Assembly (NCBI RefSeq): GCF_021228235.1 | Contig: NZ_JAJQRG010000008.1 | Location: forward strand, 124,001-188,000 | Length of the DNA: 64,000 nucleotides | Direction: 5' to 3' | Source: Pseudophaeobacter flagellatus | Lineage (GTDB): Bacteria; Pseudomonadota; Alphaproteobacteria; Rhodobacterales; Rhodobacteraceae | Shown: piece by piece, positions 1 to 64,000 of the stretch | Layout: each line of letters opens with the position of its first letter | How positions within the stretch are numbered: the first letter of the stretch is position 1 | The notes under the pieces: model-generated | Seen by the model: the letters and a program-made list of their open reading frames with translations, nothing else | Told to the model about the DNA's origin: nothing | Databases searched by the model: none | Position numbers and translations under genes: made by a program

Positions 1-476
1 GCAGGCTGGTCAGTGATGAGGCGCAGCAGGAAAGTGTCGAAGACAGCGCTGCCAGCCAGGATCTGGCGCGCAAGCTGCGTGCGCTGGAACAAACAGAGCT
101 GTTTTCCGGGTTGAACCGTCGACAGCTGCGGCTGCTCGCCTTTGGCGCACGCTGGTATTCCGCCGAGGCAGGCGACACGGTATTCCACAAGGACGATGTG
201 GCCAGCGATGGTGTCTATATGATCATCGATGGCAAGGCGGGGCTGTTTTTGCCACAAGAGGGCAAGGCCGATCATCTGGTGACCTCGGTTGGGCCGGGGC
301 ATCTGGTGGGCGAACTGGGGCTGATCCGCAAGGAACCCCGCGCCCTGAGCATGGTGGCCGAGACAGAGCTGACCTGCCTGCGGATCGGCGAGGAAGAGTT
401 CCTGGCGGTGGTGGAGAACGACGCCAATACAGCCTTCAAGCTGTTGCAGGTAGTGGCTGGCTACGTGAGCCACTAG
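1..476 (+). CDS. Cyclic-nucleotide-binding-domain protein, C-terminal part only
   Basis: The reading frame is open from the window edge (first full codon at base 3), so this is the tail of a larger protein. The last ~120 residues form a cNMP-binding / CAP-effector beta-roll: a FSGLNRRQLRLLA helix, the AGDTVFHKDD and VYMIIDGKAGLF strands, and the phosphate-binding-cassette-like stretch VGELGLIRKEPRA, then LTCLRIGEEEFLAVVEND. The cassette has the usual G-E-L and R-A pairs. No DNA-binding helix follows, so this is a C-terminal sensory module rather than a CRP-type regulator. The N-terminal partner (transporter, ABC protein or enzyme) lies outside the window and cannot be named. Confidence 0.75.
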   Translation, partial: RLVSDEAQQESVEDSAASQDLARKLRALEQTELFSGLNRRQLRLLAFGARWYSAEAGDTVFHKDDVASDGVYMIIDGKAGLFLPQEGKADHLVTSVGPGHLVGELGLIRKEPRALSMVAETELTCLRIGEEEFLAVVENDANTAFKLLQVVAGYVSH

Positions 477-597
477 CGCCTCTGACACCTGCGAAAGCAA
501 ATAAGCGCGACAGGCTTTGATGCGCGCAGCCGCAGACCACTGGGCAGGCCACCGGATTGCGCAACAGGCTGTTTGCTCTGGGCCGCGTGCGGCGCAG

Positions 598-978
598 CTA
601 GTCGGGGCTGCAGAACTGGCGATGCAGCAGCGCAATGATCTCTTCGGTGTGTTGGTTCTGAAGCGCGTAGTAAATTGTCTTGCCCTCGCGCCGTGTCTGC
701 ACCAGACCTTCATCGCGCAGCCGCGCCAGCATCTGGCTGACTGCCGCCTGACGCATGCCCAGCAGGGTTTCCAATGCGCCAACAGATTTTTCGCCGGTGC
801 CCAGGTGGCACAGGATCATCAGGCGGCCTTCATGGGCCAGGGTTTTCAGAAAGGCGGCGGCCTCGGCTGCGCGGTCGGCCATGTCATCGGGGGCTATGGT
901 CGGCAGGCCTGCTTGGGTTTCCTCCGGAATGGGGGAAGCATCGGTTTCATGGGCGGCGGCGGATGTCTGAAGGGGCAC
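598..978 (-). CDS. ArsR/SmtB-family winged-helix transcriptional regulator
   Basis: A winged-helix repressor of about 126 residues. The DNA-binding core runs from LKTLAHEGRLMILCHL through the recognition helix QAAVSQMLARLRDEGLV to the wing RREGKTIYYAL. This is the classic ArsR layout and resembles BigR-type redox or sulfide-responsive members more than metal sensors, since no CVC metal motif is present. I place the start at a GTG (978) that has an AGGA element about ten bases upstream. A TTG at 1029 or an ATG at 882 is also possible, and the ~30-residue Ala/Glu-rich N-terminus would be dropped with the latter. The gene stands alone and its target is not evident. Confidence 0.8.
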   Translation of the reverse strand: MPLQTSAAAHETDASPIPEETQAGLPTIAPDDMADRAAEAAAFLKTLAHEGRLMILCHLGTGEKSVGALETLLGMRQAAVSQMLARLRDEGLVQTRREGKTIYYALQNQHTEEIIALLHRQFCSPD

Positions 979-1095
979 GTATTCTAGATCCTGCGGTGGC
1001 TGGTGGCACCATATTGCCCGATTTGGCAACGATAAGTCACCCCCTGCTAAATCCCCTTGTCAGAGGATCGGCGCAGGGGGCTAGGGTGTCCCTGG

Positions 1096-2328
1096 CTAGG
1101 CGTCCAGTGGTGGTGCCCCCCCGGCAAAACTGTTCCCGCCTTGGTAGTCGCAGGGGGCCTCTTGCATGTTGAGATGCAGATCGCTGCCGCCAAAGGGATG
1201 GGCGCGGGCCAGGGCTTCGTCTACGTCAATGCCCAGGCCAGGGGTCAGCGGCGGGGTGATAAAGCCATTCTCTACCCGGATGCTGCCTTTGATCAGGGCG
1301 TCATGGAACGGGGTTTCGATGCATTCGGCCATCAGGATATTGGGGATCGAGGCCGCCAACTGGATATTGGCGGCCCATTCCACCGGACCAGCATATAGAT
1401 GCGGTGCCATCTGGGCATTGAAGACCTCTGCAAGGGCGGCAACCTTCTTCATCTCCCAGATCCCGCCGGCGCGCCCTAGCGCCGGTTGCAGGATCTCGGC
1501 GGCACCGCTGCGCAGTACGGCTGCAAATTCGCTTTTGGTGGTCATCCGCTCGCCGGTGGCGATGGGGATGCGCAGGTTGCGGGCGACGCGGGCCATGTCT
1601 TCGATATTGTCTGGCGGCGTCGGCTCTTCAAACCAGAGCGGAGAATAGGGCTCTAGCGCCTGGCCCAGCCGTATCGCACCAGCGGTGTTGAATTGACCAT
1701 GGGTGCCAAACAGCAGGTCCGCCTTGTCACCGATAGCACCGCGAATGGCTTTGCAAAAGGCAACCGACAGCGCGATATCCTGCATGGCGGGCATGTGGCC
1801 ACCGCGCATGGTATAGGGGCCGGCCGGGTCGAATTTGACGGCGGTATAGCCCTGGCGCACCATTTCGGCGGCGGATTCCGCAGCCAGATCGGGGGCGGTC
1901 CAGAATGCGTTCATGTCGTGGTGCGGCAGGGGGTAGAGGTACGTATAGGCGCGGATCCTGTCGTTCATCCGACCGCCGATCAGTGCATGCACCGGGCGGT
2001 CGCGATCCTTGCCCAGGATATCCCAGCAGGCGATCTCTAGCCCGGAAAAAGCCCCCATGACTGTCAGGTCAGGGCGCTGGGTAAAGCCCGAGGAATAGGC
2101 GCGGCGAAACATCAGCTCGATGTTTTCGGGGTTTTCGCCTGCCATGTGCCGTTCAAACACATCGCGGATCACTGGTTTCATCGCTTCGGGACCGATCGTG
2201 GAGGCATAGCATTCCCCCCAGCCGGTGATGCCGCTGTCGGTGGTCAGCTTGATCAGGATCCAATACCGCCCGCCCCATCCGGGGGCAGGCGGGGCTGTGA
2301 CGATGATGTCGAGGTCTTGTAGCTTCAT
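1096..2328 (-). CDS. Mandelate racemase / muconate-lactonizing enzyme family protein (enolase superfamily)
   Basis: A 410-residue enzyme with the enolase-superfamily plan: N-terminal capping domain (TGWGECYASTIGPEA) and a C-terminal barrel. Visible barrel elements are the base strand TAVKFDP, the ligand-region GTHGQFN, the metal ligand pair in WFEEPTPPDN and the TGERMTTKSEF strand, then APHLYAGPVEWAAN. These positions are those of acid-sugar dehydratases and cycloisomerases in the MR subgroup. The exact substrate cannot be read from the sequence. It overlaps the preceding small gene by 4 bases and sits at the 3' end of an adh / small gene / this gene run, which suggests oxidation plus dehydration of a sugar-acid-like compound. 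Confidence 0.8.
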   Translation of the reverse strand: MKLQDLDIIVTAPPAPGWGGRYWILIKLTTDSGITGWGECYASTIGPEAMKPVIRDVFERHMAGENPENIELMFRRAYSSGFTQRPDLTVMGAFSGLEIACWDILGKDRDRPVHALIGGRMNDRIRAYTYLYPLPHHDMNAFWTAPDLAAESAAEMVRQGYTAVKFDPAGPYTMRGGHMPAMQDIALSVAFCKAIRGAIGDKADLLFGTHGQFNTAGAIRLGQALEPYSPLWFEEPTPPDNIEDMARVARNLRIPIATGERMTTKSEFAAVLRSGAAEILQPALGRAGGIWEMKKVAALAEVFNAQMAPHLYAGPVEWAANIQLAASIPNILMAECIETPFHDALIKGSIRVENGFITPPLTPGLGIDVDEALARAHPFGGSDLHLNMQEAPCDYQGGNSFAGGAPPLDA

Positions 2329-2702
2329 GTGTCAGGCCTCTCTGCGGTGTCGTAAAAAAGATCCAGCTCGGCATTGATCGCAGCGATGACGGGGGCCGAG
2401 CTGAAAAAGGATAGGTCCGGCGCGTTGAAATCATCCATGAAGACCTGAATTTCGAGCACCGCGGCACGTTGCTCAAAATCACCATCAATGCGCCAACGCC
2501 GGGTTTGGCCCAGGTCTAGGTCAGGCAGGGCATCCGTGATTGTGGCGGCGAAATCGCGCGGCAAGTCAAAGCGGGACGAGCCCGCCAGCCGTGACAGAAA
2601 GGGGCCGACATCCCTGGCCTCAAAATTCATTGAGGTTTCAGCGGTAATGGGCGGCGCCGGGGCGGGCTTTGGTTTGAACAGCTCGGTCAGAAATTGCAGC
2701 AC
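2325..2702 (-). CDS. Small conserved-looking protein of unknown function
   Basis: A 125-residue soluble protein that I do not recognise. It begins MLQFLTELFKPKPAPAPP, a short helix plus proline linker, and continues into an alpha/beta region with acidic character (PDLDLGQTRRWRIDGDF, VLEIQVFMDDFNAPDLSFF). No signal peptide or membrane segment is seen. The GTG start is favoured because GGAGCC lies seven bases upstream. It starts 15 bases after the alcohol dehydrogenase gene and its stop overlaps the start of the enolase-superfamily gene by 4 bases, so it is almost certainly translated as part of that operon. Confidence 0.65.
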   Translation of the reverse strand: MLQFLTELFKPKPAPAPPITAETSMNFEARDVGPFLSRLAGSSRFDLPRDFAATITDALPDLDLGQTRRWRIDGDFEQRAAVLEIQVFMDDFNAPDLSFFSSAPVIAAINAELDLFYDTAERPDT

Positions 2703-2717
2703 CGGGAGGGCTCCGTC

Positions 2718-3818
2718 TTAGTCGGTTCGGTCAAACACAATCACATTGCGTCTGGCGCTGCCAGTCTTTGTGTCGGCGATGGCCTCGTTGATTTGATCCA
2801 ACCGCCAGCGACCCGAAATCAGTTCGTCCAGTTTCAGCCGCCCCTGCTGGTACAGGTCGACCATCCAGGGAATATCGCGCTGAATGACTACATCCCCCAT
2901 TTTGGACCCGATAAGGCCATGCCCGACTGCGGCCATGATGACGGGTTCATACTCGGCCTTTGCGCCCGAATGCGGCATGCCAATGATCACGGCCTTGCCA
3001 CCATAGCCCAGATAGCGCAGCGCCTGTTCATAGGCGGGAATGGCCCCCACGGTGACCAGCACCACATCGGCCCCCTTGCCGCCAAGCGCCTTGAAGGCGG
3101 CTTTCCAGGGTGATTTCAGGCTGCCAAGCACGCCGTCGGTGGCGCCGAATTCCTTGGCGATTTCCAGTTTCTCTTCGGTCATATCAACCGCCACGATGCG
3201 GCGTGCCCCGGCAATGCGAGCGCCCTGAATGGCGTTGAGGCCCACACCACCTGCGCCAATCACAACCACATCTTGTCCGGCGCGCAGCCCGGCGGCGTTA
3301 ACCGCAGCCCCCACCCCGGTGATCACCCCGCAAGAAATCAACGAGGCCGCCTCTTTGTTCAGGTCATCGGGGATCTTCACGATTTGGCGTTGATCTACCA
3401 CCACCTTTTCGGCAAAGGCACCACAGGTCATCGCCTGCATCAGCGGGCCGCCATCAGCGGTCTGCAGGGGGCCGTCCTTGATGGGATCATAGGGCGTTTG
3501 GCAGAGCGTTGGTTTGCCGCCCGCGCAGTTGGCACAGCTGCCGCAAGAGTGGATCAGGGTGACCACAACGCTGTCGCCTTCGCGAAAACCGCTGACCCCA
3601 TCGCCAAGGGCAGTGATTATTCCGGCGGCTTCGTGACCATAGACCGCAGGCAGAAACCCGCCCCAGGCGCCTTCCGCCCAGGAAATATCGCTGTGGCATA
3701 TCGCGACCGCGTCCAAGGTGACTTCGACCTCGCCCATACGTGGTGCGGCCAGTTGAATGTCTTCGATGACCAAGGGTTCGCCATGGCTATGGCAGACGGC
3801 GGCTTTGATGGTTTTCAT
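2718..3818 (-). CDS. Zinc-dependent alcohol dehydrogenase (medium-chain, MDR family)
   Basis: A 366-residue MDR alcohol dehydrogenase. The catalytic zinc ligands are visible in AICHSDISWAEG and YGHEAAG, the structural zinc loop in CGSCANCAGGKPTLC (four cysteines), and the NAD-binding Rossmann motif in GAGGVGLNAIQGA, ending with an acidic residue at IVAVD that favours NAD over NADP. Length and motifs are of the class III / formaldehyde-dehydrogenase-like group, but the substrate is not determined. GGGAGA precedes the ATG. It is the first gene of a three-gene minus-strand run ending in an enolase-superfamily enzyme. Confidence 0.88.
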   Translation of the reverse strand: MKTIKAAVCHSHGEPLVIEDIQLAAPRMGEVEVTLDAVAICHSDISWAEGAWGGFLPAVYGHEAAGIITALGDGVSGFREGDSVVVTLIHSCGSCANCAGGKPTLCQTPYDPIKDGPLQTADGGPLMQAMTCGAFAEKVVVDQRQIVKIPDDLNKEAASLISCGVITGVGAAVNAAGLRAGQDVVVIGAGGVGLNAIQGARIAGARRIVAVDMTEEKLEIAKEFGATDGVLGSLKSPWKAAFKALGGKGADVVLVTVGAIPAYEQALRYLGYGGKAVIIGMPHSGAKAEYEPVIMAAVGHGLIGSKMGDVVIQRDIPWMVDLYQQGRLKLDELISGRWRLDQINEAIADTKTGSARRNVIVFDRTD

Positions 3819-3895
3819 GGTGTTCTCCCTGTTTAGGGTAGGGTGGCGCGCTGTCTCTGGTGTCGCAAGGTAGAAACCGCGAACGGCCTGGAATT

Positions 3896-5095
3896 TTACG
3901 TCACGGAAGACCGGCTGCGCACAAAAACCGCAGCACCGATCAGCATTAGCACCAGCGCCAGCACAAAGGGCGCGCCCGGCAGGTAGTATCCGCTGTTCTT
4001 ATCTGAAAACGCGGCAAAGGTAGCGGTCATCATCAGGGGCGAAATAATCATCGACAGCGCATGCGCCGCGGTCATAACGCCCTGCAGCTCTCCTTGTTGG
4101 TTGTCAGCAACGGCACGCGACATCAGCCCTTGCAGGGCCGGTTGGACAACGGCGCCAAGGGCGGAAATCGGGATCAGCGTCAGCGCCAGCCCGCCACTGC
4201 TGATCACCGCCAGGATGCCAAAGGCAAAAAAGTCAAAGATCTGCCCCCAGATCACCGTGCGCCGTTCGCCGAGGTGGCGCACCATGTAGCGCAGTAAGCC
4301 GCCTTGAACCAGGGCCATGCAGATCCCGTAGACCGCGAGCGAGATCCCAATCATTTGCGGCTGCCAGCCAAAACGTTCTGCGGTAAAATAGGACCAGACC
4401 GCCGGATAGACATAGATCGCCACCGAATAAAGAAAATACACCCAGAGCAAGCCGCTGATGCCGGGAATGCGGCCTATGGCGCGAAAGGCCCCAAGCGGAT
4501 TGGCGCGGCGCCAGTCAAAGGCGCGGCGGGTTTCATCGGTGACGGTTTCACGCATGACAAACCAGCCCAGGGTAAAGTTGAGCCCCGCCAGCAGCGCCGC
4601 CGCATAAAAGGGCGCGCGGGTACCCAGCTCTCCGAGCAGACCGCCCATCAAAGGCCCCAGCACAAAGCCAATGCCAAAGGCGGCCCCCAGCAGGCCAAAG
4701 TTTGCGGCCTTTTCGGTGGGTCTGGAAATATCCGCGATATAGGCACCAGCCGTGGCATGGGTGGCGGCGGTGATGCCGCCCACCAGCCGTCCCAACAGCA
4801 GCAACCACAGCGATCCGGCCAGCGCCATTACCAGATAATCCAGCGCCATGACGATAAGCGAGATCAGCAGCACGGGGCGGCGCCCATAGGCATCTGACAG
4901 CGCGCCCAGAATCGGGCTGAATAGGAACTGCATTACTGCGAATGTCGTGGCCAGGACACCGCCCCAGATCGCCGCATCTGCAAGGCTGCCGCCCTGCACT
5001 TCTTGCAGCAGGCTGGGCATGATCGGCATGATCAGCCCCACGCCCATGGCGTCGATCATCACGGTGATCAGCACAAAGAACAAAGGCAGGCGCAT
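3896..5095 (-). CDS. MFS transporter, Tet(A)/TCR-like drug:H+ antiporter family
   Basis: About 399 residues with twelve predicted membrane spans. The first helix carries [13 protein letters not shown] (motif D1 region) and the loop between helices 2 and 3 carries the MFS motif [14 protein letters not shown]. Helix 5 shows [16 protein letters not shown], the antiporter motif C typical of exporters. This fits the tetracycline-resistance-like branch, most members of which in environmental bacteria are uncharacterised exporters. The start is uncertain: I chose ATG 5095 (MRLPLFF); a TTG seven codons upstream is possible. It lies 93 bases downstream of pcaB on the same strand and may be co-transcribed. 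Confidence 0.82.
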
Positions 5096-5188
5096 CAAAA
5101 GGATCTTTGCTGGCAAGGGCTGGGCGTGTACCGGCGGAGTTGTCCAGGGCTGGTGGGCCGCAGGGTGGGGTGCCCGCAGTTTATCTTG

Positions 5189-6526
5189 TCAATCGGCGGG
5201 TAGCTCCGCAGCCTTGCGGGCAAAGCGTCGGGCCTCGGCCGGGGCTGCGCCAAGCTGCATCGCCGGATCAAACAGCGCGGCGACATCCAGCTGTGGCTGG
5301 TCGCGGGCAACCAGGTCCCGCAGCGGCTGGCCAGTGTCCTGGGCCTCGCGACAAAGGGTCTTCACCAGGGCCTGGGCCTCGGGCCGGGGCATGTAGTGGG
5401 CCAGGGCAAAGCTCAGCGCTTCGGCGTGGATCATGTCCAGCCCCCTGGCCAGCGCAGCGGCCATGGCAGAGGCCTGCGGGGTGATCCCGGCGCAGAGGTC
5501 ACGACCACTGCGCGCAGCACTGGCACAGCCCAGAACGATCTGCGGCAGGCAGAGCCATTCGCTGAACCAGGCGGCCCCGTCGCGTTGGTGCTGCTGCAGG
5601 GCGCTGCCGTGCAGGATCGACAACAGCCCGCTGCCTTGCCGTGCCAGCGCCACCAGCACCGAGGGGGCAACTGGGTTCTGCTTTTGCGGCATGGTGGACG
5701 AGGCCCCGGCTCCGCCGAGGGCGATCTCGCCAATGCCGGTTTGGACCAGGGCGATACAGTCCTCGCCCAGTTTTCCCAGTGCCAGATTGACCCGCACCAT
5801 CCAATCCATCAGTCGGAGCAGGGCTGTGCGGTCGCTGTGCCAGCTGCGCTCGGGGTCGTTCAGCCCCAGGGCCTTGGCCATTTCGGCGCGGACTTCGGCG
5901 GCCTTGGGGCCGAGCGCCCCAGAGGTGCCTGCAGCACCGGAGAGCGAGATCAGCAGGCAGTCGCGGCGCAGGGTCTCCAACTCGCCAACCAGCGCCAGAA
6001 GGGGGGCACCCCAGGCGGCGACAACTGCGCCAAAGCTGGTAGGGGTGGCATGTTGACCATAGGTGCGCGCGGGCATCGGCAGCTCGGCATGGGTTTCGGC
6101 CAACTTGGCCAGGGAGGAAAGCGCCAGCTTCAGGTCATCCTCGATCAGGGCCAGCGCCTGGCGCAGGCGCAGCATCAGGGCGCTGTCCATGATATCCTGC
6201 GAGGTCGCGCCCCAATGCACATATTGTGCATGCTCGGGCGCGTTCATCTCGGCGCGAAAGGCGGCGATCAATCCGGGCACCGGCACGCCGTTCTGGCCAG
6301 TGGGTTTGCGCAGGGTGCCTGGATCCAGTGCCACCTCCATCACGGCGCGGCCAATGGCGGCGGCACTGTCCTGCGGGATCACCCCGGCGGCACCCTGCGC
6401 CCGGGCCAATGCGCCTTCGACCAGCAGCATGGCGCGGGCTTCGGCGGTGTCGGTGAACAGGCGCCCCACATCGCCCGAGGTGAAGAGGTCGCCATAGATC
6501 TGGCTGTCAAAGACGGAACCCGCCAT
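5189..6526 (-). CDS. pcaB: 3-carboxy-cis,cis-muconate cycloisomerase
   Basis: A 445-residue member of the fumarase/aspartase superfamily. The signature loop GASSTMPQKQNPVAPS holds the catalytic serine region, and the upstream conserved segments are TSQDIMDSALMLRLRQAL and ARTYGQHATPTSFGAV. PcaB converts 3-carboxy-cis,cis-muconate to 4-carboxymuconolactone in the protocatechuate branch of the beta-ketoadipate pathway. The assignment is supported by pcaD two genes upstream in the same operon. The start ATG overlaps the stop of the alpha/beta hydrolase gene by a few bases. pcaHG (ring cleavage) and pcaC are absent from the window. Confidence 0.85.
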   Translation of the reverse strand: MAGSVFDSQIYGDLFTSGDVGRLFTDTAEARAMLLVEGALARAQGAAGVIPQDSAAAIGRAVMEVALDPGTLRKPTGQNGVPVPGLIAAFRAEMNAPEHAQYVHWGATSQDIMDSALMLRLRQALALIEDDLKLALSSLAKLAETHAELPMPARTYGQHATPTSFGAVVAAWGAPLLALVGELETLRRDCLLISLSGAAGTSGALGPKAAEVRAEMAKALGLNDPERSWHSDRTALLRLMDWMVRVNLALGKLGEDCIALVQTGIGEIALGGAGASSTMPQKQNPVAPSVLVALARQGSGLLSILHGSALQQHQRDGAAWFSEWLCLPQIVLGCASAARSGRDLCAGITPQASAMAAALARGLDMIHAEALSFALAHYMPRPEAQALVKTLCREAQDTGQPLRDLVARDQPQLDVAALFDPAMQLGAAPAEARRFARKAAELPAD

Positions 6527-7236
6527 CAGAAGTCCTTTGCGATATGCCCAATAAGATCAGCAAGACCCTCTGGGTCGGCAAAAAAGGGCGAATGAGAGTT
6601 TGGCATCTCGTATACACTGCCGCGTGGCCAGTCCGCCACCATTTGCGCCTGATATTCCGGCGGAATAGTCTGGTCTTCGGTGCAGCGGATATAGGCCTTG
6701 GTGAGGGCTTGCCAGTTGGCTCCCAGCACCAGCGGCGTATTCTGCGGCAAGATCGGCTGCGGGCAGAGTTGGTTAAGCGCGTAATCCACCGCCTCTTGCG
6801 GGCAATCGTGGTAGAACAGGCGCGGGGCCTGGGCGGGATCAATGGTATAGCTGGCTCCATCGGCGGATTTGATCGCGGCAGATCCAATGGTCTGGCGTGG
6901 CCCGGCCTTGCGCATGTCGATCAGCGACTGGCCTGAAACGGGCACATAGGCGCAGAGATAGATCAACCCGCGCAGCGCCTGCGGTGCGATCTCGGCGGCG
7001 GCTGAAATGGGATATCCTGCCCAGGAATGGCCCAGAACAACGGTTTCAGGGGTGGCGGCGTCCAGGATCGCCTGAGCGGTTTCCTGTAGAGTGACGGTGG
7101 CGGGATCACGGGCATCCCCATGACCGGGCAGATCAATTGCGCGGGCAGTATGGCCACGCGCTGCCAGTACCGGGATCACATCGCGCCAGCACCAGGCGCC
7201 ATGGCAAGAGCCATGGATCAGGAGAAAATCACTCAC
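6526..7236 (-). CDS. Alpha/beta hydrolase inserted between pcaD and pcaB
   Basis: A 236-residue alpha/beta hydrolase. It starts with the oxyanion-hole strand LLIHGSCHGAWCW, has the nucleophile elbow GHSWAGY, and the acid and histidine regions IRCTEDQTIPPEYQ and PNSHSPFFADPEGLADL. The compact lid and HGACHGAW-like start resemble plant-type methylesterase / hydroxynitrile-lyase relatives common in bacteria. It overlaps pcaD by 8 bases upstream and pcaB downstream, so it is translated with them. It is not one of the known Pca enzymes, and its position suggests it feeds an ester or lactone into this pathway. That role is inference. Confidence 0.82.
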   Translation of the reverse strand: MSDFLLIHGSCHGAWCWRDVIPVLAARGHTARAIDLPGHGDARDPATVTLQETAQAILDAATPETVVLGHSWAGYPISAAAEIAPQALRGLIYLCAYVPVSGQSLIDMRKAGPRQTIGSAAIKSADGASYTIDPAQAPRLFYHDCPQEAVDYALNQLCPQPILPQNTPLVLGANWQALTKAYIRCTEDQTIPPEYQAQMVADWPRGSVYEMPNSHSPFFADPEGLADLIGHIAKDF

Positions 7237-8020
7237 AGTGGCCGACCTCTTGCAGGAACTGGGTCAGGCGTGCCGCGTATTCGTCGGGTTGTTCAACGCA
7301 GGGGATATGGCCCGCGCGGCGGATCAGGTGGAACTGGCTGCCGGGAATCAGGTTGACGGTCTCGCGCACCAGATCGGGCGGGGTAGAGCCGTCTTCTGAT
7401 CCGGCAATGCCCAGACAGGGCAGGCGCAACCCGCTGGTAGGGGTGTAGAAATCAGTGCCGGAAATGGCTGCGCAGCAGCCGACGTATCCGGCGCGCGACT
7501 GTTGCACCAGCATATTGCGCCACAGCTGCAATTCTGGCTTGGCACAAAAATCACGGGCAAACCAGCGTTCCATCACGCCGTCGGCCAGGGCTTCAATGCC
7601 GTGGTCGGTGACTGCCTGGATCCGATCCTGCCACATCTGGGCGGTGCCAATCTTGGCCGCAGTGTTGGACAGCACCAGGGCGCGCACCATGTCCAGCCGC
7701 TTGACCGCCAGCCCCTGGCCAATCATGCCGCCGATCGACAGGCCGACAAAGACGCAGTCGCGCACCGATAGCAGATCCAGCAGCCGTTCGGCATCGCGCA
7801 CCAGCGCCCCCATCGAATAGGGGGCCTCCGGACAAGAGGACAACCCATGGCCGCGCTTGTCGTAGCGGATCACTTTCAAACCGGCGGGCAGGCGGTCAAT
7901 CACCTGGTCCCAGACCCGCAGATCGGTACCAAGAGAGTTGGCAAAAACAATGGGTGCACCCTCTGGGTCGCCATCAATGCGGTAGTGAAGCTGGACATCG
8001 CCAAGATCTGCGATTTGCAT
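7229..8020 (-). CDS. pcaD: 3-oxoadipate enol-lactonase
   Basis: A 263-residue alpha/beta hydrolase with the PcaD pattern: IVFANSLGTDLRVWDQV at the oxyanion hole, YDKRGHGLSS, nucleophile GLSIGGMIGQGLA (serine within G-x-S-x-G-G), and catalytic histidine in RRAGHIPCVEQPDEYAA. PcaD hydrolyses beta-ketoadipate enol-lactone to beta-ketoadipate. It is the promoter-proximal gene of the pcaD / hydrolase / pcaB set. No PcaQ-type LysR gene stands beside it, so its control is not evident here. Confidence 0.85.
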   Translation of the reverse strand: MQIADLGDVQLHYRIDGDPEGAPIVFANSLGTDLRVWDQVIDRLPAGLKVIRYDKRGHGLSSCPEAPYSMGALVRDAERLLDLLSVRDCVFVGLSIGGMIGQGLAVKRLDMVRALVLSNTAAKIGTAQMWQDRIQAVTDHGIEALADGVMERWFARDFCAKPELQLWRNMLVQQSRAGYVGCCAAISGTDFYTPTSGLRLPCLGIAGSEDGSTPPDLVRETVNLIPGSQFHLIRRAGHIPCVEQPDEYAARLTQFLQEVGHCE

Positions 8021-8136
8021 GCGGTGTTCTCCGATAACTCTTGCAGGCTATCTAGAAGAGGTGCCGGGTCGGGGTAAAGCCCGCAGTGCAATTTGCCTGC
8101 GCCCGAGGTGGCGCAGGTCGCGCGTCGCAGGGGGGG

Positions 8137-9114
8137 CTATGCGTAGCTGGAGAGCGCACGCTGAAACACGGCGGTGTCGACATTGCCGCCGGTGGCGATG
8201 GCGATCACCGCATCCCCCTGGATCTGATCCGGGTGAAACAGAGCCGCCGCCAGTGAGACGGCACCACCGGGTTCCAGCACGATTTTCAGCCGCATAAAGG
8301 CCAGTGCCATGGCGCGCAGGGCCTCTTCTTCGCTGACCACGATGCCGCCGCCGCACAGCCGCTGCAGCAGCGGAAAGGTCAGCTCTCCCGGTGCGGGGGT
8401 CAGAATGGCGTCGCAGATCGATCCTGATACCGCCGCATTGGTTTCGACCTGGCCGCTGGCCAGGGATCTGGTCACATCGTCAAAGCCCTCGGGCTCTGCC
8501 GGCCTGACCCGTAGGGAGGAGCCAAGCCCTTCCAGGGCCAGGGCGACGCCGCTGGTCAGCCCGCCACCGCCGCAACAGACCAGCACATCACCGGTTTCGA
8601 CCCCCAAGTTGGCCGCCTGATCTGCGATTTCCAGTCCTGCGGTGCCCTGTCCGGCGATGACTTCGGGTTCGTCATAGGGCTTGATCAGGGTCAGGCCGCG
8701 GGTCTGGGCCAGTTCCAATCCGATGGCATCGCGATCTTCGCCGCCTGCGCGGTCATACAGCACCACCTCGGCGCCCAGGGCGCGGGTGTTTTCGATCTTG
8801 AGGCGTGGTGCATCGGCAGGCATCAAGATAACGGCAGCAACGCCATGGGCCTTGGCGGCGGCGGCCACACCCTGGGCATGGTTGCCGCTGGAATAGGCGA
8901 TCACGCCGCCTGCGCGTGCTTCGGCGGTCAGCGCAGTAATGGCAGCCCAGCCGCCGCGAAACTTGAAGGATCCGGTGTGTTGCAGGCACTCTGCCTTGAC
9001 CAACACACGGCGGCCGGCGATCTCGTCCAGAAAGGGCGAGCTGAGCATCGGCGTGACGCGGGCATGGCCCTGCAACCGCTTGGCTGCGGACTGGATCATT
9101 GCAAAAGAGGACAT
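8137..9114 (-). CDS. PLP-dependent threonine/serine dehydratase family enzyme
   Basis: A fold-type II PLP enzyme of about 325 residues. The PLP lysine is in HTGSFKFRGG and the phosphate-binding loop in VCCGGGGLTSGVAL. The substrate region SSGNHAQGVAAAA is that of the threonine dehydratase / serine racemase family. No C-terminal ACT regulatory domain is present, so it is a catabolic-type or biosynthesis-independent deaminase. I place the start at ATG 9114, which is preceded by GGAG about nine bases upstream. The longer frame to 9204 has an unlikely proline-rich beginning. It probably deaminates L-threonine or a related hydroxyamino acid; hydroxyectoine- or 3-hydroxyaspartate-type relatives cannot be excluded. 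Confidence 0.82.
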   Translation of the reverse strand: MSSFAMIQSAAKRLQGHARVTPMLSSPFLDEIAGRRVLVKAECLQHTGSFKFRGGWAAITALTAEARAGGVIAYSSGNHAQGVAAAAKAHGVAAVILMPADAPRLKIENTRALGAEVVLYDRAGGEDRDAIGLELAQTRGLTLIKPYDEPEVIAGQGTAGLEIADQAANLGVETGDVLVCCGGGGLTSGVALALEGLGSSLRVRPAEPEGFDDVTRSLASGQVETNAAVSGSICDAILTPAPGELTFPLLQRLCGGGIVVSEEEALRAMALAFMRLKIVLEPGGAVSLAAALFHPDQIQGDAVIAIATGGNVDTAVFQRALSSYA

Positions 9115-9233
9115 AAAGAAGGCTCCAAAACTATGCGGTGATAAAAAGAGACTGTGCCCTGCTGTGTCAGGCCTGAGGGCTGGCTGCGCTGGCGGGACAC
9201 CCATTGGGGGAAAGTGCAGATGATTGCCTTTGC

Positions 9234-9920
9234 TTAGTGGTGGGCCAGGGTCGGAATTGTGGTAAGATCCGTCAGCACATGCGCCGGTGTCCAGGGCAGG
9301 CGGTCGACGGGCTCATTCGCACGGTTGACCCAGGCTGTGGTGAACCCATAGCCTGCGGCCCCGGCTGCATCCCAGCCGTTGGAGGAAACAAAGAGAACCT
9401 CTTCATTCTGGCAGTCAAAGCGCTGGCCGACGAGATCATAGACACGGGAGTCCGGCTTGAAGATGCCGACGCTTTCCACGGATAAGACATCATCCAGCAG
9501 CGCACCTATTCCGGCCGATTGCACCGCCCCATCCAACATATCCGGAGAACCATTTGACAGGATGGCGGTGTTCAGGCCGGCCCCTTTCAGGGTGGTCAGC
9601 ATGGCGGGGACCTCTGGGTAGGCCTGCAGTTCCCAATAGAGATCCAGCAAGCGCTGGCGCAGTTTGGCGTCGCCGTCCAGTCCGGTGGCCTCTAGCGCCC
9701 AGTCGAGGCCATCCTGGGTAACCTGCCAAAATCCACAGTGGGCATCTGTGATGGCGCGCAGCCAAGTATATTGCAACTGCTTCAGCCGCCAATGATTGGC
9801 CAGCGCGGGCCAGGTTTCCTGCAACTGCGGAAACGCGGGTTCAGCGGCGGCCTGGCGGGCCGCAGCGGTCACATCAAAGAGCGTGCCATAGGCATCAAAA
9901 ACGCAGGTGGTAATCGGCAT
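9234..9920 (-). CDS. Haloacid dehalogenase type II (L-2-haloacid dehalogenase)
   Basis: A 228-residue HAD-superfamily enzyme. Motif I is FDAYGTLFD with the nucleophilic aspartate, motif II is LSNGSPDML, the lysine of motif III is in GIFKPDSRVY, and the type II-specific motif SSNGWDAAGA is intact. The YGTLFDV plus SSNGWD combination separates L-2-haloacid dehalogenases from phosphatases of the same fold. It would hydrolyse L-2-haloalkanoates to D-2-hydroxy acids in the cytoplasm, a common accessory activity in marine roseobacters exposed to halogenated organics. It is separate from the next gene by 119 bases and appears to have its own expression unit. Confidence 0.85.
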   Translation of the reverse strand: MPITTCVFDAYGTLFDVTAAARQAAAEPAFPQLQETWPALANHWRLKQLQYTWLRAITDAHCGFWQVTQDGLDWALEATGLDGDAKLRQRLLDLYWELQAYPEVPAMLTTLKGAGLNTAILSNGSPDMLDGAVQSAGIGALLDDVLSVESVGIFKPDSRVYDLVGQRFDCQNEEVLFVSSNGWDAAGAAGYGFTTAWVNRANEPVDRLPWTPAHVLTDLTTIPTLAHH

Positions 9921-10192
9921 GTAACATCTCCTTTGTGATATCCTGTCATGCCTCCCGGAGGGCGCAAAGCGCGAAGTTGTGATGGATACAATTCTTCTGC
10001 AGCCGCGCCGTATCTCGCCTTTGTCTTTGTTCTGGCCTTAGTTCGGGCCGCAGTTTCGGCTTGGGGGCTGCTGGTTTCTGCGGCAGCGGCGAGGGCCGTA
10101 AAGGCGGCAAAAAAGGCTCGGATAGGCGGGTTTACTTCAGAACTGAGGCCTGTAGGGTGCGCCACTGTAATTTTGTATAAACTGGAGGTCCC

Positions 10193-10621
10193 ATGACCGA
10201 GGTAAAAAACGGCGATACTGTCCGCATCCACTACACTGGCACATTGACGGATGGTTCCGTCTTTGACAGCTCTGAGGGGCGTGACCCGCTGGAGTTCACC
10301 GTTGGCTCTGGGCAGGTGATTGCTGGCATGGATGCCGGCCTGCCGGGCATGGTTGTCGGTGATAAAAAGCGCCTCGAGATCGCGAGTACCGATGCCTATG
10401 GCCCCCTGAACCCAGAGGCACGCCAGGCGATTCCGCGCGAAGGCATTCCTGATGATATCCCGCTGGAGCTGGGCACCCAACTGCAAATGCAAAGCCCGGA
10501 AGGCCATGTGCTGCCAGTGACCGTGGTTGAAGTGACCGAGGCCACCGTGACCTTGGACGCCAACCACCCGCTGGCCGGTAAGGATCTGAACTTTGAAATC
10601 GAGCTGGTCTCGATCGACTGA
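10193..10621 (+). CDS. FKBP-type peptidyl-prolyl cis-trans isomerase, SlyD-like
   Basis: A 142-residue SlyD-type FKBP. The split FKBP halves are GDTVRIHYTGTLTDGSVFDSS and the C-terminal strand LNFEIELVSID, with the insert-in-flap domain between them (KKRLEIASTDAYGPLNPEA onward). It catalyses proline isomerisation and acts as a chaperone in the cytoplasm. The His/Cys-rich metal-binding tail of E. coli SlyD is missing, so a nickel-delivery role is unlikely. GGAGG lies seven bases upstream of the ATG. A strong bidirectional terminator follows. Confidence 0.9.
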   Translation: MTEVKNGDTVRIHYTGTLTDGSVFDSSEGRDPLEFTVGSGQVIAGMDAGLPGMVVGDKKRLEIASTDAYGPLNPEARQAIPREGIPDDIPLELGTQLQMQSPEGHVLPVTVVEVTEATVTLDANHPLAGKDLNFEIELVSID

Positions 10622-10650
10622 TCAGGTGCAAGGCACTGCTGGAATAGGAA

Positions 10651-10677
10651 AGGGCGCCCCATGAGGCGCCCTTTTTG
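10651..10677. terminator. Rho-independent terminator shared by slyD-like gene and fabI
   Basis: A seven-base perfect stem GGGCGCC / GGCGCCC around a short CATGA-type loop is followed by a T run on the plus strand. The A-rich bases on the other side (GGAAA) make it weaker on the minus strand. It lies between the convergent slyD-like gene and fabI. Confidence 0.85.
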
Positions 10678-10712
10678 TCTTGGGCCTTGTGCACAGCCGT
10701 CGCAGAGATGCT

Positions 10713-11504
10713 CTACAGGTGCTCTTGCTGCGGCATCCCGAGGATGTGAAAACCGCCATCAACGCGAATGATTTCACCAGTGGTGCAGGCACCGGCATCC
10801 GAGGCCAGATAGACCGCAGTGCCGCCGACGGCCTCAAGCGTGGCATTGGACCGCATCGGGGTGTTTTGTTCGGTGTGCTTGTAGGTCTTGCGGGCGCCAC
10901 CGATGGCCGCCCCGGCCAGGGTCTTCATCGGGCCGGGCGAAATGGCGTTGACGCGGATGCCTTCGGGGCCAAGATCATTGGCCAGGTAGCGGGTGGCGCT
11001 TTCCAGTGCCGCCTTGGCCACACCCATGACATTGTAGTTGGGCGTCACCCGGTTGGATCCGCCATAGGTCAGCGTCAGCAGGGTGCCGCCGTTGTCTTTC
11101 ATGAAGGGATGTGCCCGGCGCGCCACTTCGATGAAGGAATAGGCAGAGATATCCAGCGAGTTCTTGAAATTCGCCCGGCTGGTATCCAGGAAACGGCCTG
11201 TCAGTTCGGATTTGTCCGAATAGGCAATGGCGTGCACGACAAAATCAATGCTGTCCCAACGGCTGCCCAGCTGTTCAAAGGCGGTATCCAGCGAGGCATC
11301 ATCGGTCACATCGACATCGACCATGAAGTCACTGCCCAGGCTCTGGGCCAGCGGTTCCAGCCGTTTGCCAAAGGCGTCGCCCTGGTAGGTAAAGGCCAGC
11401 TCGGCACCAGCACCAGACATTGCCTTGGCAATGCCCCAGGCGATCGAACGTTCATTGGCCACGCCCATGACCAATCCACGTTTGCCCGTCAACAATCCTG
11501 ACAT
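10713..11504 (-). CDS. fabI: Enoyl-[acyl-carrier-protein] reductase (NADH)
   Basis: A 263-residue SDR-type FabI. The nucleotide motif is GVANERSIAWGIAKAM, the FabI-type active site is YNVMGVAKAALE (Tyr-x6-Lys), and the C-terminal TTGEIIRVDGGFHI strand closes the fold. It catalyses the last reduction in each fatty-acid elongation cycle. It lies 7 bases after fabB on the same strand, so fabB-fabI form one operon. The G-x5-S-I start and Tyr spacing exclude the FabL and FabV types. Confidence 0.93.
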   Translation of the reverse strand: MSGLLTGKRGLVMGVANERSIAWGIAKAMSGAGAELAFTYQGDAFGKRLEPLAQSLGSDFMVDVDVTDDASLDTAFEQLGSRWDSIDFVVHAIAYSDKSELTGRFLDTSRANFKNSLDISAYSFIEVARRAHPFMKDNGGTLLTLTYGGSNRVTPNYNVMGVAKAALESATRYLANDLGPEGIRVNAISPGPMKTLAGAAIGGARKTYKHTEQNTPMRSNATLEAVGGTAVYLASDAGACTTGEIIRVDGGFHILGMPQQEHL

Positions 11505-11511
11505 TATGAGG

Positions 11512-12741
11512 TTATCCTTTGTACTTGCTCAATAGCATCGACCCATTGGTGCCGCCAAAGCCAAAGCTGTTGGTCATGACACAGTCGAGGCCCGCATTTT
11601 CGACAAGATCAGTGGCGATTTCGCCGGGGAGAATGCCCTCGGCCAGGCTGTCCACATTGATCGAGGGGGTGATGAAATCATTCTCCAGCATCAGCAGGCA
11701 GAAAATCGCCTCTAGCGCGCCGGCGGCACCCTGGGCATGGCCGGTCATGGATTTGGTTGACGAAATCGGCGGGGTCTGACCTTCGCCAAAGACCCGGCGC
11801 ACGGCCTCGACTTCGCCAACGTCACCAACGGGGGTCGAAGTGCCATGGGCGTTGATATAGCTGACCTTGCGGCCTTCGGGCAGGGTCGACAGCGCCAGAC
11901 GCATGGCACGTTCACCACCTTCGCCTGAGGGCGCAACCATATCGTGGCCATCGGATGTGGCCGCATAGCCCACCACTTCGGCGTAGATCTTGGCGCCGCG
12001 CGCCAGCGCGTGGTCGAGATCTTCCAGCACCACAATGCCACCACCGCCTGAAATTACAAAACCGTCGCGGTCCTGATCAAAGGCGCGGCTGGCCGCGGTT
12101 GGGTCGTCGTTTTTCTTGGAGGACATCGCGCCCATGGCGTCAAACAGGCAGGACAGGGTCCAGTCCAGCTCTTCGCCGCCACCGGCAAACATCACGTCCT
12201 GCTTGCCCATCATGATCTGTTCCGCCGCATTGCCGATGCAGTGCAGCGAGGTCGAGCAGGCTGAGGTGATGGAATAGTTGATGCCCTTGATCTTGAAGGC
12301 CGTCGAGAGGTTGGCTGAAATGGTCGAGGACATACATTTAGGCACCGCAAAGGGCCCGATGCGCTTGGTGGCGCCGGTCTTGGCGACCACCTGATGCGCC
12401 GCCAACATGGCAGAGGTGGAAGGACCACCAGAACCGGCCACCAAGCCGGTGCGCTCATTCACGATCTGATCCTCGGAGAGGCCGGCATCGGCGATGGCTT
12501 GGCTCATGGCGATATGGGCATAGGCGGCACCGGGGCCCATAAAGCGCAGCGCGCGCTTGTCGACATGTTCCTTGATGTCGATCTTCAGCGTGCCGGCAAC
12601 CTGACTGCGAAAGCCATGCTCGGTCATTTCCGGGCTGGCAACGATGCCAGATTTCCCCGCCTTCAGTGAAGCGATGACTTCTTCGGTGTTGTTTCCGATG
12701 GAGGAGACGATCCCCAGACCGGTGACGACGACACGACGCAT
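11512..12741 (-). CDS. fabB: Beta-ketoacyl-ACP synthase I
   Basis: A 409-residue condensing enzyme. The catalytic cysteine is in TSACSTSLHCIG, with the two histidines in INAHGTSTPVGD and KSMTGHAQGAAGALEA, and the FGFGGTNGSMLL end. FabB elongates unsaturated acyl-ACPs made by FabA, so the two genes usually travel together in Gram-negative bacteria. A GGGAG ribosome site and a sigma-70-like promoter lie upstream. Here fabA is 520 bases away behind a terminator and an opposite-strand small gene, so fabB and fabI have to be expressed from their own promoter. Confidence 0.93.
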   Translation of the reverse strand: MRRVVVTGLGIVSSIGNNTEEVIASLKAGKSGIVASPEMTEHGFRSQVAGTLKIDIKEHVDKRALRFMGPGAAYAHIAMSQAIADAGLSEDQIVNERTGLVAGSGGPSTSAMLAAHQVVAKTGATKRIGPFAVPKCMSSTISANLSTAFKIKGINYSITSACSTSLHCIGNAAEQIMMGKQDVMFAGGGEELDWTLSCLFDAMGAMSSKKNDDPTAASRAFDQDRDGFVISGGGGIVVLEDLDHALARGAKIYAEVVGYAATSDGHDMVAPSGEGGERAMRLALSTLPEGRKVSYINAHGTSTPVGDVGEVEAVRRVFGEGQTPPISSTKSMTGHAQGAAGALEAIFCLLMLENDFITPSINVDSLAEGILPGEIATDLVENAGLDCVMTNSFGFGGTNGSMLLSKYKG

Positions 12742-12768
12742 ACGTGCACTCCCTTAATTGCTTATGTC

Positions 12769-12797
12769 TTAGTATGCATTGCAGGGCGGGGGTGCAA
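12769..12797 (-). promoter_or_regulatory. Sigma-70-like promoter for fabB-fabI
   Basis: On the minus strand TTGCAC (12792-12797) and TACTAA (12769-12774) are separated by exactly 17 bases and end 27 bases before the fabB start codon. This explains how fabB-fabI is expressed without fabA. Confidence 0.5.
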
Positions 12798-12925
12798 GAT
12801 GGGATGGCGGGGCGGCGCAGGCTTGTAGCTGGTTTTGCGGTGGTTGGCAGCTTTGCGGGCAAAGCGGTCGTTGCAGTTCACTGTCGAAGTGCTAAACTTT
12901 CGGCGGTGATGCAAGGGGCTAGTAG

Positions 12926-13162
12926 ATGATTAGAAAGATCGCTTCTCTGGTTTCTCTCGGGCTCGCATTGGCTTTTGGGTGCTTATACTACGTCGAGTAT
13001 TTCAAATGGCGAAATTGTTTCAATGAATTGGGTCGCTGCTTCGATGATGACGCGGGTGTCGTATATCTAGAGCAATCAGGAATCGTATGGTTCTTACTCG
13101 CGGTGCTGGCGCTTGGAGTGGGCCTCTACAATGCATGGCATCTGAGTAAACCTAAACGGTAA
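12926..13162 (+). CDS. Small two-span membrane protein of unknown function, between fabB and fabA
   Basis: A 78-residue protein with an N-terminal hydrophobic helix (IASLVSLGLALAFGCLYYV), a middle loop with two cysteines (NCFNELGRCFDDD) and a second helix (IVWFLLAVLALGVGLY), ending in a basic tail. AAGGGG lies about ten bases upstream of the ATG. Codon use is visibly more AT-rich than in the flanking fab genes. I do not recognise a family. It is on the opposite strand to fabA, fabB and fabI and breaks their usual adjacency, so it looks like a later insertion. Confidence 0.6.
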   Translation: MIRKIASLVSLGLALAFGCLYYVEYFKWRNCFNELGRCFDDDAGVVYLEQSGIVWFLLAVLALGVGLYNAWHLSKPKR

Positions 13163-13212
13163 TCCGGACATGGAGCGGACAGTTCTCAAACAAAAGACAG
13201 CCTCAAACAAAA

Positions 13213-13236
13213 AAAGAGGCCCGGAGGCCTCTTTCT
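13213..13236. terminator. Bidirectional terminator separating fabA from the small membrane gene
   Basis: A seven-base stem AGAGGCC / GGCCTCT with a CGGA loop has A runs on its left and a T-rich tail on its right. Read on the minus strand it ends in TTTTTTTG, so it is a strong stop for fabA. It also ends the plus-strand small gene. Confidence 0.88.
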
Positions 13237-13260
13237 TCAATCTCAGATTAATCGAGAGAG

Positions 13261-13770
13261 CTAGGCTTCGGACAGAACGACCTTCATGTCCTTGACGTCG
13301 TAGATCATCTCGCCATCGGCTTCGACGATGCCATCCGCCACGCCCATGGTCAGGCGGCGGGTTTGGATCGCTTTCTTGAAGTCGATCTTATAGGTCAGCA
13401 TCTTGCGCTCGGGGCGGACCATGCCGGTGAGTTTGACCTCGCCAACGCCCACAGCCATGCCGCGACCTTTCCAGCCGCGCCAGCCGAGGTTGAAGCCGGT
13501 CAGCTGCCACAGGCCATCCAGGCCCAGGCAGCCGGGCATGATCGGGTTGCCGGGGAAGTGGCATTCAAAGAACCACAGATCTGGGTTGATATCGAATTCC
13601 GCAACGATATGACCCTTGCCATGGGCACCGCCATCGGCGCTGACTTCGGTGATGCGGTCCATCATCAACATTGGCGGGGCGGGAAGCTGGGCGTTGCCGG
13701 GGCCAAACAGCTCTCCTCGGGAACATTTCAACAGGTCGTCTTTGTCAAAGCTGCTGGGGTAATCGGCCAT
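13261..13770 (-). CDS. fabA: 3-hydroxydecanoyl-ACP dehydratase / isomerase
   Basis: A 169-residue hot-dog-fold enzyme. The catalytic histidine is in [11 protein letters not shown] and the catalytic aspartate in [11 protein letters not shown]. FabA makes the trans-2 to cis-3 double bond that starts anaerobic unsaturated-fatty-acid synthesis. The start at 13770 is supported by AGGAGA nine bases upstream; a longer open frame reaches 14157 but would run over the irr promoter. It is divergent from irr, as is usual in this group, and appears monocistronic because a strong terminator follows it. Confidence 0.93.
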
Positions 13771-13825
13771 GCTGGCGCGTCTCCTGCCTGGGTGTTTCGT
13801 GTGTTTTCTTTCCTGTAGCACCCGG

Positions 13826-13842
13826 CTTGCCGGTCCGGCAAG
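13826..13842. promoter_or_regulatory. 17-base perfect palindrome between irr and fabA
   Basis: CTTGCCGG and CCGGCAAG flank a single T, giving an 8-base perfect inverted repeat. It sits 56 bases upstream of the fabA start codon in the irr-fabA divergent region. It has no T run, so an operator is more likely than a terminator. The binding protein is unknown. Confidence 0.45.
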
Positions 13843-13917
13843 AGCAGTGAAGCCACGCTGACAAAGAGAATGTGTCATCAGGGCGCTGGGCAGGATTGCT
13901 GGAAATGGGGATTCTGT

Positions 13918-13947
13918 TTGAAAAACGCGATGCATTTGCAGTATAAC
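13918..13947 (+). promoter_or_regulatory. Sigma-70-like promoter for irr
   Basis: TTGAAA (13918-13923) and TATAAC (13942-13947) are 18 bases apart and lie 31 bases upstream of the irr start. A 10-base direct repeat (ACGCGATGCA at 13925 and 13959) brackets the -10 region. Confidence 0.55.
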
Positions 13948-13978
13948 CCCCAATAGCAACGCGATGCAGGATCCGCAC

Positions 13979-14395
13979 ATGACGCCAAACAGCGAAGACG
14001 TGGCAACAAATTGGTTGGTCGAGGCCGGGCTGCGCCCGACCCGGCAGCGGCTTGCTTTGGCTGAACTGCTGGTGGGCGATGGCAAACATCGCCATGTCAC
14101 CGCCGAAAGCCTGTTTGACGCCGCCAAGACCAGGGGTACGGCCGTTTCCCTGGCCACCGTCTACAATACCCTGCGCGCCTTTTGTGATGCGGGCGTGCTG
14201 CAAGAGATCACCGTCGATGGCTCCAAAAGCTATTTTGACACCAATACCCATGATCATCCGCATTATTTCTGGGAAGATGGCAGCCGAGTCACTGATGCAC
14301 CATCGGACCAATTGGTGATCCAGCGTTTGCCAGAGGCGCCCGAGGGCATGGAAATTGCCTCGGTTGATGTGGTGATCCGCCTGCGCAAAATCTGA
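13979..14395 (+). CDS. irr: Iron response regulator Irr (Fur family)
   Basis: A 138-residue Fur-family protein. The winged helix is [13 protein letters not shown] to [18 protein letters not shown], with the Irr-type HRHV after the first helices and the histidine cluster HDHPHYF in the dimerisation domain that binds haem or metal in characterised Irr proteins. The N-terminal CP-type haem regulatory motif of Bradyrhizobium Irr is absent, as in other Rhodobacteraceae. Irr represses haem synthesis and iron-using genes under iron limitation. ATG 13979 is chosen because AGGA stands seven bases upstream; ATG 13964 lacks a ribosome site. Confidence 0.88.
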
Positions 14396-14439
14396 ACCCT
14401 GCCAGCGGGCCATTGTTTCCTGCGTGGCGAGGCGCTGAT

Positions 14440-15393
14440 TCATACGTCATCCGCTTGCTGTTCCATTGTGATTGCCCCGTCTGTTAACTGTCCTGTGTGC
14501 CGAGTGGCCAGGCCCTGCGATAGGGCCTGAATTGCACGCGCCTGAGCAGAGCCAGCCGGCGGTTGACCATGACTGGTCAGGATCACCGGCTCGCGGGCGC
14601 TGGCGTCGCTGATGGGCACCATAACCAGCGGCTTGCCATCATAGCTCTGTCCCAGCTGTGGGGCGCTATAGCTAACGCCCACCCCTTCGCCATTGGCCGC
14701 CAGGCTGCGCAGCAATTCGAGAGATGCGGCGCGATGGGCGATGCGCGGCGTAAGTCCCTGGGTTTTGAACAGGGCCAGCATATGCTGCAGCGACAGGCCT
14801 TCCTGCGACAGGATCAGTGGCACCTCGGCCAGCGCCGCCAGCGGCAGGGAACTGTGGCTGGCCAGCGGATGGTCTGGCGATACCAGCGCCTGTGGGAAGC
14901 GTTGGTCAATCTCGCGGCGTTCAAAACTGGCATCCAGCCCCAGATCATAAGTCAGGGCAAGATCAATATCGCCCTGCAGCAGCGCGTCGGTGAGGCGGGT
15001 AAACCCATCGACGCGGGGGCTGATGGTCAGCTCAGGCAGGCTCTGCCGTAGCAGGCGCAGGGCAGGGGCCAGCAAGAGGGGGGCCAGATCGGCAAAACAG
15101 CCAAGCACCAGCCTTTGCGTCACCGGGCTGGCACCGCCGGGGGTTTCTAGTTGGGCCGCCTGGTCCAGCAGGGCCTGGGCGGCCTTGGCAAAGTCGCGTC
15201 CGCGTGGGGTCAGGGTCAGGGGCGCGCCGCGCCGACGTTGGAACAACACATGGCCAAGGTGTGTTTCGATTCGGGCCAGCGCGGTGGAGAGCGCAGGCTG
15301 GCTGACATGCAGCCGCTCTGCGGCCGCCGAAAGGCTGCCCTGCTGCGCAACGGCACAGACATATTCGTAGTGGCGTAGGGTGAGATATAACAT
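14440..15393 (-). CDS. LysR-family transcriptional regulator, divergent from the PhyH dioxygenase
   Basis: A 317-residue LysR regulator. The N-terminal HTH is QGSLSAAAERLHVSQPALS followed by IETHLGHVLFQRRRG, then a periplasmic-binding-protein-like effector domain. It is transcribed away from the phytanoyl-CoA-dioxygenase-family gene, and the ~105-base gap is AT-rich with an ATAT-bounded imperfect dyad near 15400-15420. The ordinary LysR rule would make that gene its target. The effector is unknown. Confidence 0.85.
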   Translation of the reverse strand: MLYLTLRHYEYVCAVAQQGSLSAAAERLHVSQPALSTALARIETHLGHVLFQRRRGAPLTLTPRGRDFAKAAQALLDQAAQLETPGGASPVTQRLVLGCFADLAPLLLAPALRLLRQSLPELTISPRVDGFTRLTDALLQGDIDLALTYDLGLDASFERREIDQRFPQALVSPDHPLASHSSLPLAALAEVPLILSQEGLSLQHMLALFKTQGLTPRIAHRAASLELLRSLAANGEGVGVSYSAPQLGQSYDGKPLVMVPISDASAREPVILTSHGQPPAGSAQARAIQALSQGLATRHTGQLTDGAITMEQQADDV

Positions 15394-15499
15394 GAATCTA
15401 TATCTACCTTAGAAATATATGATTTGAAACTAAACCCTGAAGCGGACAGTGTCGCGGAAGAAAAAACGCAAGCTTCACCGATCCAAAATGGAGACCCAA

Positions 15500-16297
15500 A
15501 TGGTGCACCCCCTAATTACCCAAGACCATATCGACCAGTTCCAGCGCGATGGCGTGGTGCTTATCAAAGGCCTGTTCCATGACCAGGTTGAGCAACTGCG
15601 CCAGGGGGTTGAACACAATATGGCTGACCCTGGCCCCTATGCGTCGAACAATGACAAGCCAGGCCAAACCGGGCGGTTTTTTGATGACTATTGCAACTGG
15701 TCGCGCATTCCGGATTTCGAGGCGGCGATCAAGGCTTCTCCGGTGGCGGAAGTGGCCGCCGATCTGATGCAGTCAAGCCGGGTGCAGATGTTCCACGATC
15801 ACGTGCTGGTCAAGGAGCCGGGCACCTCGATGGCGACGCCCTGGCATCAGGATGGCCCCTATTATTTTGTCGAAGGCGCGCAGACGGTCAGCTTTTGGTC
15901 GCCGCTTGATCCTGTGACGCAGGCTGCACTGCGCTGCGTGGCCGGGTCGCACAAATGGGAAAAGGAGGTATTGCCAACGCGTTGGGTTTCTGAAGAGGGC
16001 TTTTTTGCCGATGAAGGCCAGTACATGGCGGTGCCCGACCCGGAGGCCGAAGGTATGGACATTCGCGAATGGGACATGGCGCCGGGCGATGCGGTGGCCT
16101 TCAACTACAAAACCCTGCATGGAGCGCGCGCCAATACCAGCGAGAGCCGTCGCCGAGCTTTCTCTCTGCGGTTGGTGGGCGATGATGCGCGCTATGTGGA
16201 GCGCCCTGGCCCTACCTCGCCGCCCTATCCCGGCCACGAGATGCAGCCGGGCCAACGGCTGCGCGAGGACTGGTTCCCGGTGCTGTTGCAGCGGTAG
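15500..16297 (+). CDS. Phytanoyl-CoA dioxygenase (PhyH) family Fe(II)/2-oxoglutarate oxygenase
   Basis: A 265-residue non-haem iron oxygenase. The iron-binding H-x-D is in WHQDGPYYF and the distal histidine in TLHGARANTS, followed by the 2-oxoglutarate-binding arginine region RRAFSLRLVGDD. PhyH relatives hydroxylate diverse small molecules, among them ectoine and phosphonates; the residue pattern does not settle the substrate. The start at 15500 is chosen because GGAGA sits six bases upstream; the frame could extend to GTG 15449. The likely regulator is the divergent LysR gene. Confidence 0.85.
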   Translation: MVHPLITQDHIDQFQRDGVVLIKGLFHDQVEQLRQGVEHNMADPGPYASNNDKPGQTGRFFDDYCNWSRIPDFEAAIKASPVAEVAADLMQSSRVQMFHDHVLVKEPGTSMATPWHQDGPYYFVEGAQTVSFWSPLDPVTQAALRCVAGSHKWEKEVLPTRWVSEEGFFADEGQYMAVPDPEAEGMDIREWDMAPGDAVAFNYKTLHGARANTSESRRRAFSLRLVGDDARYVERPGPTSPPYPGHEMQPGQRLREDWFPVLLQR

Positions 16298-16322
16298 CTT
16301 CGGTTACTAAGGGGGCTCGCAA

Positions 16323-16390
16323 GAGGGGCGCTGCCCCCTCTTGCGCCCAGGGGCGCAATTCACCCCCGGGATATTTAGGGCCAAATGAAG
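16323..16390. repeat. REP-like intergenic element, copy A
   Basis: It contains a G-rich/C-rich hairpin (GAGGGG-CGCTG-CCCCCTC), a second hairpin (TTGCGCCC / GGGCGCAA, 16341-16358) and then a conserved tail CCCCCGGGATATTT and CCAAATGAA. The tail is 24/27 identical to a second element at 38930-38957. It lies between the converging dioxygenase gene and the next minus-strand gene. Confidence 0.7.
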
Positions 16391-16433
16391 CGGTGGGCGA
16401 AATTGAACAGGGGAGCGGAAAAGTGGGGTGGTC

Positions 16434-17303
16434 TCAGAACCATTGCCCCGGCTCGATCAGGCCCAGATCGAGCAATTGCCGGGAGTGCCATTCAAAAGGC
16501 GTTGAATTGTGCCAGCGAAAACTGTTGATGGTGAAATTCGAGCCGGGGTTGCGTTTCAGCGCCTTGGCGGTGCGGAAGGAGCAGATCGCGGCGGTCAGGT
16601 TGTGATGCCAGGGGCAGGCGTAGGTGTTGTATTCTTGCGCATTGAAGGTGTGATTCGCGTTCAGCACCAAGCCGCCTTTGGCTTGGAATAGAGAAATCCG
16701 GTCTATTTTGCGGCTGTCTGGCGGGATGTGTTCCTCTTGGCGCCAGCGCACCCCGCCAAAGAAATCCAGCTGCCGCTCACGTGGCGCGTTGCCCTGCGCG
16801 TTGTTGCGGGATTGGGCGTAGTAACCGGATTTGTCCAGATAGGCGGTCTCTAGTGAGACGGCATTGGGGTGTTGCGTCAAATCCCCGGCATAAAGATCAA
16901 TCACATAGGTCAGCATCGCAGCGCGCCGCTCCTCGCGGTGGAAGGTCAGCATTTCGGTCACGGTGCGGGTTTCACAGAAGGGGAAGAACAGGTATTCAGT
17001 GTTGTAGCAATAATAGAGCCAGCACCCTGGCGTGGCGGCCCTAATCACCTGGTTGATCGCAGCAAAGACATGTTCAGGCGCGCTGCAATCAAACGGCACC
17101 CGGTGCACCTTGGATTTGATGTCGCGCGGCAGATCAAAGGCATCGGGCATGAGGGCGACAACCGTCGTGAAGCCGGATTGCAGGTGATGGCGTAGCGTCG
17201 AGGCAATCTCTACATCGTCCTCAACAAAGATCAGCGCCACCGGGCCTGTCACCAGTAGCGCCTTGTGTTGCTTGAGGAAATCGTCCAGCGAAGAATGCAT
17301 CAT
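16434..17303 (-). CDS. Uncharacterised protein, possibly a family 2-like glycosyltransferase
   Basis: About 289 residues from ATG 17303 (MMHSSLDDFLK). An N-terminal alpha/beta part with ALIFVEDDVEIASTLRHHL and TTVVALMPDAFDLP is followed by a conserved-looking block YYCYNTEYLFFPFCETRTV and EERRAAMLTYVIDLYAGDL, and an aromatic C-terminus (NTYACPWHHNLTAAICSF). The N-terminal half has the look of a nucleotide-sugar-binding fold but no clear DxD is placed, so glycosyltransferase is a weak proposal. No signal peptide or membrane span. It is divergent from miaB. Confidence 0.55.
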   Translation of the reverse strand: MMHSSLDDFLKQHKALLVTGPVALIFVEDDVEIASTLRHHLQSGFTTVVALMPDAFDLPRDIKSKVHRVPFDCSAPEHVFAAINQVIRAATPGCWLYYCYNTEYLFFPFCETRTVTEMLTFHREERRAAMLTYVIDLYAGDLTQHPNAVSLETAYLDKSGYYAQSRNNAQGNAPRERQLDFFGGVRWRQEEHIPPDSRKIDRISLFQAKGGLVLNANHTFNAQEYNTYACPWHHNLTAAICSFRTAKALKRNPGSNFTINSFRWHNSTPFEWHSRQLLDLGLIEPGQWF

Positions 17304-17439
17304 GCTCTTTGTCTCTGCCTTTCTGGCATTTGCTGCTAAAATCAGGTAATCCCGCCTGCATTGCAAGCCACGAGATTTGCCGTTATGGCAGGCCGTTGTT
17401 TTTGTCCTGTTTCCCACCTCTGCTGGAAGGCCCTACCAT

Positions 17440-18762
17440 ATGACCGCGCCCAAGAAGCTGTTTATCAAGACCTATGGTTGCCAGATGAATGTCTACGACA
17501 GTGAACGCATGGCGGAAGAGCTGGGCGGGCAAGGTTATAGCGAGACGAAATCAGTTGAAGATGCGGATATGATCCTGCTCAACACTTGCCACATTCGGGA
17601 AAAGGCCGCCGAGAAGGTCTATTCTGAGCTGGGCCGGTTCAAAAAGCTGAAGGCGGCAAAGCCGGATCTGAAAATCGGGGTTGCGGGCTGTGTCGCCCAG
17701 GCTGAGGGGCAGGAAATCATGCGCCGTCAGCCGCTGGTGGATCTGGTGGTGGGGCCGCAAAGCTATCACCGCCTGCCAGAGATGGAAGCAAAGGCGCGCA
17801 GCGGGGAAAAGGTGCTCGACACTGATTTTCCCGAGGAGGACAAGTTCGAGAAGCTCAAGCGTCGGCCCAAGGCTCCGCGCGGGCCATCGGCTTTTCTGAC
17901 GGTGCAAGAGGGCTGTGACAAGTTCTGTGCCTTTTGCGTGGTGCCCTATACGCGGGGTGCCGAGGTTTCGCGGCCAGTGGATCGTATCCTTACCGAGGCG
18001 CGCGATCTGGTGGAGCGGGGGGTGCGTGAAATCACCCTTCTGGGGCAGAACGTCAATGCCTATCATGGGGCCGGACCGCAGGGGGATATGACACTGGCCC
18101 AGCTGATCTGGGAGCTGGACAAGGTTGAGGGGCTGGAGCGCATTCGCTTTACCACCAGCCATCCCAACGACATGATGGATGATCTGATCGAGGCACATGC
18201 GACCTGCAAGAAGCTGATGCCCTATCTGCATCTGCCGGTGCAGGCGGGATCGGACAGGATCCTCAAGCGGATGAACCGCAGCCACACCGCCGAGAGCTAT
18301 CTGCGCTTGCTGGAACGGATCCGGGCGGCGCGCCCCGATATTTTGATTTCGGGGGATTTTATCGTTGGCTTCCCGGAAGAGACCGAAGCGGATTTTCAGG
18401 CGACGCTGGATCTGGTTGAAGAGGTGAAATACGGCACCGCCTATTCTTTTAAATATTCCACTCGTCCCGGAACGCCCGCTGCCGAACGCCCCCAGGTGGA
18501 CCCGACCGAGGCCGATGATCGGTTGCAGCGTCTGCAGGCGCTTTTGACCCGGCAGCAGCGCGAGATCCAGGACAGTATGGTTGGTCGCGAGGTTGGAGTT
18601 CTGTTTGAAAAGCCCGGGCGCGAAGCCGGTCAGATGCTGGGGAAATCGGACTACCTGCATGCGGTTCACGTGGCTGATTGCGGCCGAAAAGCTGGCGATC
18701 TGGCACGGGTGCGCATCATTGAATCGCGGACCAATTCGCTTGCGGGTGAGTTGATCGACTAG
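17440..18762 (+). CDS. miaB: tRNA-2-methylthio-N6-dimethylallyladenosine synthase
   Basis: A 440-residue radical-SAM methylthiotransferase. The N-terminal UPF0004 domain has its three cluster cysteines in [24 protein letters not shown] and VAGCVAQ. The radical-SAM CxxxCxxC is [10 protein letters not shown]-terminal TRAM domain runs from [12 protein letters not shown] to the end. It adds the methylthio group at position 37 of tRNAs reading UNN codons. GGAAGG precedes the ATG. In related genomes miaB stands directly before phoH; here two envelope-protein genes lie between. Confidence 0.94.
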
Positions 18763-19060
18763 CGCGCAGCCCTGGGCCGTGGTGATTCTTATTGTCCTGG
18801 CTGAGGATTGATTTCACTGGAAAATCTGTTTGGCCCCTGCTGCCCCTTGCCGCGGTGAGTCATTATTGCAGCGCCTTTGGCGACAATTGCAATAAAGCTG
18901 TACGAGTGTTGCTTGAAATCGCATAGTTGTGCCGAATGCCTTCCCGAGAGGGGGCTGTTTTTAGATAAAAACTGTGTAGATTGTTGCTGATAACCTGAGT
19001 GTTAGGAATTTTAAGCGGCAAGCTCCCTGGGGGGACTTAGGTGAAGGAAATCTGGTTGTG

Positions 19061-19642
19061 ATGATATTTAAGACAAAGAATATGCGCGTTGCGCTGGCCG
19101 CCGCTGTGGCTACGCTGGGCCTGACGACGGCGTCGGTTCAGGCGCAAAACGCCACTACGGGGCAGCGCACCATTGTGGGGGAGCGCTATGTGCCCACCAT
19201 CTGGGTTGATCCGGATGGCTGTGAACACTGGGTCATGGACGATGGCGCCGAGGGCTATATGACGCCGCATGTGACGCCGGATGGCAAGCCCGTATGCCGC
19301 CGTGGCAATCTCTGCGGGGTGATGGAAACAGATCAGTTTTTCGCCACCGATAAATCCTATATCAGCGCCGCTGGTAAGACCCGCCTGCAAGAGTTCTTTA
19401 ACTCCAACAAGGGGCAAGTGCGCTCCTTTGTGGTTGCAGGGCATACAGATAGCCGGGCCTCTGACGAATATAATATCGCCCTGTCGCAGCGACGCGCCAA
19501 CGCGGTCGCGGGGGTCGCCAAGTCCGTCGGCGCGCGCATTGCAGATATTCGCGCTTATGGTGAGCGCGACCCACGGGTGCCAAATACCAGCGCTGCCAAT
19601 ATGGCGCAAAACCGCCGCGTCGAAATTTACTGCTTGCGCTAA
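19061..19642 (+). CDS. OmpA-family envelope protein with N-terminal W-D-P-G-C-E-H-W motif
   Basis: About 193 residues. A signal peptide (VALAAAVATLGLTTASVQAQ, cut after AQA-like residues near 29) precedes a ~33-residue motif IWVDPDGCEHW ... TPDGKPVC (residues 47-79), then an OmpA/MotB peptidoglycan-binding domain with VVAGHTDSRASDEYN and LSQRRANAVAGVAK. It probably resides in the periplasm or outer membrane bound to peptidoglycan. AAGGA precedes either GTG 19058 or ATG 19061. The same motif occurs in the lipoprotein encoded 15 bases downstream, and the pair lies between miaB and phoH. Confidence 0.82.
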   Translation: MIFKTKNMRVALAAAVATLGLTTASVQAQNATTGQRTIVGERYVPTIWVDPDGCEHWVMDDGAEGYMTPHVTPDGKPVCRRGNLCGVMETDQFFATDKSYISAAGKTRLQEFFNSNKGQVRSFVVAGHTDSRASDEYNIALSQRRANAVAGVAKSVGARIADIRAYGERDPRVPNTSAANMAQNRRVEIYCLR

Positions 19643-19656
19643 TGAAGGACATCAAG

Positions 19657-19962
19657 ATGCATTTTTTCAAAGCAACCGCGCTGTCCCTTGCCTTGGCATC
19701 CGTGTCGGCCTGTGGCGTTACCTATGACAAGACCCGTGACCAGCACGCCGGGGATGGCTCCAACTCTCATCTGTCGAATATGACGGCAGGTATCTGGGTG
19801 GATCCGCAGGGCTGTGAACACTGGATCATTGATGATGGCCTCGAAGGCTATGCTGATCTGCGTCGCACCCCCGATGGCAAACCCGTTTGCAACAGCCCTC
19901 TGCCGCGCAATGTGGCGACTGGCCCTTTCAAAGACGGGTCGAGCCTGCCTGACGTACTGTAG
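19657..19962 (+). CDS. Small lipoprotein sharing the W-D-P-G-C-E-H-W motif with the upstream OmpA-like protein
   Basis: A 101-residue predicted lipoprotein: signal MHFFKATALSLALASVSAC with the lipid-modified cysteine at 19. Residues 46-78 (IWVDPQGCEHW ... EGY ... TPDGKPVC) match the OmpA-like neighbour at 24 of 33 positions, including both cysteines, but there is no OmpA domain. AAGGA lies seven bases before ATG 19657, which favours it over ATG 19642. The two genes are co-transcribed and end in a strong terminator. The function of the shared motif is unknown to me. Confidence 0.75.
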   Translation: MHFFKATALSLALASVSACGVTYDKTRDQHAGDGSNSHLSNMTAGIWVDPQGCEHWIIDDGLEGYADLRRTPDGKPVCNSPLPRNVATGPFKDGSSLPDVL

Positions 19963-19997
19963 GGCGCAGATCGCAACGCTGCTTGCCTTTGATCATG

Positions 19998-20031
19998 AAA
20001 TGGCCGCCTGTCTTGGGCGGCCATTTTGTAT
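19998..20031 (+). terminator. Terminator after the OmpA-like / lipoprotein pair
   Basis: An 11-base perfect stem AAATGGCCGCC / GGCGGCCATTT with a seven-base loop is followed by T-rich sequence. It isolates the pair from phoH. Confidence 0.88.
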
Positions 20032-20120
20032 CTTTTGTGTGAATTTGCACCGTGCCCGCTTGCGCCTGCGCATGGGCGGGGGCAGACTGGGGTCGTAAAC
20101 ATCAAATTCAGGAGCCCCCA

Positions 20121-21128
20121 TTGGCCACAAGCGCCCGGATCCAGCCGCTAACCGCCCAGAGCGCGCAAGAAGCGCTGCTCGAGTTCCCTGATAACCGCCT
20201 GCTGATTGACCTGTGCGGTGAATATGATCGCAACCTCTCAGAGATCGAAAAAAACATCGGCGTGCAGATCGTGCGCCGGGGCAACCAGCTTCTGATCATG
20301 GGAGAGGACGCCGCGCGGGATCAAGCGGTGGAGGTGCTGATGGCGCTTTATGATCGGCTGGAAACTGGCCGCAGCGTTGAGCACGGCGATGTCGACCGGG
20401 AATTGCGCATGGGCCATGGGCCGGAAGAAAGCCGGGATGACCAGCTTGAGATGTTCATGGGCGGGCAGGTCGAGATCAAGACCCGCAAAAAACTGGTAGA
20501 GCCGCGCACCGATGCGCAAAAGGCCTATGTTCGGTCCCTCTTTGAACATGAGCTGGCCTTTGGCATTGGCCCTGCAGGTACTGGCAAAACCTATTTGGCG
20601 GTGGCTGTTGGGGTGAACCTTTTCATCACCGGCCAGGTCGACAAGATCATCCTGTCGCGCCCTGCGGTCGAGGCGGGCGAGAAGCTTGGCTATTTGCCCG
20701 GCGACATGAAGGATAAGGTCGATCCTTATATGCAGCCGCTTTATGATGCGCTGAATGATTTTCTGCCGGGCAAGCAGTTGGCCAAGCTGTTGGAGGAAAA
20801 GCAGATCGAAATCGCCCCGCTGGCCTTTATGCGGGGGCGGACGCTGTCAAATGCCTTTGTGGTGCTGGATGAGGCGCAGAATGCCACTTCGATGCAGATG
20901 AAGATGTTCCTGACCCGCCTGGGCGAGGGGTCACGCATGGTGGTGACCGGGGATCGCACCCAGGTTGACCTGCCACGCGGTGTCACCTCGGGCTTGGCAG
21001 ATGCGGAACGGCTGCTCTCGCCGATCTCCAAAATCAGCTTCAACTACTTTACCGCCCGCGATGTGGTGCGACATCCGCTTGTCGCCGCCATCATCGAAGC
21101 CTATGACGCAGAAACGCCCCCGGCCTGA
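20121..21128 (+). CDS. PhoH-like ATPase (YbeZ)
   Basis: A 335-residue PhoH-family P-loop protein. An N-terminal KH-like part (NLSEIEKNIGVQIVRRGNQL) precedes the Walker A motif GIGPAGTGKTYLAV, RPAVEAGEKLGYLPGD, and the Walker B motif VVLDEAQN. It works with the YbeY endoribonuclease in RNA processing and quality control, and ybeY follows directly. The TTG start at 20121 is preceded by GGAG with a six-base spacer; the upstream in-frame ATG at 20052 has no such site. Confidence 0.9.
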   Translation: MATSARIQPLTAQSAQEALLEFPDNRLLIDLCGEYDRNLSEIEKNIGVQIVRRGNQLLIMGEDAARDQAVEVLMALYDRLETGRSVEHGDVDRELRMGHGPEESRDDQLEMFMGGQVEIKTRKKLVEPRTDAQKAYVRSLFEHELAFGIGPAGTGKTYLAVAVGVNLFITGQVDKIILSRPAVEAGEKLGYLPGDMKDKVDPYMQPLYDALNDFLPGKQLAKLLEEKQIEIAPLAFMRGRTLSNAFVVLDEAQNATSMQMKMFLTRLGEGSRMVVTGDRTQVDLPRGVTSGLADAERLLSPISKISFNYFTARDVVRHPLVAAIIEAYDAETPPA

Positions 21129-21195
21129 GTTTTGCTGCGCAAGCAGCCGTGCTGGGCTTTGTGGGGGGCTGACATGAGCAGAGAGGCCGCAGGCA

Positions 21196-21708
21196 ATGGC
21201 GCTGGAGATCACAATTGAAGACAGTCGCTGGCAAGAGGCTGGGCTGGACAGCCTGGCCAGCCAGGCGGTCTTGGCGGTGCTGGCGCATCTTGAACTGGAT
21301 CCAGAGACCTGCGAAATTGCTCTGCTGGCCTGTGATGATGCCCAGATCTGTGCTTTGAACGATGAGTTCCGCGACAAGCCCACCGCAACCAATGTGCTGA
21401 GCTGGCCCGCCGAAGATCTGGCGGCTGCAGAACCTGGCGGGCAACCGCAACTACCCGAGGCAGATTTCACTGGGGAAATCCCGCTGGGCGATATCGCCAT
21501 CGCCTATGAGACCTGCCAGCGCGAGGCGGATGCCGCAAACAAGCCGCTTGCTGATCATTTGCGGCATTTGGTCGTTCATGGAATGTTGCATCTTCTCGGC
21601 TATGATCACATTAGCGACCTTGATGCCACAGTAATGGAAGGCTTGGAGGTCAAGATACTTGGCAATTTGGGTCTGGATGACCCATATACTGTTGATGACC
21701 GCCTCTAA
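21196..21708 (+). CDS. ybeY: Endoribonuclease YbeY
   Basis: A 170-residue UPF0054 metalloprotein. The zinc motif HGMLHLLGYDH is intact, preceded by LNDEFRDKPTATNVLSWP. It takes part in 16S rRNA 3'-end maturation and late 30S quality control. The gene order phoH-ybeY-corC-lnt is the conserved proteobacterial one. Confidence 0.92.
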   Translation: MALEITIEDSRWQEAGLDSLASQAVLAVLAHLELDPETCEIALLACDDAQICALNDEFRDKPTATNVLSWPAEDLAAAEPGGQPQLPEADFTGEIPLGDIAIAYETCQREADAANKPLADHLRHLVVHGMLHLLGYDHISDLDATVMEGLEVKILGNLGLDDPYTVDDRL

Positions 21709-21730
21709 TGGGGCATTTTGGATAGGACAG

Positions 21731-22633
21731 ATGGGCGAAATAGAAGGCAGTTCTAACGCGGCGCATGGCGCGCTCCAGAACATTGGCAAGACCACGGCAG
21801 AAGCCGGTATTGTACAACAACCAAGCTTGTGGGAGCGTATTTTTGGCTCTTTCGCGCCGGATTCCCCCCCCAAGCAAGAGCCGCCAGTGGCGCAGGGGCC
21901 AAGCCCCGAGTTCCAATCTCGTGGCATGATGAACCTGCGTCGGATGCGGGTTGAAGACGTGGCCATTCCCGCTGCAGAAATTCTTTCGGTGCCGGTTTCG
22001 ATTGATCGCGATGATCTGGTGCAGGTGTTCCGCGACAGCGGCTATACCCGCATCCCGGTCTATGAGGGAACGCTGGACACGCCGCTTGGCTTTGCCCACC
22101 TCAAGGATTTTGCCCTGACCCATGGGTTCAACGGTGGCAGTAAACCGTTTGAACTGTCTGAGATGCTGCGGCCTCTGCTGTTTGTGCCACCCTCGATGCC
22201 CATCGGTGTTTTGCTGGCCAAAATGCAGGCAGAGCGCCGCCACATGGCGCTGGTGATTGACGAATATGGCGGCGTTGACGGGCTGGTCACTATCGAAGAT
22301 CTGATCGAACAGGTGATCGGGGAAATTGAGGATGAACACGATCCCGGCGAAGACCAGACCTGGTATCAAGAAAAAGCTGGCTGCTATATCGCTCTGGCCC
22401 GCACCCCCCTGGCAGAGTTTGAGGCCGAGATTGGCTGCTCGCTTACTGGCCACGAAGACGTGGATGCCGAAGAAATCGATAGTCTTGGTGGTTTGGTCTT
22501 TATGCTCTGCGGTCGAGTTCCGGCGCGCGGAGAGGTCATCGTGCACCCTGACGGGCCTGAATTTGAGGTCATGGATGCCGATCCCCGCCGCATCAAGCGG
22601 CTGCGGGTGATGATGCCGGACCCCGCCGCGTGA
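21731..22633 (+). CDS. CorC/HlyC-type CBS-domain protein (cation efflux associated)
   Basis: A 300-residue cytosolic protein. Two CBS domains (about residues 65-190, with VSIDRDDLVQVFRDSGYTRIPVYEG and MALVIDEYGGVDGLVTIEDL) are followed by a C-terminal CorC_HlyC domain (EVDAEEIDSLGG-like stretch, GRVPARGEVIVHP). There is no membrane DUF21 domain, so it is the CorC class linked to magnesium/cobalt efflux. The start at 21731 avoids a long overlap with ybeY. It overlaps lnt by 4 bases. Confidence 0.88.
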   Translation: MGEIEGSSNAAHGALQNIGKTTAEAGIVQQPSLWERIFGSFAPDSPPKQEPPVAQGPSPEFQSRGMMNLRRMRVEDVAIPAAEILSVPVSIDRDDLVQVFRDSGYTRIPVYEGTLDTPLGFAHLKDFALTHGFNGGSKPFELSEMLRPLLFVPPSMPIGVLLAKMQAERRHMALVIDEYGGVDGLVTIEDLIEQVIGEIEDEHDPGEDQTWYQEKAGCYIALARTPLAEFEAEIGCSLTGHEDVDAEEIDSLGGLVFMLCGRVPARGEVIVHPDGPEFEVMDADPRRIKRLRVMMPDPAA

Positions 22634-24159
22634 GCACCGGTTTCTGGGCGCGATCCTTGCGTGCTGCCGCGCACTGCCCGGTCTGGCTGGCGGGTTTTTC
22701 TGCCTTTGGGCTGGGGGCCTTTCTGTCGCTGTCGCTGGCCCCTTTGCATATTTTATGGAGTCTGCCGCTGGCCTTTGGCGGTATCGGGGTGCTGGCGCTT
22801 TGGGCGCGCTCTGCGGTGCAAGGGGCTGCTATCGGATTTCTTGCGGGGCTGGGCTATTTCAGCTTTGGCCTGTCCTGGATTGTTGAGCCCTTTCAGATTG
22901 ATGCTGCGCGCTATGCCTGGATGGCGCCCTTCGCGCTGGTCTTTCTGGCGGCAGGGCTGGCACTGTTCTGGGCGCTGGCCTTTGGCCTGGCGGTACGCTG
23001 GGCGCAGGGCGGGCGTCGGCTGGTTTTGCTGATTGCGCTTTGGGCGCTGGTGGAATTTGGCCGCGCCTATCTGTTCACCGGATTTCCCTGGGCGGGATTT
23101 GCCCAGTTCTGGATCGACACTCCGGCAGCGCGGCTGCTGCCCTTTGTGGGGGGACAGGGGGTGGCGCTGCTGACCCTGGCGGTGACACTGCCGCTGGCGC
23201 TATTGCGGCACCGGCCCTTGCTGGCGGTAGCGCCGCTGCTGCTGGTGGCGCTGGCTGGCTATGCCCTGCTCTGCCGCCCCTCGGAACCAGAGATGAGCCC
23301 ATATCTGCTGCGGCTGGTGCAGCCCAATGCGCCCCAGGCAGAAAAATGGCTGCCCGAGCGGCGCTGGGATTTTGTCCGTCGCGCGATAGAGCTGAGCGCG
23401 GTTGACGGGGCATCGGGCCGGGCACAGCCGGATTTGATCCTCTGGCCGGAAACCTCGGTGCCGCAGCTGCTCAACGACGCCGAAGACACCCTCTCTACCA
23501 TCTCGGCACGGGTCGGCGGGCTGCCTGTGTTGCTGGGTATTCAGCGACGCAATCAGGGGCGCTATTTCAATTCGGCGGTTTTGTTGACTGGGCAGGGGCG
23601 GGTCGATCAGATCTACGATAAGGCGCATCTGGTGCCTTTTGGTGAATACGTCCCCTTTGGGAATTTCATGGCCCGCTTTGGCATCCACGGTTTTGCCGCC
23701 CAGGCGGGGGCTGGCTATACGGCGGGACCTGGGGCGGTGCTGATGGATCTTGGCATCGGCCAGGCGCTGCCGCTGATCTGTTATGAGGCGGTTTTTGCCC
23801 GCGATGTGAATGCCGCCCCAGCGCGCCCGGATATGCTGATCCAGATCACCAACGATGCCTGGTTTGGCACCCGCTCTGGCCCTTATCAGCATTTGGTGCA
23901 GGCGCGAATGCGCGCGGCTGAACAAGGACTGCCGATGGTGCGCGTTGCCAATACCGGGATCAGCGCGATGATTGATCCCTATGGTCGGATCCGCGAAAAT
24001 CTGCCGCTGGGCGCGGCCGGGGCCATTGATGCCTATCTGCCTAAACCGCTGGCTGCAACGCTATACAGTCGCACGGGCGATGCGCCGGTATTCTTCTTGT
24101 GCATCCTGCTGGCACTGGCGGCGGCCAAGAGGCGACGCGGCCTTGTGCCGCGCTCATAG
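22630..24159 (+). CDS. lnt: Apolipoprotein N-acyltransferase
   Basis: A 509-residue inner-membrane enzyme. Six to eight N-terminal hydrophobic segments precede a periplasmic nitrilase-fold domain. The catalytic triad is visible: Glu in LILWPETSVPQ, Lys in YDKAHLVPFGEYVPF, Cys in LICYEAVF; NDAWFGTRSGPYQH is the family signature. It adds the third acyl chain to lipoproteins, for example the lipoprotein encoded upstream at 19657. The GTG start overlaps the corC stop, which implies translational coupling. Confidence 0.93.
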   Translation: MSTGFWARSLRAAAHCPVWLAGFSAFGLGAFLSLSLAPLHILWSLPLAFGGIGVLALWARSAVQGAAIGFLAGLGYFSFGLSWIVEPFQIDAARYAWMAPFALVFLAAGLALFWALAFGLAVRWAQGGRRLVLLIALWALVEFGRAYLFTGFPWAGFAQFWIDTPAARLLPFVGGQGVALLTLAVTLPLALLRHRPLLAVAPLLLVALAGYALLCRPSEPEMSPYLLRLVQPNAPQAEKWLPERRWDFVRRAIELSAVDGASGRAQPDLILWPETSVPQLLNDAEDTLSTISARVGGLPVLLGIQRRNQGRYFNSAVLLTGQGRVDQIYDKAHLVPFGEYVPFGNFMARFGIHGFAAQAGAGYTAGPGAVLMDLGIGQALPLICYEAVFARDVNAAPARPDMLIQITNDAWFGTRSGPYQHLVQARMRAAEQGLPMVRVANTGISAMIDPYGRIRENLPLGAAGAIDAYLPKPLAATLYSRTGDAPVFFLCILLALAAAKRRRGLVPRS

Positions 24160-24223
24160 GGGGTTAACCTCCTTGGAATAGTGTTTGACCTCTGGTGCGG
24201 CCCAGCGTACCTCAGAAGGAATT

Positions 24224-24270
24224 CCTCTCACAACGGCTTCCTGGCGTGATGAGGTTAACCCAATGGAGCA
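24224..24270 (+). promoter_or_regulatory. SAM/SAH riboswitch in the metK leader
   Basis: The segment matches the compact SAM/SAH riboswitch of Rhodobacterales: a P1 helix CCTC-TCAC (24224-24231) with GTGA-T-GAGG (24246-24254), the loop ACGGCTTCCTGGC, and a pseudoknot in which GCTTCC (24236-24241) pairs with GGAGC (24265-24269) of AATGGAGCA. GGAG is the ribosome site of metK, whose ATG is seven bases further, so ligand binding would block translation. The loop and the AATGGAGCA tail match what I remember of the characterised class, which occurs before metK. Confidence 0.92.
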
Positions 24271-24275
24271 TTTTC

Positions 24276-25457
24276 ATGTCTCGTAAGAACTATATTTTTA
24301 CTTCGGAATCGGTTTCTGAAGGTCATCCTGACAAGGTCTGCGATCAGATTTCGGATGCGGTGCTTGATGCCTTCTTGGCTGAAGAACCCGAAGCGCGGGT
24401 TGCGGCAGAAACCTTTGCCACCACCAACCGCGTTGTGATTGGCGGTGAGGTGGGCCTGTCGGATCAGGATAAGCTGCACGATTATATGGGCCGCATTGAT
24501 GGCATCATCCGGGCCTGCATCAAAGATATTGGCTATGAGCAGGATAAGTTCCACCATGAAACGGTGGAAGTGACCAACCTGTTGCACGAACAGTCAGCGC
24601 ATATTGCCCAGGGCGTGAATGCCTCGGCGGACAAAGACGAAGGTGCCGGCGATCAGGGCATCATGTTTGGCCATGCCTCTACCGAGACGCCGCAGCTGAT
24701 GCCGGCGCCGATCCACTATAGCCACGCGGTGCTGCGCCGCCTTGCAGAGGTGCGCAAAAATGGCACCGAGCCAGCGCTTGGCCCGGATGCCAAGTCGCAG
24801 CTCTCGGTGGTCTATGAAAATGGCAAGCCGGTGCGCGTCGGCTCGCTTGTGCTGTCGACCCAGCATCTGGATGAGAGCCTGACGTCGCAAGACATCCGTG
24901 CCATCGTTGCCCCCTATTTCCACGAAGTCCTGCCCGAGGGCTGGCTGACGGAAGAGACCATCTGGCACGTCAATCCAACGGGAAAGTTTGTCATTGGTGG
25001 CCCCGATGGCGATGCGGGTCTTACCGGGCGCAAGATCATCGTTGATACCTACGGCGGTGCGGCCCCACATGGCGGCGGTGCATTTTCGGGCAAAGATCCG
25101 ACCAAGGTTGACCGCTCTGCGGCCTATGCGGCGCGCTATCTGGCCAAGAATGTGGTTGCTGCCGGCATGGCCGAGCGCTGCACCATTCAGCTGTCTTATG
25201 CGATCGGCGTTTCAAAACCGCTGTCGATCTATGCGGATACCCACGGCACCGGCGAGGTCGACCCGGCGGCGATTGAACGCTCCATTGCCCAGGCGATGGA
25301 TCTGACCCCGCGCGGCATTCGCCAGCACCTGGGCCTGAACAAGCCTATCTATCAGCGCACTGCCGCCTATGGTCACTTTGGCCGAGAGCCCGACGCTGAT
25401 GGTGGCTTCAGCTGGGAGCGCACAGATCTGGCCGAGGCGCTTGCCCGCGGCGTCTAA
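24276..25457 (+). CDS. metK: S-adenosylmethionine synthase
   Basis: A 393-residue enzyme with the three-domain MAT fold. Motifs are [28 protein letters not shown] and the phosphate loop [19 protein letters not shown]. It makes SAM from methionine and ATP. The ATG at 24276 directly follows a SAM/SAH riboswitch that contains its ribosome site, so end-product control of translation is expected. A strong terminator ends the transcript. Confidence 0.96.
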
Positions 25458-25481
25458 GTCACGCCTTGGCGCTGGAACATG

Positions 25482-25522
25482 GGGCAAAGCGGTCTGTCAT
25501 TGGCCCGCTTTGCCCCTTTTTG
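25482..25522 (+). terminator. Terminator after metK
   Basis: A 12-base perfect stem GGGGCAAAGCGG / CCGCTTTGCCCC with a 12-base loop and a TTTTT tail lies 24 bases after the metK stop. Confidence 0.93.
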
Positions 25523-25686
25523 CATCTGTTCGGGGCAAAAGCACGGAGTGGCGGGGGCGGGGCTCTCTTGACCTGTGCCTGCGGTTGCGGCAGATGAGCG
25601 GCCAATTGCGTGGTTCGGGCCAGTGCTGGCCTTGGTGTGCCGGACATCTGGTGCCACCGCGCCCCGCAGAAAGGATAACCCTGCCC

Positions 25687-26451
25687 ATGGTTGACAAGAA
25701 AACACCCCGTGAAACTGGCTCTGCTGTGGAAGCCTCGGATAACGGTGCCCATGTCAGCGGCGCGCCCTGGCGCAACTTTTATGGCCGTTTTAGTGGCAAG
25801 ACCCTGAAAGAGAGCCAGCGCCGTTATCTTGCCGAAGACCTGTCTGCGCTTAGCCCCGGTGCGGTTGGTTGGGACGAAAACCCGGATCGTGTGCCCCTGG
25901 ACTTGCAGGCCCTGTTTGGCGGCCGCGACACCTGGCTGGAGGTTGGCTTTGGCGGCGGAGAGCATCTGGTGCATCAGGCCAGCAGCAACCCGGATGTGGG
26001 CATTATTGGCGCCGAGCCCTTTATCAACGGGGTTGCCATGCTCTTGGGGAAAATCCGCAAGGCAGGCTGTGACAATATTGCAGTACACCCGGGCGATGCG
26101 CGGGACCTGATGGATGTGATCCCGCCGCAGTCGATTGCCAAGGCCTTTCTGCTCTACCCAGATCCCTGGCCCAAGACCCGCCATCACCGCCGCCGCTTTG
26201 TCACCCAGGAACACCTGGAGCCGTTGGCACGCTGCCTGAAGCCGGGGGGCATTTTCCGTGTCGCCACTGATATTCCTGACTATGTGCGCCAGACCCTGGA
26301 AGAGGTCCCAAAGGCGGGCTTTGAGTGGCTGGCCAGCGAGGCGGCTGATTGGCGAGAGCCCTGGGGCGACTGGATTTCGACCCGCTATGAACAAAAGGCG
26401 CTGCGCGAGGGGCGAACGCCGACCTATCTGACCTTTCGTCGGCTTGGCTAG
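25687..26451 (+). CDS. trmB: tRNA (guanine-N7-)-methyltransferase
   Basis: A 254-residue Rossmann methyltransferase. SAM-binding motif I is LEVGFGGGEHLV, followed by the TrmB signatures IGAEPFINGVA, NIAVHPGDARDLM and LLYPDPWPKTRHHRRRFV. It methylates G46 of tRNA. The first ~40 residues are a charged extension. ATG 25687 has AGAAAGGA upstream. It follows metK but behind a terminator, so it likely has its own promoter. Confidence 0.93.
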   Translation: MVDKKTPRETGSAVEASDNGAHVSGAPWRNFYGRFSGKTLKESQRRYLAEDLSALSPGAVGWDENPDRVPLDLQALFGGRDTWLEVGFGGGEHLVHQASSNPDVGIIGAEPFINGVAMLLGKIRKAGCDNIAVHPGDARDLMDVIPPQSIAKAFLLYPDPWPKTRHHRRRFVTQEHLEPLARCLKPGGIFRVATDIPDYVRQTLEEVPKAGFEWLASEAADWREPWGDWISTRYEQKALREGRTPTYLTFRRLG

Positions 26452-26577
26452 CCGCCTGGCCCCGTGCCTGGCCTGTTGCCTGGCAGGTCGCTTGTGATCC
26501 GCGCTGGACCCGCTGGCCGCAATTCGTTACCGATAGCGGCAACAGAACAGACCGAACGATGATACAAAGGAAGCGCC

Positions 26578-27924
26578 ATGTCCGGACACGGTACCCCGAT
26601 CCCGATGACCTCTCACCGCGCCGCGCCGCTGACCGGTGTGGCCGAGGTGCCGGGGGATAAGTCGATTTCGCATCGCTCTCTGATCCTGGGGGCTATGGCT
26701 GTCGGGGAAACCAAGATTTCCGGTCTGTTGGAAGGCGACGATGTGTTGGATACCGCCAAGGCCATGCAGGCTTTTGGCGCTGAGGTGGTCAACCACGGGG
26801 GCGGCAATTGGTCGGTTTTTGGTGTGGGCGTCGGGGGATTTGCCGAGCCGGATCAGGTGATCGACTGCGGCAATTCCGGCACCGGGGTACGGCTGATCAT
26901 GGGCTGTATGGCGACCTCGCCAATTGCTGTGACCTTTACCGGCGATGCCAGTCTGAACGGGCGCCCAATGGCACGGGTGACGGATCCGCTGGCGCTGTTT
27001 GGTGCCAAAACGGTTGGCCGCAGCGGCGGGCGTTTGCCGATGACCATCGTCGGCGCGGCACAGCCGACGCCGGTGCGCTATGTGGTGCCTGTGCCCTCGG
27101 CGCAGGTGAAATCCGCGGTCCTGCTGGCGGGGTTGAATGCGCCGGGTCAAACCGTTGTGATCGAAAAGGAAGCCACCCGCGACCATTCTGAACGCATGTT
27201 GGCAGGCTTTGGGGCCGAAATCACCGTCGAGGACAGCGACGAGGGCCGGGTGATCACCCTCACCGGGCAGCCCGAGCTGAAGCCACAGGTGATCGCGGTG
27301 CCGCGTGATCCATCCAGTGCGGCCTTTCCGGTCTGTGCTGCACTGATCACACCGGGGTCGGATGTCTTGGTGCCGGGCATTGGCCTGAACCCGACCCGTG
27401 CGGGCCTGTTTTACACGCTGCAGGATATGGGCGCTGACCTGACCTTTGAAAACCCGCGCGAAGAGGGCGGTGAACCTGTGGCGGATCTGCGGGCCAGATA
27501 TTCCCCCAATATGCAGGGAATCGCGGTGCCTCCGGAACGCGCGGCCTCGATGATCGATGAATATCCGGTGCTGTCGGTTGTGGCCTCTTTTGCCACCGGC
27601 AAAACAATGATGGCCGGCGTGAAAGAGCTGCGCGTCAAGGAAAGCGACCGCATCGACGCCATGGCGCGTGGGCTGCGGGCCAATGGTGTCATGGTCGAAG
27701 AAGGCGAAGACTGGTGGTCGGTCGAAGGACTCGGCCCTGATGGGGTGCAGGGCGGCGGCACCTGCGAGAGCTTTCTTGATCACCGCATTGCCATGTCCTT
27801 CATGGTGATGGGCATGGGGGCGCAAAACCCGGTGACGGTGGATGACGGTACGCCGATCACCACGTCTTTTCCGATTTTCGAACCCTTGATGACAGGGCTG
27901 GGCGCCAAGCTCAGCCAGGCTTGA
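26578..27924 (+). CDS. aroA: 3-phosphoshikimate 1-carboxyvinyltransferase (EPSP synthase)
   Basis: A 448-residue EPSP synthase. The start [21 protein letters not shown] and [21 protein letters not shown] resemble the class II (CP4-like) branch. The PEP-site loop reads [12 protein letters not shown], so it has Gly where the CP4 enzyme has the Ala linked to glyphosate insensitivity. Later motifs are [14 protein letters not shown] and [15 protein letters not shown]. It makes EPSP in the shikimate pathway; cmk follows 63 bases later. Confidence 0.94.
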
Positions 27925-27927
27925 GAC

Positions 27928-27954
27928 CTGGCTTGAACCCAGGTTTCAAGCCAG
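27928..27954 (+). repeat. Inverted repeat in the aroA-cmk junction
   Basis: CTGGCTTGAA and TTCAAGCCAG form a perfect 10-base stem around CCCAGGT. Further CCAGGCTTGA, AAGCCAG-type fragments lie on both sides (27914-27967). There is no T run, so it may be a processing or stability hairpin rather than a terminator. Confidence 0.55.
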
Positions 27955-27986
27955 ACCCAGCCAAGCCAGAGAGGAGCACAGTGCGG

Positions 27987-28607
27987 ATGACCGGGCCTTT
28001 TACCATTGCCATCGACGGGCCTGCAGCTGCAGGCAAGGGCACAATCTCCAAGGCCGTTGCGGCAGCGCTGGGGCTGGACCATCTGGATACCGGGCTGTTG
28101 TATCGAGCGGTTGGCGTTAAGACACTGGAAGGTCTCGCCCCGCTGGAAGCCGCGCAGGTGCTGACATCCGAGGATCTGCAGCGCGATGATCTGCGTGGGC
28201 CGGAGGCGGCGCAGGCCGCATCAAAGGTGGCAGTGATCGCAGAGGTGCGCGCTGCGCTGGTGGATTTCCAGCGCGCCTTTGCCCGCCGGGCAGGCGGCGC
28301 AGTGCTGGATGGGCGCGACATTGGCACCGTGATCTGCCCTCAGGCCGAGGTGAAGCTTTTTGTGACAGCCAGCGCCGAAGTGCGCGCCAAGCGCCGCTTT
28401 CTGGAGCTGTCGGCCACGGGACAGGCGGACACGCTGGAAGAGGTTCTGGCTGACGTAAAGTCGCGCGACGACCGCGACATGAACCGAGCCGAAGCGCCGC
28501 TGAAACCGGCGCCGGATGCGGTGGTGATTGATACCAGCGATCTGTCCATCGAACAGGCGGTGGCACAGGCCATTGCCCTGATCGAAACGCGCCAGCAAAA
28601 CTCGTAA
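27987..28607 (+). CDS. cmk: Cytidylate kinase
   Basis: A 206-residue P-loop NMP kinase. The P-loop is [17 protein letters not shown], followed by [30 protein letters not shown] and the lid region [17 protein letters not shown]. It phosphorylates CMP and dCMP. GAGGAG is ten bases before ATG 27987 and four before GTG 27981; the ATG gives the usual N-terminus. aroA-cmk-rpsA is the conserved alphaproteobacterial order, here with one gene inserted before rpsA. Confidence 0.93.
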
Positions 28608-28685
28608 GACGCGGATTGCAGCCCCGGTCGTCACCGGCCTTGTATTGTTTGGTGCGATGCATCATGGAATTTTTCCGTACACCCC

Positions 28686-28714
28686 TTTCAAACTGAACAG
28701 TTCAGTTCTATGTC
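28686..28714 (+). promoter_or_regulatory. Promoter with central palindromic operator for the nitroreductase gene
   Basis: TTTCAA (28686-28691) and TATGTC (28709-28714) are 17 bases apart. The spacer is filled by the perfect palindrome AACTGAAC-A-GTTCAGTT (28691-28707), the layout of a TetR-type repressor site. The ribosome site GGAGGAG and the ATG follow within 20 bases. Confidence 0.6.
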
Positions 28715-28733
28715 GGAGGAGTAAAACCTTCCA

Positions 28734-29381
28734 ATGACGGGAAAGACTATGTTTCTAGAAAAGCTGAACTGGCGCTACGCCACCAAGAAGATGGACCCCT
28801 CCAAGCCAGTTTCAGAGGCGGCCGTGGCCAAGATCGTCGAGGCGGTTCAGATGGCGCCGACCTCTAGCGGCCTGCAGCCCTATGAACTGCTGGTGGTGCG
28901 CAACAAGGACATCCGTGCCGCCATTCGCCCCGTGGCCTGGGATCAGGCCCAGATCACCGATGGTTCGCATCTGCTGGTCTTTGCCGCCTGGGATAACTAC
29001 AGCGAAGAGCGCATTGACGCCGTGGTCGACCAGATGGCGGCAGAGCGGGGTGGGATGACCGATCTGCTGCAGGGCTACTATGACCGCCTCAAGGCGATGT
29101 ATCTGCCCCGGACCGAAGAAGAAAACTATCAGCACGCGGCGCGTCAGGCCTATATCGGTCTTGGCTTTGCGCTGGCTGCGGCGGCTGAACTGGGCGTGGA
29201 CAGCACCCCGATGGAGGGCTTTGATCCGACCCAGGTTGATGAGATCCTTGTGTTGAAAGAGAAAGGCCTGCGCTCGGTCCTGCTCTTGCCGCTGGGCACC
29301 CGGGATGCAAGCGGTGACTGGTTGGTGGATTTGAAGAAGGTGCGCAAACCGCTGAGCACATTTGTGACCAATATCGACTGA
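28734..29381 (+). CDS. Nitroreductase-family NAD(P)H-dependent oxidoreductase (NfsB-like)
   Basis: A 215-residue FMN oxidoreductase. The family start FLEKLNWRYATKKMDPSKPV carries the FMN-phosphate Arg region, then AVQMAPTSSGLQPYELLVV, and a C-terminal LGVDSTPMEGFDPTQVDEIL with the FMN-binding Glu/Gly segment. It probably reduces quinones or nitro compounds by two electrons. GGAGGAG lies 12 bases before the ATG. It is inserted between cmk and rpsA and has its own promoter with a palindromic operator, so it is likely derepressed by an electrophile or quinone via an unlinked repressor. Confidence 0.88.
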   Translation: MTGKTMFLEKLNWRYATKKMDPSKPVSEAAVAKIVEAVQMAPTSSGLQPYELLVVRNKDIRAAIRPVAWDQAQITDGSHLLVFAAWDNYSEERIDAVVDQMAAERGGMTDLLQGYYDRLKAMYLPRTEEENYQHAARQAYIGLGFALAAAAELGVDSTPMEGFDPTQVDEILVLKEKGLRSVLLLPLGTRDASGDWLVDLKKVRKPLSTFVTNID

Positions 29382-29724
29382 TTGCATTTCAGATCATGAC
29401 AAAGGCTGCTGCGCCCAGCGGCCTTTGTCCCGCATTGGGTGTCGTGCTGTCTGGCTGGGCAAGACTGGTCCTGTTTCAACGGACGCGCATCATTCCGCAG
29501 GGGCTTTGGGCTTGATTATAGCGGCTATTGGACGTATAAGCCGCGCTGTCAGTATAGGGGCGGCTAACGCTCGAATGGCAATCTGAGCAGGGTCGGGGCA
29601 AGTACCGGCCCTTTGTGTTTGTTTGCAGCAGATGCGCTCGGGCTACGTCCTATGCGACCAAACCCCAAGACCGGCGGAGACAACCGCGCGGCCAGAAAAC
29701 TTTGTAAAGGAAACCTGAGACCTC
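29382..29724. other. Intergenic region between nitroreductase gene and rpsA
   Basis: This 343-base stretch has no credible gene. It holds a hairpin GACAAAGGC / GCCTTTGTC (29398-29429) with only a weak T tail, probably the end of the nitroreductase transcript, then the rpsA promoter (29512-29540) and a leader of about 180 bases. Confidence 0.6.
29512..29540 (+). promoter_or_regulatory. Sigma-70-like promoter for rpsA
   Basis: TTGATT (29512-29517) and TATAAG (29535-29540) are exactly 17 bases apart. The start codon of rpsA is 185 bases downstream, leaving a long leader as is usual for autoregulated S1 genes. Confidence 0.6.
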
Positions 29725-31401
29725 ATGGCTCAAAACGTATCTATGGAAGACTTCGAAGCCCTTCTGAATGAAAGCTTCGAAATGGACACCCCGAACGAGG
29801 GGTCCGTTGTTAAAGGCAAGGTTATCGCGATCGAAGCGGGCCAGGCCTTGATCGACGTCGGCTACAAGATGGAAGGCCGCGTTGACCTTAAAGAATTCGC
29901 AAATCCTGGCGAAGCCCCTGAAATTGCTGTCGGCGACGAAGTAGAAGTCTACCTCCGTTCCGCTGAAAACGCCCGTGGCGAAGCTGTTATCTCTCGCGAG
30001 ATGGCGCGCCGCGAAGAAGCATGGGACCGTCTGGAAAAAGCCTACGCCGACGACGAGCGCGTCGAAGGCGCGATCTTTGGCCGTGTCAAAGGTGGCTTTA
30101 CCGTCGATCTGGGTGGCGCAGTTGCCTTCCTGCCAGGTAGCCAAGTTGACGTGCGCCCCGTGCGCGATGCGGGCCCTCTGATGGGTCTGAAGCAGCCCTT
30201 CCAGATCCTGAAAATGGACCGTCGTCGTGGCAATATCGTTGTATCGCGTCGTGCGATTCTCGAAGAATCCCGTGCCGAGCAGCGCGCCGAAGTCATCGGC
30301 AAGCTCTCTGAAGGCGATTCGGTTGACGGCGTGGTTAAGAACATCACCGAATACGGTGCATTTGTTGACCTGGGCGGCGTAGACGGCCTGCTGCATGTCA
30401 CCGACATGGCATGGCGTCGTGTGAACCACCCCTCCGAGATCCTGGCGATCGGCGAAACCGTCAAGGTTCAGGTCATCAAGATCAACAAAGAGACCCACCG
30501 TATCTCCCTCGGCATGAAGCAGCTGCAGGAAGATCCATGGGATCTGGTTGGTGCCAAGTACCCGCTCTCCTCGGTCCACAAAGGCCGTGTTACCAACATC
30601 ACCGATTACGGTGCATTTGTTGAGCTGGAGCCCGGTGTCGAAGGTCTGGTCCACGTTTCCGAAATGTCCTGGACCAAGAAGAACGTGCACCCCGGCAAGA
30701 TCGTCTCCACTTCGCAGGAAGTTGACGTCATGGTTCTGGAAATCGATGGCTCCAAGCGCCGCGTTTCCCTGGGTCTCAAGCAGACACAGCGCAACCCATG
30801 GGAAGTCTTCTCGGAATCCAACCCCGAGGGCACCGAAGTCGAAGGCGAAGTCAAGAACATCACCGAATTTGGTCTGTTCATCGGCCTCGAAGGCGACATC
30901 GACGGCATGGTTCACCTTTCCGACCTGTCCTGGGACGAGCGCGGCGAAGATGCGATCCAGAACTACCGCAAAGGCGACATGGTTTCGGCCGTTGTCTCCG
31001 AAGTGGACGTTGAAAAAGAGCGTATCTCCCTGTCGATCAAAGCCCTGGGCGGCGATAAGTTCGCTGAAGCCGTTGGCGGCGTGAAGCGTGGCTCTATCGT
31101 CACCGTGAACGTCACTGCCATCGAAGAAGGCGGCATCGAGGTCGAATACGAAGGCATGAAGAGCTTCATCCGTCGTTCCGACCTGTCGCGTGATCGCGCA
31201 GAGCAGCGCCCCGAGCGCTTCAATGTTGGCGACAAGGTCGACGTGCGCGTCACCAATGTCGACAGCAAGACCCGTCGTCTGGGTCTGTCGATCAAAGCTC
31301 GCGAGATCGCAGAAGAAAAAGAAGCTGTTGAGCAGTATGGTTCCTCGGATTCCGGCGCAAGCTTGGGTGATATCCTGGGCGCAGCTCTGAACAACGACTG
31401 A
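29725..31401 (+). CDS. rpsA: 30S ribosomal protein S1
   Basis: A 558-residue protein with six S1 (OB-fold) RNA-binding repeats. The repeat cores are easy to see: VVKNITEYGAFVDLGGVDGLLH, RVTNITDYGAFVELEPG, VKNITEFGLFIGLEGDIDG. S1 unfolds mRNA for initiation on the 30S subunit. Codon use is strongly biased to a few codons compared with neighbours, as expected for a ribosomal protein. The 5' leader is long and a terminator follows. Confidence 0.96.
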   Translation: MAQNVSMEDFEALLNESFEMDTPNEGSVVKGKVIAIEAGQALIDVGYKMEGRVDLKEFANPGEAPEIAVGDEVEVYLRSAENARGEAVISREMARREEAWDRLEKAYADDERVEGAIFGRVKGGFTVDLGGAVAFLPGSQVDVRPVRDAGPLMGLKQPFQILKMDRRRGNIVVSRRAILEESRAEQRAEVIGKLSEGDSVDGVVKNITEYGAFVDLGGVDGLLHVTDMAWRRVNHPSEILAIGETVKVQVIKINKETHRISLGMKQLQEDPWDLVGAKYPLSSVHKGRVTNITDYGAFVELEPGVEGLVHVSEMSWTKKNVHPGKIVSTSQEVDVMVLEIDGSKRRVSLGLKQTQRNPWEVFSESNPEGTEVEGEVKNITEFGLFIGLEGDIDGMVHLSDLSWDERGEDAIQNYRKGDMVSAVVSEVDVEKERISLSIKALGGDKFAEAVGGVKRGSIVTVNVTAIEEGGIEVEYEGMKSFIRRSDLSRDRAEQRPERFNVGDKVDVRVTNVDSKTRRLGLSIKAREIAEEKEAVEQYGSSDSGASLGDILGAALNND

Positions 31402-31825
31402 TTTCGACCTGTACTTTAGGTTCTAAAACCTTTGAACGGCCCCGCCTTTTTGGCGGGGCCGTTTCTGTTTGAGCGGTTTTCCACCACTGAATGCAGCTTT
31501 GTAGCATCTTCAATCCTGTGTTGTGCGCCTTGCTGTTGGGCTGGGCCCCCTGGTACCCGGCACGGCTGACTCCGCGCTGCAGCTGCAGCGTAACACTTTG
31601 CGAATCAATCACTTTCGCAGCGGTCTCTTTTGTTGGTTGACAGCTTGAGCTGGGCCTGTTTTTGCCCCCAAGCTTCGTAAACTAAGAGAGTTTCCCGCCT
31701 CTTGGGGGCCTATGGGCGCTAAAATTTGACCGCCCCCTGTCTGTTTTGGTTCCTTGAACGCTGATTTGTACCTATAGTTGTCGTTAGCCAACAAAGGCTT
31801 GCGTAGTTTTGGGAGGGCAGGAAGT
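31402..31825. other. Intergenic region between rpsA and ihfB
   Basis: This 424-base stretch begins with the rpsA terminator. I find no convincing protein gene or tRNA in the rest. It includes a self-complementary GCTGCAGCTGCAGC run near 31577 and an AT-richer segment before ihfB that should hold its promoter, but no -35/-10 pair with normal spacing stands out. Confidence 0.5.
31435..31470 (+). terminator. Terminator after rpsA
   Basis: A 12-base perfect stem AACGGCCCCGCC / GGCGGGGCCGTT with a TTTTT loop is followed by TCTGTTT. Confidence 0.93.
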
Positions 31826-32110
31826 ATGATCCGTTCTGAATTGATTCAGAAGATTGCAGACGAAAACCCGCACCTGTATCAGCGGGATGTCGAAAGGATC
31901 GTGAATACGGTATTCGAGGAAGTGACCGACGCGATGTCCCGGGGGGACCGGGTCGAATTGCGCGGTTTTGGCGCTTTCTCGGTGAAACAGCGAGACTCGC
32001 GGGTGGGCCGCAACCCACGCACTGGTGAAACTGTCCAAGTGGAAGAAAAACATGTTCCGTTCTTCAAGACCGGTAAGCTCTTGAGGGACCGCCTGAACGG
32101 AAAGGCCTAA
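31826..32110 (+). CDS. ihfB: Integration host factor subunit beta
   Basis: A 94-residue DNABII protein. It begins [17 protein letters not shown] and carries [19 protein letters not shown] with the DNA-intercalating proline region [14 protein letters not shown] bends DNA in replication, recombination and transcription. AGGAAG precedes ATG 31826; the upstream ATG 31778 has none. It is followed at once by lapA, trpF and trpB, the usual alphaproteobacterial order. Confidence 0.94.
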
Positions 32111-32461
32111 ATGCGCTATATTCGCTATGCTATTCTGGGATCCCTGGGGATCTTGCTGGTGTCGGTTTGCATCGCAAACCGTACGATTGTCGACCTGAAG
32201 CTGCTGCCTTCTGCGGTGGCAGAGCTATTTGGTATCAATCCCTCTATTGCTTTACCGCTGTTTGTGGTGGTGCTGGGGGGCTTGGGCGCCGGGCTGGCGA
32301 TTGGCTTTGTCTGGGAATGGCTCCGCGAGCATAAGCACCGCCGGGCCGTCAGCACCCAGAATCGCGAAGTGAAAAAACTGTCGCGCGAAGTCAAAAAGCT
32401 GAAACAACAAAAACATGAGGGCAAAGACGACGTTCTGGCCCTTCTGGACGAGACCAGCTGA
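32111..32461 (+). CDS. LapA-domain (DUF1049) small inner-membrane protein
   Basis: A 116-residue protein with two hydrophobic helices (YAILGSLGILLVSVCIANR and LPLFVVVLGGLGAGLAIGFV) joined by a short loop, then a basic coiled-coil tail (REVKKLSREVKKLKQQK). This is the LapA plan of lipopolysaccharide-assembly proteins. Its start abuts the ihfB stop, so the two are coupled. Whether it works with LapB in control of LpxC in this group is not shown here. Confidence 0.82.
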   Translation: MRYIRYAILGSLGILLVSVCIANRTIVDLKLLPSAVAELFGINPSIALPLFVVVLGGLGAGLAIGFVWEWLREHKHRRAVSTQNREVKKLSREVKKLKQQKHEGKDDVLALLDETS

Positions 32462-32470
32462 GCCAAGCGA

Positions 32471-33136
32471 ATGAGTGAAATTGGGGTAAAGATCTGTGGG
32501 CTGCGCAGCCCGCAGGATGTGGCGGCAGCTGCCAATGCAGGTGCTGCCTATGTGGGTTTTGTGTTTTTCCCAAAATCGCCGCGCAATATATCCATGCCGC
32601 AGGCCGCCGCATTGGCGCTGGAGGTGCCCGCTGGTCTGTGCAAGGTGGCGCTGACGGTAAATGCCGATGATGCCGCGCTGGATGCGCTGACTGATACGGT
32701 CCCGCTTGATATGTTGCAGCTGCACGGCCATGAGAGCCCGCAGCGGGTGGCCGAGGTCAAGGCACGCTATGGGCTGCCGGTGATGAAGGCCATTGGCGTG
32801 GCCGAAGCCGACGACCTGCCGCAGATCGACCTGTATTCACAGGTCGCTGATCAGCTTTTGATAGATGCAAAGCCACCAAAAGACGCCGATTTACCGGGTG
32901 GCAATGGGCTGGCCTTTGATTGGCGCTTGCTGGCCGGGCGCAAATACTGGCAGCGCCCCTGGATGCTGGCTGGCGGTCTGACGCCCGACAATGTGGCCGA
33001 GGCTATCCGCATGACCGGGGCGCGTCAGGTTGATGTCTCTTCCGGGGTAGAGGTGGCGCCGGGGCAAAAAGACGCTGATCTGATCGCCAGATTTACAGTC
33101 GCCGCCCGGTCGGCGGCCCCCGTTTTGACCCGCTGA
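32471..33136 (+). CDS. trpF: Phosphoribosylanthranilate isomerase
   Basis: A 221-residue beta/alpha barrel. The start [15 protein letters not shown] has the catalytic cysteine, [16 protein letters not shown] follows, and the phosphate site is at [13 protein letters not shown] and [14 protein letters not shown] with the aspartate. It catalyses the Amadori step of tryptophan synthesis. It lies 9 bases after lapA and about 185 before trpB. Confidence 0.94.
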
Positions 33137-33320
33137 CAACCCGCCAGACAAAGGCCCGGTTAGGTGGCAGGGCCGCAGCAGAGCTGTGCCGCCCTAACTG
33201 CGGCTCCAGTCGCATCTGGGTGGGGAAATTTCGGGCCTATGCAGAATCCTGCAGCCTCTCTCTTTACCCGCCGCCGCCTGCGCGATAGTCATGTTGAGCG
33301 CTGCGACAAAGGGAAAACCC

Positions 33321-34580
33321 ATGGCAAACGATCTGTTCAACAGCTTTATGAATGGCCCCGACGAAAAGGGCCGCTTTGGCATCTTTGGGGGGCGGTTTGT
33401 CTCGGAAACCTTGATGCCGCTTATTCTGAGCCTGGAAGAAGAATATAACCATGCCAAGGATGACCCAAGCTTCTGGGCCGAAATGGACGGGCTGTGGAAG
33501 CACTATGTCGGTCGTCCCAGCCCGTTGTATCATGCCGAACGGCTGAGCACCCATCTGGGCGGCGCCAAGATCTACATGAAGCGCGATGAGCTGAACCACA
33601 CAGGCGCGCATAAGATAAACAATGTGCTGGGCCAGATTCTGCTGGCGCGGCGCATGGGAAAAACCCGCATCATCGCCGAAACCGGCGCCGGGCAGCACGG
33701 GGTGGCCACGGCCACTGTCTGTGCCAAGTTTGGCTTGAAATGTGTTGTTTATATGGGCGCGCATGATGTGCGGCGCCAGGCTCCCAATGTGTTCCGCATG
33801 CGTCTGCTGGGCGCCGAGGTAATCCCGGTGACATCGGGTCGTGGCACCCTGAAGGATGCCATGAATGACGCTTTGCGCGACTGGGTGACCAACGTCAACG
33901 ATACCTTCTACTGCATTGGCACCGCCGCAGGCCCGCATCCCTATCCGGCCTTGGTGCGTGATTTCCAGTCCATCATCGGCAAGGAAGTGCGCTGGCAGCT
34001 GGCCGAGCAAGAGGGCGAAGGCCGTTTGCCAGATACGCTGATTGCCGCCATTGGTGGCGGATCGAACGCGATTGGCCTGTTCCATCCTTTCCTGGATGAC
34101 AAATCTGTCAATATCATCGGTGTTGAAGCCGGCGGCAAAGGCGTTGATGACCGAATGCAGCACTGTGCCTCTCTCACCGGGGGGCGCCCCGGTGTGCTGC
34201 ACGGCAACCGCACCTATCTGCTGCAGGATGACGACGGCCAAATTCAGGAAGGTTTCTCGATTTCTGCCGGACTGGACTACCCCGGTATCGGCCCAGAACA
34301 TTCCTGGCTGCATGACACGGGGCGGGCGGAATATGTCTCGATCACCGACAAGGAAGCGCTGGAGGCGTTCCAGCTGTCCTGTGCGATGGAAGGTATCATT
34401 CCCGCACTGGAACCCAGCCATGCGCTGGCCCATGTGATGAAGATCGCGCCGGACCTGCCAGCGGACCATATCATCGTGATGAACATGTGTGGCCGTGGTG
34501 ACAAGGATGTCTTTACCGTGGCCAAACACCTGGGCTTTGACATGTCTGACACCGAAGAAGGCCGCACCTTCGAGGACTGA
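33321..34580 (+). CDS. trpB: Tryptophan synthase beta chain
   Basis: A 419-residue PLP enzyme. The PLP lysine is in [12 protein letters not shown], the phosphate loop in [11 protein letters not shown], and the ammonia-tunnel and COMM region in [15 protein letters not shown]. It joins indole and serine. AAAGGG lies before ATG 33321. The alpha subunit gene trpA is not adjacent; it is 7 kb away on the opposite strand. Confidence 0.96.
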
Positions 34581-34609
34581 TGGCACCAGTCAAGTCAGGA
34601 TAAGGACGC

Positions 34610-34641
34610 AGGCCGATCCGGAATACCGGGTCGGCCTTTAT
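34610..34641 (+). terminator. Terminator after trpB
   Basis: AGGCCGA-t-CCGG and CCGG-g-TCGGCCT form an 11-pair stem with one mismatch and an AATA loop, followed by TTATCG. It lies between convergent trpB and the IsdG-like gene. Confidence 0.78.
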
Positions 34642-34646
34642 CGTGA

Positions 34647-34967
34647 TCAGGCCTCGTGCAGAACGGTTTCAAAGCCTTCAAACTGTGGGTGGCCCAGGAT
34701 TGGGCTTTCCCCTTCACGTTTGCCGGCGTTGCGATGCGAGGCGCGGAATTGTTCCGATTTGGTCCAGGCTTCAAAATCATCGCGGCTGTTCCAGATCACA
34801 TGGCTGGAATACAGGCGATGATCATCGTTTTCGGGTCCTTTGAGCAGGCGAAACTCGCGAAATCCAGAGAGCTCTTTGAGGTGGGATTCGCGCGTTTTCC
34901 AGATCTGTTCAAAATCATCTTCGCGCCCGAGGCGAATTTTAAAACGGTTCATAGCGATAAAGCTCAT
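34647..34967 (-). CDS. IsdG/HmuQ-like antibiotic biosynthesis monooxygenase (haem oxygenase type)
   Basis: A 106-residue ferredoxin-like ABM-fold protein. It shares with staphylococcal IsdG the catalytic triad in register: Asn7 (IAMNRFKI), Trp68 and His78 (AWTKSEQFRASH), with the same ten-residue Trp-His spacing. IsdG-type enzymes cleave haem to release iron, and alphaproteobacterial HmuQ/HmuD are related. The protein is likely cytoplasmic and works as a dimer. GGAGA lies seven bases before the ATG. No haem-transport genes adjoin it, so a role in iron recovery is inferred from residues only. Confidence 0.78.
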   Translation of the reverse strand: MSFIAMNRFKIRLGREDDFEQIWKTRESHLKELSGFREFRLLKGPENDDHRLYSSHVIWNSRDDFEAWTKSEQFRASHRNAGKREGESPILGHPQFEGFETVLHEA

Positions 34968-35131
34968 GGCCGGTCTCCTGATCTATAGGGGGAAGGCTGG
35001 CGTTGAACGGTCAAGAGAGGACCGGGCAGCTGGCGACAGCGGAGGCATAGCGGCAAACCCGGCGCCGGGTCAATTGCCGAGATAATGCCGTAGGCGAGGG
35101 GGCAAAAGGCAGCAGGGCGCGCAGGACCTGC

Positions 35132-35515
35132 CTATTGGAGGTTGCGCTGCGCATCATGGGCCTGCAACAGGGCCATGGGGATGACGTCCAGTGCACGTAG
35201 ATGGGTGGCCGCCAGCGCAACGAGTGGCGCGCAGCCTTCGTCTACGGCCTGCAAAAAACGACTGGCACAGAGACACCAGCGATCGCCCGGCTGTAGTCCG
35301 GGGAAACCATATTCGGGGCGCGGCGTTGACAGATCGTTGCCGACATATTTTGAAAAGGCCAGAAATTCGGCCGTCATCACCGCGCAGACGGTATGGCTGC
35401 CCTGATCCTGCACGCAGGTATTACAATGGCCATCACGAAAGAAGCCGGTACGCGGGGCATGCGAGCAGGGCTCTAGTGCCCCGCCCAGCACATTGAGGCT
35501 GGGATCTGGTATCAT
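35132..35515 (-). CDS. DUF2237 family protein
   Basis: A 127-residue cysteine-containing protein of the DUF2237 type: SLNVLGGALEPCSHAPRTGFFRDG, CVQDQGSHTVCAVMTAEFL and PGLQPGDRWCLCASRFLQA. The GFFRDG-C-x-T start, the HTVCAVMT block and the WCLCASRW-like segment are the conserved parts. Function is unknown in the family. The frame is open further upstream into the serine-hydrolase gene, but ATG 35515 gives the natural start. It lies 10 bases after that gene on the same strand. Confidence 0.78.
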   Translation of the reverse strand: MIPDPSLNVLGGALEPCSHAPRTGFFRDGHCNTCVQDQGSHTVCAVMTAEFLAFSKYVGNDLSTPRPEYGFPGLQPGDRWCLCASRFLQAVDEGCAPLVALAATHLRALDVIPMALLQAHDAQRNLQ

Positions 35516-35525
35516 ACCGGGTAGC

Positions 35526-36689
35526 TTACAGTATCTGTGCCAGTTTTCGAAACATTTCGACATTGGCCGCGCTGACACCTGGATCGCGAAACTTGCGGTC
35601 GGCGGCGGTGCTGACAATGACCACATTCTGTGTCTGGTCGATATAGATATATTGCCCGTAGACGCCACGTGCCAGGAACTCTCCGTCATGGGCGCCAACC
35701 GGGACCCACCATTGATAGCCATAGCCGATCTTGCCGGGTTTTGTTGGGGCAGAGGCGGCGGTGGAGGCCGCAATCCAATCGGCCGGCACCACCTGCCGCC
35801 CATTGTAGCGGCCCTGCTGCTCGATCATCAGCCCAAAGCGGGCGTAGTCGCGTGTGGTGATATTCAGCCCGCCCAGAACAAAGGCAACCTCTTGGCCGTC
35901 GGTGACATAGTAGAGGTCCTGTTCGAGTCCGAGAGGGGCGATGATCTTGTCCTGCAGCAGCGTCGCAATGCTTTGCCCGGTGGCACCGCGTATCACCATG
36001 CCAATCACATGCGTGTCGATAGAGACATATTGCCAGGTCTCGCCGGGGGCGGCGAAGGTCTCGGTGAGGTCGGCGGCAAACTGATCCAATGTGCCGCCTA
36101 GGGCGACCTCGCGACCCATGCGGTTGATATCGGAATCATAATCCAGATAATCTTCATCAAAGGTGATGCCGCTGGCCATATTCAGCACATTGCGGATCGA
36201 GGCACCGTCGTAGGCGCTGCCGATCAGCAGCGGCGCATATTTGGTGACGGGATCGTCGATGGAGTCAATTGCGCCTTCCTCCAGCAGCACCCCAAACAGC
36301 GCCGAAAGATAACTTTTGGCGACCGACCAAGAGATGCGCCGGTCATCAGGCCTGGTACCAAGGTGATAGCTCTCGTGGCGGATTTCACCATCCTTCAGTA
36401 CCAACAAAGATGTCACGGCTCGTGTCTCTATCCAGTTGGAGGTGGCGGCGGGTAGGGTCATCTCAGGCCCCTGTGGTAGCGGGCTGACGGGGCCGGTGCC
36501 GCGCGAAACCGGTGTGGTCAGAAAGGCCGCATCCATGTTGGAAAAATTGGCCACTATCTTTTCGGCGGAAAACAGTGAATTCACCGCCCAGAGCCGCTGG
36601 ATCTGTTCCCGCTTCCAGAGGCCAAACCCGGCCAGCAGAATGGCAACCACGGCGAGCATGCGCAGCAGGCGTTTGAGTTGTTTTTTCAT
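35526..36689 (-). CDS. Beta-lactamase-family serine hydrolase (class C / 6-aminohexanoate-dimer-hydrolase-like)
   Basis: A 387-residue protein with an N-terminal membrane anchor (LLRMLAVVAILLAGFGLW), so its catalytic part is periplasmic. The nucleophile motif S-x-x-K is SVAKS, and the Y-x-S/N motif is YVSID. GYGYQWWVP and YGQYIYID are typical of the NylB-like branch, which hydrolyses amides or esters rather than beta-lactams. The true substrate is not evident. It is upstream of the DUF2237 gene in a two-gene run. Confidence 0.82.
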   Translation of the reverse strand: MKKQLKRLLRMLAVVAILLAGFGLWKREQIQRLWAVNSLFSAEKIVANFSNMDAAFLTTPVSRGTGPVSPLPQGPEMTLPAATSNWIETRAVTSLLVLKDGEIRHESYHLGTRPDDRRISWSVAKSYLSALFGVLLEEGAIDSIDDPVTKYAPLLIGSAYDGASIRNVLNMASGITFDEDYLDYDSDINRMGREVALGGTLDQFAADLTETFAAPGETWQYVSIDTHVIGMVIRGATGQSIATLLQDKIIAPLGLEQDLYYVTDGQEVAFVLGGLNITTRDYARFGLMIEQQGRYNGRQVVPADWIAASTAASAPTKPGKIGYGYQWWVPVGAHDGEFLARGVYGQYIYIDQTQNVVIVSTAADRKFRDPGVSAANVEMFRKLAQIL

Positions 36690-36763
36690 TATTGGTGCCT
36701 CCTCGGATCATAAGCCTAGACCGCGCAGGGGCGCGATAGGAAGCATGACATGGCGGCAGGCAG

Positions 36764-37513
36764 CTATTTGAACTTGTCGACCAGCCGTTCCAGGGCCGAA
36801 CGGCTGTCTGGTGTTGGGTCGGCATCCGCAGCCTTGTCTGGCGACCCCTCGGGCGGGGCAGCAGGTGCTTTTCTGGTAGGCTGCTGGTCGGATTTCGCGG
36901 GTGCGGGCTGCTTTTTCGCGGGTTTGGATCCGGTGGAGCTGCGCGGTGGCGCCACTCGCAGGGAAACGGCATTCATGAATTTTCCGCCATCCCCGGCAGC
37001 CAGGGCCGCTGCCCCATCTGAAATGCCACGCAGCAGATCAGCCAGCCAGGCCTCATCAGCCTTGGGAAAGTCGCGCAGGACATAGCCGGCAACCGCGTCT
37101 TTGTGGCCGGGATGCCCAACGCCCAGTCGTACCCGGCCATAATCGGCCCCGATATGGGAATGCAGCGAGCGCAGCCCATTGTGGCCGGCATGGCCGCCGC
37201 CCTGTTTCGCCCGGCATTTGCCCGGTGCCAGATCCAGCTCATCATGCAGCACGGTGACATCCTGACTGGTCAACTTGTAAAACCGCATCGCCTCTCCGAC
37301 CGCCTGGCCCGACTGGTTCATAAAGGTCTGGGGTTTCATCAGCAAAACCTTGGTGCCACCCAATGTGCCCTCGCAAATCAGCCCCTGGAATTTGGCCTTC
37401 CAGGGGCTGAACCCATGGTCAGAGGCAATTTCATCCAGGGCCATAAAGCCGATATTATGGCGGTTGTGGGCATATTTGTCGCCTGGATTGCCGAGCCCAA
37501 CAAAGAGTTTCAT
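36764..37513 (-). CDS. pth: Peptidyl-tRNA hydrolase with a C-terminal extension
   Basis: A 249-residue Pth. The core has GLGNPGDKYAHNRHNIGF with the catalytic histidine, KPQTFMNQSGQAV, and HDELDLAPGKCRAKQGGGH. The core ends near residue 190, as in other Pth enzymes; the remaining ~60 residues are rich in Ala, Pro, Lys and Ser (SKPAKKQPAPAKSDQQP) and probably disordered, ending in a short helix SALERLVDKFK. Pth recycles tRNA from stalled peptidyl-tRNA. It lies 640 bases from rplY, with which it is usually adjacent. Confidence 0.93.
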   Translation of the reverse strand: MKLFVGLGNPGDKYAHNRHNIGFMALDEIASDHGFSPWKAKFQGLICEGTLGGTKVLLMKPQTFMNQSGQAVGEAMRFYKLTSQDVTVLHDELDLAPGKCRAKQGGGHAGHNGLRSLHSHIGADYGRVRLGVGHPGHKDAVAGYVLRDFPKADEAWLADLLRGISDGAAALAAGDGGKFMNAVSLRVAPPRSSTGSKPAKKQPAPAKSDQQPTRKAPAAPPEGSPDKAADADPTPDSRSALERLVDKFK

Positions 37514-37713
37514 AGCCTGTTTTGTCTCACATTGATCTGGCGGTGCCGCCCCTGAATGATGCGCCCGGCGTTCGGGGCCTTGGTCCCTATGGGGCAGGGC
37601 CGGTCGCGCTGGTGCTGGTTTGGGCTGCTACATGACCTGTTTTGGGCCGGAAATCCAGTGCCCTGTGTCGCAGGCTGCCCTTTGCAGCAAGGCCCGGGGC
37701 GCAAGACTGGCGA

Positions 37714-37911
37714 TCAGATGTGCGGGCAGCGGCTCTCTGGGGGGAGGAGGTAGGTCTCTTTTTGTGGCAAGAGCTGGCGCGGGACCGGATCTGATATGGT
37801 TTCGCCGCAAAATCGTGGCGCGTCAAAATTAAAACCGCGCAATATTCGAAACAACAGCCGTCTGCGCAGGCGTGCTTCTTCCTGTTCAAGGGTATCCAAC
37901 ATTTTACTCAC
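37714..37911 (-). CDS. Possible small protein in the rplY-pth gap
   Basis: A 65-residue frame starting GTG (37911) or ATG (37902): MSKMLDTLEQEEARLRRRLL leads into FRILRGFNFDAPRF and a proline-rich tail. AAGG stands a few bases before the GTG. The amphipathic charged N-terminus is protein-like, but there is no known family and the frame could be chance. Its strand and position between rplY and pth would let it be co-transcribed with both. Confidence 0.3.
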   Translation of the reverse strand: MSKMLDTLEQEEARLRRRLLFRILRGFNFDAPRFCGETISDPVPRQLLPQKETYLLPPESRCPHI

Positions 37912-38098
37912 CTAAACCTTACTCATTCCGGGCCCGAGTATGGCTGGCAAAATGCAAAGGATCGGTTTGCGCGCCGCGGCTTTGTCAGGGGGGCTTGTGT
38001 CATATTCGTTGTAGTTTTTGCGTAGATTTTAGGGGCTGAGCGGCGCAGAGCCGGGCTGTGGACTGCGAGGTGGGGCTGGGCTGGGGCAAAAGTGCGAC

Positions 38099-38127
38099 AA
38101 AAAACGGGGCCCCGAAGGACCCCGTTT
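38099..38127 (-). terminator. Terminator after rplY
   Basis: On the minus strand AAACGGGG / CCCCGTTT closes a hairpin with inner CC/GG pairs, followed by TTTTTT. It lies 26 bases after the rplY stop, so pth must have its own promoter. Confidence 0.88.
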
Positions 38128-38152
38128 CATCCGCTCCCAGGGGGAGAGGCTC

Positions 38153-38785
38153 TTATTCTTCAGCGGCTTCGGCTTCTTCTTCGCCTGCAGCTTCGTCTTC
38201 ATCGCTTGCAGCAATGCCGCCGGGGGCTGCAATGTTTGCAATAACGAAGTCACGGTCGATGGTTGGGCGCGCGCCTTCGGGCAGCTTGATCGACGAGATG
38301 GTGATTACATCGCCGATGACGCTGTTCGCCAGATCAACGGTCAGCTTCTCAGGGATATCGCCTGCGGTCACAACCAGTTCGACTTCGGGGCGAACCACGG
38401 CGAGCATGCCGCCTTTTTTGACGCCAGGGCAGGTATCTTCGTTGAGGAATTCAACCGGGATGAACAGGTTGATCTTCGACGTCCGGCGCAGGCGCATCAG
38501 GTCGAGGTGGGTTGGCAGATCTTTGACAACATCACGCTGAACGTCGCGGCAAATCACGCGCACGTCTTCCTGGCCTTCAACCTTCAGGTTCCACAGTGTG
38601 GACTTGAACTTGCCGGCCTTCAGTTTTTTCAACAGAACGTTGAACGGGATCTGGATCGAAAGGGGATCCACATCACCACCGTAAACAACACCAGGAACCA
38701 TGCCAGCACGACGTGCTGCGCGAGCGGCGCCCTTGCCCGTCCCCGCACGTTCCTCGGCGACGAGATCAGGAATCTCTTTTGCCAT
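38153..38785 (-). CDS. rplY: 50S ribosomal protein L25/general stress protein Ctc
   Basis: A 210-residue long-form L25. The 5S rRNA-binding L25 domain starts [29 protein letters not shown], and the C-terminal TL5/Ctc beta domain includes [18 protein letters not shown]. The protein ends in an acidic tail of Glu and Ala ([15 protein letters not shown]), normal for the Ctc type. It binds 5S rRNA in the large subunit. Confidence 0.95.
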
Positions 38786-39125
38786 TTGAATTCTCCAATA
38801 TATCTATGCGGGGTGCCTCCAAGGCTGTCACCCCACGTGAAGGCCTGCCCTTACAGGGGATTTTGGGATTTCGCAAGTGGCAGTTCGCAGGTGCCCGGGA
38901 TTGGGGGCGCTGCCCCCGGCCTGTGGCCTCCCCCCGGGATATTTGCCGCCAAATGAAACGGACAGGCCAAATGAAACGGACCGACATGTGATGCGCCGCC
39001 CTAGAGGCGCCCTGGACCAGAGCTTTTGCCGAGTTGCAAGCTGTGGGAAGCAGCGGGGGCTAAGGGAAGTGTTAAAGGCAGCAGGCTAGTTTTGCGGCAG
39101 TGTTCAATCTTTGGAGCCTGCCGAG
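38786..39125. other. Intergenic region upstream of rplY and the HTTM-like pair
   Basis: This 340-base divergent region contains the second REP-like element (38903-38980). I find no gene in it. Confidence 0.5.
38903..38980. repeat. REP-like intergenic element, copy B, with a tandem 15-base tail repeat
   Basis: The hairpin GGGGG-CGCTG-CCCCC (38903-38917) is followed by GGCC-TGT-GGCC, then the tail CCCCCGGGATATTT and CCAAATGAA as in copy A at 16323-16390. Here the tail's last 15 bases GCCAAATGAAACGGA occur twice with an 18-base period (38948 and 38966). Confidence 0.7.
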
Positions 39126-39566
39126 GTGCTGCGTCTGATTTCCCTGTTTTTGCCAACGGTGTTTCCCTCTTGGCGGTTTTTCAAGACCGTGGCGCCTTCG
39201 CCTCGGATTGAATATCGCCTAATTGAGCCCGGCCAAAGTGAGGCCTATGCGGTTGGCGGCTGGCAAGAGGATCGCCCCCGGCCGCAGCATCTGCGCCTAG
39301 GGCAGATGCTGCGGTGGATGTTGTGGAACCCGCAATGGAACGAACAGCTTTACCTGGTCAGCTGCGCGGAACGCCTGATTGAGGCACCAAGCCAGCATAG
39401 CATTGATGAAATCAACCGCAGGGTTGCCCGCTTGCTGCCGCAGGGATCGCAGGCCCTGCAGTTTCGCCTGGTGTTTCTGTCGCGCGAGGGCGCGCAGGTT
39501 GTCAAACTGGTGGAGTATGAAAGTACCCCGGTGCTGCTGGCCCAGTTGCAAGAGGGCCCGGCTTGA
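39126..39566 (+). CDS. Conserved-looking protein of unknown function, partner of the HTTM-like gene
   Basis: A 146-residue protein starting with a hydrophobic stretch (LRLISLFLPTVFPSWRFF) and continuing as a soluble domain (YRLIEPGQSEAY, YLVSCAERLIEAPSQHS, RLVFLSREGAQVVKLVEYES). I do not recognise a named family. GTG 39126 is favoured over TTG 39111 because GGAG lies nine bases upstream. Its stop overlaps the start of the next gene by 4 bases, so the products probably act together at the inner membrane. Confidence 0.6.
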   Translation: MLRLISLFLPTVFPSWRFFKTVAPSPRIEYRLIEPGQSEAYAVGGWQEDRPRPQHLRLGQMLRWMLWNPQWNEQLYLVSCAERLIEAPSQHSIDEINRRVARLLPQGSQALQFRLVFLSREGAQVVKLVEYESTPVLLAQLQEGPA

Positions 39567-40282
39567 GCGGGGCCTTGTTTCTGGAGCGGGGGCTGACGGC
39601 AGCCCAGGCGATGGGCTGGATGCAACTGTTGCTGGCCTTTGCCATCGCCCAGCAAAGCCTGGAACATCTGGCACTGGGGGCGTTGGCACTGCGGGATCGG
39701 ATGATCTTTGTGTCGCGGCTGCTGCTGTGTCTCGGGCTGGCACTGGGGCTTGGTGGGCCCTGGCCTGTCTGGGGGCTCTGGGGGAGCGGCCTGGCGCTGC
39801 TCTGGCGGTATCAGGGGCCATATAACGGCGGCAGCGACAAGATGACGATGCTGATCCTTAGCTGTCTGAGCCTAGCGTATCTGGCGCCGACAATCTTTTG
39901 GCAAGAGATGGCGCTGTCCTATCTGGCGGTGCAGCTGGCGCTGTCTTATTTTGTCTCGGGCTGGGTCAAGGTAATCAATCCCGAATGGCGCAGTGGCAGC
40001 GCCCTGCGTGATGTCTTTCGCTTTTCCGCCTATCCGGTGAGCGAAGCGCTGCGCGGCCTGGCCGAGAGGCAGCGCCTTTTATGGATCATGGGCTGGGCGG
40101 TCATCCTGTTTGAGCTGGTCTTCCCGCTGGCCCTGTTGAACCCGATCGCATTGAAGCTGGCATTGCTTGGCGCGGCGGGGTTTCACTTGTCCAACGCCTG
40201 CTTTTTTGGTCTGAATCGGTTTTTCTGGATCTGGCTCTGCGCCTATCCGGCCCTGATCTGGTTTCAGGACCGGATATTTTGA
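39563..40282 (+). CDS. HTTM-like integral membrane protein
   Basis: A 239-residue protein with six to seven hydrophobic helices. The block YFVSGWVKVINPEWRSGSALRDVFRF, with Trp-Arg-x-Gly and the following FSAYPVSEAL, is the conserved part of HTTM-type proteins, distant bacterial relatives of vitamin K-dependent gamma-carboxylase. Only part of the domain is recognisable, so a carboxylase activity should not be assumed. It starts with TTG in the overlap with its partner gene. Confidence 0.62.
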   Translation: MSGALFLERGLTAAQAMGWMQLLLAFAIAQQSLEHLALGALALRDRMIFVSRLLLCLGLALGLGGPWPVWGLWGSGLALLWRYQGPYNGGSDKMTMLILSCLSLAYLAPTIFWQEMALSYLAVQLALSYFVSGWVKVINPEWRSGSALRDVFRFSAYPVSEALRGLAERQRLLWIMGWAVILFELVFPLALLNPIALKLALLGAAGFHLSNACFFGLNRFFWIWLCAYPALIWFQDRIF

Positions 40283-40295
40283 TCCAGCCTGGCCG

Positions 40296-41462
40296 TTATT
40301 CCTGCCAGGAGCCTTCAAAGTCGCTGGGGATCAGCAGGTTGTGGCGGCCGAGGTTGCTGACATTTCGTTCCCCACAGAGCGCCATGGTGGTGTCCAGCTC
40401 TTTGTGGATCAGCTCCAGAGCGGTGGTGACGCCCTGCTGGCCCATGGCACCCAGCCCGTAGATATAGGCGCGTCCGATCATGGTGCCGGTGGCCCCCATG
40501 GCCAGCGCTTTCAGTACGTCCTGGCCAGAGCGAATACCGCTGTCCAGAATCACCTCGGTATCGCCGCCTACTGCATCCAGGATCTGCGGCAGCATTCTGA
40601 TCGAGCTGAGCGCCCCGTCCAGCTGTCGCCCGCCATGGTTGGAGACCACAATGGCATCGGCCCCCACTTTGACCGCCATCTTGGCGTCTTCGGCGTCCAG
40701 GATCCCTTTCAGGATCACCTTGCCGCCCCACATTTCTTTCAGTTTGGCGATTTTGCCCCAGTCCAGCGACAGGTCAAATTGTTCAGCCGTCCAGGCCCCC
40801 AGCGAGGAGGCATCCGATATGCCCTGGACATGGCCGACGATATTGCCAAAGTCGCGCCGTTTGGCCCCCAGCATCTGCAGGCCCCAGGTCCATTTTGTCA
40901 TCAGGTTGGCGATGGTCTTTGCGGTCAGCTTTGGCGGGGCAGACAGGCCGTTTTTCAGATCTTTGTGCCGCTGGCCCAGAATCTGCAGATCAAGCGTGAT
41001 GACAAGGGCAGAACATTTTGCATCCTTGGCACGTTGGATCAGGCGGCGTACATAGTCTTCGTCCGTCATGGTATAAAGCTGAAACCAAAAGGGTTTATCC
41101 GTGGCTTCGGCAACCTCTTCGATGGAGTTGATCGACATGGTCGACAGGGTATAGGGCACGCCAAAGGCGGCAGCGGCCTTGGCGGCTTTGATCTCGCCAT
41201 CTGCGTGCTGCATGCCGGTCAGGCCTACCGGGGCCAAGGATACCGGCATAGTGACATCTTGGCCAAGCATCTGACCCTTGGTTAAACGCCCGGACATATC
41301 CACCGCAACGCGCTGGCGCAGGCGGATTTTTTCAAAGTCAGAGCTGTTCTCGCGAAAGGTCTGCTCGGTCCAGCTGCCGCTTTCGGTGTAGTCAAAAAAC
41401 ATCCGCGGCACCCGCCGTTCATAGATGCGTTTCAGGTCCTGAATATTGGTGATTACCGGCAC
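40296..41462 (-). CDS. lldD: FMN-dependent alpha-hydroxy-acid dehydrogenase (L-lactate dehydrogenase type)
   Basis: A 388-residue flavoprotein of the lactate dehydrogenase / glycolate oxidase barrel family. FMN- and substrate-site residues are in DYTESGSWTEQTFREN (the active-site Tyr), the catalytic histidine in IVVSNHGGRQLDG and the second FMN strand in LDSGIRSGQDVLKALAMGA. It most likely oxidises L-lactate to pyruvate at the membrane; other 2-hydroxy acids are possible. GTG 41462 is preceded by GAGGG eight bases upstream. Confidence 0.85.
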   Translation of the reverse strand: MPVITNIQDLKRIYERRVPRMFFDYTESGSWTEQTFRENSSDFEKIRLRQRVAVDMSGRLTKGQMLGQDVTMPVSLAPVGLTGMQHADGEIKAAKAAAAFGVPYTLSTMSINSIEEVAEATDKPFWFQLYTMTDEDYVRRLIQRAKDAKCSALVITLDLQILGQRHKDLKNGLSAPPKLTAKTIANLMTKWTWGLQMLGAKRRDFGNIVGHVQGISDASSLGAWTAEQFDLSLDWGKIAKLKEMWGGKVILKGILDAEDAKMAVKVGADAIVVSNHGGRQLDGALSSIRMLPQILDAVGGDTEVILDSGIRSGQDVLKALAMGATGTMIGRAYIYGLGAMGQQGVTTALELIHKELDTTMALCGERNVSNLGRHNLLIPSDFEGSWQE

Positions 41463-41551
41463 GGATCTGCCCTCGCTATGATGTGGTAAGTTTTCCTTAC
41501 CAATTATTGAGGGCTGCTGCAACACTGCAGAACAGCAGCGGTTATGACGCA

Positions 41552-41578
41552 AAAAGCCGCACCAGAGGCGCGGCTTTT
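41552..41578 (-). terminator. Terminator after trpA
   Basis: AAAAGCCGC / GCGGCTTTT form a nine-base stem with a nine-base loop and end on the minus strand in TTTTTGCG. It lies 50 bases after the trpA stop. Confidence 0.88.
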
Positions 41579-41628
41579 GACGATATAGACCGAAGCTGTG
41601 GGTGGCGGTTGCGCCGTTGAGGGTCTGT

Positions 41629-42420
41629 TCACCCCCGGTGGGCGCCCTCTGCTAGTGATTTCACAAAATCCAGCACCTCGGCCGTGGGTTTGCCTGCGCC
41701 GATCTGGCCGACGATGGCGCTGCCAACAACTGCCCCATCGGAAATAGAGGCGATGTTCTGCGCCTTTTCCGGGGTGTTGATGCCAAAGCCGACAATCACA
41801 GGTAGATCGGTTGCCGCTTTGATGCGGGCCACTTCGGGGCCAACATCACCAGCCTGGGCTTCGGCAGAGCCGGTGATGCCGGTGACCGAGACATAATAGA
41901 CAAAGCCAGAGGTGTTTTGCAGAACGGTAGGCAGGCGCTTGTCATCCGTGGTGGGGGTGGCCAGGCGGATAAAGTTCAGCCCCGCCTTTTGCGCCGGAAT
42001 GCACAGTTCCTCGTCTTCTTCAGGCGGCAGATCCACCACGATCAGCCCGTCAATGCCCGCCGCTTTGGCATCGATCAAAAAGGTCTCTACGCCGCGATTG
42101 TAGATGGGATTGTAGTAGCCCATCAATACAATCGGGGTGGTGTCATCGCCCTTGCGGAATTCGGCGGCCAGCTGCAGCGTCTTTTCCAGCGTCATGCCGC
42201 CATCAAGCGCGCGCTGACCGGCCAGCTGAATGGTGGGGCCGTCGGCCATCGGGTCGGTGAAAGGCAGGCCCAGTTCGATGATGTCGACGCCTGCAGCGGG
42301 CAGACCCTTCACCAGCTCTAGTGAGCTGTCATAATCGGGGTCACCAGCCATGACATAGGACACAAAGGCCTTTTTGCCAGCGGCTTTGAGTTCGGCGAAT
42401 TTTGCGTCAATACGGGTCAT
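41629..42420 (-). CDS. trpA: Tryptophan synthase alpha chain
   Basis: A 263-residue barrel enzyme. The catalytic Glu is in [17 protein letters not shown] along with the Asp, and phosphate-binding glycines are at [14 protein letters not shown]. It cleaves indole-3-glycerol phosphate and channels indole to TrpB. The gene is single, with its own terminator, and far from trpFB, so co-regulation would need separate control sites. Confidence 0.95.
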
Positions 42421-42534
42421 TGTCGGGCCTCTTGCAACTTATGGCTCTGGTGTGCCGAAACTTGCCCGGGAAATCAATCCCGCTGCCTAGGGCAAATTGC
42501 GCTTTGCGCAAATCGCCCTGACGTGGCATCGCCT

Positions 42535-43029
42535 CTAGCCTAGCGGAATATGCCAACGCAGGGTCACCGCATTGACGCCTGGATTGACATATCCGGTCGA
42601 GGCATTTGATTTGTGGCTTAGCCCAAGCGACAGGCCCTTGCCGTTGTTGAAACGCTTGCCAACTGCGATCTGGCTGCGGATTTCAAAGGTAGAGCCAAGC
42701 TCGTTCAGCTGGATGGCTTCGACATAGGCACCGGGTAAAACGCTTGCCTCGATGAACCAGCTGTTTTGCAGGGTCCATGTGCCACTGACGCCGACCCCCA
42801 GAAAGGCGTCTCCGGTTTCAACCACTTCGATGGTGCCGGCCAGGCGGGTCGAAAAGATCCGGCCCTCATAAAAAGGAGTATGCGTGTATTCCAGCGCAAT
42901 CAATACACCATCCCGGGCGCCATGGTGCGAATAGTCGGTATGCCCCATGCCAAGAACGATCTCTTGGCCAGTAACAGCACTTGCGAGCCCGGTAGCCAAA
43001 GCCGCAGACAGTAGTATCTTTGTTTTCAT
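42535..43029 (-). CDS. PagL-like outer-membrane protein (acyloxyacyl hydrolase family)
   Basis: A 164-residue beta-barrel protein with a signal peptide (KTKILLSAALATGLASAVTG). The C-terminal strand LSLGLSHKSNASTGYVNPGVN matches the PagL catalytic region: His and Ser are in place (H-x-S-N-A), but the Glu expected 12 residues after the Ser is Asn. If PagL-like it would remove the 3-O acyl chain of lipid A in the outer membrane; with the Glu missing it may be inactive or use another substrate. GGGGAAAG precedes ATG 43029. Confidence 0.72.
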   Translation of the reverse strand: MKTKILLSAALATGLASAVTGQEIVLGMGHTDYSHHGARDGVLIALEYTHTPFYEGRIFSTRLAGTIEVVETGDAFLGVGVSGTWTLQNSWFIEASVLPGAYVEAIQLNELGSTFEIRSQIAVGKRFNNGKGLSLGLSHKSNASTGYVNPGVNAVTLRWHIPLG

Positions 43030-43233
43030 TTCTTTCCCCAAATGTCTTGGACCCTGAGATGAAATAGGAGCGTTGTCTCAATATGTAACCTGCGCACAGG
43101 CATATGCGACATTGCGTGAAAGTATATCAAGACATATCCATACCACGCCCAACAGGGTCAATACGTCAAGTTGCCTTGCGCCGGAGGGCAATGCTGCCTA
43201 GAAGCCATTGCCAAGTGGCATCAGGAGGCCGAT

Positions 43234-44331
43234 ATGGGCTTTAAAATGGGAATTGTGGGCCTGCCGAATGTTGGCAAGTCGACTTTGTTTAACGCGTTGA
43301 CCAAAACCGCTTCGGCACAGGCGGCAAATTTTCCGTTCTGCACGATCGAACCCAATGTGGGCGAAGTCGGGGTGCCGGACGCGCGTCTGGATAAGCTGGC
43401 GGCGATTGCCGGATCCAAACAGATCATCCCGACCCGGATGACATTTGTTGATATCGCCGGTCTGGTCAAAGGCGCGTCCAAGGGCGAAGGTCTGGGCAAC
43501 CAGTTTTTGGCCAATATTCGCGAAACCGATGCAATTGCACATGTTTTGCGCTGTTTTGAAGACGGCGATGTGACCCATGTTGATGGTCGCGTTGATCCGG
43601 TTGCCGATGCCGAGACCATCGAAACAGAGCTGATGCTGGCGGATCTCGAAAGCATCGAAAAGCGCCGGGCCAATCTGGTGCGCAAGCTGAAAGGCAACGA
43701 TAAAGAGGCGCAGCAGCAAGAGCGGCTGCTCGCCGAGGCCCAGGCCATGCTGGAAGATGGCAAGCCTGCACGCCTGGTCGAAGTGGACGAAGACGACGCC
43801 AAGGCCTGGAAGATGCTGCAGCTGCTGTCGACCAAACCAGTGCTTTATGTGTGCAACGTGGGTGAGTCGGAATCGGTCGCGGGCAACGCACATTCCGCCA
43901 AAGTGGCCGAAATGGCGGCGGCGCAGGGCAATTCCCATGTGATTATTTCAGCGCAGATTGAAGAAGAAATCAGCCAACTTGAATCTGAGGAAGCCCAGAT
44001 GTTCCTCGAGGAGATGGGACTGGAAGAAGCCGGGCTCGACCGTCTTATCCGGGCAGGATATGAGCTGTTGCACTTGGAAACCTATTTCACTGTTGGCCCC
44101 AAAGAGGCCCGTGCCTGGACCATTCGCCAAGGTACCTCGGGGCCGCAGGCGGCTGGGGTCATTCACGGTGATTTTGAAAAGGGCTTTATCCGGGCCGAAA
44201 CCATCGCTTTTGATGATTTTGTCGCCTGCAATGGCGAACAGGGGGCAAAAGAGGCCGGCAAGATGCGCTCTGAGGGCAAGTCATATGTCGTCAAGGATGG
44301 CGACGTCATGCACTTCCTGTTCAACACCTGA
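43234..44331 (+). CDS. ychF: Redox-regulated ATPase / GTPase YchF
   Basis: A 365-residue Obg-family P-loop protein. G1 is [16 protein letters not shown]3 is [19 protein letters not shown], and G4 reads NVGESE instead of NKxD, which gives YchF its ATP preference. The coiled-coil middle and the C-terminal TGS domain ([18 protein letters not shown]) are present. It binds ribosomes and is linked to stress and translation. GGAGG precedes the ATG. Confidence 0.95.
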
Positions 44332-44497
44332 TCCAGCCCAGGGCCGGGTAAGACCGGCTCTTGAAAAGATCTATGCCCGTGCAGTGCCGCTGCGCGGGCG
44401 TTTTCGTCTGGCGCCTTTGGTACTGCGGCGGGCCGGGTCTTGCTGGTGCGGCGGCAGAAATGCTAGGCCAGCGCGATCAGCGAGGGGAAAGACATTC

Positions 44498-45418
44498 ATG
44501 GTCAAACTGATTATCGACACAGATCCCGGCATTGATGATGCCATGGCGATCTTTTATGCTGCCGCCGCCCCGGATATTGAGCTTTTGGGGCTGACTACGA
44601 TTTTTGGCAACGTCACCACAAAGATCGCCACCCGCAATGCGCTGCGCCTTCTGGAAGCGGTTGATCTGGAGCTGCCGGTTGCCGAAGGGGCCGCCGCGCC
44701 CCTGTCCTTGCCGCCCTTTGCCCCCTCGGCGCAGGTGCATGGCGCGGAAGGGTTTGGCGATATTCCTGCCGCCACCCCCAAGGGGCAGCCCGTGGCGGAA
44801 GAGGCGGCCGATTTTCTGATCCGCATGGCGCGCGAACACAAAGGTGAGCTGGTGCTTTGCCCCATCGGCCCATTGACCAATATCGCCCTGGCCATCCAGC
44901 GCGATCCCGATTTTGCCCGCAATGTCAAAAGTATCGTCATTATGGGGGGCTCCCTGCGGGAGGGCGGTAATATCACCCCCCATGCAGAGGCCAATATCTA
45001 TCACGATCCGCATGCGGCAGATGTTGTCTTTGCGGCGGGGGCCAGGCTGGTCATGGTCGGGTTGGATGTCACCCATCGGATTCTGTGCACCCCGGACGAT
45101 TTTGCCAGTATCGCTGGCCAGTCGCCAGAACTGGGGGGCATGCTGCAAGAGATGTCGGCCTTCTACTTGGCCTTTTATGAAACGGTTGGCAAGCTCGACG
45201 GGTGTTCTCTGCATGACCCTGCAGCGGTCATCGCCTGCACCCACCCCGATCTGTTTGAGGTGGAAACCCTGCCCATGCGGGTGTCGTGCAGTGGCGAGAC
45301 CTCTGGCGCGACGCTGGAGGCCGAGGTCGGCACACGCAAGCCCACCGCCGTCTGTATCCATGTCGATGCCCCGGCGGTGAAATCTTTGTTCCTCAAGCGT
45401 CTGGCCTTGCTGCCGTAA
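44498..45418 (+). CDS. Inosine-uridine-preferring nucleoside hydrolase family protein
   Basis: A 306-residue nucleoside hydrolase. The calcium-binding N-terminal DTDPGIDDAMAIFYA and the FGNVTT segment are the family hallmark, with the ligand region LDVTHRILCTPDDF and the conserved NITPHAEANIYHDPHAADVV. It splits the N-glycosidic bond of ribonucleosides for purine/pyrimidine salvage. GAGGGGAAAG lies before the ATG. It is 166 bases after ychF. Confidence 0.9.
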   Translation: MVKLIIDTDPGIDDAMAIFYAAAAPDIELLGLTTIFGNVTTKIATRNALRLLEAVDLELPVAEGAAAPLSLPPFAPSAQVHGAEGFGDIPAATPKGQPVAEEAADFLIRMAREHKGELVLCPIGPLTNIALAIQRDPDFARNVKSIVIMGGSLREGGNITPHAEANIYHDPHAADVVFAAGARLVMVGLDVTHRILCTPDDFASIAGQSPELGGMLQEMSAFYLAFYETVGKLDGCSLHDPAAVIACTHPDLFEVETLPMRVSCSGETSGATLEAEVGTRKPTAVCIHVDAPAVKSLFLKRLALLP

Positions 45419-45439
45419 AGGGGTTTTGCTGGGGATCAA

Positions 45440-45475
45440 GAAGGCTGCGACTCGCAGTAGCGCGCAGCCTTCGTC
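45440..45475 (+). terminator. Weak terminator-like hairpin after the nucleoside hydrolase
   Basis: GAAGGCTGCG / CGCAGCCTTC make a ten-base perfect stem with a 13-base loop, followed only by TCGTTTC. Converging genes lie on both sides. Confidence 0.6.
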
Positions 45476-45513
45476 GTTTCTGGGGGGACCCCGCCCCGCT
45501 GGCTCACAGAGGG

Positions 45514-46356
45514 CTAGCCCTGCACAACCTTCTGCACCTGCTGGCCCAGCCCGTCGATGCCAAGCTCCATCTGATCGCCTGGCTTCAGGTAGATGGGCTG
45601 CGGTTTCATACCCATGCCAACACCTGGGGGGGTGCCGGTTGCGATCACATCGCCTGGCTGCAGGCTCATGAAACGTGACAGATAGGCGACAACATGGGCA
45701 ACCCCGTAGACCATCGTGGCGGTAGAGCCGCTTTGCATACGGGTGCCATTCACATCCAGATAGAGGTCGAGGTTCTGCGGATCCGGCACCTCGTCGCGGG
45801 TGACCAGCCAAGGGCCGAGGGGGCCAAAGGTATCGGCGGATTTGCCCTTGGTCCACTGGCCTTCGTGCTTGATCTGATAATCGCGTTCGGACAGATCGTT
45901 GGCAACGCAATAGCCGGCAACATGGTCCAAGGCCTCGGCCTCGGTGATGTATTTGGCCTCTTTGCCGATCACCACAGCCAGCTCGACCTCCCAGTCGCTG
46001 GCCTTTGATCCGCGCGGCAGCTCGATATCGTCGTTGGGGCCACAAATCGCCGAGGTCGCCTTGGCAAAAATGATAGGTTCTTTGGGGACGTCCATGCCGG
46101 CCTCGGCGGCGTGGTCGGAATAGTTCAGCCCGATGCAGATGAATTTGCCGGTCTGGCCGACACAGGGGCCAAGCCGGTCTGGTTCAACCGCAGGCAGGGT
46201 GGCCGGATCAAGCGCGGCGATTTTCGCCAATCCAGCCGCGCCCAGCGTATCGCCGGCAATATCGCTGACATGGGCGGATAGATCTCGGACCGTGCCGTTG
46301 TCGTCCAGAAGGCCGGGTTTTTCCTGTCCTTTGGGACCAAATCGTAGCAGTTTCAA
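45514..46356 (-). CDS. Fumarylacetoacetate hydrolase (FAH) family protein
   Basis: A 280-residue FAH-superfamily enzyme. The metal-binding Glu pair and the fold core are in GLNYSDHAAEAGMDVP, DWEVELAVVIGKEAKY and GYCVANDLSERDYQ, ending ATGTPPGVGMGMKPQP. Members include ureidoglycolate lyase, 2-hydroxyhepta-2,4-dienedioate isomerase and acylpyruvases; the sequence alone does not choose. TTG 46356 with GGAG nine bases upstream gives the usual MKLLRFG start; ATG 46371 overlaps that site. Confidence 0.85.
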   Translation of the reverse strand: MKLLRFGPKGQEKPGLLDDNGTVRDLSAHVSDIAGDTLGAAGLAKIAALDPATLPAVEPDRLGPCVGQTGKFICIGLNYSDHAAEAGMDVPKEPIIFAKATSAICGPNDDIELPRGSKASDWEVELAVVIGKEAKYITEAEALDHVAGYCVANDLSERDYQIKHEGQWTKGKSADTFGPLGPWLVTRDEVPDPQNLDLYLDVNGTRMQSGSTATMVYGVAHVVAYLSRFMSLQPGDVIATGTPPGVGMGMKPQPIYLKPGDQMELGIDGLGQQVQKVVQG

Positions 46357-46470
46357 AGTCAAAATCTCCATAAAACTCTTGCCCGCAGGCTTGCGGCTGC
46401 AGGGGGGCTGCTCCCTGCAGGGAGGGCAATCAGCTATCTTTTAGCGTGATGGCCTATTCCGTTCAAATGC

Positions 46471-47406
46471 TTAGGCGGGATGCGGTGCGCAGGCTGTGCC
46501 GTCGGTCTGCGCCTGGTGTTCCTTGTCCCCCTGTTCCGTCAGCCAGTCTAGAAAGCATTGGGCGCTGTTGGAAAGGCGACTGGCGGTGGTGACAAAATAG
46601 GCGGTGCCCAGGTCTAGGGTCGCGTCGGGCCAGGCCTGCAGGGCGCCGTCCATGACCGCGCGGGTGCTGATTGAACGCCATCCCAGCATCAAACCGCGCC
46701 CATCCAGAACCGCCTGGGCGGCCTGTACATAGTTGTTGAAGCTCTGACCTGACAGCCGGGTACGAGTGATACCGGATTGCCGCAGGTAGTCTTCCCACCC
46801 GGCCCAGTGCTGATTGTGGGGGCTGCGCACATGGATCAGGCGCGCCTCGTCCAGTCCGATGCCTTCAGCCTGGAGCCGCGCAATCAGCGCGGGGGTGCCA
46901 ACGGGGTAGACCCTTTCATCAAACAGCTTATGCGTGCGGCCCTCGCGCCAGCCGCCGGTGCCATAGCGTACCGCGATATCAATGCCAGGGGCCAGATTGG
47001 GCAGATCCGAGGGCGGCGCCTGCACATTGACGGTGATTTCGGGGTGGTGGGCATAAAAGTCGGGCAAGCGGGGCATCAGCCAATAGGTTGCCATACCCAG
47101 AGTGCAGGCCAGGGTCACGTGGCGGTCTTCCTGGCCGTGCATGGCGCGGATGTCTTCCAGCGCGGCGGCGATCTGGCCCAGCCCTTCGCGGGTGGCCCGC
47201 GACAGGATCTCCCCGGCATCGGTCAGCCGCGCCGGGCGGGTGCTGCGATCAAACAGGTCGGCGCCGGCGTGCTCTTCCAGCGCCTTAAGCGTCTGGCTGA
47301 CCGCCGGCAGCGTGACATTCAGCCGGGCAGCGGCCTCTCGCATCGAGCCCAGGCGCGTGACGGTTTCAAAGGTGGCCAGAAGTCGCAGCGGCGGAAGTGG
47401 GTCCAT
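46471..47406 (-). CDS. LysR-family regulator (GcvA-like), divergent from the dioxygenase-aldolase operon
   Basis: A 311-residue LysR regulator. HTH is SMREAAARLNVTLPAVSQTL, followed by LEEHAGADLFDRSTRPARLTDAG, and the effector domain carries VTLACTLGMATYWLMPRL, as in GcvA-type regulators. It is transcribed away from the dioxygenase-aldolase pair across 111 bases that contain the inverted repeat GTTTCA / TGAAAC, the likely site of action. Confidence 0.87.
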   Translation of the reverse strand: MDPLPPLRLLATFETVTRLGSMREAAARLNVTLPAVSQTLKALEEHAGADLFDRSTRPARLTDAGEILSRATREGLGQIAAALEDIRAMHGQEDRHVTLACTLGMATYWLMPRLPDFYAHHPEITVNVQAPPSDLPNLAPGIDIAVRYGTGGWREGRTHKLFDERVYPVGTPALIARLQAEGIGLDEARLIHVRSPHNQHWAGWEDYLRQSGITRTRLSGQSFNNYVQAAQAVLDGRGLMLGWRSISTRAVMDGALQAWPDATLDLGTAYFVTTASRLSNSAQCFLDWLTEQGDKEHQAQTDGTACAPHPA

Positions 47407-47448
47407 TAGTTTACCTGTGGCTTAACATAGCTTTACTGTATTCGATCT

Positions 47449-47464
47449 GTTTCAGCTGTGAAAC
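47449..47464. promoter_or_regulatory. Inverted repeat in the LysR-dioxygenase divergent region
   Basis: GTTTCA and TGAAAC flank GCTG. A third half-site-like CTGAAAC follows at about 47492. The site is 42 bases upstream of the LysR start and 53 before the dioxygenase start, a normal position for a LysR recognition site. Confidence 0.45.
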
Positions 47465-47517
47465 CCATGAGATGTATCTGGGGAAACCTGTCTGAAACAA
47501 AGTGAGCCAGACCAGAT

Positions 47518-48660
47518 ATGAACGTGACTTCCCTGCCGATTGCCGCGCCGATGCTCAAGGAAAAGGGGCTGGAGATTGTGCTGTCCGACGGTGCCAGCCA
47601 TTACTTCAACTACTACTGGCTGCGGGACAATTGCCCTTCGTCCTTTAGCCCTGACACGCGCGAGCGCAGTTTTGATATCTTTCAGCTAGGGGAGCAGGCG
47701 CCGCGCGCCGCCCTGGCCGAGGTGGCGGGTGATGCGCTGGAAATCACCTGGCAGGGAGAGCAGCACGTCAGCCGCTTTCCGCTGGATTGGCTGGAAGAGG
47801 GGTGCCGTGCCGCGCCGCGTTTTGACCCCGCCGACATGAAGCGTCGCGCCTGGTATGGCGATCATTATCCTCAGGTGCCGCGCTTTAGCCAGCCGCAGTT
47901 GCTGGCAGATCTGGCGCTGCGGGAAAAATGGATCGAGGCAATGCTGGTGGATGGCTTTACCATTGTGACCGACATGCCCGACAGCGATGTCGCGCTGACC
48001 GAGACGGCGCAGATGATCGGACAGGTGCGACCAACATTCTTTGGCACCTATTTTGACGTCAAAACCCACATCAACCCAACCAATACGGCCTATACGGCGG
48101 CAGCGCTTGAGTTGCATACCGATACCCCAGCGGAAGAGCACGCGCCTGGGATTCAGTTCCTGCATTGCCGCGCCAATACGGTGCAGGGCGGCGGCAGTCT
48201 CTATGCTGATGGAGTGGCGGTTGCCAATGATTTCCGCGCCCGTGACCCCGAGGGTTTCAAACTGCTTTCGCAGGTGGATATCCCGTTTTACTGCGAACAT
48301 GACACCTATGATATGCGGTCCCGCCAACGAGTGATTGAACTGGACCAGCATGGCGCGGTTTCCGGGGTGACGATCAGTCAACATATGGCGGATATTTTTG
48401 ATTTGAAACAAGAGCTTCTGGATGACTACTACCCGGCGTTCTGCCGTTTTGGCCGGATGCTGCAGGAAGAGAAATACATGATGCAATTCGTCATGCAAGC
48501 GGGCGAGTGCATGGTGTTTGACAACCACCGCATTGTGCATGGGCGGGCGGCCTATTCAGCCACGAGCGGCGACCGGTACCTGCGCGGTTGTTATACGGAT
48601 CGCGCCGAGATGCGCTCAACCTATCGCGCCCTCGTCAGCGAAGGGCGGTTCAAGGCATGA
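47518..48660 (+). CDS. Gamma-butyrobetaine / trimethyllysine-dioxygenase-like 2-oxoglutarate oxygenase
   Basis: A 380-residue TauD-fold oxygenase with an N-terminal DUF971-type domain (YYWLRDNCP) as in gamma-butyrobetaine hydroxylase. Iron ligands are HTD in LELHTDTPAEEHAPG and His in FDNHRIVHGRAAY, then Arg in RYLRGCY for 2-oxoglutarate. Of the zinc-binding cysteines in the usual C-x-C-x-x-C only the first is left; the other two are Ser. Substrate is therefore uncertain. The stop overlaps the aldolase start by 4 bases. Confidence 0.85.
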   Translation: MNVTSLPIAAPMLKEKGLEIVLSDGASHYFNYYWLRDNCPSSFSPDTRERSFDIFQLGEQAPRAALAEVAGDALEITWQGEQHVSRFPLDWLEEGCRAAPRFDPADMKRRAWYGDHYPQVPRFSQPQLLADLALREKWIEAMLVDGFTIVTDMPDSDVALTETAQMIGQVRPTFFGTYFDVKTHINPTNTAYTAAALELHTDTPAEEHAPGIQFLHCRANTVQGGGSLYADGVAVANDFRARDPEGFKLLSQVDIPFYCEHDTYDMRSRQRVIELDQHGAVSGVTISQHMADIFDLKQELLDDYYPAFCRFGRMLQEEKYMMQFVMQAGECMVFDNHRIVHGRAAYSATSGDRYLRGCYTDRAEMRSTYRALVSEGRFKA

Positions 48661-49385
48661 GCGCACCAGTAGCAGAGGTCGCGGGGGCTGGTGCCCTGCG
48701 CGAGGATCTCGCGGCGGCCTTTCGCATCTGCCACCAGATGGGGTGGAGCGAAAGCGTCGGCAATCACTTTAGCGCTGCGACGTCACCGGATGGGCAGCAG
48801 TTTATGCTGAACCCGCGCTGGCAGCATTTTGCCACGATCCAGCCCGATGACCTGTTGCATTTGGACAGTGCAGATCACGCCGTTCTCGAGCGGCCCAATG
48901 CCCCTGATGCCTCGGCCTGGTGCGTGCACGGGGCCTTGCACCGGGGCAATCCGGCGGCACGGGTGATCCTGCATTGTCACTCTCCCTATGCCACCGCGCT
49001 GTCCTGTTTGGCTGACCCAACGATTGTGCCAATCGACAACAATACGGCGCGATTTTATGGCCGCACAGCCTATGATCTTGCCTTTGGCGGGATTGCTGAT
49101 GCGGCGGAAGAGGGGGCGCGCCTGGCAGAGGCCCTCGGAGATAAGTCGGTGCTGGTGATGGGCAATCACGGGGTGACGGTTGTCGGGGAAACCGTGGCGG
49201 AGGCCTTCGAGGATCTGTACTTCTTTGAAAAGGCGGCGCAGACGCTGATCCTGGCGCGATCCAGCGGAACACCTCTTGCAGTACTCTCGGATGCGGTGGC
49301 ACAGAACACGGCTGATGGCTGGCGGGCCTACCAGGGCATGGCGGCGTGTCACTTTGCGTTTCTGAAGTCCCAGCTGCCCCAGTAA
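48657..49385 (+). CDS. Class II aldolase/adducin family protein
   Basis: A 242-residue class II aldolase-fold protein. Metal-binding histidines are in VILHCHSPYATALS and the third in MGNHGVTVVG. The N-terminal part GWSESVGNHFSAATS follows the family pattern G-x-x-S-x-x-x-G-N-x-S. It is translationally coupled to the dioxygenase gene upstream, so it likely acts on the hydroxylated product. Substrates in the family range from sugar phosphates to hydroxy-keto acids. Confidence 0.85.
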   Translation: MSAPVAEVAGAGALREDLAAAFRICHQMGWSESVGNHFSAATSPDGQQFMLNPRWQHFATIQPDDLLHLDSADHAVLERPNAPDASAWCVHGALHRGNPAARVILHCHSPYATALSCLADPTIVPIDNNTARFYGRTAYDLAFGGIADAAEEGARLAEALGDKSVLVMGNHGVTVVGETVAEAFEDLYFFEKAAQTLILARSSGTPLAVLSDAVAQNTADGWRAYQGMAACHFAFLKSQLPQ

Positions 49386-49522
49386 GGGCGCGGAGGCGGG
49401 CGGTTTCCGTCCGCCTCCAGAGATTTGTATATTAATCTATAAATTGATTTGTGACTTGGCAGGCGACTGGAGGCAAATGCGCGGGTTGCCGCCAGGAGTG
49501 GGATCCGGTACGTGCTAAGATT

Positions 49523-49535
49523 GTTATGTCATAAC
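49523..49535. promoter_or_regulatory. Zur-box-like palindrome upstream of zinT
   Basis: GTTATG-T-CATAAC is a perfect 13-base palindrome of the GTTAT...ATAAC form seen at alphaproteobacterial Zur sites. It lies 47 bases before the zinT start codon, close to the expected promoter. Confidence 0.65.
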
Positions 49536-49582
49536 GTAACGAATCATCTGGGCTGAAAGCCCCCTCTTGGATGGAGACACAT

Positions 49583-50275
49583 ATGCCGCTTCCCCTCGCA
49601 AAACAGATCCGCACCCTGGCTGTTGCTACCTTGGCCACTGGTACCCTGGTTGCATTCCCCCTTTCGGCGGGTGCCGAAACCGGGACTGACAGTGCCCAAG
49701 GTGCGACACAGAACCATAGCCATGACCACTCCCACGCTGCAGAAGAAATCTCCAAGGGTTACTTTGGCGATGCACAGATCAAGGCCCGTGCCCTGTCTGA
49801 TTGGGCCGGTGATTGGCAATCGGTCTATCCGCTGTTGCAGAGTGGTGCCCTGGATGGCGTGATGCAGCACAAGGCAGAGCACGGGGAGAAGACAGCCGAG
49901 GAATACAAGGCGTATTATACCACAGGATATGCCACGGATGTGGAGCGGATCCTGATCAAAGGCGACAGGGTCACCTTTTTCAGTCAGGGCGGGTCGGTGG
50001 AGGCCCAATATGCCAATGATGGCTATGAGGTGCTTACCTACAAAAGGGGCAATCGCGGTGTGCGCTTTGTCTTTTTCAAGGTCAGTGGCGATGAGGCTGC
50101 ACCTGCCTTCTTCCAATTCAGCGACCACCGGATTGCCCCGTCCAAATCAGATCACTTCCATCTCTATTGGGGGGATGACCGCGCCGCCTTGCTGGAAGAG
50201 CTGACCAACTGGCCAACCTATTTCCCCGCTGGGCTGACCGCCGCCGAGGTCGCGGCGCAGATGCAGGCCCATTAA
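49583..50275 (+). CDS. zinT: Periplasmic metal-binding protein ZinT
   Basis: A 230-residue exported protein. A signal peptide (RTLAVATLATGTLVAFPLSAGA) is followed by the histidine-rich HSHDHSH and a ZinT/YodA calycin domain with SDWAGDWQSVYPLL, HGEKTAEEYKAYY and SDHFHLYWGD, which hold the zinc-site histidines. It captures zinc in the periplasm and hands it to a ZnuA-type protein. GGAG lies eight bases before ATG 49583. A Zur-like palindrome upstream implies induction by zinc limitation. Confidence 0.88.
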   Translation: MPLPLAKQIRTLAVATLATGTLVAFPLSAGAETGTDSAQGATQNHSHDHSHAAEEISKGYFGDAQIKARALSDWAGDWQSVYPLLQSGALDGVMQHKAEHGEKTAEEYKAYYTTGYATDVERILIKGDRVTFFSQGGSVEAQYANDGYEVLTYKRGNRGVRFVFFKVSGDEAAPAFFQFSDHRIAPSKSDHFHLYWGDDRAALLEELTNWPTYFPAGLTAAEVAAQMQAH

Positions 50276-50368
50276 CCTGCTAGGCAGGGCTGCGTCGGGC
50301 TTGCCCGGCGTGGCCGTCATAGGGGGGCGAGCGCACCCCGGGTTACCGGTCGACACAGGCGAACAGCC

Positions 50369-51106
50369 CTAGCGCCCCCGGTAGGCCAGCAGGTCAGGCA
50401 ACAGGCTGTACAGTTTTATTCCCCAGGAAAAGGGGCGGGGGAAATCGGTGCGAAATCTGCGGGACTGCATGGCGCAGAGGACCCGCTGAGCGGCTGCAGC
50501 CGCTGTCATCAGCATTGGCATTTTGAAAGTGTTCTTGTCGGTCAATCGCGTCTTGATGAAACCTGGGTTTATCAGCCTCACGGTAATGCCACTGCCCTTT
50601 AGATCATGGCGCATGGTTTCGGCCAGGCTGATCAGGGCTGCTTTGCTTGCGCCATAGCCGATGGCATTTGGCAGGCCACGGTAACCGGCCAGTGATCCGA
50701 TCAGGGTAACATCACCATGCCCCTGCGCGACAAAGCGGGGCATGATTTCGCCAAGCACCCGCAGGGCGCCAATGAAATTGACATCTGCCATCTGCAGGGC
50801 GGATTCTGCCTGCCAGTCTTGGGTTGCCATCGGCTCGTAGGCTCCGGCGTTGTAGATCACACCGTCCACAGGCCCCAGTTCAGAACATATGTGGCGTACG
50901 GCCTCTGCATCGGTCACATCCAATGGCAGGGCCCTGGCTTGCGTCAGGTCTTGGATCAGGGCTGCCAATTTATCGGCACTGCGAGCCGACAGCACCAAAC
51001 GCGCCCCGGCCTTATCCATCTGCACTGCCAGTTCGCGCCCCAAGCCCTCGCTGGCACCCACCAACCAATATGTTTTTCCTGCCAGTGACATGCTTGCCCT
51101 ATTCAT
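50369..51106 (-). CDS. Short-chain dehydrogenase/reductase in the RpoE-ChrR island
   Basis: A 245-residue SDR. The NAD(P) motif is GASEGLGRELAVQM, the NAG motif is YNAGAYEP, and the active site is SLAGYRGLPNAIGYGASKAAL (Ser, Tyr-x3-Lys). Its start overlaps the end of the DUF1365 gene, so both are made from the DUF1365 promoter with its RpoE-type sequence. ATG 51106 and 51091 are both possible. A role in lipid modification under singlet-oxygen stress is inferred from context. Confidence 0.85.
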   Translation of the reverse strand: MNRASMSLAGKTYWLVGASEGLGRELAVQMDKAGARLVLSARSADKLAALIQDLTQARALPLDVTDAEAVRHICSELGPVDGVIYNAGAYEPMATQDWQAESALQMADVNFIGALRVLGEIMPRFVAQGHGDVTLIGSLAGYRGLPNAIGYGASKAALISLAETMRHDLKGSGITVRLINPGFIKTRLTDKNTFKMPMLMTAAAAAQRVLCAMQSRRFRTDFPRPFSWGIKLYSLLPDLLAYRGR

Positions 51107-51863
51107 CCAGATTTTTGCTGGGTGTCATTGGTGACAGCCCGGGGGGCGGTGTTTTCACAAACGGGGCCCGTTTCAGATATAGGATCAGGGCCTGCCAATA
51201 GATCAGGAAAACCACGCGAGCCGCCCCAAAGGGGCGCCGTAACGCGGCCCAAAGCAGTGAGCGATCCGTTGCGGGTTGGCGTTTACCCGACAAGGTCGCC
51301 AGCACCCCCTGGTCACCATTTTGATAGTGGATGCGGACATTCAACTGGTCTTTGGTAAAGCCAAAGTTGAATCGGTATTCGCCTGCAACCTGCTGGAAGG
51401 GCGAGACATGCATCGCTTTGCGGGCGCAGAGCACCTGTTCAAATGTGATGGGGGTAAACCCCTCGTGGGCGCAGAAATAGCAGTGTCGGTGACCAAATGT
51501 ATTGTTCACCTCGGCCACAAAGGCACATACATTTTCGTCAACAAGGGCGACCCAGAAACTGACCGGATTGAATTGAAATCCCATGAAGCTCGGCTGGGTA
51601 ATCAACAGCAGCTGCGCTTGGTCTAGGGGGAAGTCGTGTTCCGCCAGCACTTGGCGAAACCAGTTGACACCGCGGCCCTGGCCACGCGGACCACCGTGGT
51701 GGCGATCCCACAAAGACCATAGATTCAAGCGATTGTGCGACAGCAGGCGTACAGGCAGGCGTGCAGACAGGTCGCTCACGACAAAATCAACGCCATAGTG
51801 AAAGGCGTTGTGCAGCGCGCCACGGCGGCGGTGAAATGTCCTGGCCTGAATGTGATCAATCAT
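51099..51863 (-). CDS. DUF1365 family protein
   Basis: A 254-residue protein with the DUF1365 pattern: ARTFHRRRGALHNAFHYGVDFVV, QPSFMGFQFNPVSFWV and EVNNTFGHRHCYF, then HVSPFQQVAGEYRFNF. The histidines near the N-terminus and the NPVS block are the conserved core. The function is not established; the family is repeatedly found beside FAD oxidoreductases and cyclopropane-fatty-acid-synthase-like enzymes, exactly as here across the divergent promoter. Confidence 0.85.
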   Translation of the reverse strand: MIDHIQARTFHRRRGALHNAFHYGVDFVVSDLSARLPVRLLSHNRLNLWSLWDRHHGGPRGQGRGVNWFRQVLAEHDFPLDQAQLLLITQPSFMGFQFNPVSFWVALVDENVCAFVAEVNNTFGHRHCYFCAHEGFTPITFEQVLCARKAMHVSPFQQVAGEYRFNFGFTKDQLNVRIHYQNGDQGVLATLSGKRQPATDRSLLWAALRRPFGAARVVFLIYWQALILYLKRAPFVKTPPPGLSPMTPSKNLDE

Positions 51864-51867
51864 ACAA

Positions 51868-51897
51868 TGTCTACGTGTTCTGGTTCGTCACGGATCA
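51868..51897 (-). promoter_or_regulatory. RpoE (ChrR-type sigma-E) promoter for DUF1365-SDR
   Basis: On the minus strand TGATCC (51892-51897) and TAGACA (51868-51873) are exactly 18 bases apart. TGATCC is the -35 element of RpoE promoters in Rhodobacter. Two more sites of the same build are in this island. Confidence 0.8.
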
Positions 51898-51925
51898 CTC
51901 TTTTTGGCATCTGCAAAAGAAAATC

Positions 51926-51955
51926 TGATCCGTTTTCCCACCACCACCGTAACAC
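51926..51955 (+). promoter_or_regulatory. RpoE (ChrR-type sigma-E) promoter for the FAD oxidoreductase operon
   Basis: TGATCC (51926-51931) and TAACAC (51950-51955) are 18 bases apart and end 29 bases before the ATG. It is back to back with the DUF1365 promoter. Confidence 0.82.
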
Positions 51956-51984
51956 CCTGAGAACGATAAGCGAATGAGGTAGGC

Positions 51985-53346
51985 ATGCTAGACCAGACAC
52001 GGGGCCCCAGAAAAAGAATTGCGGTCGTCGGCGGGGGGATATCGGGGCTGTCGGCCGCGTACTATCTCTCTGCCTATCATGACGTGACGCTGTTTGAGGC
52101 GGCTGATCGCTTGGGGGGGCATGCAAGAACCGTCTTGGCTGGCAAGAGGGGTGATCAGCCGGTTGATACCGGCTTTATCGTCTTCAATTATGCGACCTAC
52201 CCATATTTGACCCGCTTGTTTCATGATCTGAACGTGCCGGTGATGAAAAGCGATATGAGTTTTGGCGTCAGCATGGACAATGGCGGGTTGGAATATGGGC
52301 TGAACGATCTGCGCTGTATCTTTGCCCAAAAACGCAATCTGGTCCGGCCAGAGTTTTATGGCATGATTTCTGACATCGTGAAGTTCGGCAAGAACGCAGA
52401 AAGGGCCGCGCATCACGATGACATCACGATTGGGGACCTGGTGAAGGAACTGGGGCTGGGTACCTGGTTTAGAGACAAGTATCTTATGCCGATGTGTGGT
52501 GCGATTTGGTCAACACCGGTTAGAGATGTTGATGCTTTCCCGGCTAAATCCCTGGTGCAGTTTTTTCGCAATCATGCCCTGCTGGCTGGAACTGGCAAAC
52601 ACCAATGGTGGACAGTGAAAGGCGGCAGCATTGAATATGTTCGCCGGTTGCAGGCCGCCTTGCTGGCGCGGGGTTGTACTCTGCGCACAAGTGCCCCGGT
52701 ACGGGCGGTTCAACGGTCTGACCTGGGGGTTTCAATTACCTGCGATGGGGCAACGGAGACCGGCTTTGATGAGCTGATCCTTGCATGTCATTCGGATCAG
52801 GCCCTGGCCATTCTGGGGCAGGGGGGCGCAGCGGGTGCGGGGGCTACAGAGGTGGAGGCTCAGGCGCTTGGTGCCATAAGATATCAGCCCAATACCGCTG
52901 TGTTGCACTGCGATGTCACACAGATGCCAAAGCGCCGTGCCTGTTGGTCCAGTTGGACCTACCGCGCCGAGGCAGATAGGGCCAGTGTGACTTATTGGAT
53001 GAATAAATTGCAGGGGATTCCTGAACAAGATCCGTTGTTTGTAACCCTTAATCCGGCAAACTCCATCCAGAAGAACAAGATTTATGATAGGGTGGAGTTT
53101 GCACATCCCGTGTTTGACCGGGCGGCATTGCAGGCCCAACAGACCCTGCGCCGGATACAGGGGCAAAATCGCACCTGGTTTGCCGGGGCCTACAACCGGC
53201 ATGGCTTTCATGAGGACGGCATCGCCAGCGCGATGCGCATTGTGCAGCAAATGACTTCAGTATCGATAGAGAAGGGATCCTATTATGCGCATCACGGACA
53301 AAGCCCTAAAAACGCAATTCCTGTCGATCTGCGAACATCTGCATGA
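51985..53346 (+). CDS. FAD-dependent oxidoreductase, amine-oxidase-like, with CFA-synthase partner
   Basis: A 453-residue flavoprotein. The FAD dinucleotide motif is AVVGGGISGLSAAYYLS, with FEAADRLGGHARTV, and the second FAD region is AGAYNRHGFHEDGIASAMR. Such proteins are the regular partner of CFA-like methyltransferases, and in Rhodobacter sphaeroides the related gene belongs to the RpoE regulon. A role in desaturating or oxidising membrane acyl chains, as in furan-fatty-acid synthesis, is plausible but not shown. Its 3' end overlaps the next gene by 62 bases. Confidence 0.85.
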   Translation: MLDQTRGPRKRIAVVGGGISGLSAAYYLSAYHDVTLFEAADRLGGHARTVLAGKRGDQPVDTGFIVFNYATYPYLTRLFHDLNVPVMKSDMSFGVSMDNGGLEYGLNDLRCIFAQKRNLVRPEFYGMISDIVKFGKNAERAAHHDDITIGDLVKELGLGTWFRDKYLMPMCGAIWSTPVRDVDAFPAKSLVQFFRNHALLAGTGKHQWWTVKGGSIEYVRRLQAALLARGCTLRTSAPVRAVQRSDLGVSITCDGATETGFDELILACHSDQALAILGQGGAAGAGATEVEAQALGAIRYQPNTAVLHCDVTQMPKRRACWSSWTYRAEADRASVTYWMNKLQGIPEQDPLFVTLNPANSIQKNKIYDRVEFAHPVFDRAALQAQQTLRRIQGQNRTWFAGAYNRHGFHEDGIASAMRIVQQMTSVSIEKGSYYAHHGQSPKNAIPVDLRTSA

Positions 53347-54442
53347 GGGGCGGCTAACCCTGCGCACGCCGGATGGTGCGCGCTATGAATTTGGCAACTC
53401 CGGGCCGCAAGCCGAGATGATTATTCGCGACTGGTCGGCAATTTCCGCCATGGCGGCGCATGGTCAGGTCGGTCTGGGGGAAGCTTATGTGCAGGGGTTC
53501 TGGGACACCCCGTCGATAGAGGGGCTGGTGAGCCTGGCTATGCGTAACCGCGACAACCTGGGCGCTTATGACAAGGCGAGCCGCCTAAGCAGCCTGAAGT
53601 ATCGGCTGTTGGATACGGTGCTGCGTGCAAACTCGCGGCGCGGGGCACGTAAGAACATTCGGGCGCACTATGACGTGGGGAATGAATTTTATCAGCTCTG
53701 GTTAGACGAAGGCATGACCTATTCTTCAGGTCTCTTTGCGGCTGGAGCTGACGACCTGGGCACCGCACAGCGCCGCAAGAACAGCCGTGCCCTGTCACGA
53801 TTGAACGATGGCGAACAGGTTCTGGAAGTTGGCTGTGGCTGGGGCGGCTTTGCGGATCACGCCGCCACCGAGGGTCGCAATGTCACCGGTATCACCATCT
53901 CACGCAATCAGCACAGCTATGCGGAATGTCGCCTGGATGGACGGGCTGAAATCCAACTGCGGGATTATCGCGATGTGCATGGACGCTATGACAACATCGT
54001 TTCTATCGAGATGATCGAAGCCGTCGGCGCCCGTTACTGGCCGAGCTATTTTTCGATGCTAAAGCGCAACCTGGCCGAAGATGGCCGGGTCTTGTTGCAG
54101 GCGATCACGGTTCAGGACAGCTTCTTTGGAGCCTACAAGAGTTCGTCTGACTATATTCGCCAGTATGTTTTTCCCGGTGGGATGTTGCTTTCGGACAGCG
54201 TGATCGCTGCGCAGGCGCAGCAGGCGGGGCTGCGGGTGCGGGACAGTTTTGCCTTTGGTGAGGACTATGCACGCACCTGCCGCATCTGGGCAAAGCGCTT
54301 GGTTGCGCAGCGCGCGCGTATTCTGAATATGGGGTATTCCAACAGCTTCTTTCGCAATTGGCAGTATTATCTGGAGATCTGCGCCGCCTCTTTTGCCATC
54401 GGCCATACCAATGTTGTGCAGGTGGAACTCGACCATGCATAG
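53285..54442 (+). CDS. Cyclopropane-fatty-acid-synthase-like SAM methyltransferase
   Basis: A 385-residue enzyme. The CFAS landmarks are NIRAHYDVGNEFYQLWLDEGMTYSSG, SAM motif I LEVGCGWGGFADHA, and the motif SIEMIEAVG with the bicarbonate-region Glu. It methylates double bonds of phospholipid acyl chains using SAM, giving cyclopropane or methylated products. AAGGGA precedes the ATG, which lies inside the FAD gene. It is under the RpoE-type promoter at 51926. Confidence 0.9.
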   Translation: MRITDKALKTQFLSICEHLHEGRLTLRTPDGARYEFGNSGPQAEMIIRDWSAISAMAAHGQVGLGEAYVQGFWDTPSIEGLVSLAMRNRDNLGAYDKASRLSSLKYRLLDTVLRANSRRGARKNIRAHYDVGNEFYQLWLDEGMTYSSGLFAAGADDLGTAQRRKNSRALSRLNDGEQVLEVGCGWGGFADHAATEGRNVTGITISRNQHSYAECRLDGRAEIQLRDYRDVHGRYDNIVSIEMIEAVGARYWPSYFSMLKRNLAEDGRVLLQAITVQDSFFGAYKSSSDYIRQYVFPGGMLLSDSVIAAQAQQAGLRVRDSFAFGEDYARTCRIWAKRLVAQRARILNMGYSNSFFRNWQYYLEICAASFAIGHTNVVQVELDHA

Positions 54443-54556
54443 GGTTTGGGGCAGAACGCGCCTGTGCTCTGCCCTGCAAGTCGGGCGCGGTATGCATCCT
54501 GCCTTTCGGCAGCGGTGGCAGCCTGAGGCTTTGGCTGGCGTTACTCGTGGGCTTGC

Positions 54557-55834
54557 ATGTCAGAACAGCGGGGCATGCCGTTGACGCGCGAACCGCTGAG
54601 CCAGAGCCTGCTCTACCCGCGCGTCAGCCTCTATGCCCTGATGTTGGCCGCAGCGGGTATTCCGCTTTACATCCATTTGCCGCGGTTTGCTTCGGTCAAT
54701 CTGGAGATTGGCCTGGGCACTGTTGGCGTGATCCTGATGGGGATCAGGCTGATTGATCTGGTGCAGGACCCATTGATCGGATGGGTACTGGATCGTTGGG
54801 CGCGGGCGCAGCGGGTCTTTGCGGCTGCGGCGGCTCTTGGCTTGGCTTTTGGGTTCCCTGCTCTGTTCATGCTGCAACCCGGCGAAGGTATCACGCTTCG
54901 GCTGACGCTGGTTCTGGTTCTGCTGTTTTCCGCCTACAGCCTGGGCATGATCCTGCTTTATGGCCGCAGTGCGATGCTGGCCAAACAGGCAACCACTGCC
55001 GAGATCACCCGCATGGCGGCCTATCGTGAAGGCGGGATGCTGCTGGGGGTGGTTCTGGTGGCGATTGCGCCGACGCTCCTTGCCTTGCTTGGGGCGTCGG
55101 CGCAGGGCTATCCGGCGCTGGGATGGGGCCTTGGCGCTCTGGCGCTGATGACGGCGGTCCTGGCGCGTAGTATCTGGCGACGTCCGGTGCAGCTTGGCAC
55201 CGCCTTGAACCTGCAAGGCTTGGCCACGTCCGGTGCCGCCCGCCTGTTGCTTCTGGCGCTGATCAACAGCCTGCCTGTTGCAATCACATCGACGCTGTTT
55301 TTGTTTTTTGTTGAAGACAGGCTTGATCTCGCAGGCCAGTCGGGCTTTTTGCTGCTGCTCTTCTTTGCGTCTGCGGGCTTGTCTGTCCCTCTCTGGGCCC
55401 GGGTCAGCCGCCAGCTTGGCCCGCGCAACACCCTGTTGATTGCGATGCCGCTGGCGGTTTGTGCCTTTGTCGGCGCAGCCTTTCTTGCCCCCGGCAACCT
55501 GATTGGATTTGCCATCATCTGCCTGGCTTCGGGTGTCGCATTGGGCGCCGATATGGTGATCCTGCCGGTGATGTTTTCCATGGCCCTAGTGCGGGCAAAT
55601 TTAAGGGCATCAACGGCCTTTGGGATCTGGTCTTTTGCCGGCAAGCTGGGGCTGGCCCTGGCGGCCTTTCTGGTGCTGCCCGCCCTGCAATTGAGCGGGT
55701 TTGAACCCGGAGCGGAAAACACGCCGCGGGCGCTTGCTACCCTGAACGGAGCCTATGCGATTTTGCCCTGCCTTCTGAAACTGGCCGCAATTGGCTTGGC
55801 CATGACCCTTCCGACAGAGGATACCGTGACATGA
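54557..55834 (+). CDS. MFS transporter (GPH/MelB-like) in the RpoE-ChrR island
   Basis: A 425-residue protein with about twelve hydrophobic helices. LIDLVQDPLIGWVLDRWA is the MelB/GPH-type helix 2-3 motif with its acidic residue and basic loop. The ligand is unknown. No good ribosome site is seen before ATG 54557 or ATG 54575, so the start is uncertain. A 114-base gap with no recognisable gene separates it from the methyltransferase gene. Its stop overlaps the DUF3833 start by 4 bases. Confidence 0.8.
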   Translation: MSEQRGMPLTREPLSQSLLYPRVSLYALMLAAAGIPLYIHLPRFASVNLEIGLGTVGVILMGIRLIDLVQDPLIGWVLDRWARAQRVFAAAAALGLAFGFPALFMLQPGEGITLRLTLVLVLLFSAYSLGMILLYGRSAMLAKQATTAEITRMAAYREGGMLLGVVLVAIAPTLLALLGASAQGYPALGWGLGALALMTAVLARSIWRRPVQLGTALNLQGLATSGAARLLLLALINSLPVAITSTLFLFFVEDRLDLAGQSGFLLLLFFASAGLSVPLWARVSRQLGPRNTLLIAMPLAVCAFVGAAFLAPGNLIGFAIICLASGVALGADMVILPVMFSMALVRANLRASTAFGIWSFAGKLGLALAAFLVLPALQLSGFEPGAENTPRALATLNGAYAILPCLLKLAAIGLAMTLPTEDTVT

Positions 55835-56373
55835 AAATCCTGACCACCATTCTGGTACTTGTACTGCTGTTGATTCTGGCGCGAGATCGGTTCTTCAGCT
55901 TTCGTGCGCAAAGCCCTGCAGACTACAAAGACAGCGGTCCCGGCTTTGTCTTGCAAGAGCATCTCTCTGGTCGCCTGCAGTCAGAGGGGCTTATCTTTGG
56001 ACCCAAGGGGAAGGTGACCAATAGTTTTGTCGCAGAGATGGTGGGAGAATGGGACGGTGATACCGGAACGCTGACAGAAAACTTCACCTATTCGAACGGT
56101 AAAACACAGCAGCGGAAATGGTATCTGCAGATGGACAGCGCCTCTACCTTTACCGCCACTGCGGATGACATCGTCGGAGAGGGAAAAGGCGTCATCTCTG
56201 GGTCAACCATCAAGTTGAGCTATTTGATCACCCTGCCGGAAGAGTCGGGCGGCCATACCCTGACGGCGACGGACTGGATGTATTTGACTGAGAATGGCGT
56301 CATCATAAACAAGTCTGAAATGCGGAAATACGGGATCAAAGTTGCCGAACTTCTGGCCACGATGCACCGCTGA
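55831..56373 (+). CDS. DUF3833 family protein
   Basis: A 180-residue protein with an N-terminal membrane anchor (TTILVLVLLLILARDRFF) and a calycin-like beta domain: FGPKGKVTNSFVAEMVGEWD, FTYSNGKTQQRKWYLQ and TATDWMYLTENGVIINKSEMRKYG. The family is of unknown function and regularly travels with CFA-synthase-like and DUF1365 genes, which suggests a periplasmic or lipid-handling role. It is the last gene of the plus-strand operon and converges with chrR. Confidence 0.82.
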   Translation: MKILTTILVLVLLLILARDRFFSFRAQSPADYKDSGPGFVLQEHLSGRLQSEGLIFGPKGKVTNSFVAEMVGEWDGDTGTLTENFTYSNGKTQQRKWYLQMDSASTFTATADDIVGEGKGVISGSTIKLSYLITLPEESGGHTLTATDWMYLTENGVIINKSEMRKYGIKVAELLATMHR

Positions 56374-56538
56374 TCATTGGATCTTTGGCGGGCACCGCAG
56401 TCTGGGGCGCGGGTGAATGAACCTGTTTGCCGGGGTGTTTGTGCCCCATGAAGGCTGCCCTGACGCTGCCCTAACGCGGCGCTCATGTGGCAGGGTTTCC
56501 GCCCGAGACCCGGCCGTGATTGCACAGGGGCAGGTGTC

Positions 56539-57174
56539 CTAGATCCGAAATAGAGGTTGCAGCAGGCGTGGTAACAGCGCTTTGAAGCGCAGCGGCGCAT
56601 CTGTCGCGGCAAGGCAAATGCAGGGGTCACCTGCATCGGCGGTTGGCGTGTGGTTGAGGTCTTCATCGCCGACCTCGACGTCGCCAATGCCAAAACGTCC
56701 GGTGCTATCGCTGAAACTACCTTGCAGCACCATTGTGAGCTCCAATCCGTTGTGGCTGTGGTCTGGCATCGCTTGCCCTGCTGGGATGAACAGCAAGCGC
56801 GCATTTGATTCGGCATCAGCCGTCAGGATGGTCTGGCGAACCCCCATGCCCAGAGCTTTCCATTTGGGCTGTTGCCCCTGCAGTGCCGCCACTACGGGAC
56901 CGGGATAGATGCCGGAGCGGTCATAGTGAGGTTCGGCCCTGACCGGTGCGTCCAATTGTGCCAAGACGCTGGCGCGCAACCCGCTGGACAGAGGGCTTGT
57001 ACTGGCGGTTTCCAGGATGGCCCCGCCGACGGCCTGATGGGCAGCAAGAGAGGCGCGACAGTCATTACACATGGAAACGTGGCTGGCCACGACCACGGCA
57101 AAGGCATGCGGCAGGCTGCCCGCAGCATAGGATGCGAGCAAATGATCAGGGATATGATGGGTAATTGCGGTCAT
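56539..57174 (-). CDS. chrR: Anti-sigma factor ChrR
   Basis: A 211-residue zinc anti-sigma factor. The N-terminal ZAS domain has HVSMCNDC (His-x3-Cys-x2-Cys) and binds RpoE. The C-terminal cupin has HSHNGLELTMVLQG with the metal-binding His and Glu and a late His in LNHTPTADAG. Singlet oxygen makes ChrR release the sigma factor in Rhodobacter sphaeroides. It overlaps rpoE by 4 bases, so the pair is made in fixed ratio. Confidence 0.93.
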   Translation of the reverse strand: MTAITHHIPDHLLASYAAGSLPHAFAVVVASHVSMCNDCRASLAAHQAVGGAILETASTSPLSSGLRASVLAQLDAPVRAEPHYDRSGIYPGPVVAALQGQQPKWKALGMGVRQTILTADAESNARLLFIPAGQAMPDHSHNGLELTMVLQGSFSDSTGRFGIGDVEVGDEDLNHTPTADAGDPCICLAATDAPLRFKALLPRLLQPLFRI

Positions 57175-57731
57175 GTGCGCAGCCCCTTTAGGTCATGTCT
57201 CAGCCGTTCAAGGCCAAGACGAATTCTTGATTTGATGGTCCCGAGCGGCAGCCCCGTCTGCGTTTGGATCTCTTGATGGGTCAGCTCACCCAGATAGGCT
57301 TTTTCGACAATTATCCTTTGATCTGCGCTCAGACGTTGAAGCGCCTGCTTCAGGTGTTCGCTTTCCTGCTCTATCGCCAGGATCTGGCTGGCATCGGCCT
57401 CAGCGCCAGGGTCTTCCTTCAGTTCTTCAGGCACCGGCCTGGCCTCTTTGCGGGCTATGTCGATTTGCCGGTGTCTGGCAATTTGATAGATCCAGGCGGA
57501 AACCTGGGCGCGATGCGGGTCGAATTGCTCGGCCTTACGCCACACCGTCAGCATCACATCCTGAATCACTTCCTCGGCCTGGGCAGCAGGGGTGCCACCG
57601 CGGATGACAAACCCTTTCAGGCGCGGTGCAAAGTGATCGAACAAGGCAGCAAAGGCCGCCCTGTCCCTATCGATCTTCACCCTCAGCATCCATTTGGTTT
57701 GCTCAGAATAGTTGCTTTGCAATTTCGACAC
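57171..57731 (-). CDS. rpoE: Group IV (ECF) sigma factor RpoE, ChrR-controlled
   Basis: A 186-residue ECF sigma factor. Region 2 has EEVIQDVMLTVWRKAEQFDP and WIYQIARHRQIDIARK; region 4 has LTHQEIQTQTGLPLGTIKSRI. It directs polymerase to TGATCC-type promoters. GTG 57731 with AAGG upstream is favoured because the promoter's -10 (57808-57813) overlaps the upstream ATG codons near 57809, leaving no leader there. Confidence 0.92.
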   Translation of the reverse strand: MSKLQSNYSEQTKWMLRVKIDRDRAAFAALFDHFAPRLKGFVIRGGTPAAQAEEVIQDVMLTVWRKAEQFDPHRAQVSAWIYQIARHRQIDIARKEARPVPEELKEDPGAEADASQILAIEQESEHLKQALQRLSADQRIIVEKAYLGELTHQEIQTQTGLPLGTIKSRIRLGLERLRHDLKGLRT

Positions 57732-57807
57732 GTCTTTGCCTTCATGGCGAGGCCGCCCGTGAAGAGCGCGCCTGCGAGAGATATCAATGTCGAATGTCAT
57801 CATACCC

Positions 57808-57837
57808 AATCTACGAAGGCCACATCTTTTTGGATCA
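57808..57837 (-). promoter_or_regulatory. RpoE promoter for rpoE-chrR (autoregulation)
   Basis: On the minus strand TGATCC (57832-57837) and TAGATT (57808-57813) are 18 bases apart. This gives positive feedback on rpoE once ChrR is inactivated. Confidence 0.82.
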
Positions 57838-57890
57838 CAATAAGATTGTGTCGCGCCTGAATGCCGTTCCTGCTGCGGATTTCAGTCCGC

Positions 57891-58919
57891 CTAGACGGGC
57901 GGCGATAGGGGGGCGGCCTCTGTGGGGGGATGCGGGGCTTGGGTGTCCAGTTCTGCCCCATATGTCCGTTCGGTAATGTCGACGGCTGAAATTTCAGCTT
58001 CGCAGGTGGACAAAAAGGCGGCTTCCGCATCGGACAGGCGGCGTGCGGGGTTGGTGATCAGGTAGATGTTCACCATCGGCAGGGCGTCATATGGCGGCAG
58101 CTGGCGGATGTGCCCGGCTGCCACATCCTGTTTGGCGACGTGCAGGGGCAGGGCACCGATCCCGATATCGGCCATGATCATCCGGCGGATTTCATTCAGG
58201 CTCGAGGATACCCCGCGCCAGGTATTGGCCAGCCCCATCCGGGCACGCAGGCGAGAGATCACTTCAAGCGGCCCGCCTTCGGCTTCGGTTTGAAAGGCCA
58301 CGAAGGGTTCGCCTTCCAGGTCTTTCGGGGTGATGGTTTTGGCGCTGAACAGGGGGTGCCGTGCGCCGCAGTACAGGCCAAAGAATTCTCGGTACAGGAC
58401 CAATGTGTTTAGATTCTTGGGAAGCGCCGACAAGAGGCAGACCCCGAAACTGGCCCGGTTCTGCGATATCATGGTCTCGATATCGCCGCTTTCGTGCACG
58501 GAAAAAGAATAGGTGACATGCGGGTGGGCCTTGCAGAACCGGTTCAGAATATCCCCGAAATGTTCTGAAATCACGGAACTGGTGATGGCAATCGACAGAT
58601 GCCCGCGTAATTCAGCGGTATCCGCGTCAAGCAGTGACGGGAGCTGGGAGATCGAGCCAAAGATCTTGGCGCATTCTGTGTAAAGCGCATGGCCTGCGCG
58701 GGTGACGGTGAACTCATTGGGTTTGCGGATAACCAGTGTCTTATGGGTGGTCTGCTCAAGGCGCTTTAGGGCTGCCGATACCGTCGGCTGCTTCAAGCCA
58801 AGAAAATTCGCCGCTTTGGAGATGCCGCGCTGCTCGACCACCACCATGAATGTGCGCAAGAGATTCCAATCAAGATTCCAGGGAAAGCGATGTCCGTGTG
58901 GTAGCTGCATAGTTTTCAT
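57891..58919 (-). CDS. LysR-family regulator, divergent from the amino-acid ABC operon
   Basis: A 342-residue LysR regulator. HTH is GISKAANFLGLKQPTVSAAL, followed by LVIRKPNEFTVTRAGHALY and an effector domain that ends in a 40-residue low-complexity tail (TQAPHPPTEAAPLSPPV). It is transcribed away from the ABC transporter genes over about 126 bases, and its likely site is a CAGGAT / ATCCTG repeat there. It is probably the regulator of that operon; the effector is not known. Confidence 0.87.
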   Translation of the reverse strand: MKTMQLPHGHRFPWNLDWNLLRTFMVVVEQRGISKAANFLGLKQPTVSAALKRLEQTTHKTLVIRKPNEFTVTRAGHALYTECAKIFGSISQLPSLLDADTAELRGHLSIAITSSVISEHFGDILNRFCKAHPHVTYSFSVHESGDIETMISQNRASFGVCLLSALPKNLNTLVLYREFFGLYCGARHPLFSAKTITPKDLEGEPFVAFQTEAEGGPLEVISRLRARMGLANTWRGVSSSLNEIRRMIMADIGIGALPLHVAKQDVAAGHIRQLPPYDALPMVNIYLITNPARRLSDAEAAFLSTCEAEISAVDITERTYGAELDTQAPHPPTEAAPLSPPV

Positions 58920-59007
58920 CTATGTTAAGAATGTCTATTATTTATTTGCGCGATGTGCTGCCACATGCAAGTCTTTTCTCAGAGCGGGCCTGCCGCCAAT
59001 AAACGCA

Positions 59008-59021
59008 CAGGATAAATCCTG
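59008..59021. promoter_or_regulatory. Inverted repeat before the ABC transporter operon
   Basis: CAGGAT and ATCCTG flank AA, 24 bases before the substrate-binding protein start and 88 bases from the divergent LysR start. The position near the promoter suits the LysR regulator or another repressor. Confidence 0.4.
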
Positions 59022-59045
59022 ATTTTGATCAATAGGGAGATCACA

Positions 59046-59822
59046 ATGACATTCCGCCGTACCATTCTTAAAAGTGCAATTGCAGCCGTTGGCCTTGCAG
59101 CCTTTGGTCTGAACACTGCCGCCGCCGAAGAACTGGACAGCCTGAAAGAAAAAGGGGTGATCCGTATCGCGATGTCCGGCGCTTACCCTCCGTTCAACTT
59201 TGTGAACGATGAAAACGAGGTTGTCGGCTTTGACCCCGCCGTGGGGACCGAAATCGCCAAGCGCATGGGGCTGGAAGCCGAGATTGTCACCACCGCCTGG
59301 GATGGCATCATTGGCGGTCTCTTGGCCAATAAATATGATGCGATTGTCGGATCGATGACCATCACCGCAGAGCGGGACGAAGTGGTCGATTTTGTCGGTC
59401 CCTACTATTCGGACAAGCGCGCCATCTTTACCAAGCCGGGGTCGGGCATTGCCAGCCTTGAGGATCTGGAAGGCAAGCGTGTTGGCTTGACACTGGGCGA
59501 AACCCACGAAGATTGGGCCCGCGATCGCGGCTATGACATCAACACCTACAAAGGCCTGCCCGAGCTGCTGCTTGAGCTGGAAAACGGCCGGGTTGATGCC
59601 ATTGTCAACGACTCGATTGCCGCCATCCTGGCGATGACCTCGAAGGAGCAGAAATTCGAGATGTTTGCCGACCCCACCACAGAGCCTTTTGGCGCGGGTA
59701 TCGCCATCCGTGAGGGCAACCCCGAGCTTGCCGCAGAAATGCAAAAAGCCCTGGATTCCATGATGGAAGACGGCACCTATCTCGCTCTTGCTGAGAAATG
59801 GATCGGCGCTGATATCCGCTGA
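59046..59822 (+). CDS. Amino-acid ABC transporter, periplasmic substrate-binding protein
   Basis: A 258-residue family 3 solute-binding protein. The signal peptide (LKSAIAAVGLAAFGLNTAAA) is followed by IRIAMSGAYPPFNFVNDENEVVGFD, SMTITAERDEVVDFVGPYY and the hinge region. The SGAYPPF start is typical of polar-amino-acid binding proteins; the ligand cannot be named. GGGAG precedes ATG 59046. A long hairpin follows the stop. Confidence 0.92.
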   Translation: MTFRRTILKSAIAAVGLAAFGLNTAAAEELDSLKEKGVIRIAMSGAYPPFNFVNDENEVVGFDPAVGTEIAKRMGLEAEIVTTAWDGIIGGLLANKYDAIVGSMTITAERDEVVDFVGPYYSDKRAIFTKPGSGIASLEDLEGKRVGLTLGETHEDWARDRGYDINTYKGLPELLLELENGRVDAIVNDSIAAILAMTSKEQKFEMFADPTTEPFGAGIAIREGNPELAAEMQKALDSMMEDGTYLALAEKWIGADIR

Positions 59823-59832
59823 TATCTCTGTT

Positions 59833-59858
59833 CCCTGCCGCCGGACACGGCGGCAGGG
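59833..59858 (+). other. Long hairpin after the substrate-binding-protein gene
   Basis: CCCTGCCGCC / GGCGGCAGGG is a ten-base perfect stem with loop GGACAC, eleven bases after the stop and with no T run. It probably stabilises the binding-protein message and reduces read-through, so binding protein exceeds the membrane parts. The 228-base gap that follows holds no gene. Confidence 0.65.
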
Positions 59859-60050
59859 GTTCGCCGTAATGGCATGATGGATCACGCGCCTCGGCAAACC
59901 GGCCCCTTTTGTGGCCTGACCTAAGCGTAGAGGCCGATCCCTACCCAAACAAAGTGTGGACCTGCATGATTTCCAGCATGGGATTTCTTTCGTCGCGAAC
60001 GTTGCACATGGCTGCATCGCCGCTGTGTGGCCAGGTCAAAGGAGTGAAGC

Positions 60051-60698
60051 ATGGACTTTGAACTGATGCTCAAGGTTTATCCGTTCTTTCTGGAGGCCGC
60101 CTGGACAACGATCCTGTTGTCAGTGCTGACCGCCATTCTGGGCCTGACCTGTGGCACACTGGGCGCTGCCGCTCGACTGTCACGATTTGCGGCCCTGCGG
60201 TTCCTCGGGGCCGCCTATGTCAGCCTGTTTCGCGGCACACCTGCCTTGATTCAGCTGTTCATCCTGTATTTTGGCGGGCCACAGATCGGCATCCAGTTGG
60301 ATGCGTTCGAGGCAGGGGTCATCGGTCTGGGTATCAATGCCGGGGCCTATATGACGGAAACCATTCGTGGGGGGGTCATTTCGATCGACAGGGGGCAGCG
60401 CGAAGCCGCCCGGACCCTGGGGCTAAGCAGTTGGCAAGCCACCTACAAGATTATCCTGCCGCAGGCCGCGCGGCTGATGGTGCGCCCGCTGGGGGTGAAC
60501 CTGAATATGCTGATAAAAGCGACAGCCCTAGTGGCGGCGATTTCGGTCATCGAACTGACCTATACCGCACAACGCTATATCGGCTCTACCTACAAACCCT
60601 TCGAGATGTTCCTGCTGGCAGGGGTTCTCTACATGATCATCATCTATGTGGTGGGCCGTGGCGTTGCCTGGCTGGATCGCAAAGTTCAAATCAACTGA
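60051..60698 (+). CDS. Amino-acid ABC transporter permease 1 (HisM/GltJ type)
   Basis: A 215-residue inner-membrane permease with about five helices. The coupling-loop motif [22 protein letters not shown] and RGTPALIQLFILYFGG are standard for polar-amino-acid permeases. GGAG precedes the ATG. The second permease follows after 18 bases and would form the heterodimer. Confidence 0.92.
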   Translation: MDFELMLKVYPFFLEAAWTTILLSVLTAILGLTCGTLGAAARLSRFAALRFLGAAYVSLFRGTPALIQLFILYFGGPQIGIQLDAFEAGVIGLGINAGAYMTETIRGGVISIDRGQREAARTLGLSSWQATYKIILPQAARLMVRPLGVNLNMLIKATALVAAISVIELTYTAQRYIGSTYKPFEMFLLAGVLYMIIIYVVGRGVAWLDRKVQIN

Positions 60699-60716
60699 TC
60701 GGAAAAGGAAAGACAG

Positions 60717-61373
60717 ATGGGCCTCGATTTTTCGATTATTCCCAAGTATTTGGATGTTGTGTTGCTGGGTGCTGCCTGGACTATGGGTATCACCGTGGCA
60801 TCCGCGATCCTCAGCTTTTTTGGCGGTATAGTCTTTGCTGTGGTGGCGCTCTATGCGCCTTGGATCATCCGCCAGCCTTTCCGCCTGATCGAGTGGGTCT
60901 TTATGGGCACGCCGCTTCTGCTGCAGCTGTTCCTGATCTATTTTGGCCTGGTGCAGATCGGCATTGACCTGCCTGCCTTTATCGCCGGCATCATCGGGCT
61001 GGGGCTGCATTTTGCAGTCTACAACTCTGAACTGATCCAGACGGCAATCCTTGCGGTCGACAAGGGCCAGATGGAAGCGGCACGCACCCTGGGATTAAGC
61101 CGTGGCGAAGCCCTGCGCAAAGTTGTGATCCCGCAGGCGGTGCGCGCTGTGATCCCGCCGATTGGCAACAACATGATTGCCCTGCTGAAAGACAGCGCCC
61201 TGGTTTCGGTAATTGGGGTCAGCGAACTGACGCTTTCCGCCCAGCGGGTGATCGGCAAGACCTATCGTCCGTTCGAGTTCTACATCCTTGCCGCTGCCTT
61301 CTACTACGTCATCAACCTTTGCATGGAATGGGTGCAGCGCAAGATCGAGCGCCGCATTGCCATCTCCCGCTGA
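60717..61373 (+). CDS. Amino-acid ABC transporter permease 2
   Basis: A 218-residue permease of the same class, with [20 protein letters not shown] and the EAA loop [27 protein letters not shown]. It pairs with the upstream permease and the ATPase 16 bases downstream. Confidence 0.92.
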
Positions 61374-61389
61374 TCTTGCGAGACCAATC

Positions 61390-62160
61390 ATGACCGAACA
61401 GACAGACTTCGTCGAAATCCGCCACGCACAGAAATCCTTTGGTGCGCTTGAGGTTCTCAAGGACATCAGCCTTTCCGTTACGCGCGGTCAGATCGTTGGC
61501 ATCATCGGCTCATCAGGGTCCGGCAAATCCACACTGCTGCGTGCCATCAACGATCTGGATCCGCTGACCGGCGGGGAAATCTGGTTGGACGGCGTGCAGG
61601 TGAACAAAAGCCTGCCGCACCGCCAATATGAAAAACACATCAATGAAATGCGCCAGCAGGTTGGCATGGTGTTCCAGCACTTCAACCTGTTCCCGCACAT
61701 GACCGCGCGCGAAAATGTCACGATGGCGCCAAAGATGCTCAAGGGGTTGTCGCAAGCGGCCGCCGATAAGCTCGCTGAAGAGCAGCTGGACAAGGTTGGG
61801 ATGCTGGAGCGGATCGACTACTATCCCTCGCAGCTGTCCGGCGGTCAGAAACAGCGGGTCGCCATCGCCCGGGCGCTTGCGATGAAGCCAAAGCTGATGC
61901 TGTTTGACGAAGCGACCTCTGCTCTGGATCCCGAATTGGTGGAAGAGGTGAACCTGGTTATGAAACGGCTCGCCGAAGAGCACATGACGATGATCATCGT
62001 AACCCATGAAATGGACTTTGCGGCTTCGGTCTGTGACCGCGTGCTGTTCATGGACAAGGGTGTCGTCGTCGAAGAAGGCCCGCCTGCGACCATGTTCAAA
62101 CATCCAACCAAGGAGCGAACCCGAGAATTCCTCCGCAAACATATCGAAGGTGCAAAGTGA
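61390..62160 (+). CDS. Amino-acid ABC transporter ATP-binding protein
   Basis: A 256-residue ATPase. Walker A is [11 protein letters not shown], the Q-loop [12 protein letters not shown], signature LSGGQKQR, Walker [13 protein letters not shown] and H-switch THEMDFA. GlnQ/HisP type. The stop overlaps the aminotransferase start by 4 bases, which ties transport to metabolism. Confidence 0.94.
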
Positions 62161-63509
62161 GCGACGAGATTTCCTACCTGTTTTATCAATCCCGCACGCC
62201 GCGTCCCTTTCTGGAGCATGGCGAGGGCATCTATCTGTTTGATGAGACCGGCAAACGCTACATCGACGGATCTTCCGGCGCTATGGTGTCCAATATCGGT
62301 CACTCCAATCCGCGCGTCCTGGCCAAGATGAAGGCGCAGATGGACAAGGCCACCTTTGGCTATAGGCTGCATTTTCGCACCCATCCGTCCGAGGATCTGG
62401 CGGCAAAAACCGTTGCGATGACGCCGGACGGGCTGGATCGTGTTTTCTTTGTCTCGGGCGGGTCCGAAGCGGTGGAAAGTGCCGTGAAGCTGGCCCGGCA
62501 ATATGCCTTGACCCAGGGGCAGGGCAGCCGCCACCGGGTGATTTCGCGCTTTCCTTCCTATCATGGTTGCACCTTCGGGGCCCTGGATTTGACAGGCTAT
62601 GACCCGCTGCGCGAACCCTTTGCCCCTATGATGCAGGGTATGCCCAAGATCGCGGCCCCTGCGACCTATCTGGACCGCGACAACCTGAGCGAAGAAGAGC
62701 GCGGCTTGAAATATGCCGAACTGCTACGCGAGCAGATCCTGAAGGAAGGGCCGGACAATGTGCTGGCCTTTCTGATGGAACCCGTCGGCGGCGCCTCGAC
62801 CGGGGCGCTGGTTGCCCCCGATAGCTACTATGGCCGGGTGCGTGAGATCTGCGACGAATTTGGCGTGTTGCTGATCTATGACGAGGTGATGACCGGGGCA
62901 GGCCGCACCGGCAAGTTCCTGGCCGCCGAACACTGGGGCATCACCCCGGATATTGTCGCCATGTCCAAGGGCTTTGGCGCAGGCTATGCGCCTTTGGGGG
63001 CTATCGTGGCGCGCGCGCGTCTGGTCGATCCGGTTCTGGATGCAGGAGGCTTCCTGCATGGTTTTACCTATGCGGGCAATCCGCTTGCCTGCTCCGCCGG
63101 GCTGGCGGTGCTGGAAGAGATGGAAGATCAAAACCTGATCGAAAATGCTGCCCGCATGGGGGATGTCTTGATGGCGCGCCTGCGCACCCTGATGGATCGT
63201 TATTCCTTTATCGGCGATGTTCGCGGCAAGGGGCTGCTGACGGCCTTTGAATTTGTCGCGGACCGCACAACCATGGAACCCCTGCCGCCAGAGCTGGACG
63301 CCCATGCACGGCTTGTCGAACTGGCCTATGAGCGGGGCCTTATCATCTATTCCCGCCGCACCCGAGGCGGCACCGCAGGCGATCATTTCCTGATCGCACC
63401 GCCGCTGATCATTACTGAGGCGCAGATCGACGAGATCATGGTGATCCTGGTGGATGCGCTGGATGCCTTTGCCACAGAGGTGGGACTGCCCATCGCGGAG
63501 GCCGCATGA
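62157..63509 (+). CDS. Class III pyridoxal-phosphate aminotransferase
   Basis: A 450-residue fold-type I class III aminotransferase. [19 protein letters not shown] is the PLP-phosphate site, [15 protein letters not shown] follows, the cofactor aspartate is in [15 protein letters not shown] and the Schiff-base lysine in [14 protein letters not shown]. Typical substrates are omega-amino acids and diamines. GTG start overlaps the transporter ATPase gene; a CoA-transferase gene overlaps its end. Confidence 0.9.
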
Positions 63510-64000
63510 GGCTGCCAGACAAAAGCTGCAAGATTGCCAGCGCCATTGCAAAAATCAAACCGGGCGACAGGGTCATGATTGGCGGCTTTGGCGTGCCCGG
63601 CACACCGATGACGCTGATCCAAGCGCTTGTCGACCATGGTGCAGATAACCTGACGATTATCAAGAATGACGCAAACGAGCCGGGCATGGGCATCGACCAT
63701 CTGCTGCAGAGCGGCCAGGTCTCGCGGCTGATCACCACCCATCTTGGCCTGAACACCCATGCGATTTCGCTGATGAACACAGGCCAGATCAAGGTGGAGT
63801 TCAACGCTCAGGGTATTCTGGCCGAACGTATTCGGGCCGGCGGTGCCGGGATTGGGGCCGTGCTAAGTGATATCGGCATCGGCACCGAGCTGGCGATGGG
63901 CAAGCAGGTGGTCGAGCTCGCGGGCAAGCCGCATCTAGTGGAAACCGCCCTGCGCGCCGATGTGGCGCTGATCCACGCCGACCGGGCCGATATCTTTGGC
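63506..64000 (+). CDS. CoA-transferase subunit A, partial (3-oxoacid CoA-transferase family)
   Basis: The first 165 residues, running off the window edge. GDRVMIGGFGVPGTPMTLIQAL is the family I CoA-transferase subunit A motif (GGFG-x-x-G-x-P), followed by ITTHLGLNTHAI and VEFNAQGILAERIRAGGAGI. It would activate an acid with CoA from succinyl- or acetyl-CoA. A subunit B gene is expected just beyond the window. It overlaps the aminotransferase stop by 4 bases. Confidence 0.85.
   Translation, partial: MRLPDKSCKIASAIAKIKPGDRVMIGGFGVPGTPMTLIQALVDHGADNLTIIKNDANEPGMGIDHLLQSGQVSRLITTHLGLNTHAISLMNTGQIKVEFNAQGILAERIRAGGAGIGAVLSDIGIGTELAMGKQVVELAGKPHLVETALRADVALIHADRADIFG

Follow-up and report, generated by a model that had tools for sequence, protein, structure and literature searches.

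In Rhodobacter sphaeroides, singlet oxygen leads to proteolysis of the anti-sigma factor ChrR, and the sigma-E (RpoE) set free then transcribes the ufa genes as well as the operon that encodes it. The turnover of ChrR requires furan fatty acid synthesis. The RSP_1087-1091 operon is a RpoE target and holds ufaD and ufaO of this synthesis; RSP_1087 is an SDR and RSP_1089 a GPH-family symporter. RSP_1090 and RSP_1088 are presumably the DUF1365 and DUF3833 genes, respectively, as the gene order in relatives suggests. The published RpoE promoter is TGATCC(N15)GCGTA.

Streptomyces SigR, like the sigma factor described here, is an ECF sigma factor with a zinc anti-sigma factor (RsrA). According to two reports (PMC5472188; PMC4921905), an autoregulatory promoter upstream of an ATG yields an N-terminally extended form, SigR', and the short form arises from a non-ATG start; the same arrangement is predicted here. 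In these reports, SigR' is longer by 55-58 residues and is degraded by Clp, and the start codon of SigR is a GTC served by a separate promoter; the likeness of our locus to SigR' is one of sequence only. For Mycobacterium tuberculosis sigE, PMC10027907 reports leaderless mRNA from a promoter (P2) that SigE drives, and isoforms that come from internal starts, as is proposed below. However, the source of the short forms there is a distinct sigma-H promoter within the gene. In Bradyrhizobium, the mapped start of ecfF, which belongs to another ECF group, overlaps the annotated ATG, and its authors preferred a downstream start. No leaderless or extended ECF11 rpoE was found in the literature searched, and a mapped rpoE start in R. 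sphaeroides could alter the novelty of what follows.

The window analyzed here is a 64-kb stretch of Pseudophaeobacter flagellatus DNA. Its island contains the following features:

50369..51106, minus strand: SDR oxidoreductase (PF00106), overlapping the end of the ufaO homologue
51099..51863, minus strand: ufaO homologue (DUF1365; PF07103, 214 bits), ATG 8 bases after TA
51872..51897, minus strand: predicted sigma-E promoter of the ufaO homologue (-35 TGATCC, 51897-51892; CGTA, 51875-51872)
51926..51951, plus strand: predicted sigma-E promoter of the ufaD homologue (-35, 51926-51931; CGTA, 51948-51951)
51985..53346, plus strand: ufaD homologue (FAD enzyme; PF01593), predicted leader about 25 nt
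53285..54442, plus strand: ufaM-like gene (SAM-dependent, CMAS family; PF02353, 250 bits)
54557..55834, plus strand: MFS/GPH-type transporter (PF13347)
55831..56373, plus strand: DUF3833 protein (PF12915)
56539..57174, minus strand: chrR, zinc anti-sigma factor with a cupin domain (TIGR02451, 199.7 bits, cut-off 124.5)
57171..57803, minus strand: rpoE, long reading frame (210 aa), ATG at the predicted +1
57171..57731, minus strand: rpoE, short reading frame, internal GTG preceded by GAAGG
57732..57803, minus strand: N-terminal extension of 24 codons upstream of the internal start
57812..57837, minus strand: predicted sigma-E promoter of rpoE-chrR (-35, 57837-57832; CGTA, 57815-57812)

The rpoE-chrR pair, which the preliminary description had recognized, was borne out. 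RpoE contains PF04542 and PF08281 (regions 2 and 4) and its best PDB match is 2q1z_A (E 3.1e-55). ChrR matches 2z2s (E 1.4e-62), and in that alignment all eight zinc ligands named in a review are conserved. The sequence features of ECF11 are present: the sigma factor is nearest to R. sphaeroides RpoE, a ChrR with zinc ligands adjoins it, and the promoter is found. The CMAS, FAD amine-oxidase-type and DUF1365 families of the furan fatty acid set occur in conserved gene order, the enzymes being known here from family matches. The ufaM-like gene scored 248 bits against PRK11705, under the cut-off of 400, and by sequence it is not distinguishable from a cyclopropane synthase. The island is an ECF11 sigma-E/ChrR system of the kind already known, accompanied by putative genes of furan fatty acid synthesis, and the best explanation of the CGTA-type sites before both ufaO and ufaD is that these genes are candidate targets under sigma-E control. 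The two lipid-gene operons had been assigned to one promoter type before, and this stood.

With the core regulon of R. sphaeroides, the island has in common the sigma factor, the zinc anti-sigma factor, the promoter core and spacing, the FAD enzyme, the GPH transporter, the SDR and the nearness to rpoE-chrR. Relatives such as locus L055 have the order ufaD-ufaO-MFS-DUF3833-SDR, that is, RSP_1091-1087. In contrast to R. sphaeroides, where ufaM is RSP2144, the window has divergent ufaO-SDR and ufaD-ufaM-MFS-DUF3833 units, the latter including the methylase gene, and rpoE-chrR is found on the far side of DUF3833. The divergent layout is a local rearrangement. The membership (SDR, MFS, DUF3833, DUF1365) had been proposed as worth checking; all four are present, but the set is mostly known, since it matches RSP_1087-1091 plus the ufaM-like gene. 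Neither the promoter type nor the island membership is new, as both are published for R. sphaeroides.

Three matches to TGATCC-N18-TA were found in the window, all at the places given by the preliminary description and all inside the island, so that its statement of absence nearby extends to the whole 64 kb. Their spacing is the same as that of the published promoter. One alternative is that the sites match by chance or that a different sigma factor uses them as promoters. The count alone is modest (3 versus 0.78 expected; at least 3 in 4/100 shuffles of the window), TGATCC-N17..19-TA is not rare (4 versus 2.58 expected, reached in 22/100 shuffles), and TGATCC alone occurs at about twice the shuffled level (85 versus 40.5). 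When the common CG before TA was added, however, 3 matches stood against 0.06 expected, and no shuffle of 100 reached this number. Moreover, relatives carry the same promoter at the same genes: the ufaO-side promoter was kept in 13/13 relatives with the divergent layout, and the ufaD-side promoter was detected in 26 of 40 ufaD loci. Together with the match of core and spacing to the published promoter, these results leave chance or another sigma factor with almost no probability. The base preceding CGTA in the window promoters is A, C or T, whereas the published consensus has G. The -10 hexamers (TAACAC, TAGACA and TAGATT) had been read correctly. Their variation, which had been thought worth checking, carries little information because bases 2 to 8 after the T of TA are little conserved across 116 rpoE promoters; in this count TGATC and GTA were fixed by the search pattern, and invariance there is meaningless.

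A genome-wide search, as had been suggested, gave six matches to TGATCC-N16-CGTA in 4.29 Mb and one to the reversed pattern. Three of the six are in the island, and the others are before hemH, before folE2 and overlapping the end of an ORF. The last (L005), at the 3' end of the ORF, was set aside as a likely chance match. Since the promoter also precedes folE2 and hemH, calling the island "complete" was too strong. The photolyase and three rpoH-family loci of the same genome were checked because such genes are expected in the regulon; a scan of these loci for TGATC[CT]-N17..19-TA gave two matches, and neither stood in front of the gene. In this genus, the promoter before hemH suggests a simple defence, in which protoporphyrin, a photosensitizer, would be consumed when singlet oxygen rises.

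At two of the three window promoters, those of rpoE and ufaO, the predicted +1 coincides with the start codon, a point that the preliminary description had missed. We compared rpoE loci in three sets: 80 named loci (R. sphaeroides RpoE gave 590 matches, of which these are the best), 30 family loci (the best of 313 matching genomes) and 40 island loci (from 39 of 76 matching genomes). After six exact copies were dropped, 144 distinct loci of the family (Rhodobacteraceae-type) remained, among which species may recur between sets. The promoter was present in 141 of them, the exceptions being L059, L062 and L107. An ATG in frame with an open rpoE follows the TA by 8 (129 loci), 9 (5 loci) or 11 bases (3 loci), in 137/141 promoter-bearing loci altogether. 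At offset 8, with the T of TA at -10, the A of ATG is +1. At offsets of 9-11 the RNA start would have to shift. L080 and L250 have no in-frame ATG at that place, and L253 and L155 have a stop. L080 (Luteovulum azotoformans) stands in for R. sphaeroides, which is itself absent from the matches listed; its RpoE is 93% identical to that of R. sphaeroides, the closest among those matches. At the class level, beyond the family, an ATG at 8-11 was found in 28 of 57 motif-bearing loci (four same-family loci were left out). As for ufaO, the ATG was at TA+8 in 13/15 promoter-bearing loci. These results suggest that rpoE mRNA from its own sigma-E promoter would be leaderless, with the AUG at or no more than 3 bases from the predicted +1. 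In this genus, ufaO is predicted to be leaderless too.

The alternative that only the internal GTG/TTG/ATG is used, so that the +1 ATG either belongs to the promoter as an initiator or misleads annotation, and some 70-150 nt of the mRNA form an untranslated leader, agrees with the choice of the Bradyrhizobium ecfF authors, with a nearly universal internal start that is preceded by an SD-like sequence in about half of the loci, and with L080, which keeps GTG there. It is unlikely, however, in view of the 137/141 loci just described. The frame is kept although anything between 35 and 61 codons can separate the ATG from the conserved Trp, and at ufaD promoters a pyrimidine-A is often found at this place but an ATG in only 1/26. 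In the extension, a stop was found in frame 0 in 1/116 loci, in contrast to 114 and 84 in the other two frames. Synonymous changes were also in excess (38/89 single-change codons versus 24% expected) in 15 pairs in which every locus was used once. The figure of 24% assumes equal change rates; when transitions were given up to four times the weight, p was 0.0001 to 0.003 (29% expected and p 0.003 at fourfold). Changes by codon position were 49, 61 and 78, a slight third-position excess (p 0.03). By these sequence comparisons, the extension is coding, and it is variable and weakly constrained.

The extension has 24 residues in the window and up to about 50 elsewhere, and its initial Met is usually followed by Leu, Phe or a second Met. 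A peptide motif, DA then Y/H, was above shuffles but occurred in 20/96 non-redundant extensions and was too weak to build on. In the window protein, the extension is predicted to be disordered (pLDDT <50 at residues 1-7 and 9-18), and the first predicted helix starts at residue 25, which is the internal start.

In 114/116 loci, a second start, mostly GTG, was detected 5-19 codons upstream of the conserved domain. If only the long form were made, the internal GTG would be a frequent valine codon without consequence, and a start there would be too short; the long frame is indeed open nearly everywhere. Yet in the stretch from -8 to -14, 15.8% of the codons are start codons, compared with 5.4-6.2% elsewhere, and GTG accounts for 83% of valine codons there, compared with 35-55%. 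An SD-like tetramer precedes the internal start in 63/113 loci against a background of 13.8%. Predicted order in the window protein begins exactly at this GTG, and L080 keeps it while lacking the +1 ATG. An exclusively long product is accordingly improbable, somewhat more so than an exclusively internal start. Two in-frame starts are thus conserved in sequence, and the first of them goes with the autoregulated promoter.

We consider it probable that the locus is an ECF11 sigma-E/ChrR circuit with a leaderless long sigma-E, a short form from the internal start and a leaderless ufaO. RNA from the autoregulated rpoE promoter would begin at the A of AUG, and this leaderless mRNA would give the long sigma-E with a disordered tail; the internal, SD-preceded start (usually GTG) would give the short sigma-E. 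Since the AUG directly follows the promoter and leaves no space for a ribosome-binding site, only sigma-E-driven RNA would give the long form, which would thus be made during the response. By analogy with Streptomyces SigR', the tail would most likely shorten the life of the induced form or change its regulation. A broader reading is tentative: alphaproteobacterial ECF11 sigma-E may be a dual-isoform factor, in which the leaderless mRNA gives a stress-only long sigma-E' whose tail limits its life or ChrR binding as a built-in shut-off. The feature would then be ancient and close to fixation in Rhodobacteraceae; its loss on the branch of R. sphaeroides, the model species, would be the reason that it went unnoticed.

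The sigma-E/ChrR system is the paradigm of singlet-oxygen sensing, and the review describes ChrR degradation and the tuning of the response as still open. What appears to be new here is that rpoE probably starts at its own predicted RNA start and that long and short forms may both exist. If so, annotation and reporter design would have settled start sites for rpoE and ufaO, and the system would be an independent parallel to Streptomyces SigR' in another zinc-anti-sigma system. Studies of R. sphaeroides may miss a part of the feedback loop if nearly all of its relatives translate a second, longer sigma factor from a leaderless mRNA.

The genes considered here, all in the island of the window, are as follows.

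50369-51106, minus strand: SDR gene
51099-51863, minus strand: DUF1365 gene (ufaO homologue)
51985-56373, plus strand, divergent from SDR-DUF1365: genes of the FAD enzyme (ufaD), CMAS-type methylase (ufaM-like), MFS transporter and DUF3833 protein
56539-57803, minus strand: chrR and rpoE

The window ChrR matched its family model far above the cut-off (199.7 bits versus 124.5) and also matched the R. sphaeroides ChrR structure. In the alignment with that structure, all of the zinc ligands on a list given in a review (8/8; PMC6852236) were present. The best solved relative of the window RpoE was R. sphaeroides RpoE from the same RpoE/ChrR complex. The ufa names are based on family matches and gene order, and the methylase is not distinguished from a cyclopropane synthase. 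The reading frames of ufaD and the ufaM-like gene share 62 bases (53285-53346).

The preliminary description had claimed that TGATCC-N18-TA occurs three times as the RpoE promoters of a singlet-oxygen island. Exactly three such sites were found in 64 kb, all in the island. By count alone this is weak (3 versus 0.78 expected in the 64-kb window); with the shared CG before the TA, three sites were found versus 0.06 expected. TGATCC was twice as frequent in the window (85 times) as in dinucleotide shuffles (40.5). Thus, -35 matches alone mean little there. The spacing is the same as in the R. sphaeroides RpoE promoter, TGATCC(N15)GCGTA (Pos19 paper, PMC5036791). Published accounts assign UfaD, UfaO and UfaM to RSP_1091, RSP_1090 and RSP2144, with a methylated furan fatty acid as the product and RSP1087-1089 dispensable for its synthesis (PMC7380195). 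The RSP_1087-1091 operon is described as part of the RpoE regulon; in alphaproteobacteria, homologues of UfaD and UfaO are frequently encoded close to rpoE-chrR (PMC3818230). According to a review, the core regulon of about eight genes includes rpoE-chrR as well as the genes for furan fatty acids, and ChrR turnover requires the latter (PMC6852236). Since the R. sphaeroides regulon, ufa genes and promoter are published, the system, its membership and its promoter were already known; the finding is correct as given and in substance not new.

We compared 116 rpoE promoters chosen by the presence of TGATC and GTA. The sixth base of the -35 was C in 111, the following base was a purine in all 116, and C directly preceded GTA in 115. 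The bases 2-8 places past the T of TA were nearly free of constraint. Thus, the -10 variation that had been remarked on is real, but is to be expected.

Layout was analyzed in 40 loci around a DUF1365 homologue, from 39 related genomes (100 genomes searched, 76 matched). One genome (G008) contributes two island copies on different contigs (L047 and L048), each with all eight genes. The divergent ufaO/ufaD layout of the window was found in 13 of the 40 loci, with a sigma-E promoter of its own at ufaO. In these relatives chrR-rpoE lies beyond SDR, whereas in the window it lies beyond DUF3833. Among the remaining 27 loci, ufaD and ufaO are codirectional in 26 (L071 has no ufaD match), and chrR-rpoE is ahead of them in 26 (the exception is L054).

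In a search of the genome with TGATCC-N16-CGTA, one further site each was found before folE2 and hemH, both genes named by family models.

L006:1501-1526: folE2 promoter (relatives, L310-L339)
L004:1501-1526: hemH promoter, with hemH at L004:1610 (relatives, L280-L290)

Relatives were scanned with TGATC[CT]...CGTA (30 of 33 folE2 and 30 of 43 hemH matches). Among the matches listed, the folE2 promoter was present in 9/12 loci of the genus and 9/18 others, one of these last with 17-base spacing. RpoE is already known to target folE2 (PMC7074977). The hemH (ferrochelatase) promoter was detected in 10/11 loci of the window's genus and in 0/19 outside it, again among the matches listed. hemH was looked for and not found in the papers PMC7074977, PMC3688512, PMC10673084, PMC5036791 and PMC3818230; R. 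capsulatus is reported to induce cbiX, a putative ferrochelatase, rather than hemH (PMC7074977). hemH could be a genus-specific recruit to this promoter type, and its product could remove a photosensitizer.

In the window, eight bases separate the TA from the ATG (TA+8) of both rpoE (57803) and ufaO (51863). With the T of TA set as -10, the A of such an ATG is +1. In the window and its relatives, the rpoE promoter was found in 38/40 loci; in each of these the ATG was in frame, at TA+8 in 35 and at TA+9 or +11 in three. In 80 named genomes (best 80 of 590 matches to R. sphaeroides RpoE), 79 had the promoter, with an in-frame ATG at +8 in 73 (in one followed by a stop), at +9 in three, at +11 in two and none in one, L080 from Luteovulum azotoformans, whose RpoE is 93% identical to that of R. 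sphaeroides. In a third set (best 30 of 313 matched genomes, family search over 394), 29 had the promoter, with ATG at +8 in 26 and at +11 in one; two had no open in-frame ATG. After removal of six identical copies, the pooled sets comprised 144 distinct loci. The promoter was present in 141, and 137 of these had an open in-frame ATG at 8, 9 or 11 (129, 5 and 3); two had no in-frame ATG and two had a stop.

At class level, ChrR loci were collected from 289 genomes (148 matched, 100 above cut-off, 90 analyzed). Ten had no RpoE match, one was truncated, 18 lacked the motif and 61 had it. An open in-frame ATG at 8-11 was found in 32/61, or 28/57 without four loci of the own family; outside the family, +9 (16) was commoner than +8 (6), and the feature itself was frequent there without being universal.

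As a control, 26 ufaD promoters had a pyrimidine before the predicted +1 in 20 and A at +1 in 18, with ATG at that place in only one. ATG was there in 16 of 87 other such sites of the same loci, 13 of them ufaO. TGATC[CT]-N16-CGTA with ATG at TA+8 was also seen on the minus strand of two oriented loci (second site of L041, and L132), possibly further leaderless sigma-E targets.

The N-terminal extension of rpoE had an in-frame stop in 1/116 loci; for the other two frames, the number of loci with a stop was 114 and 84. Across 15 close pairs, with no locus used twice, 38 of 89 single-change codons were synonymous versus 24% expected (p 1.6e-4); with transitions weighted fourfold, the expectation was 29% (p 0.003). 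The third-position excess in the extension was slight. Residue 2 was Leu, Phe or Met in 83/96 non-redundant extensions. The middle base of codon 2 (57800-57798 in the window) was T in 104/116 promoters, and ufaO had T there in 13/15. Either translation of a leaderless message or the protein's N-terminus may account for this bias.

The window rpoE also has an internal GTG at 57731, with GAAGG ahead of it. A start codon 5-19 codons upstream of the first conserved Trp was found in 114/116 loci. At -8 to -14, start codons made up 15.8% of codons, versus 5.4% in the upstream extension and 6.2% in the gene body, and GTG made up 83% of valine codons, versus 35% and 55%. An SD-like tetramer preceded a start in 63/113, versus 13.8% at body codons, although 63 may be an overestimate, as a locus could score with any one of several start codons. 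In a structure model of the long RpoE (mean pLDDT 83.0, pTM 0.53), residues 1-7 and 9-18 had pLDDT <50, and the first helix began at residue 25, the internal start. In Sinorhizobium, all leaderless transcripts were reported to start with AUG (PMC3616915); AUG at +1 with mostly GTG internally fits this pattern.

No two-start or leaderless rpoE was found among the published matches listed. In Bradyrhizobium, a mapped start of ecfF overlapping the annotated ATG was taken as a wrong annotation (PMC3420878), which is a caution against the two-start reading. The closest described case is in Streptomyces, where the autoregulatory promoter p2 gives SigR', a longer form that begins at an ATG further upstream; its 58-residue extension makes it a Clp substrate, and SigR starts at GTC (PMC5472188). 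Comparison among relatives strongly supports a two-start, apparently leaderless rpoE. RNA driven by sigma-E would start at the AUG and give long sigma-E, and the internal start would give short sigma-E from the same RNA or any longer one. By analogy, we guess that long sigma-E may be unstable.
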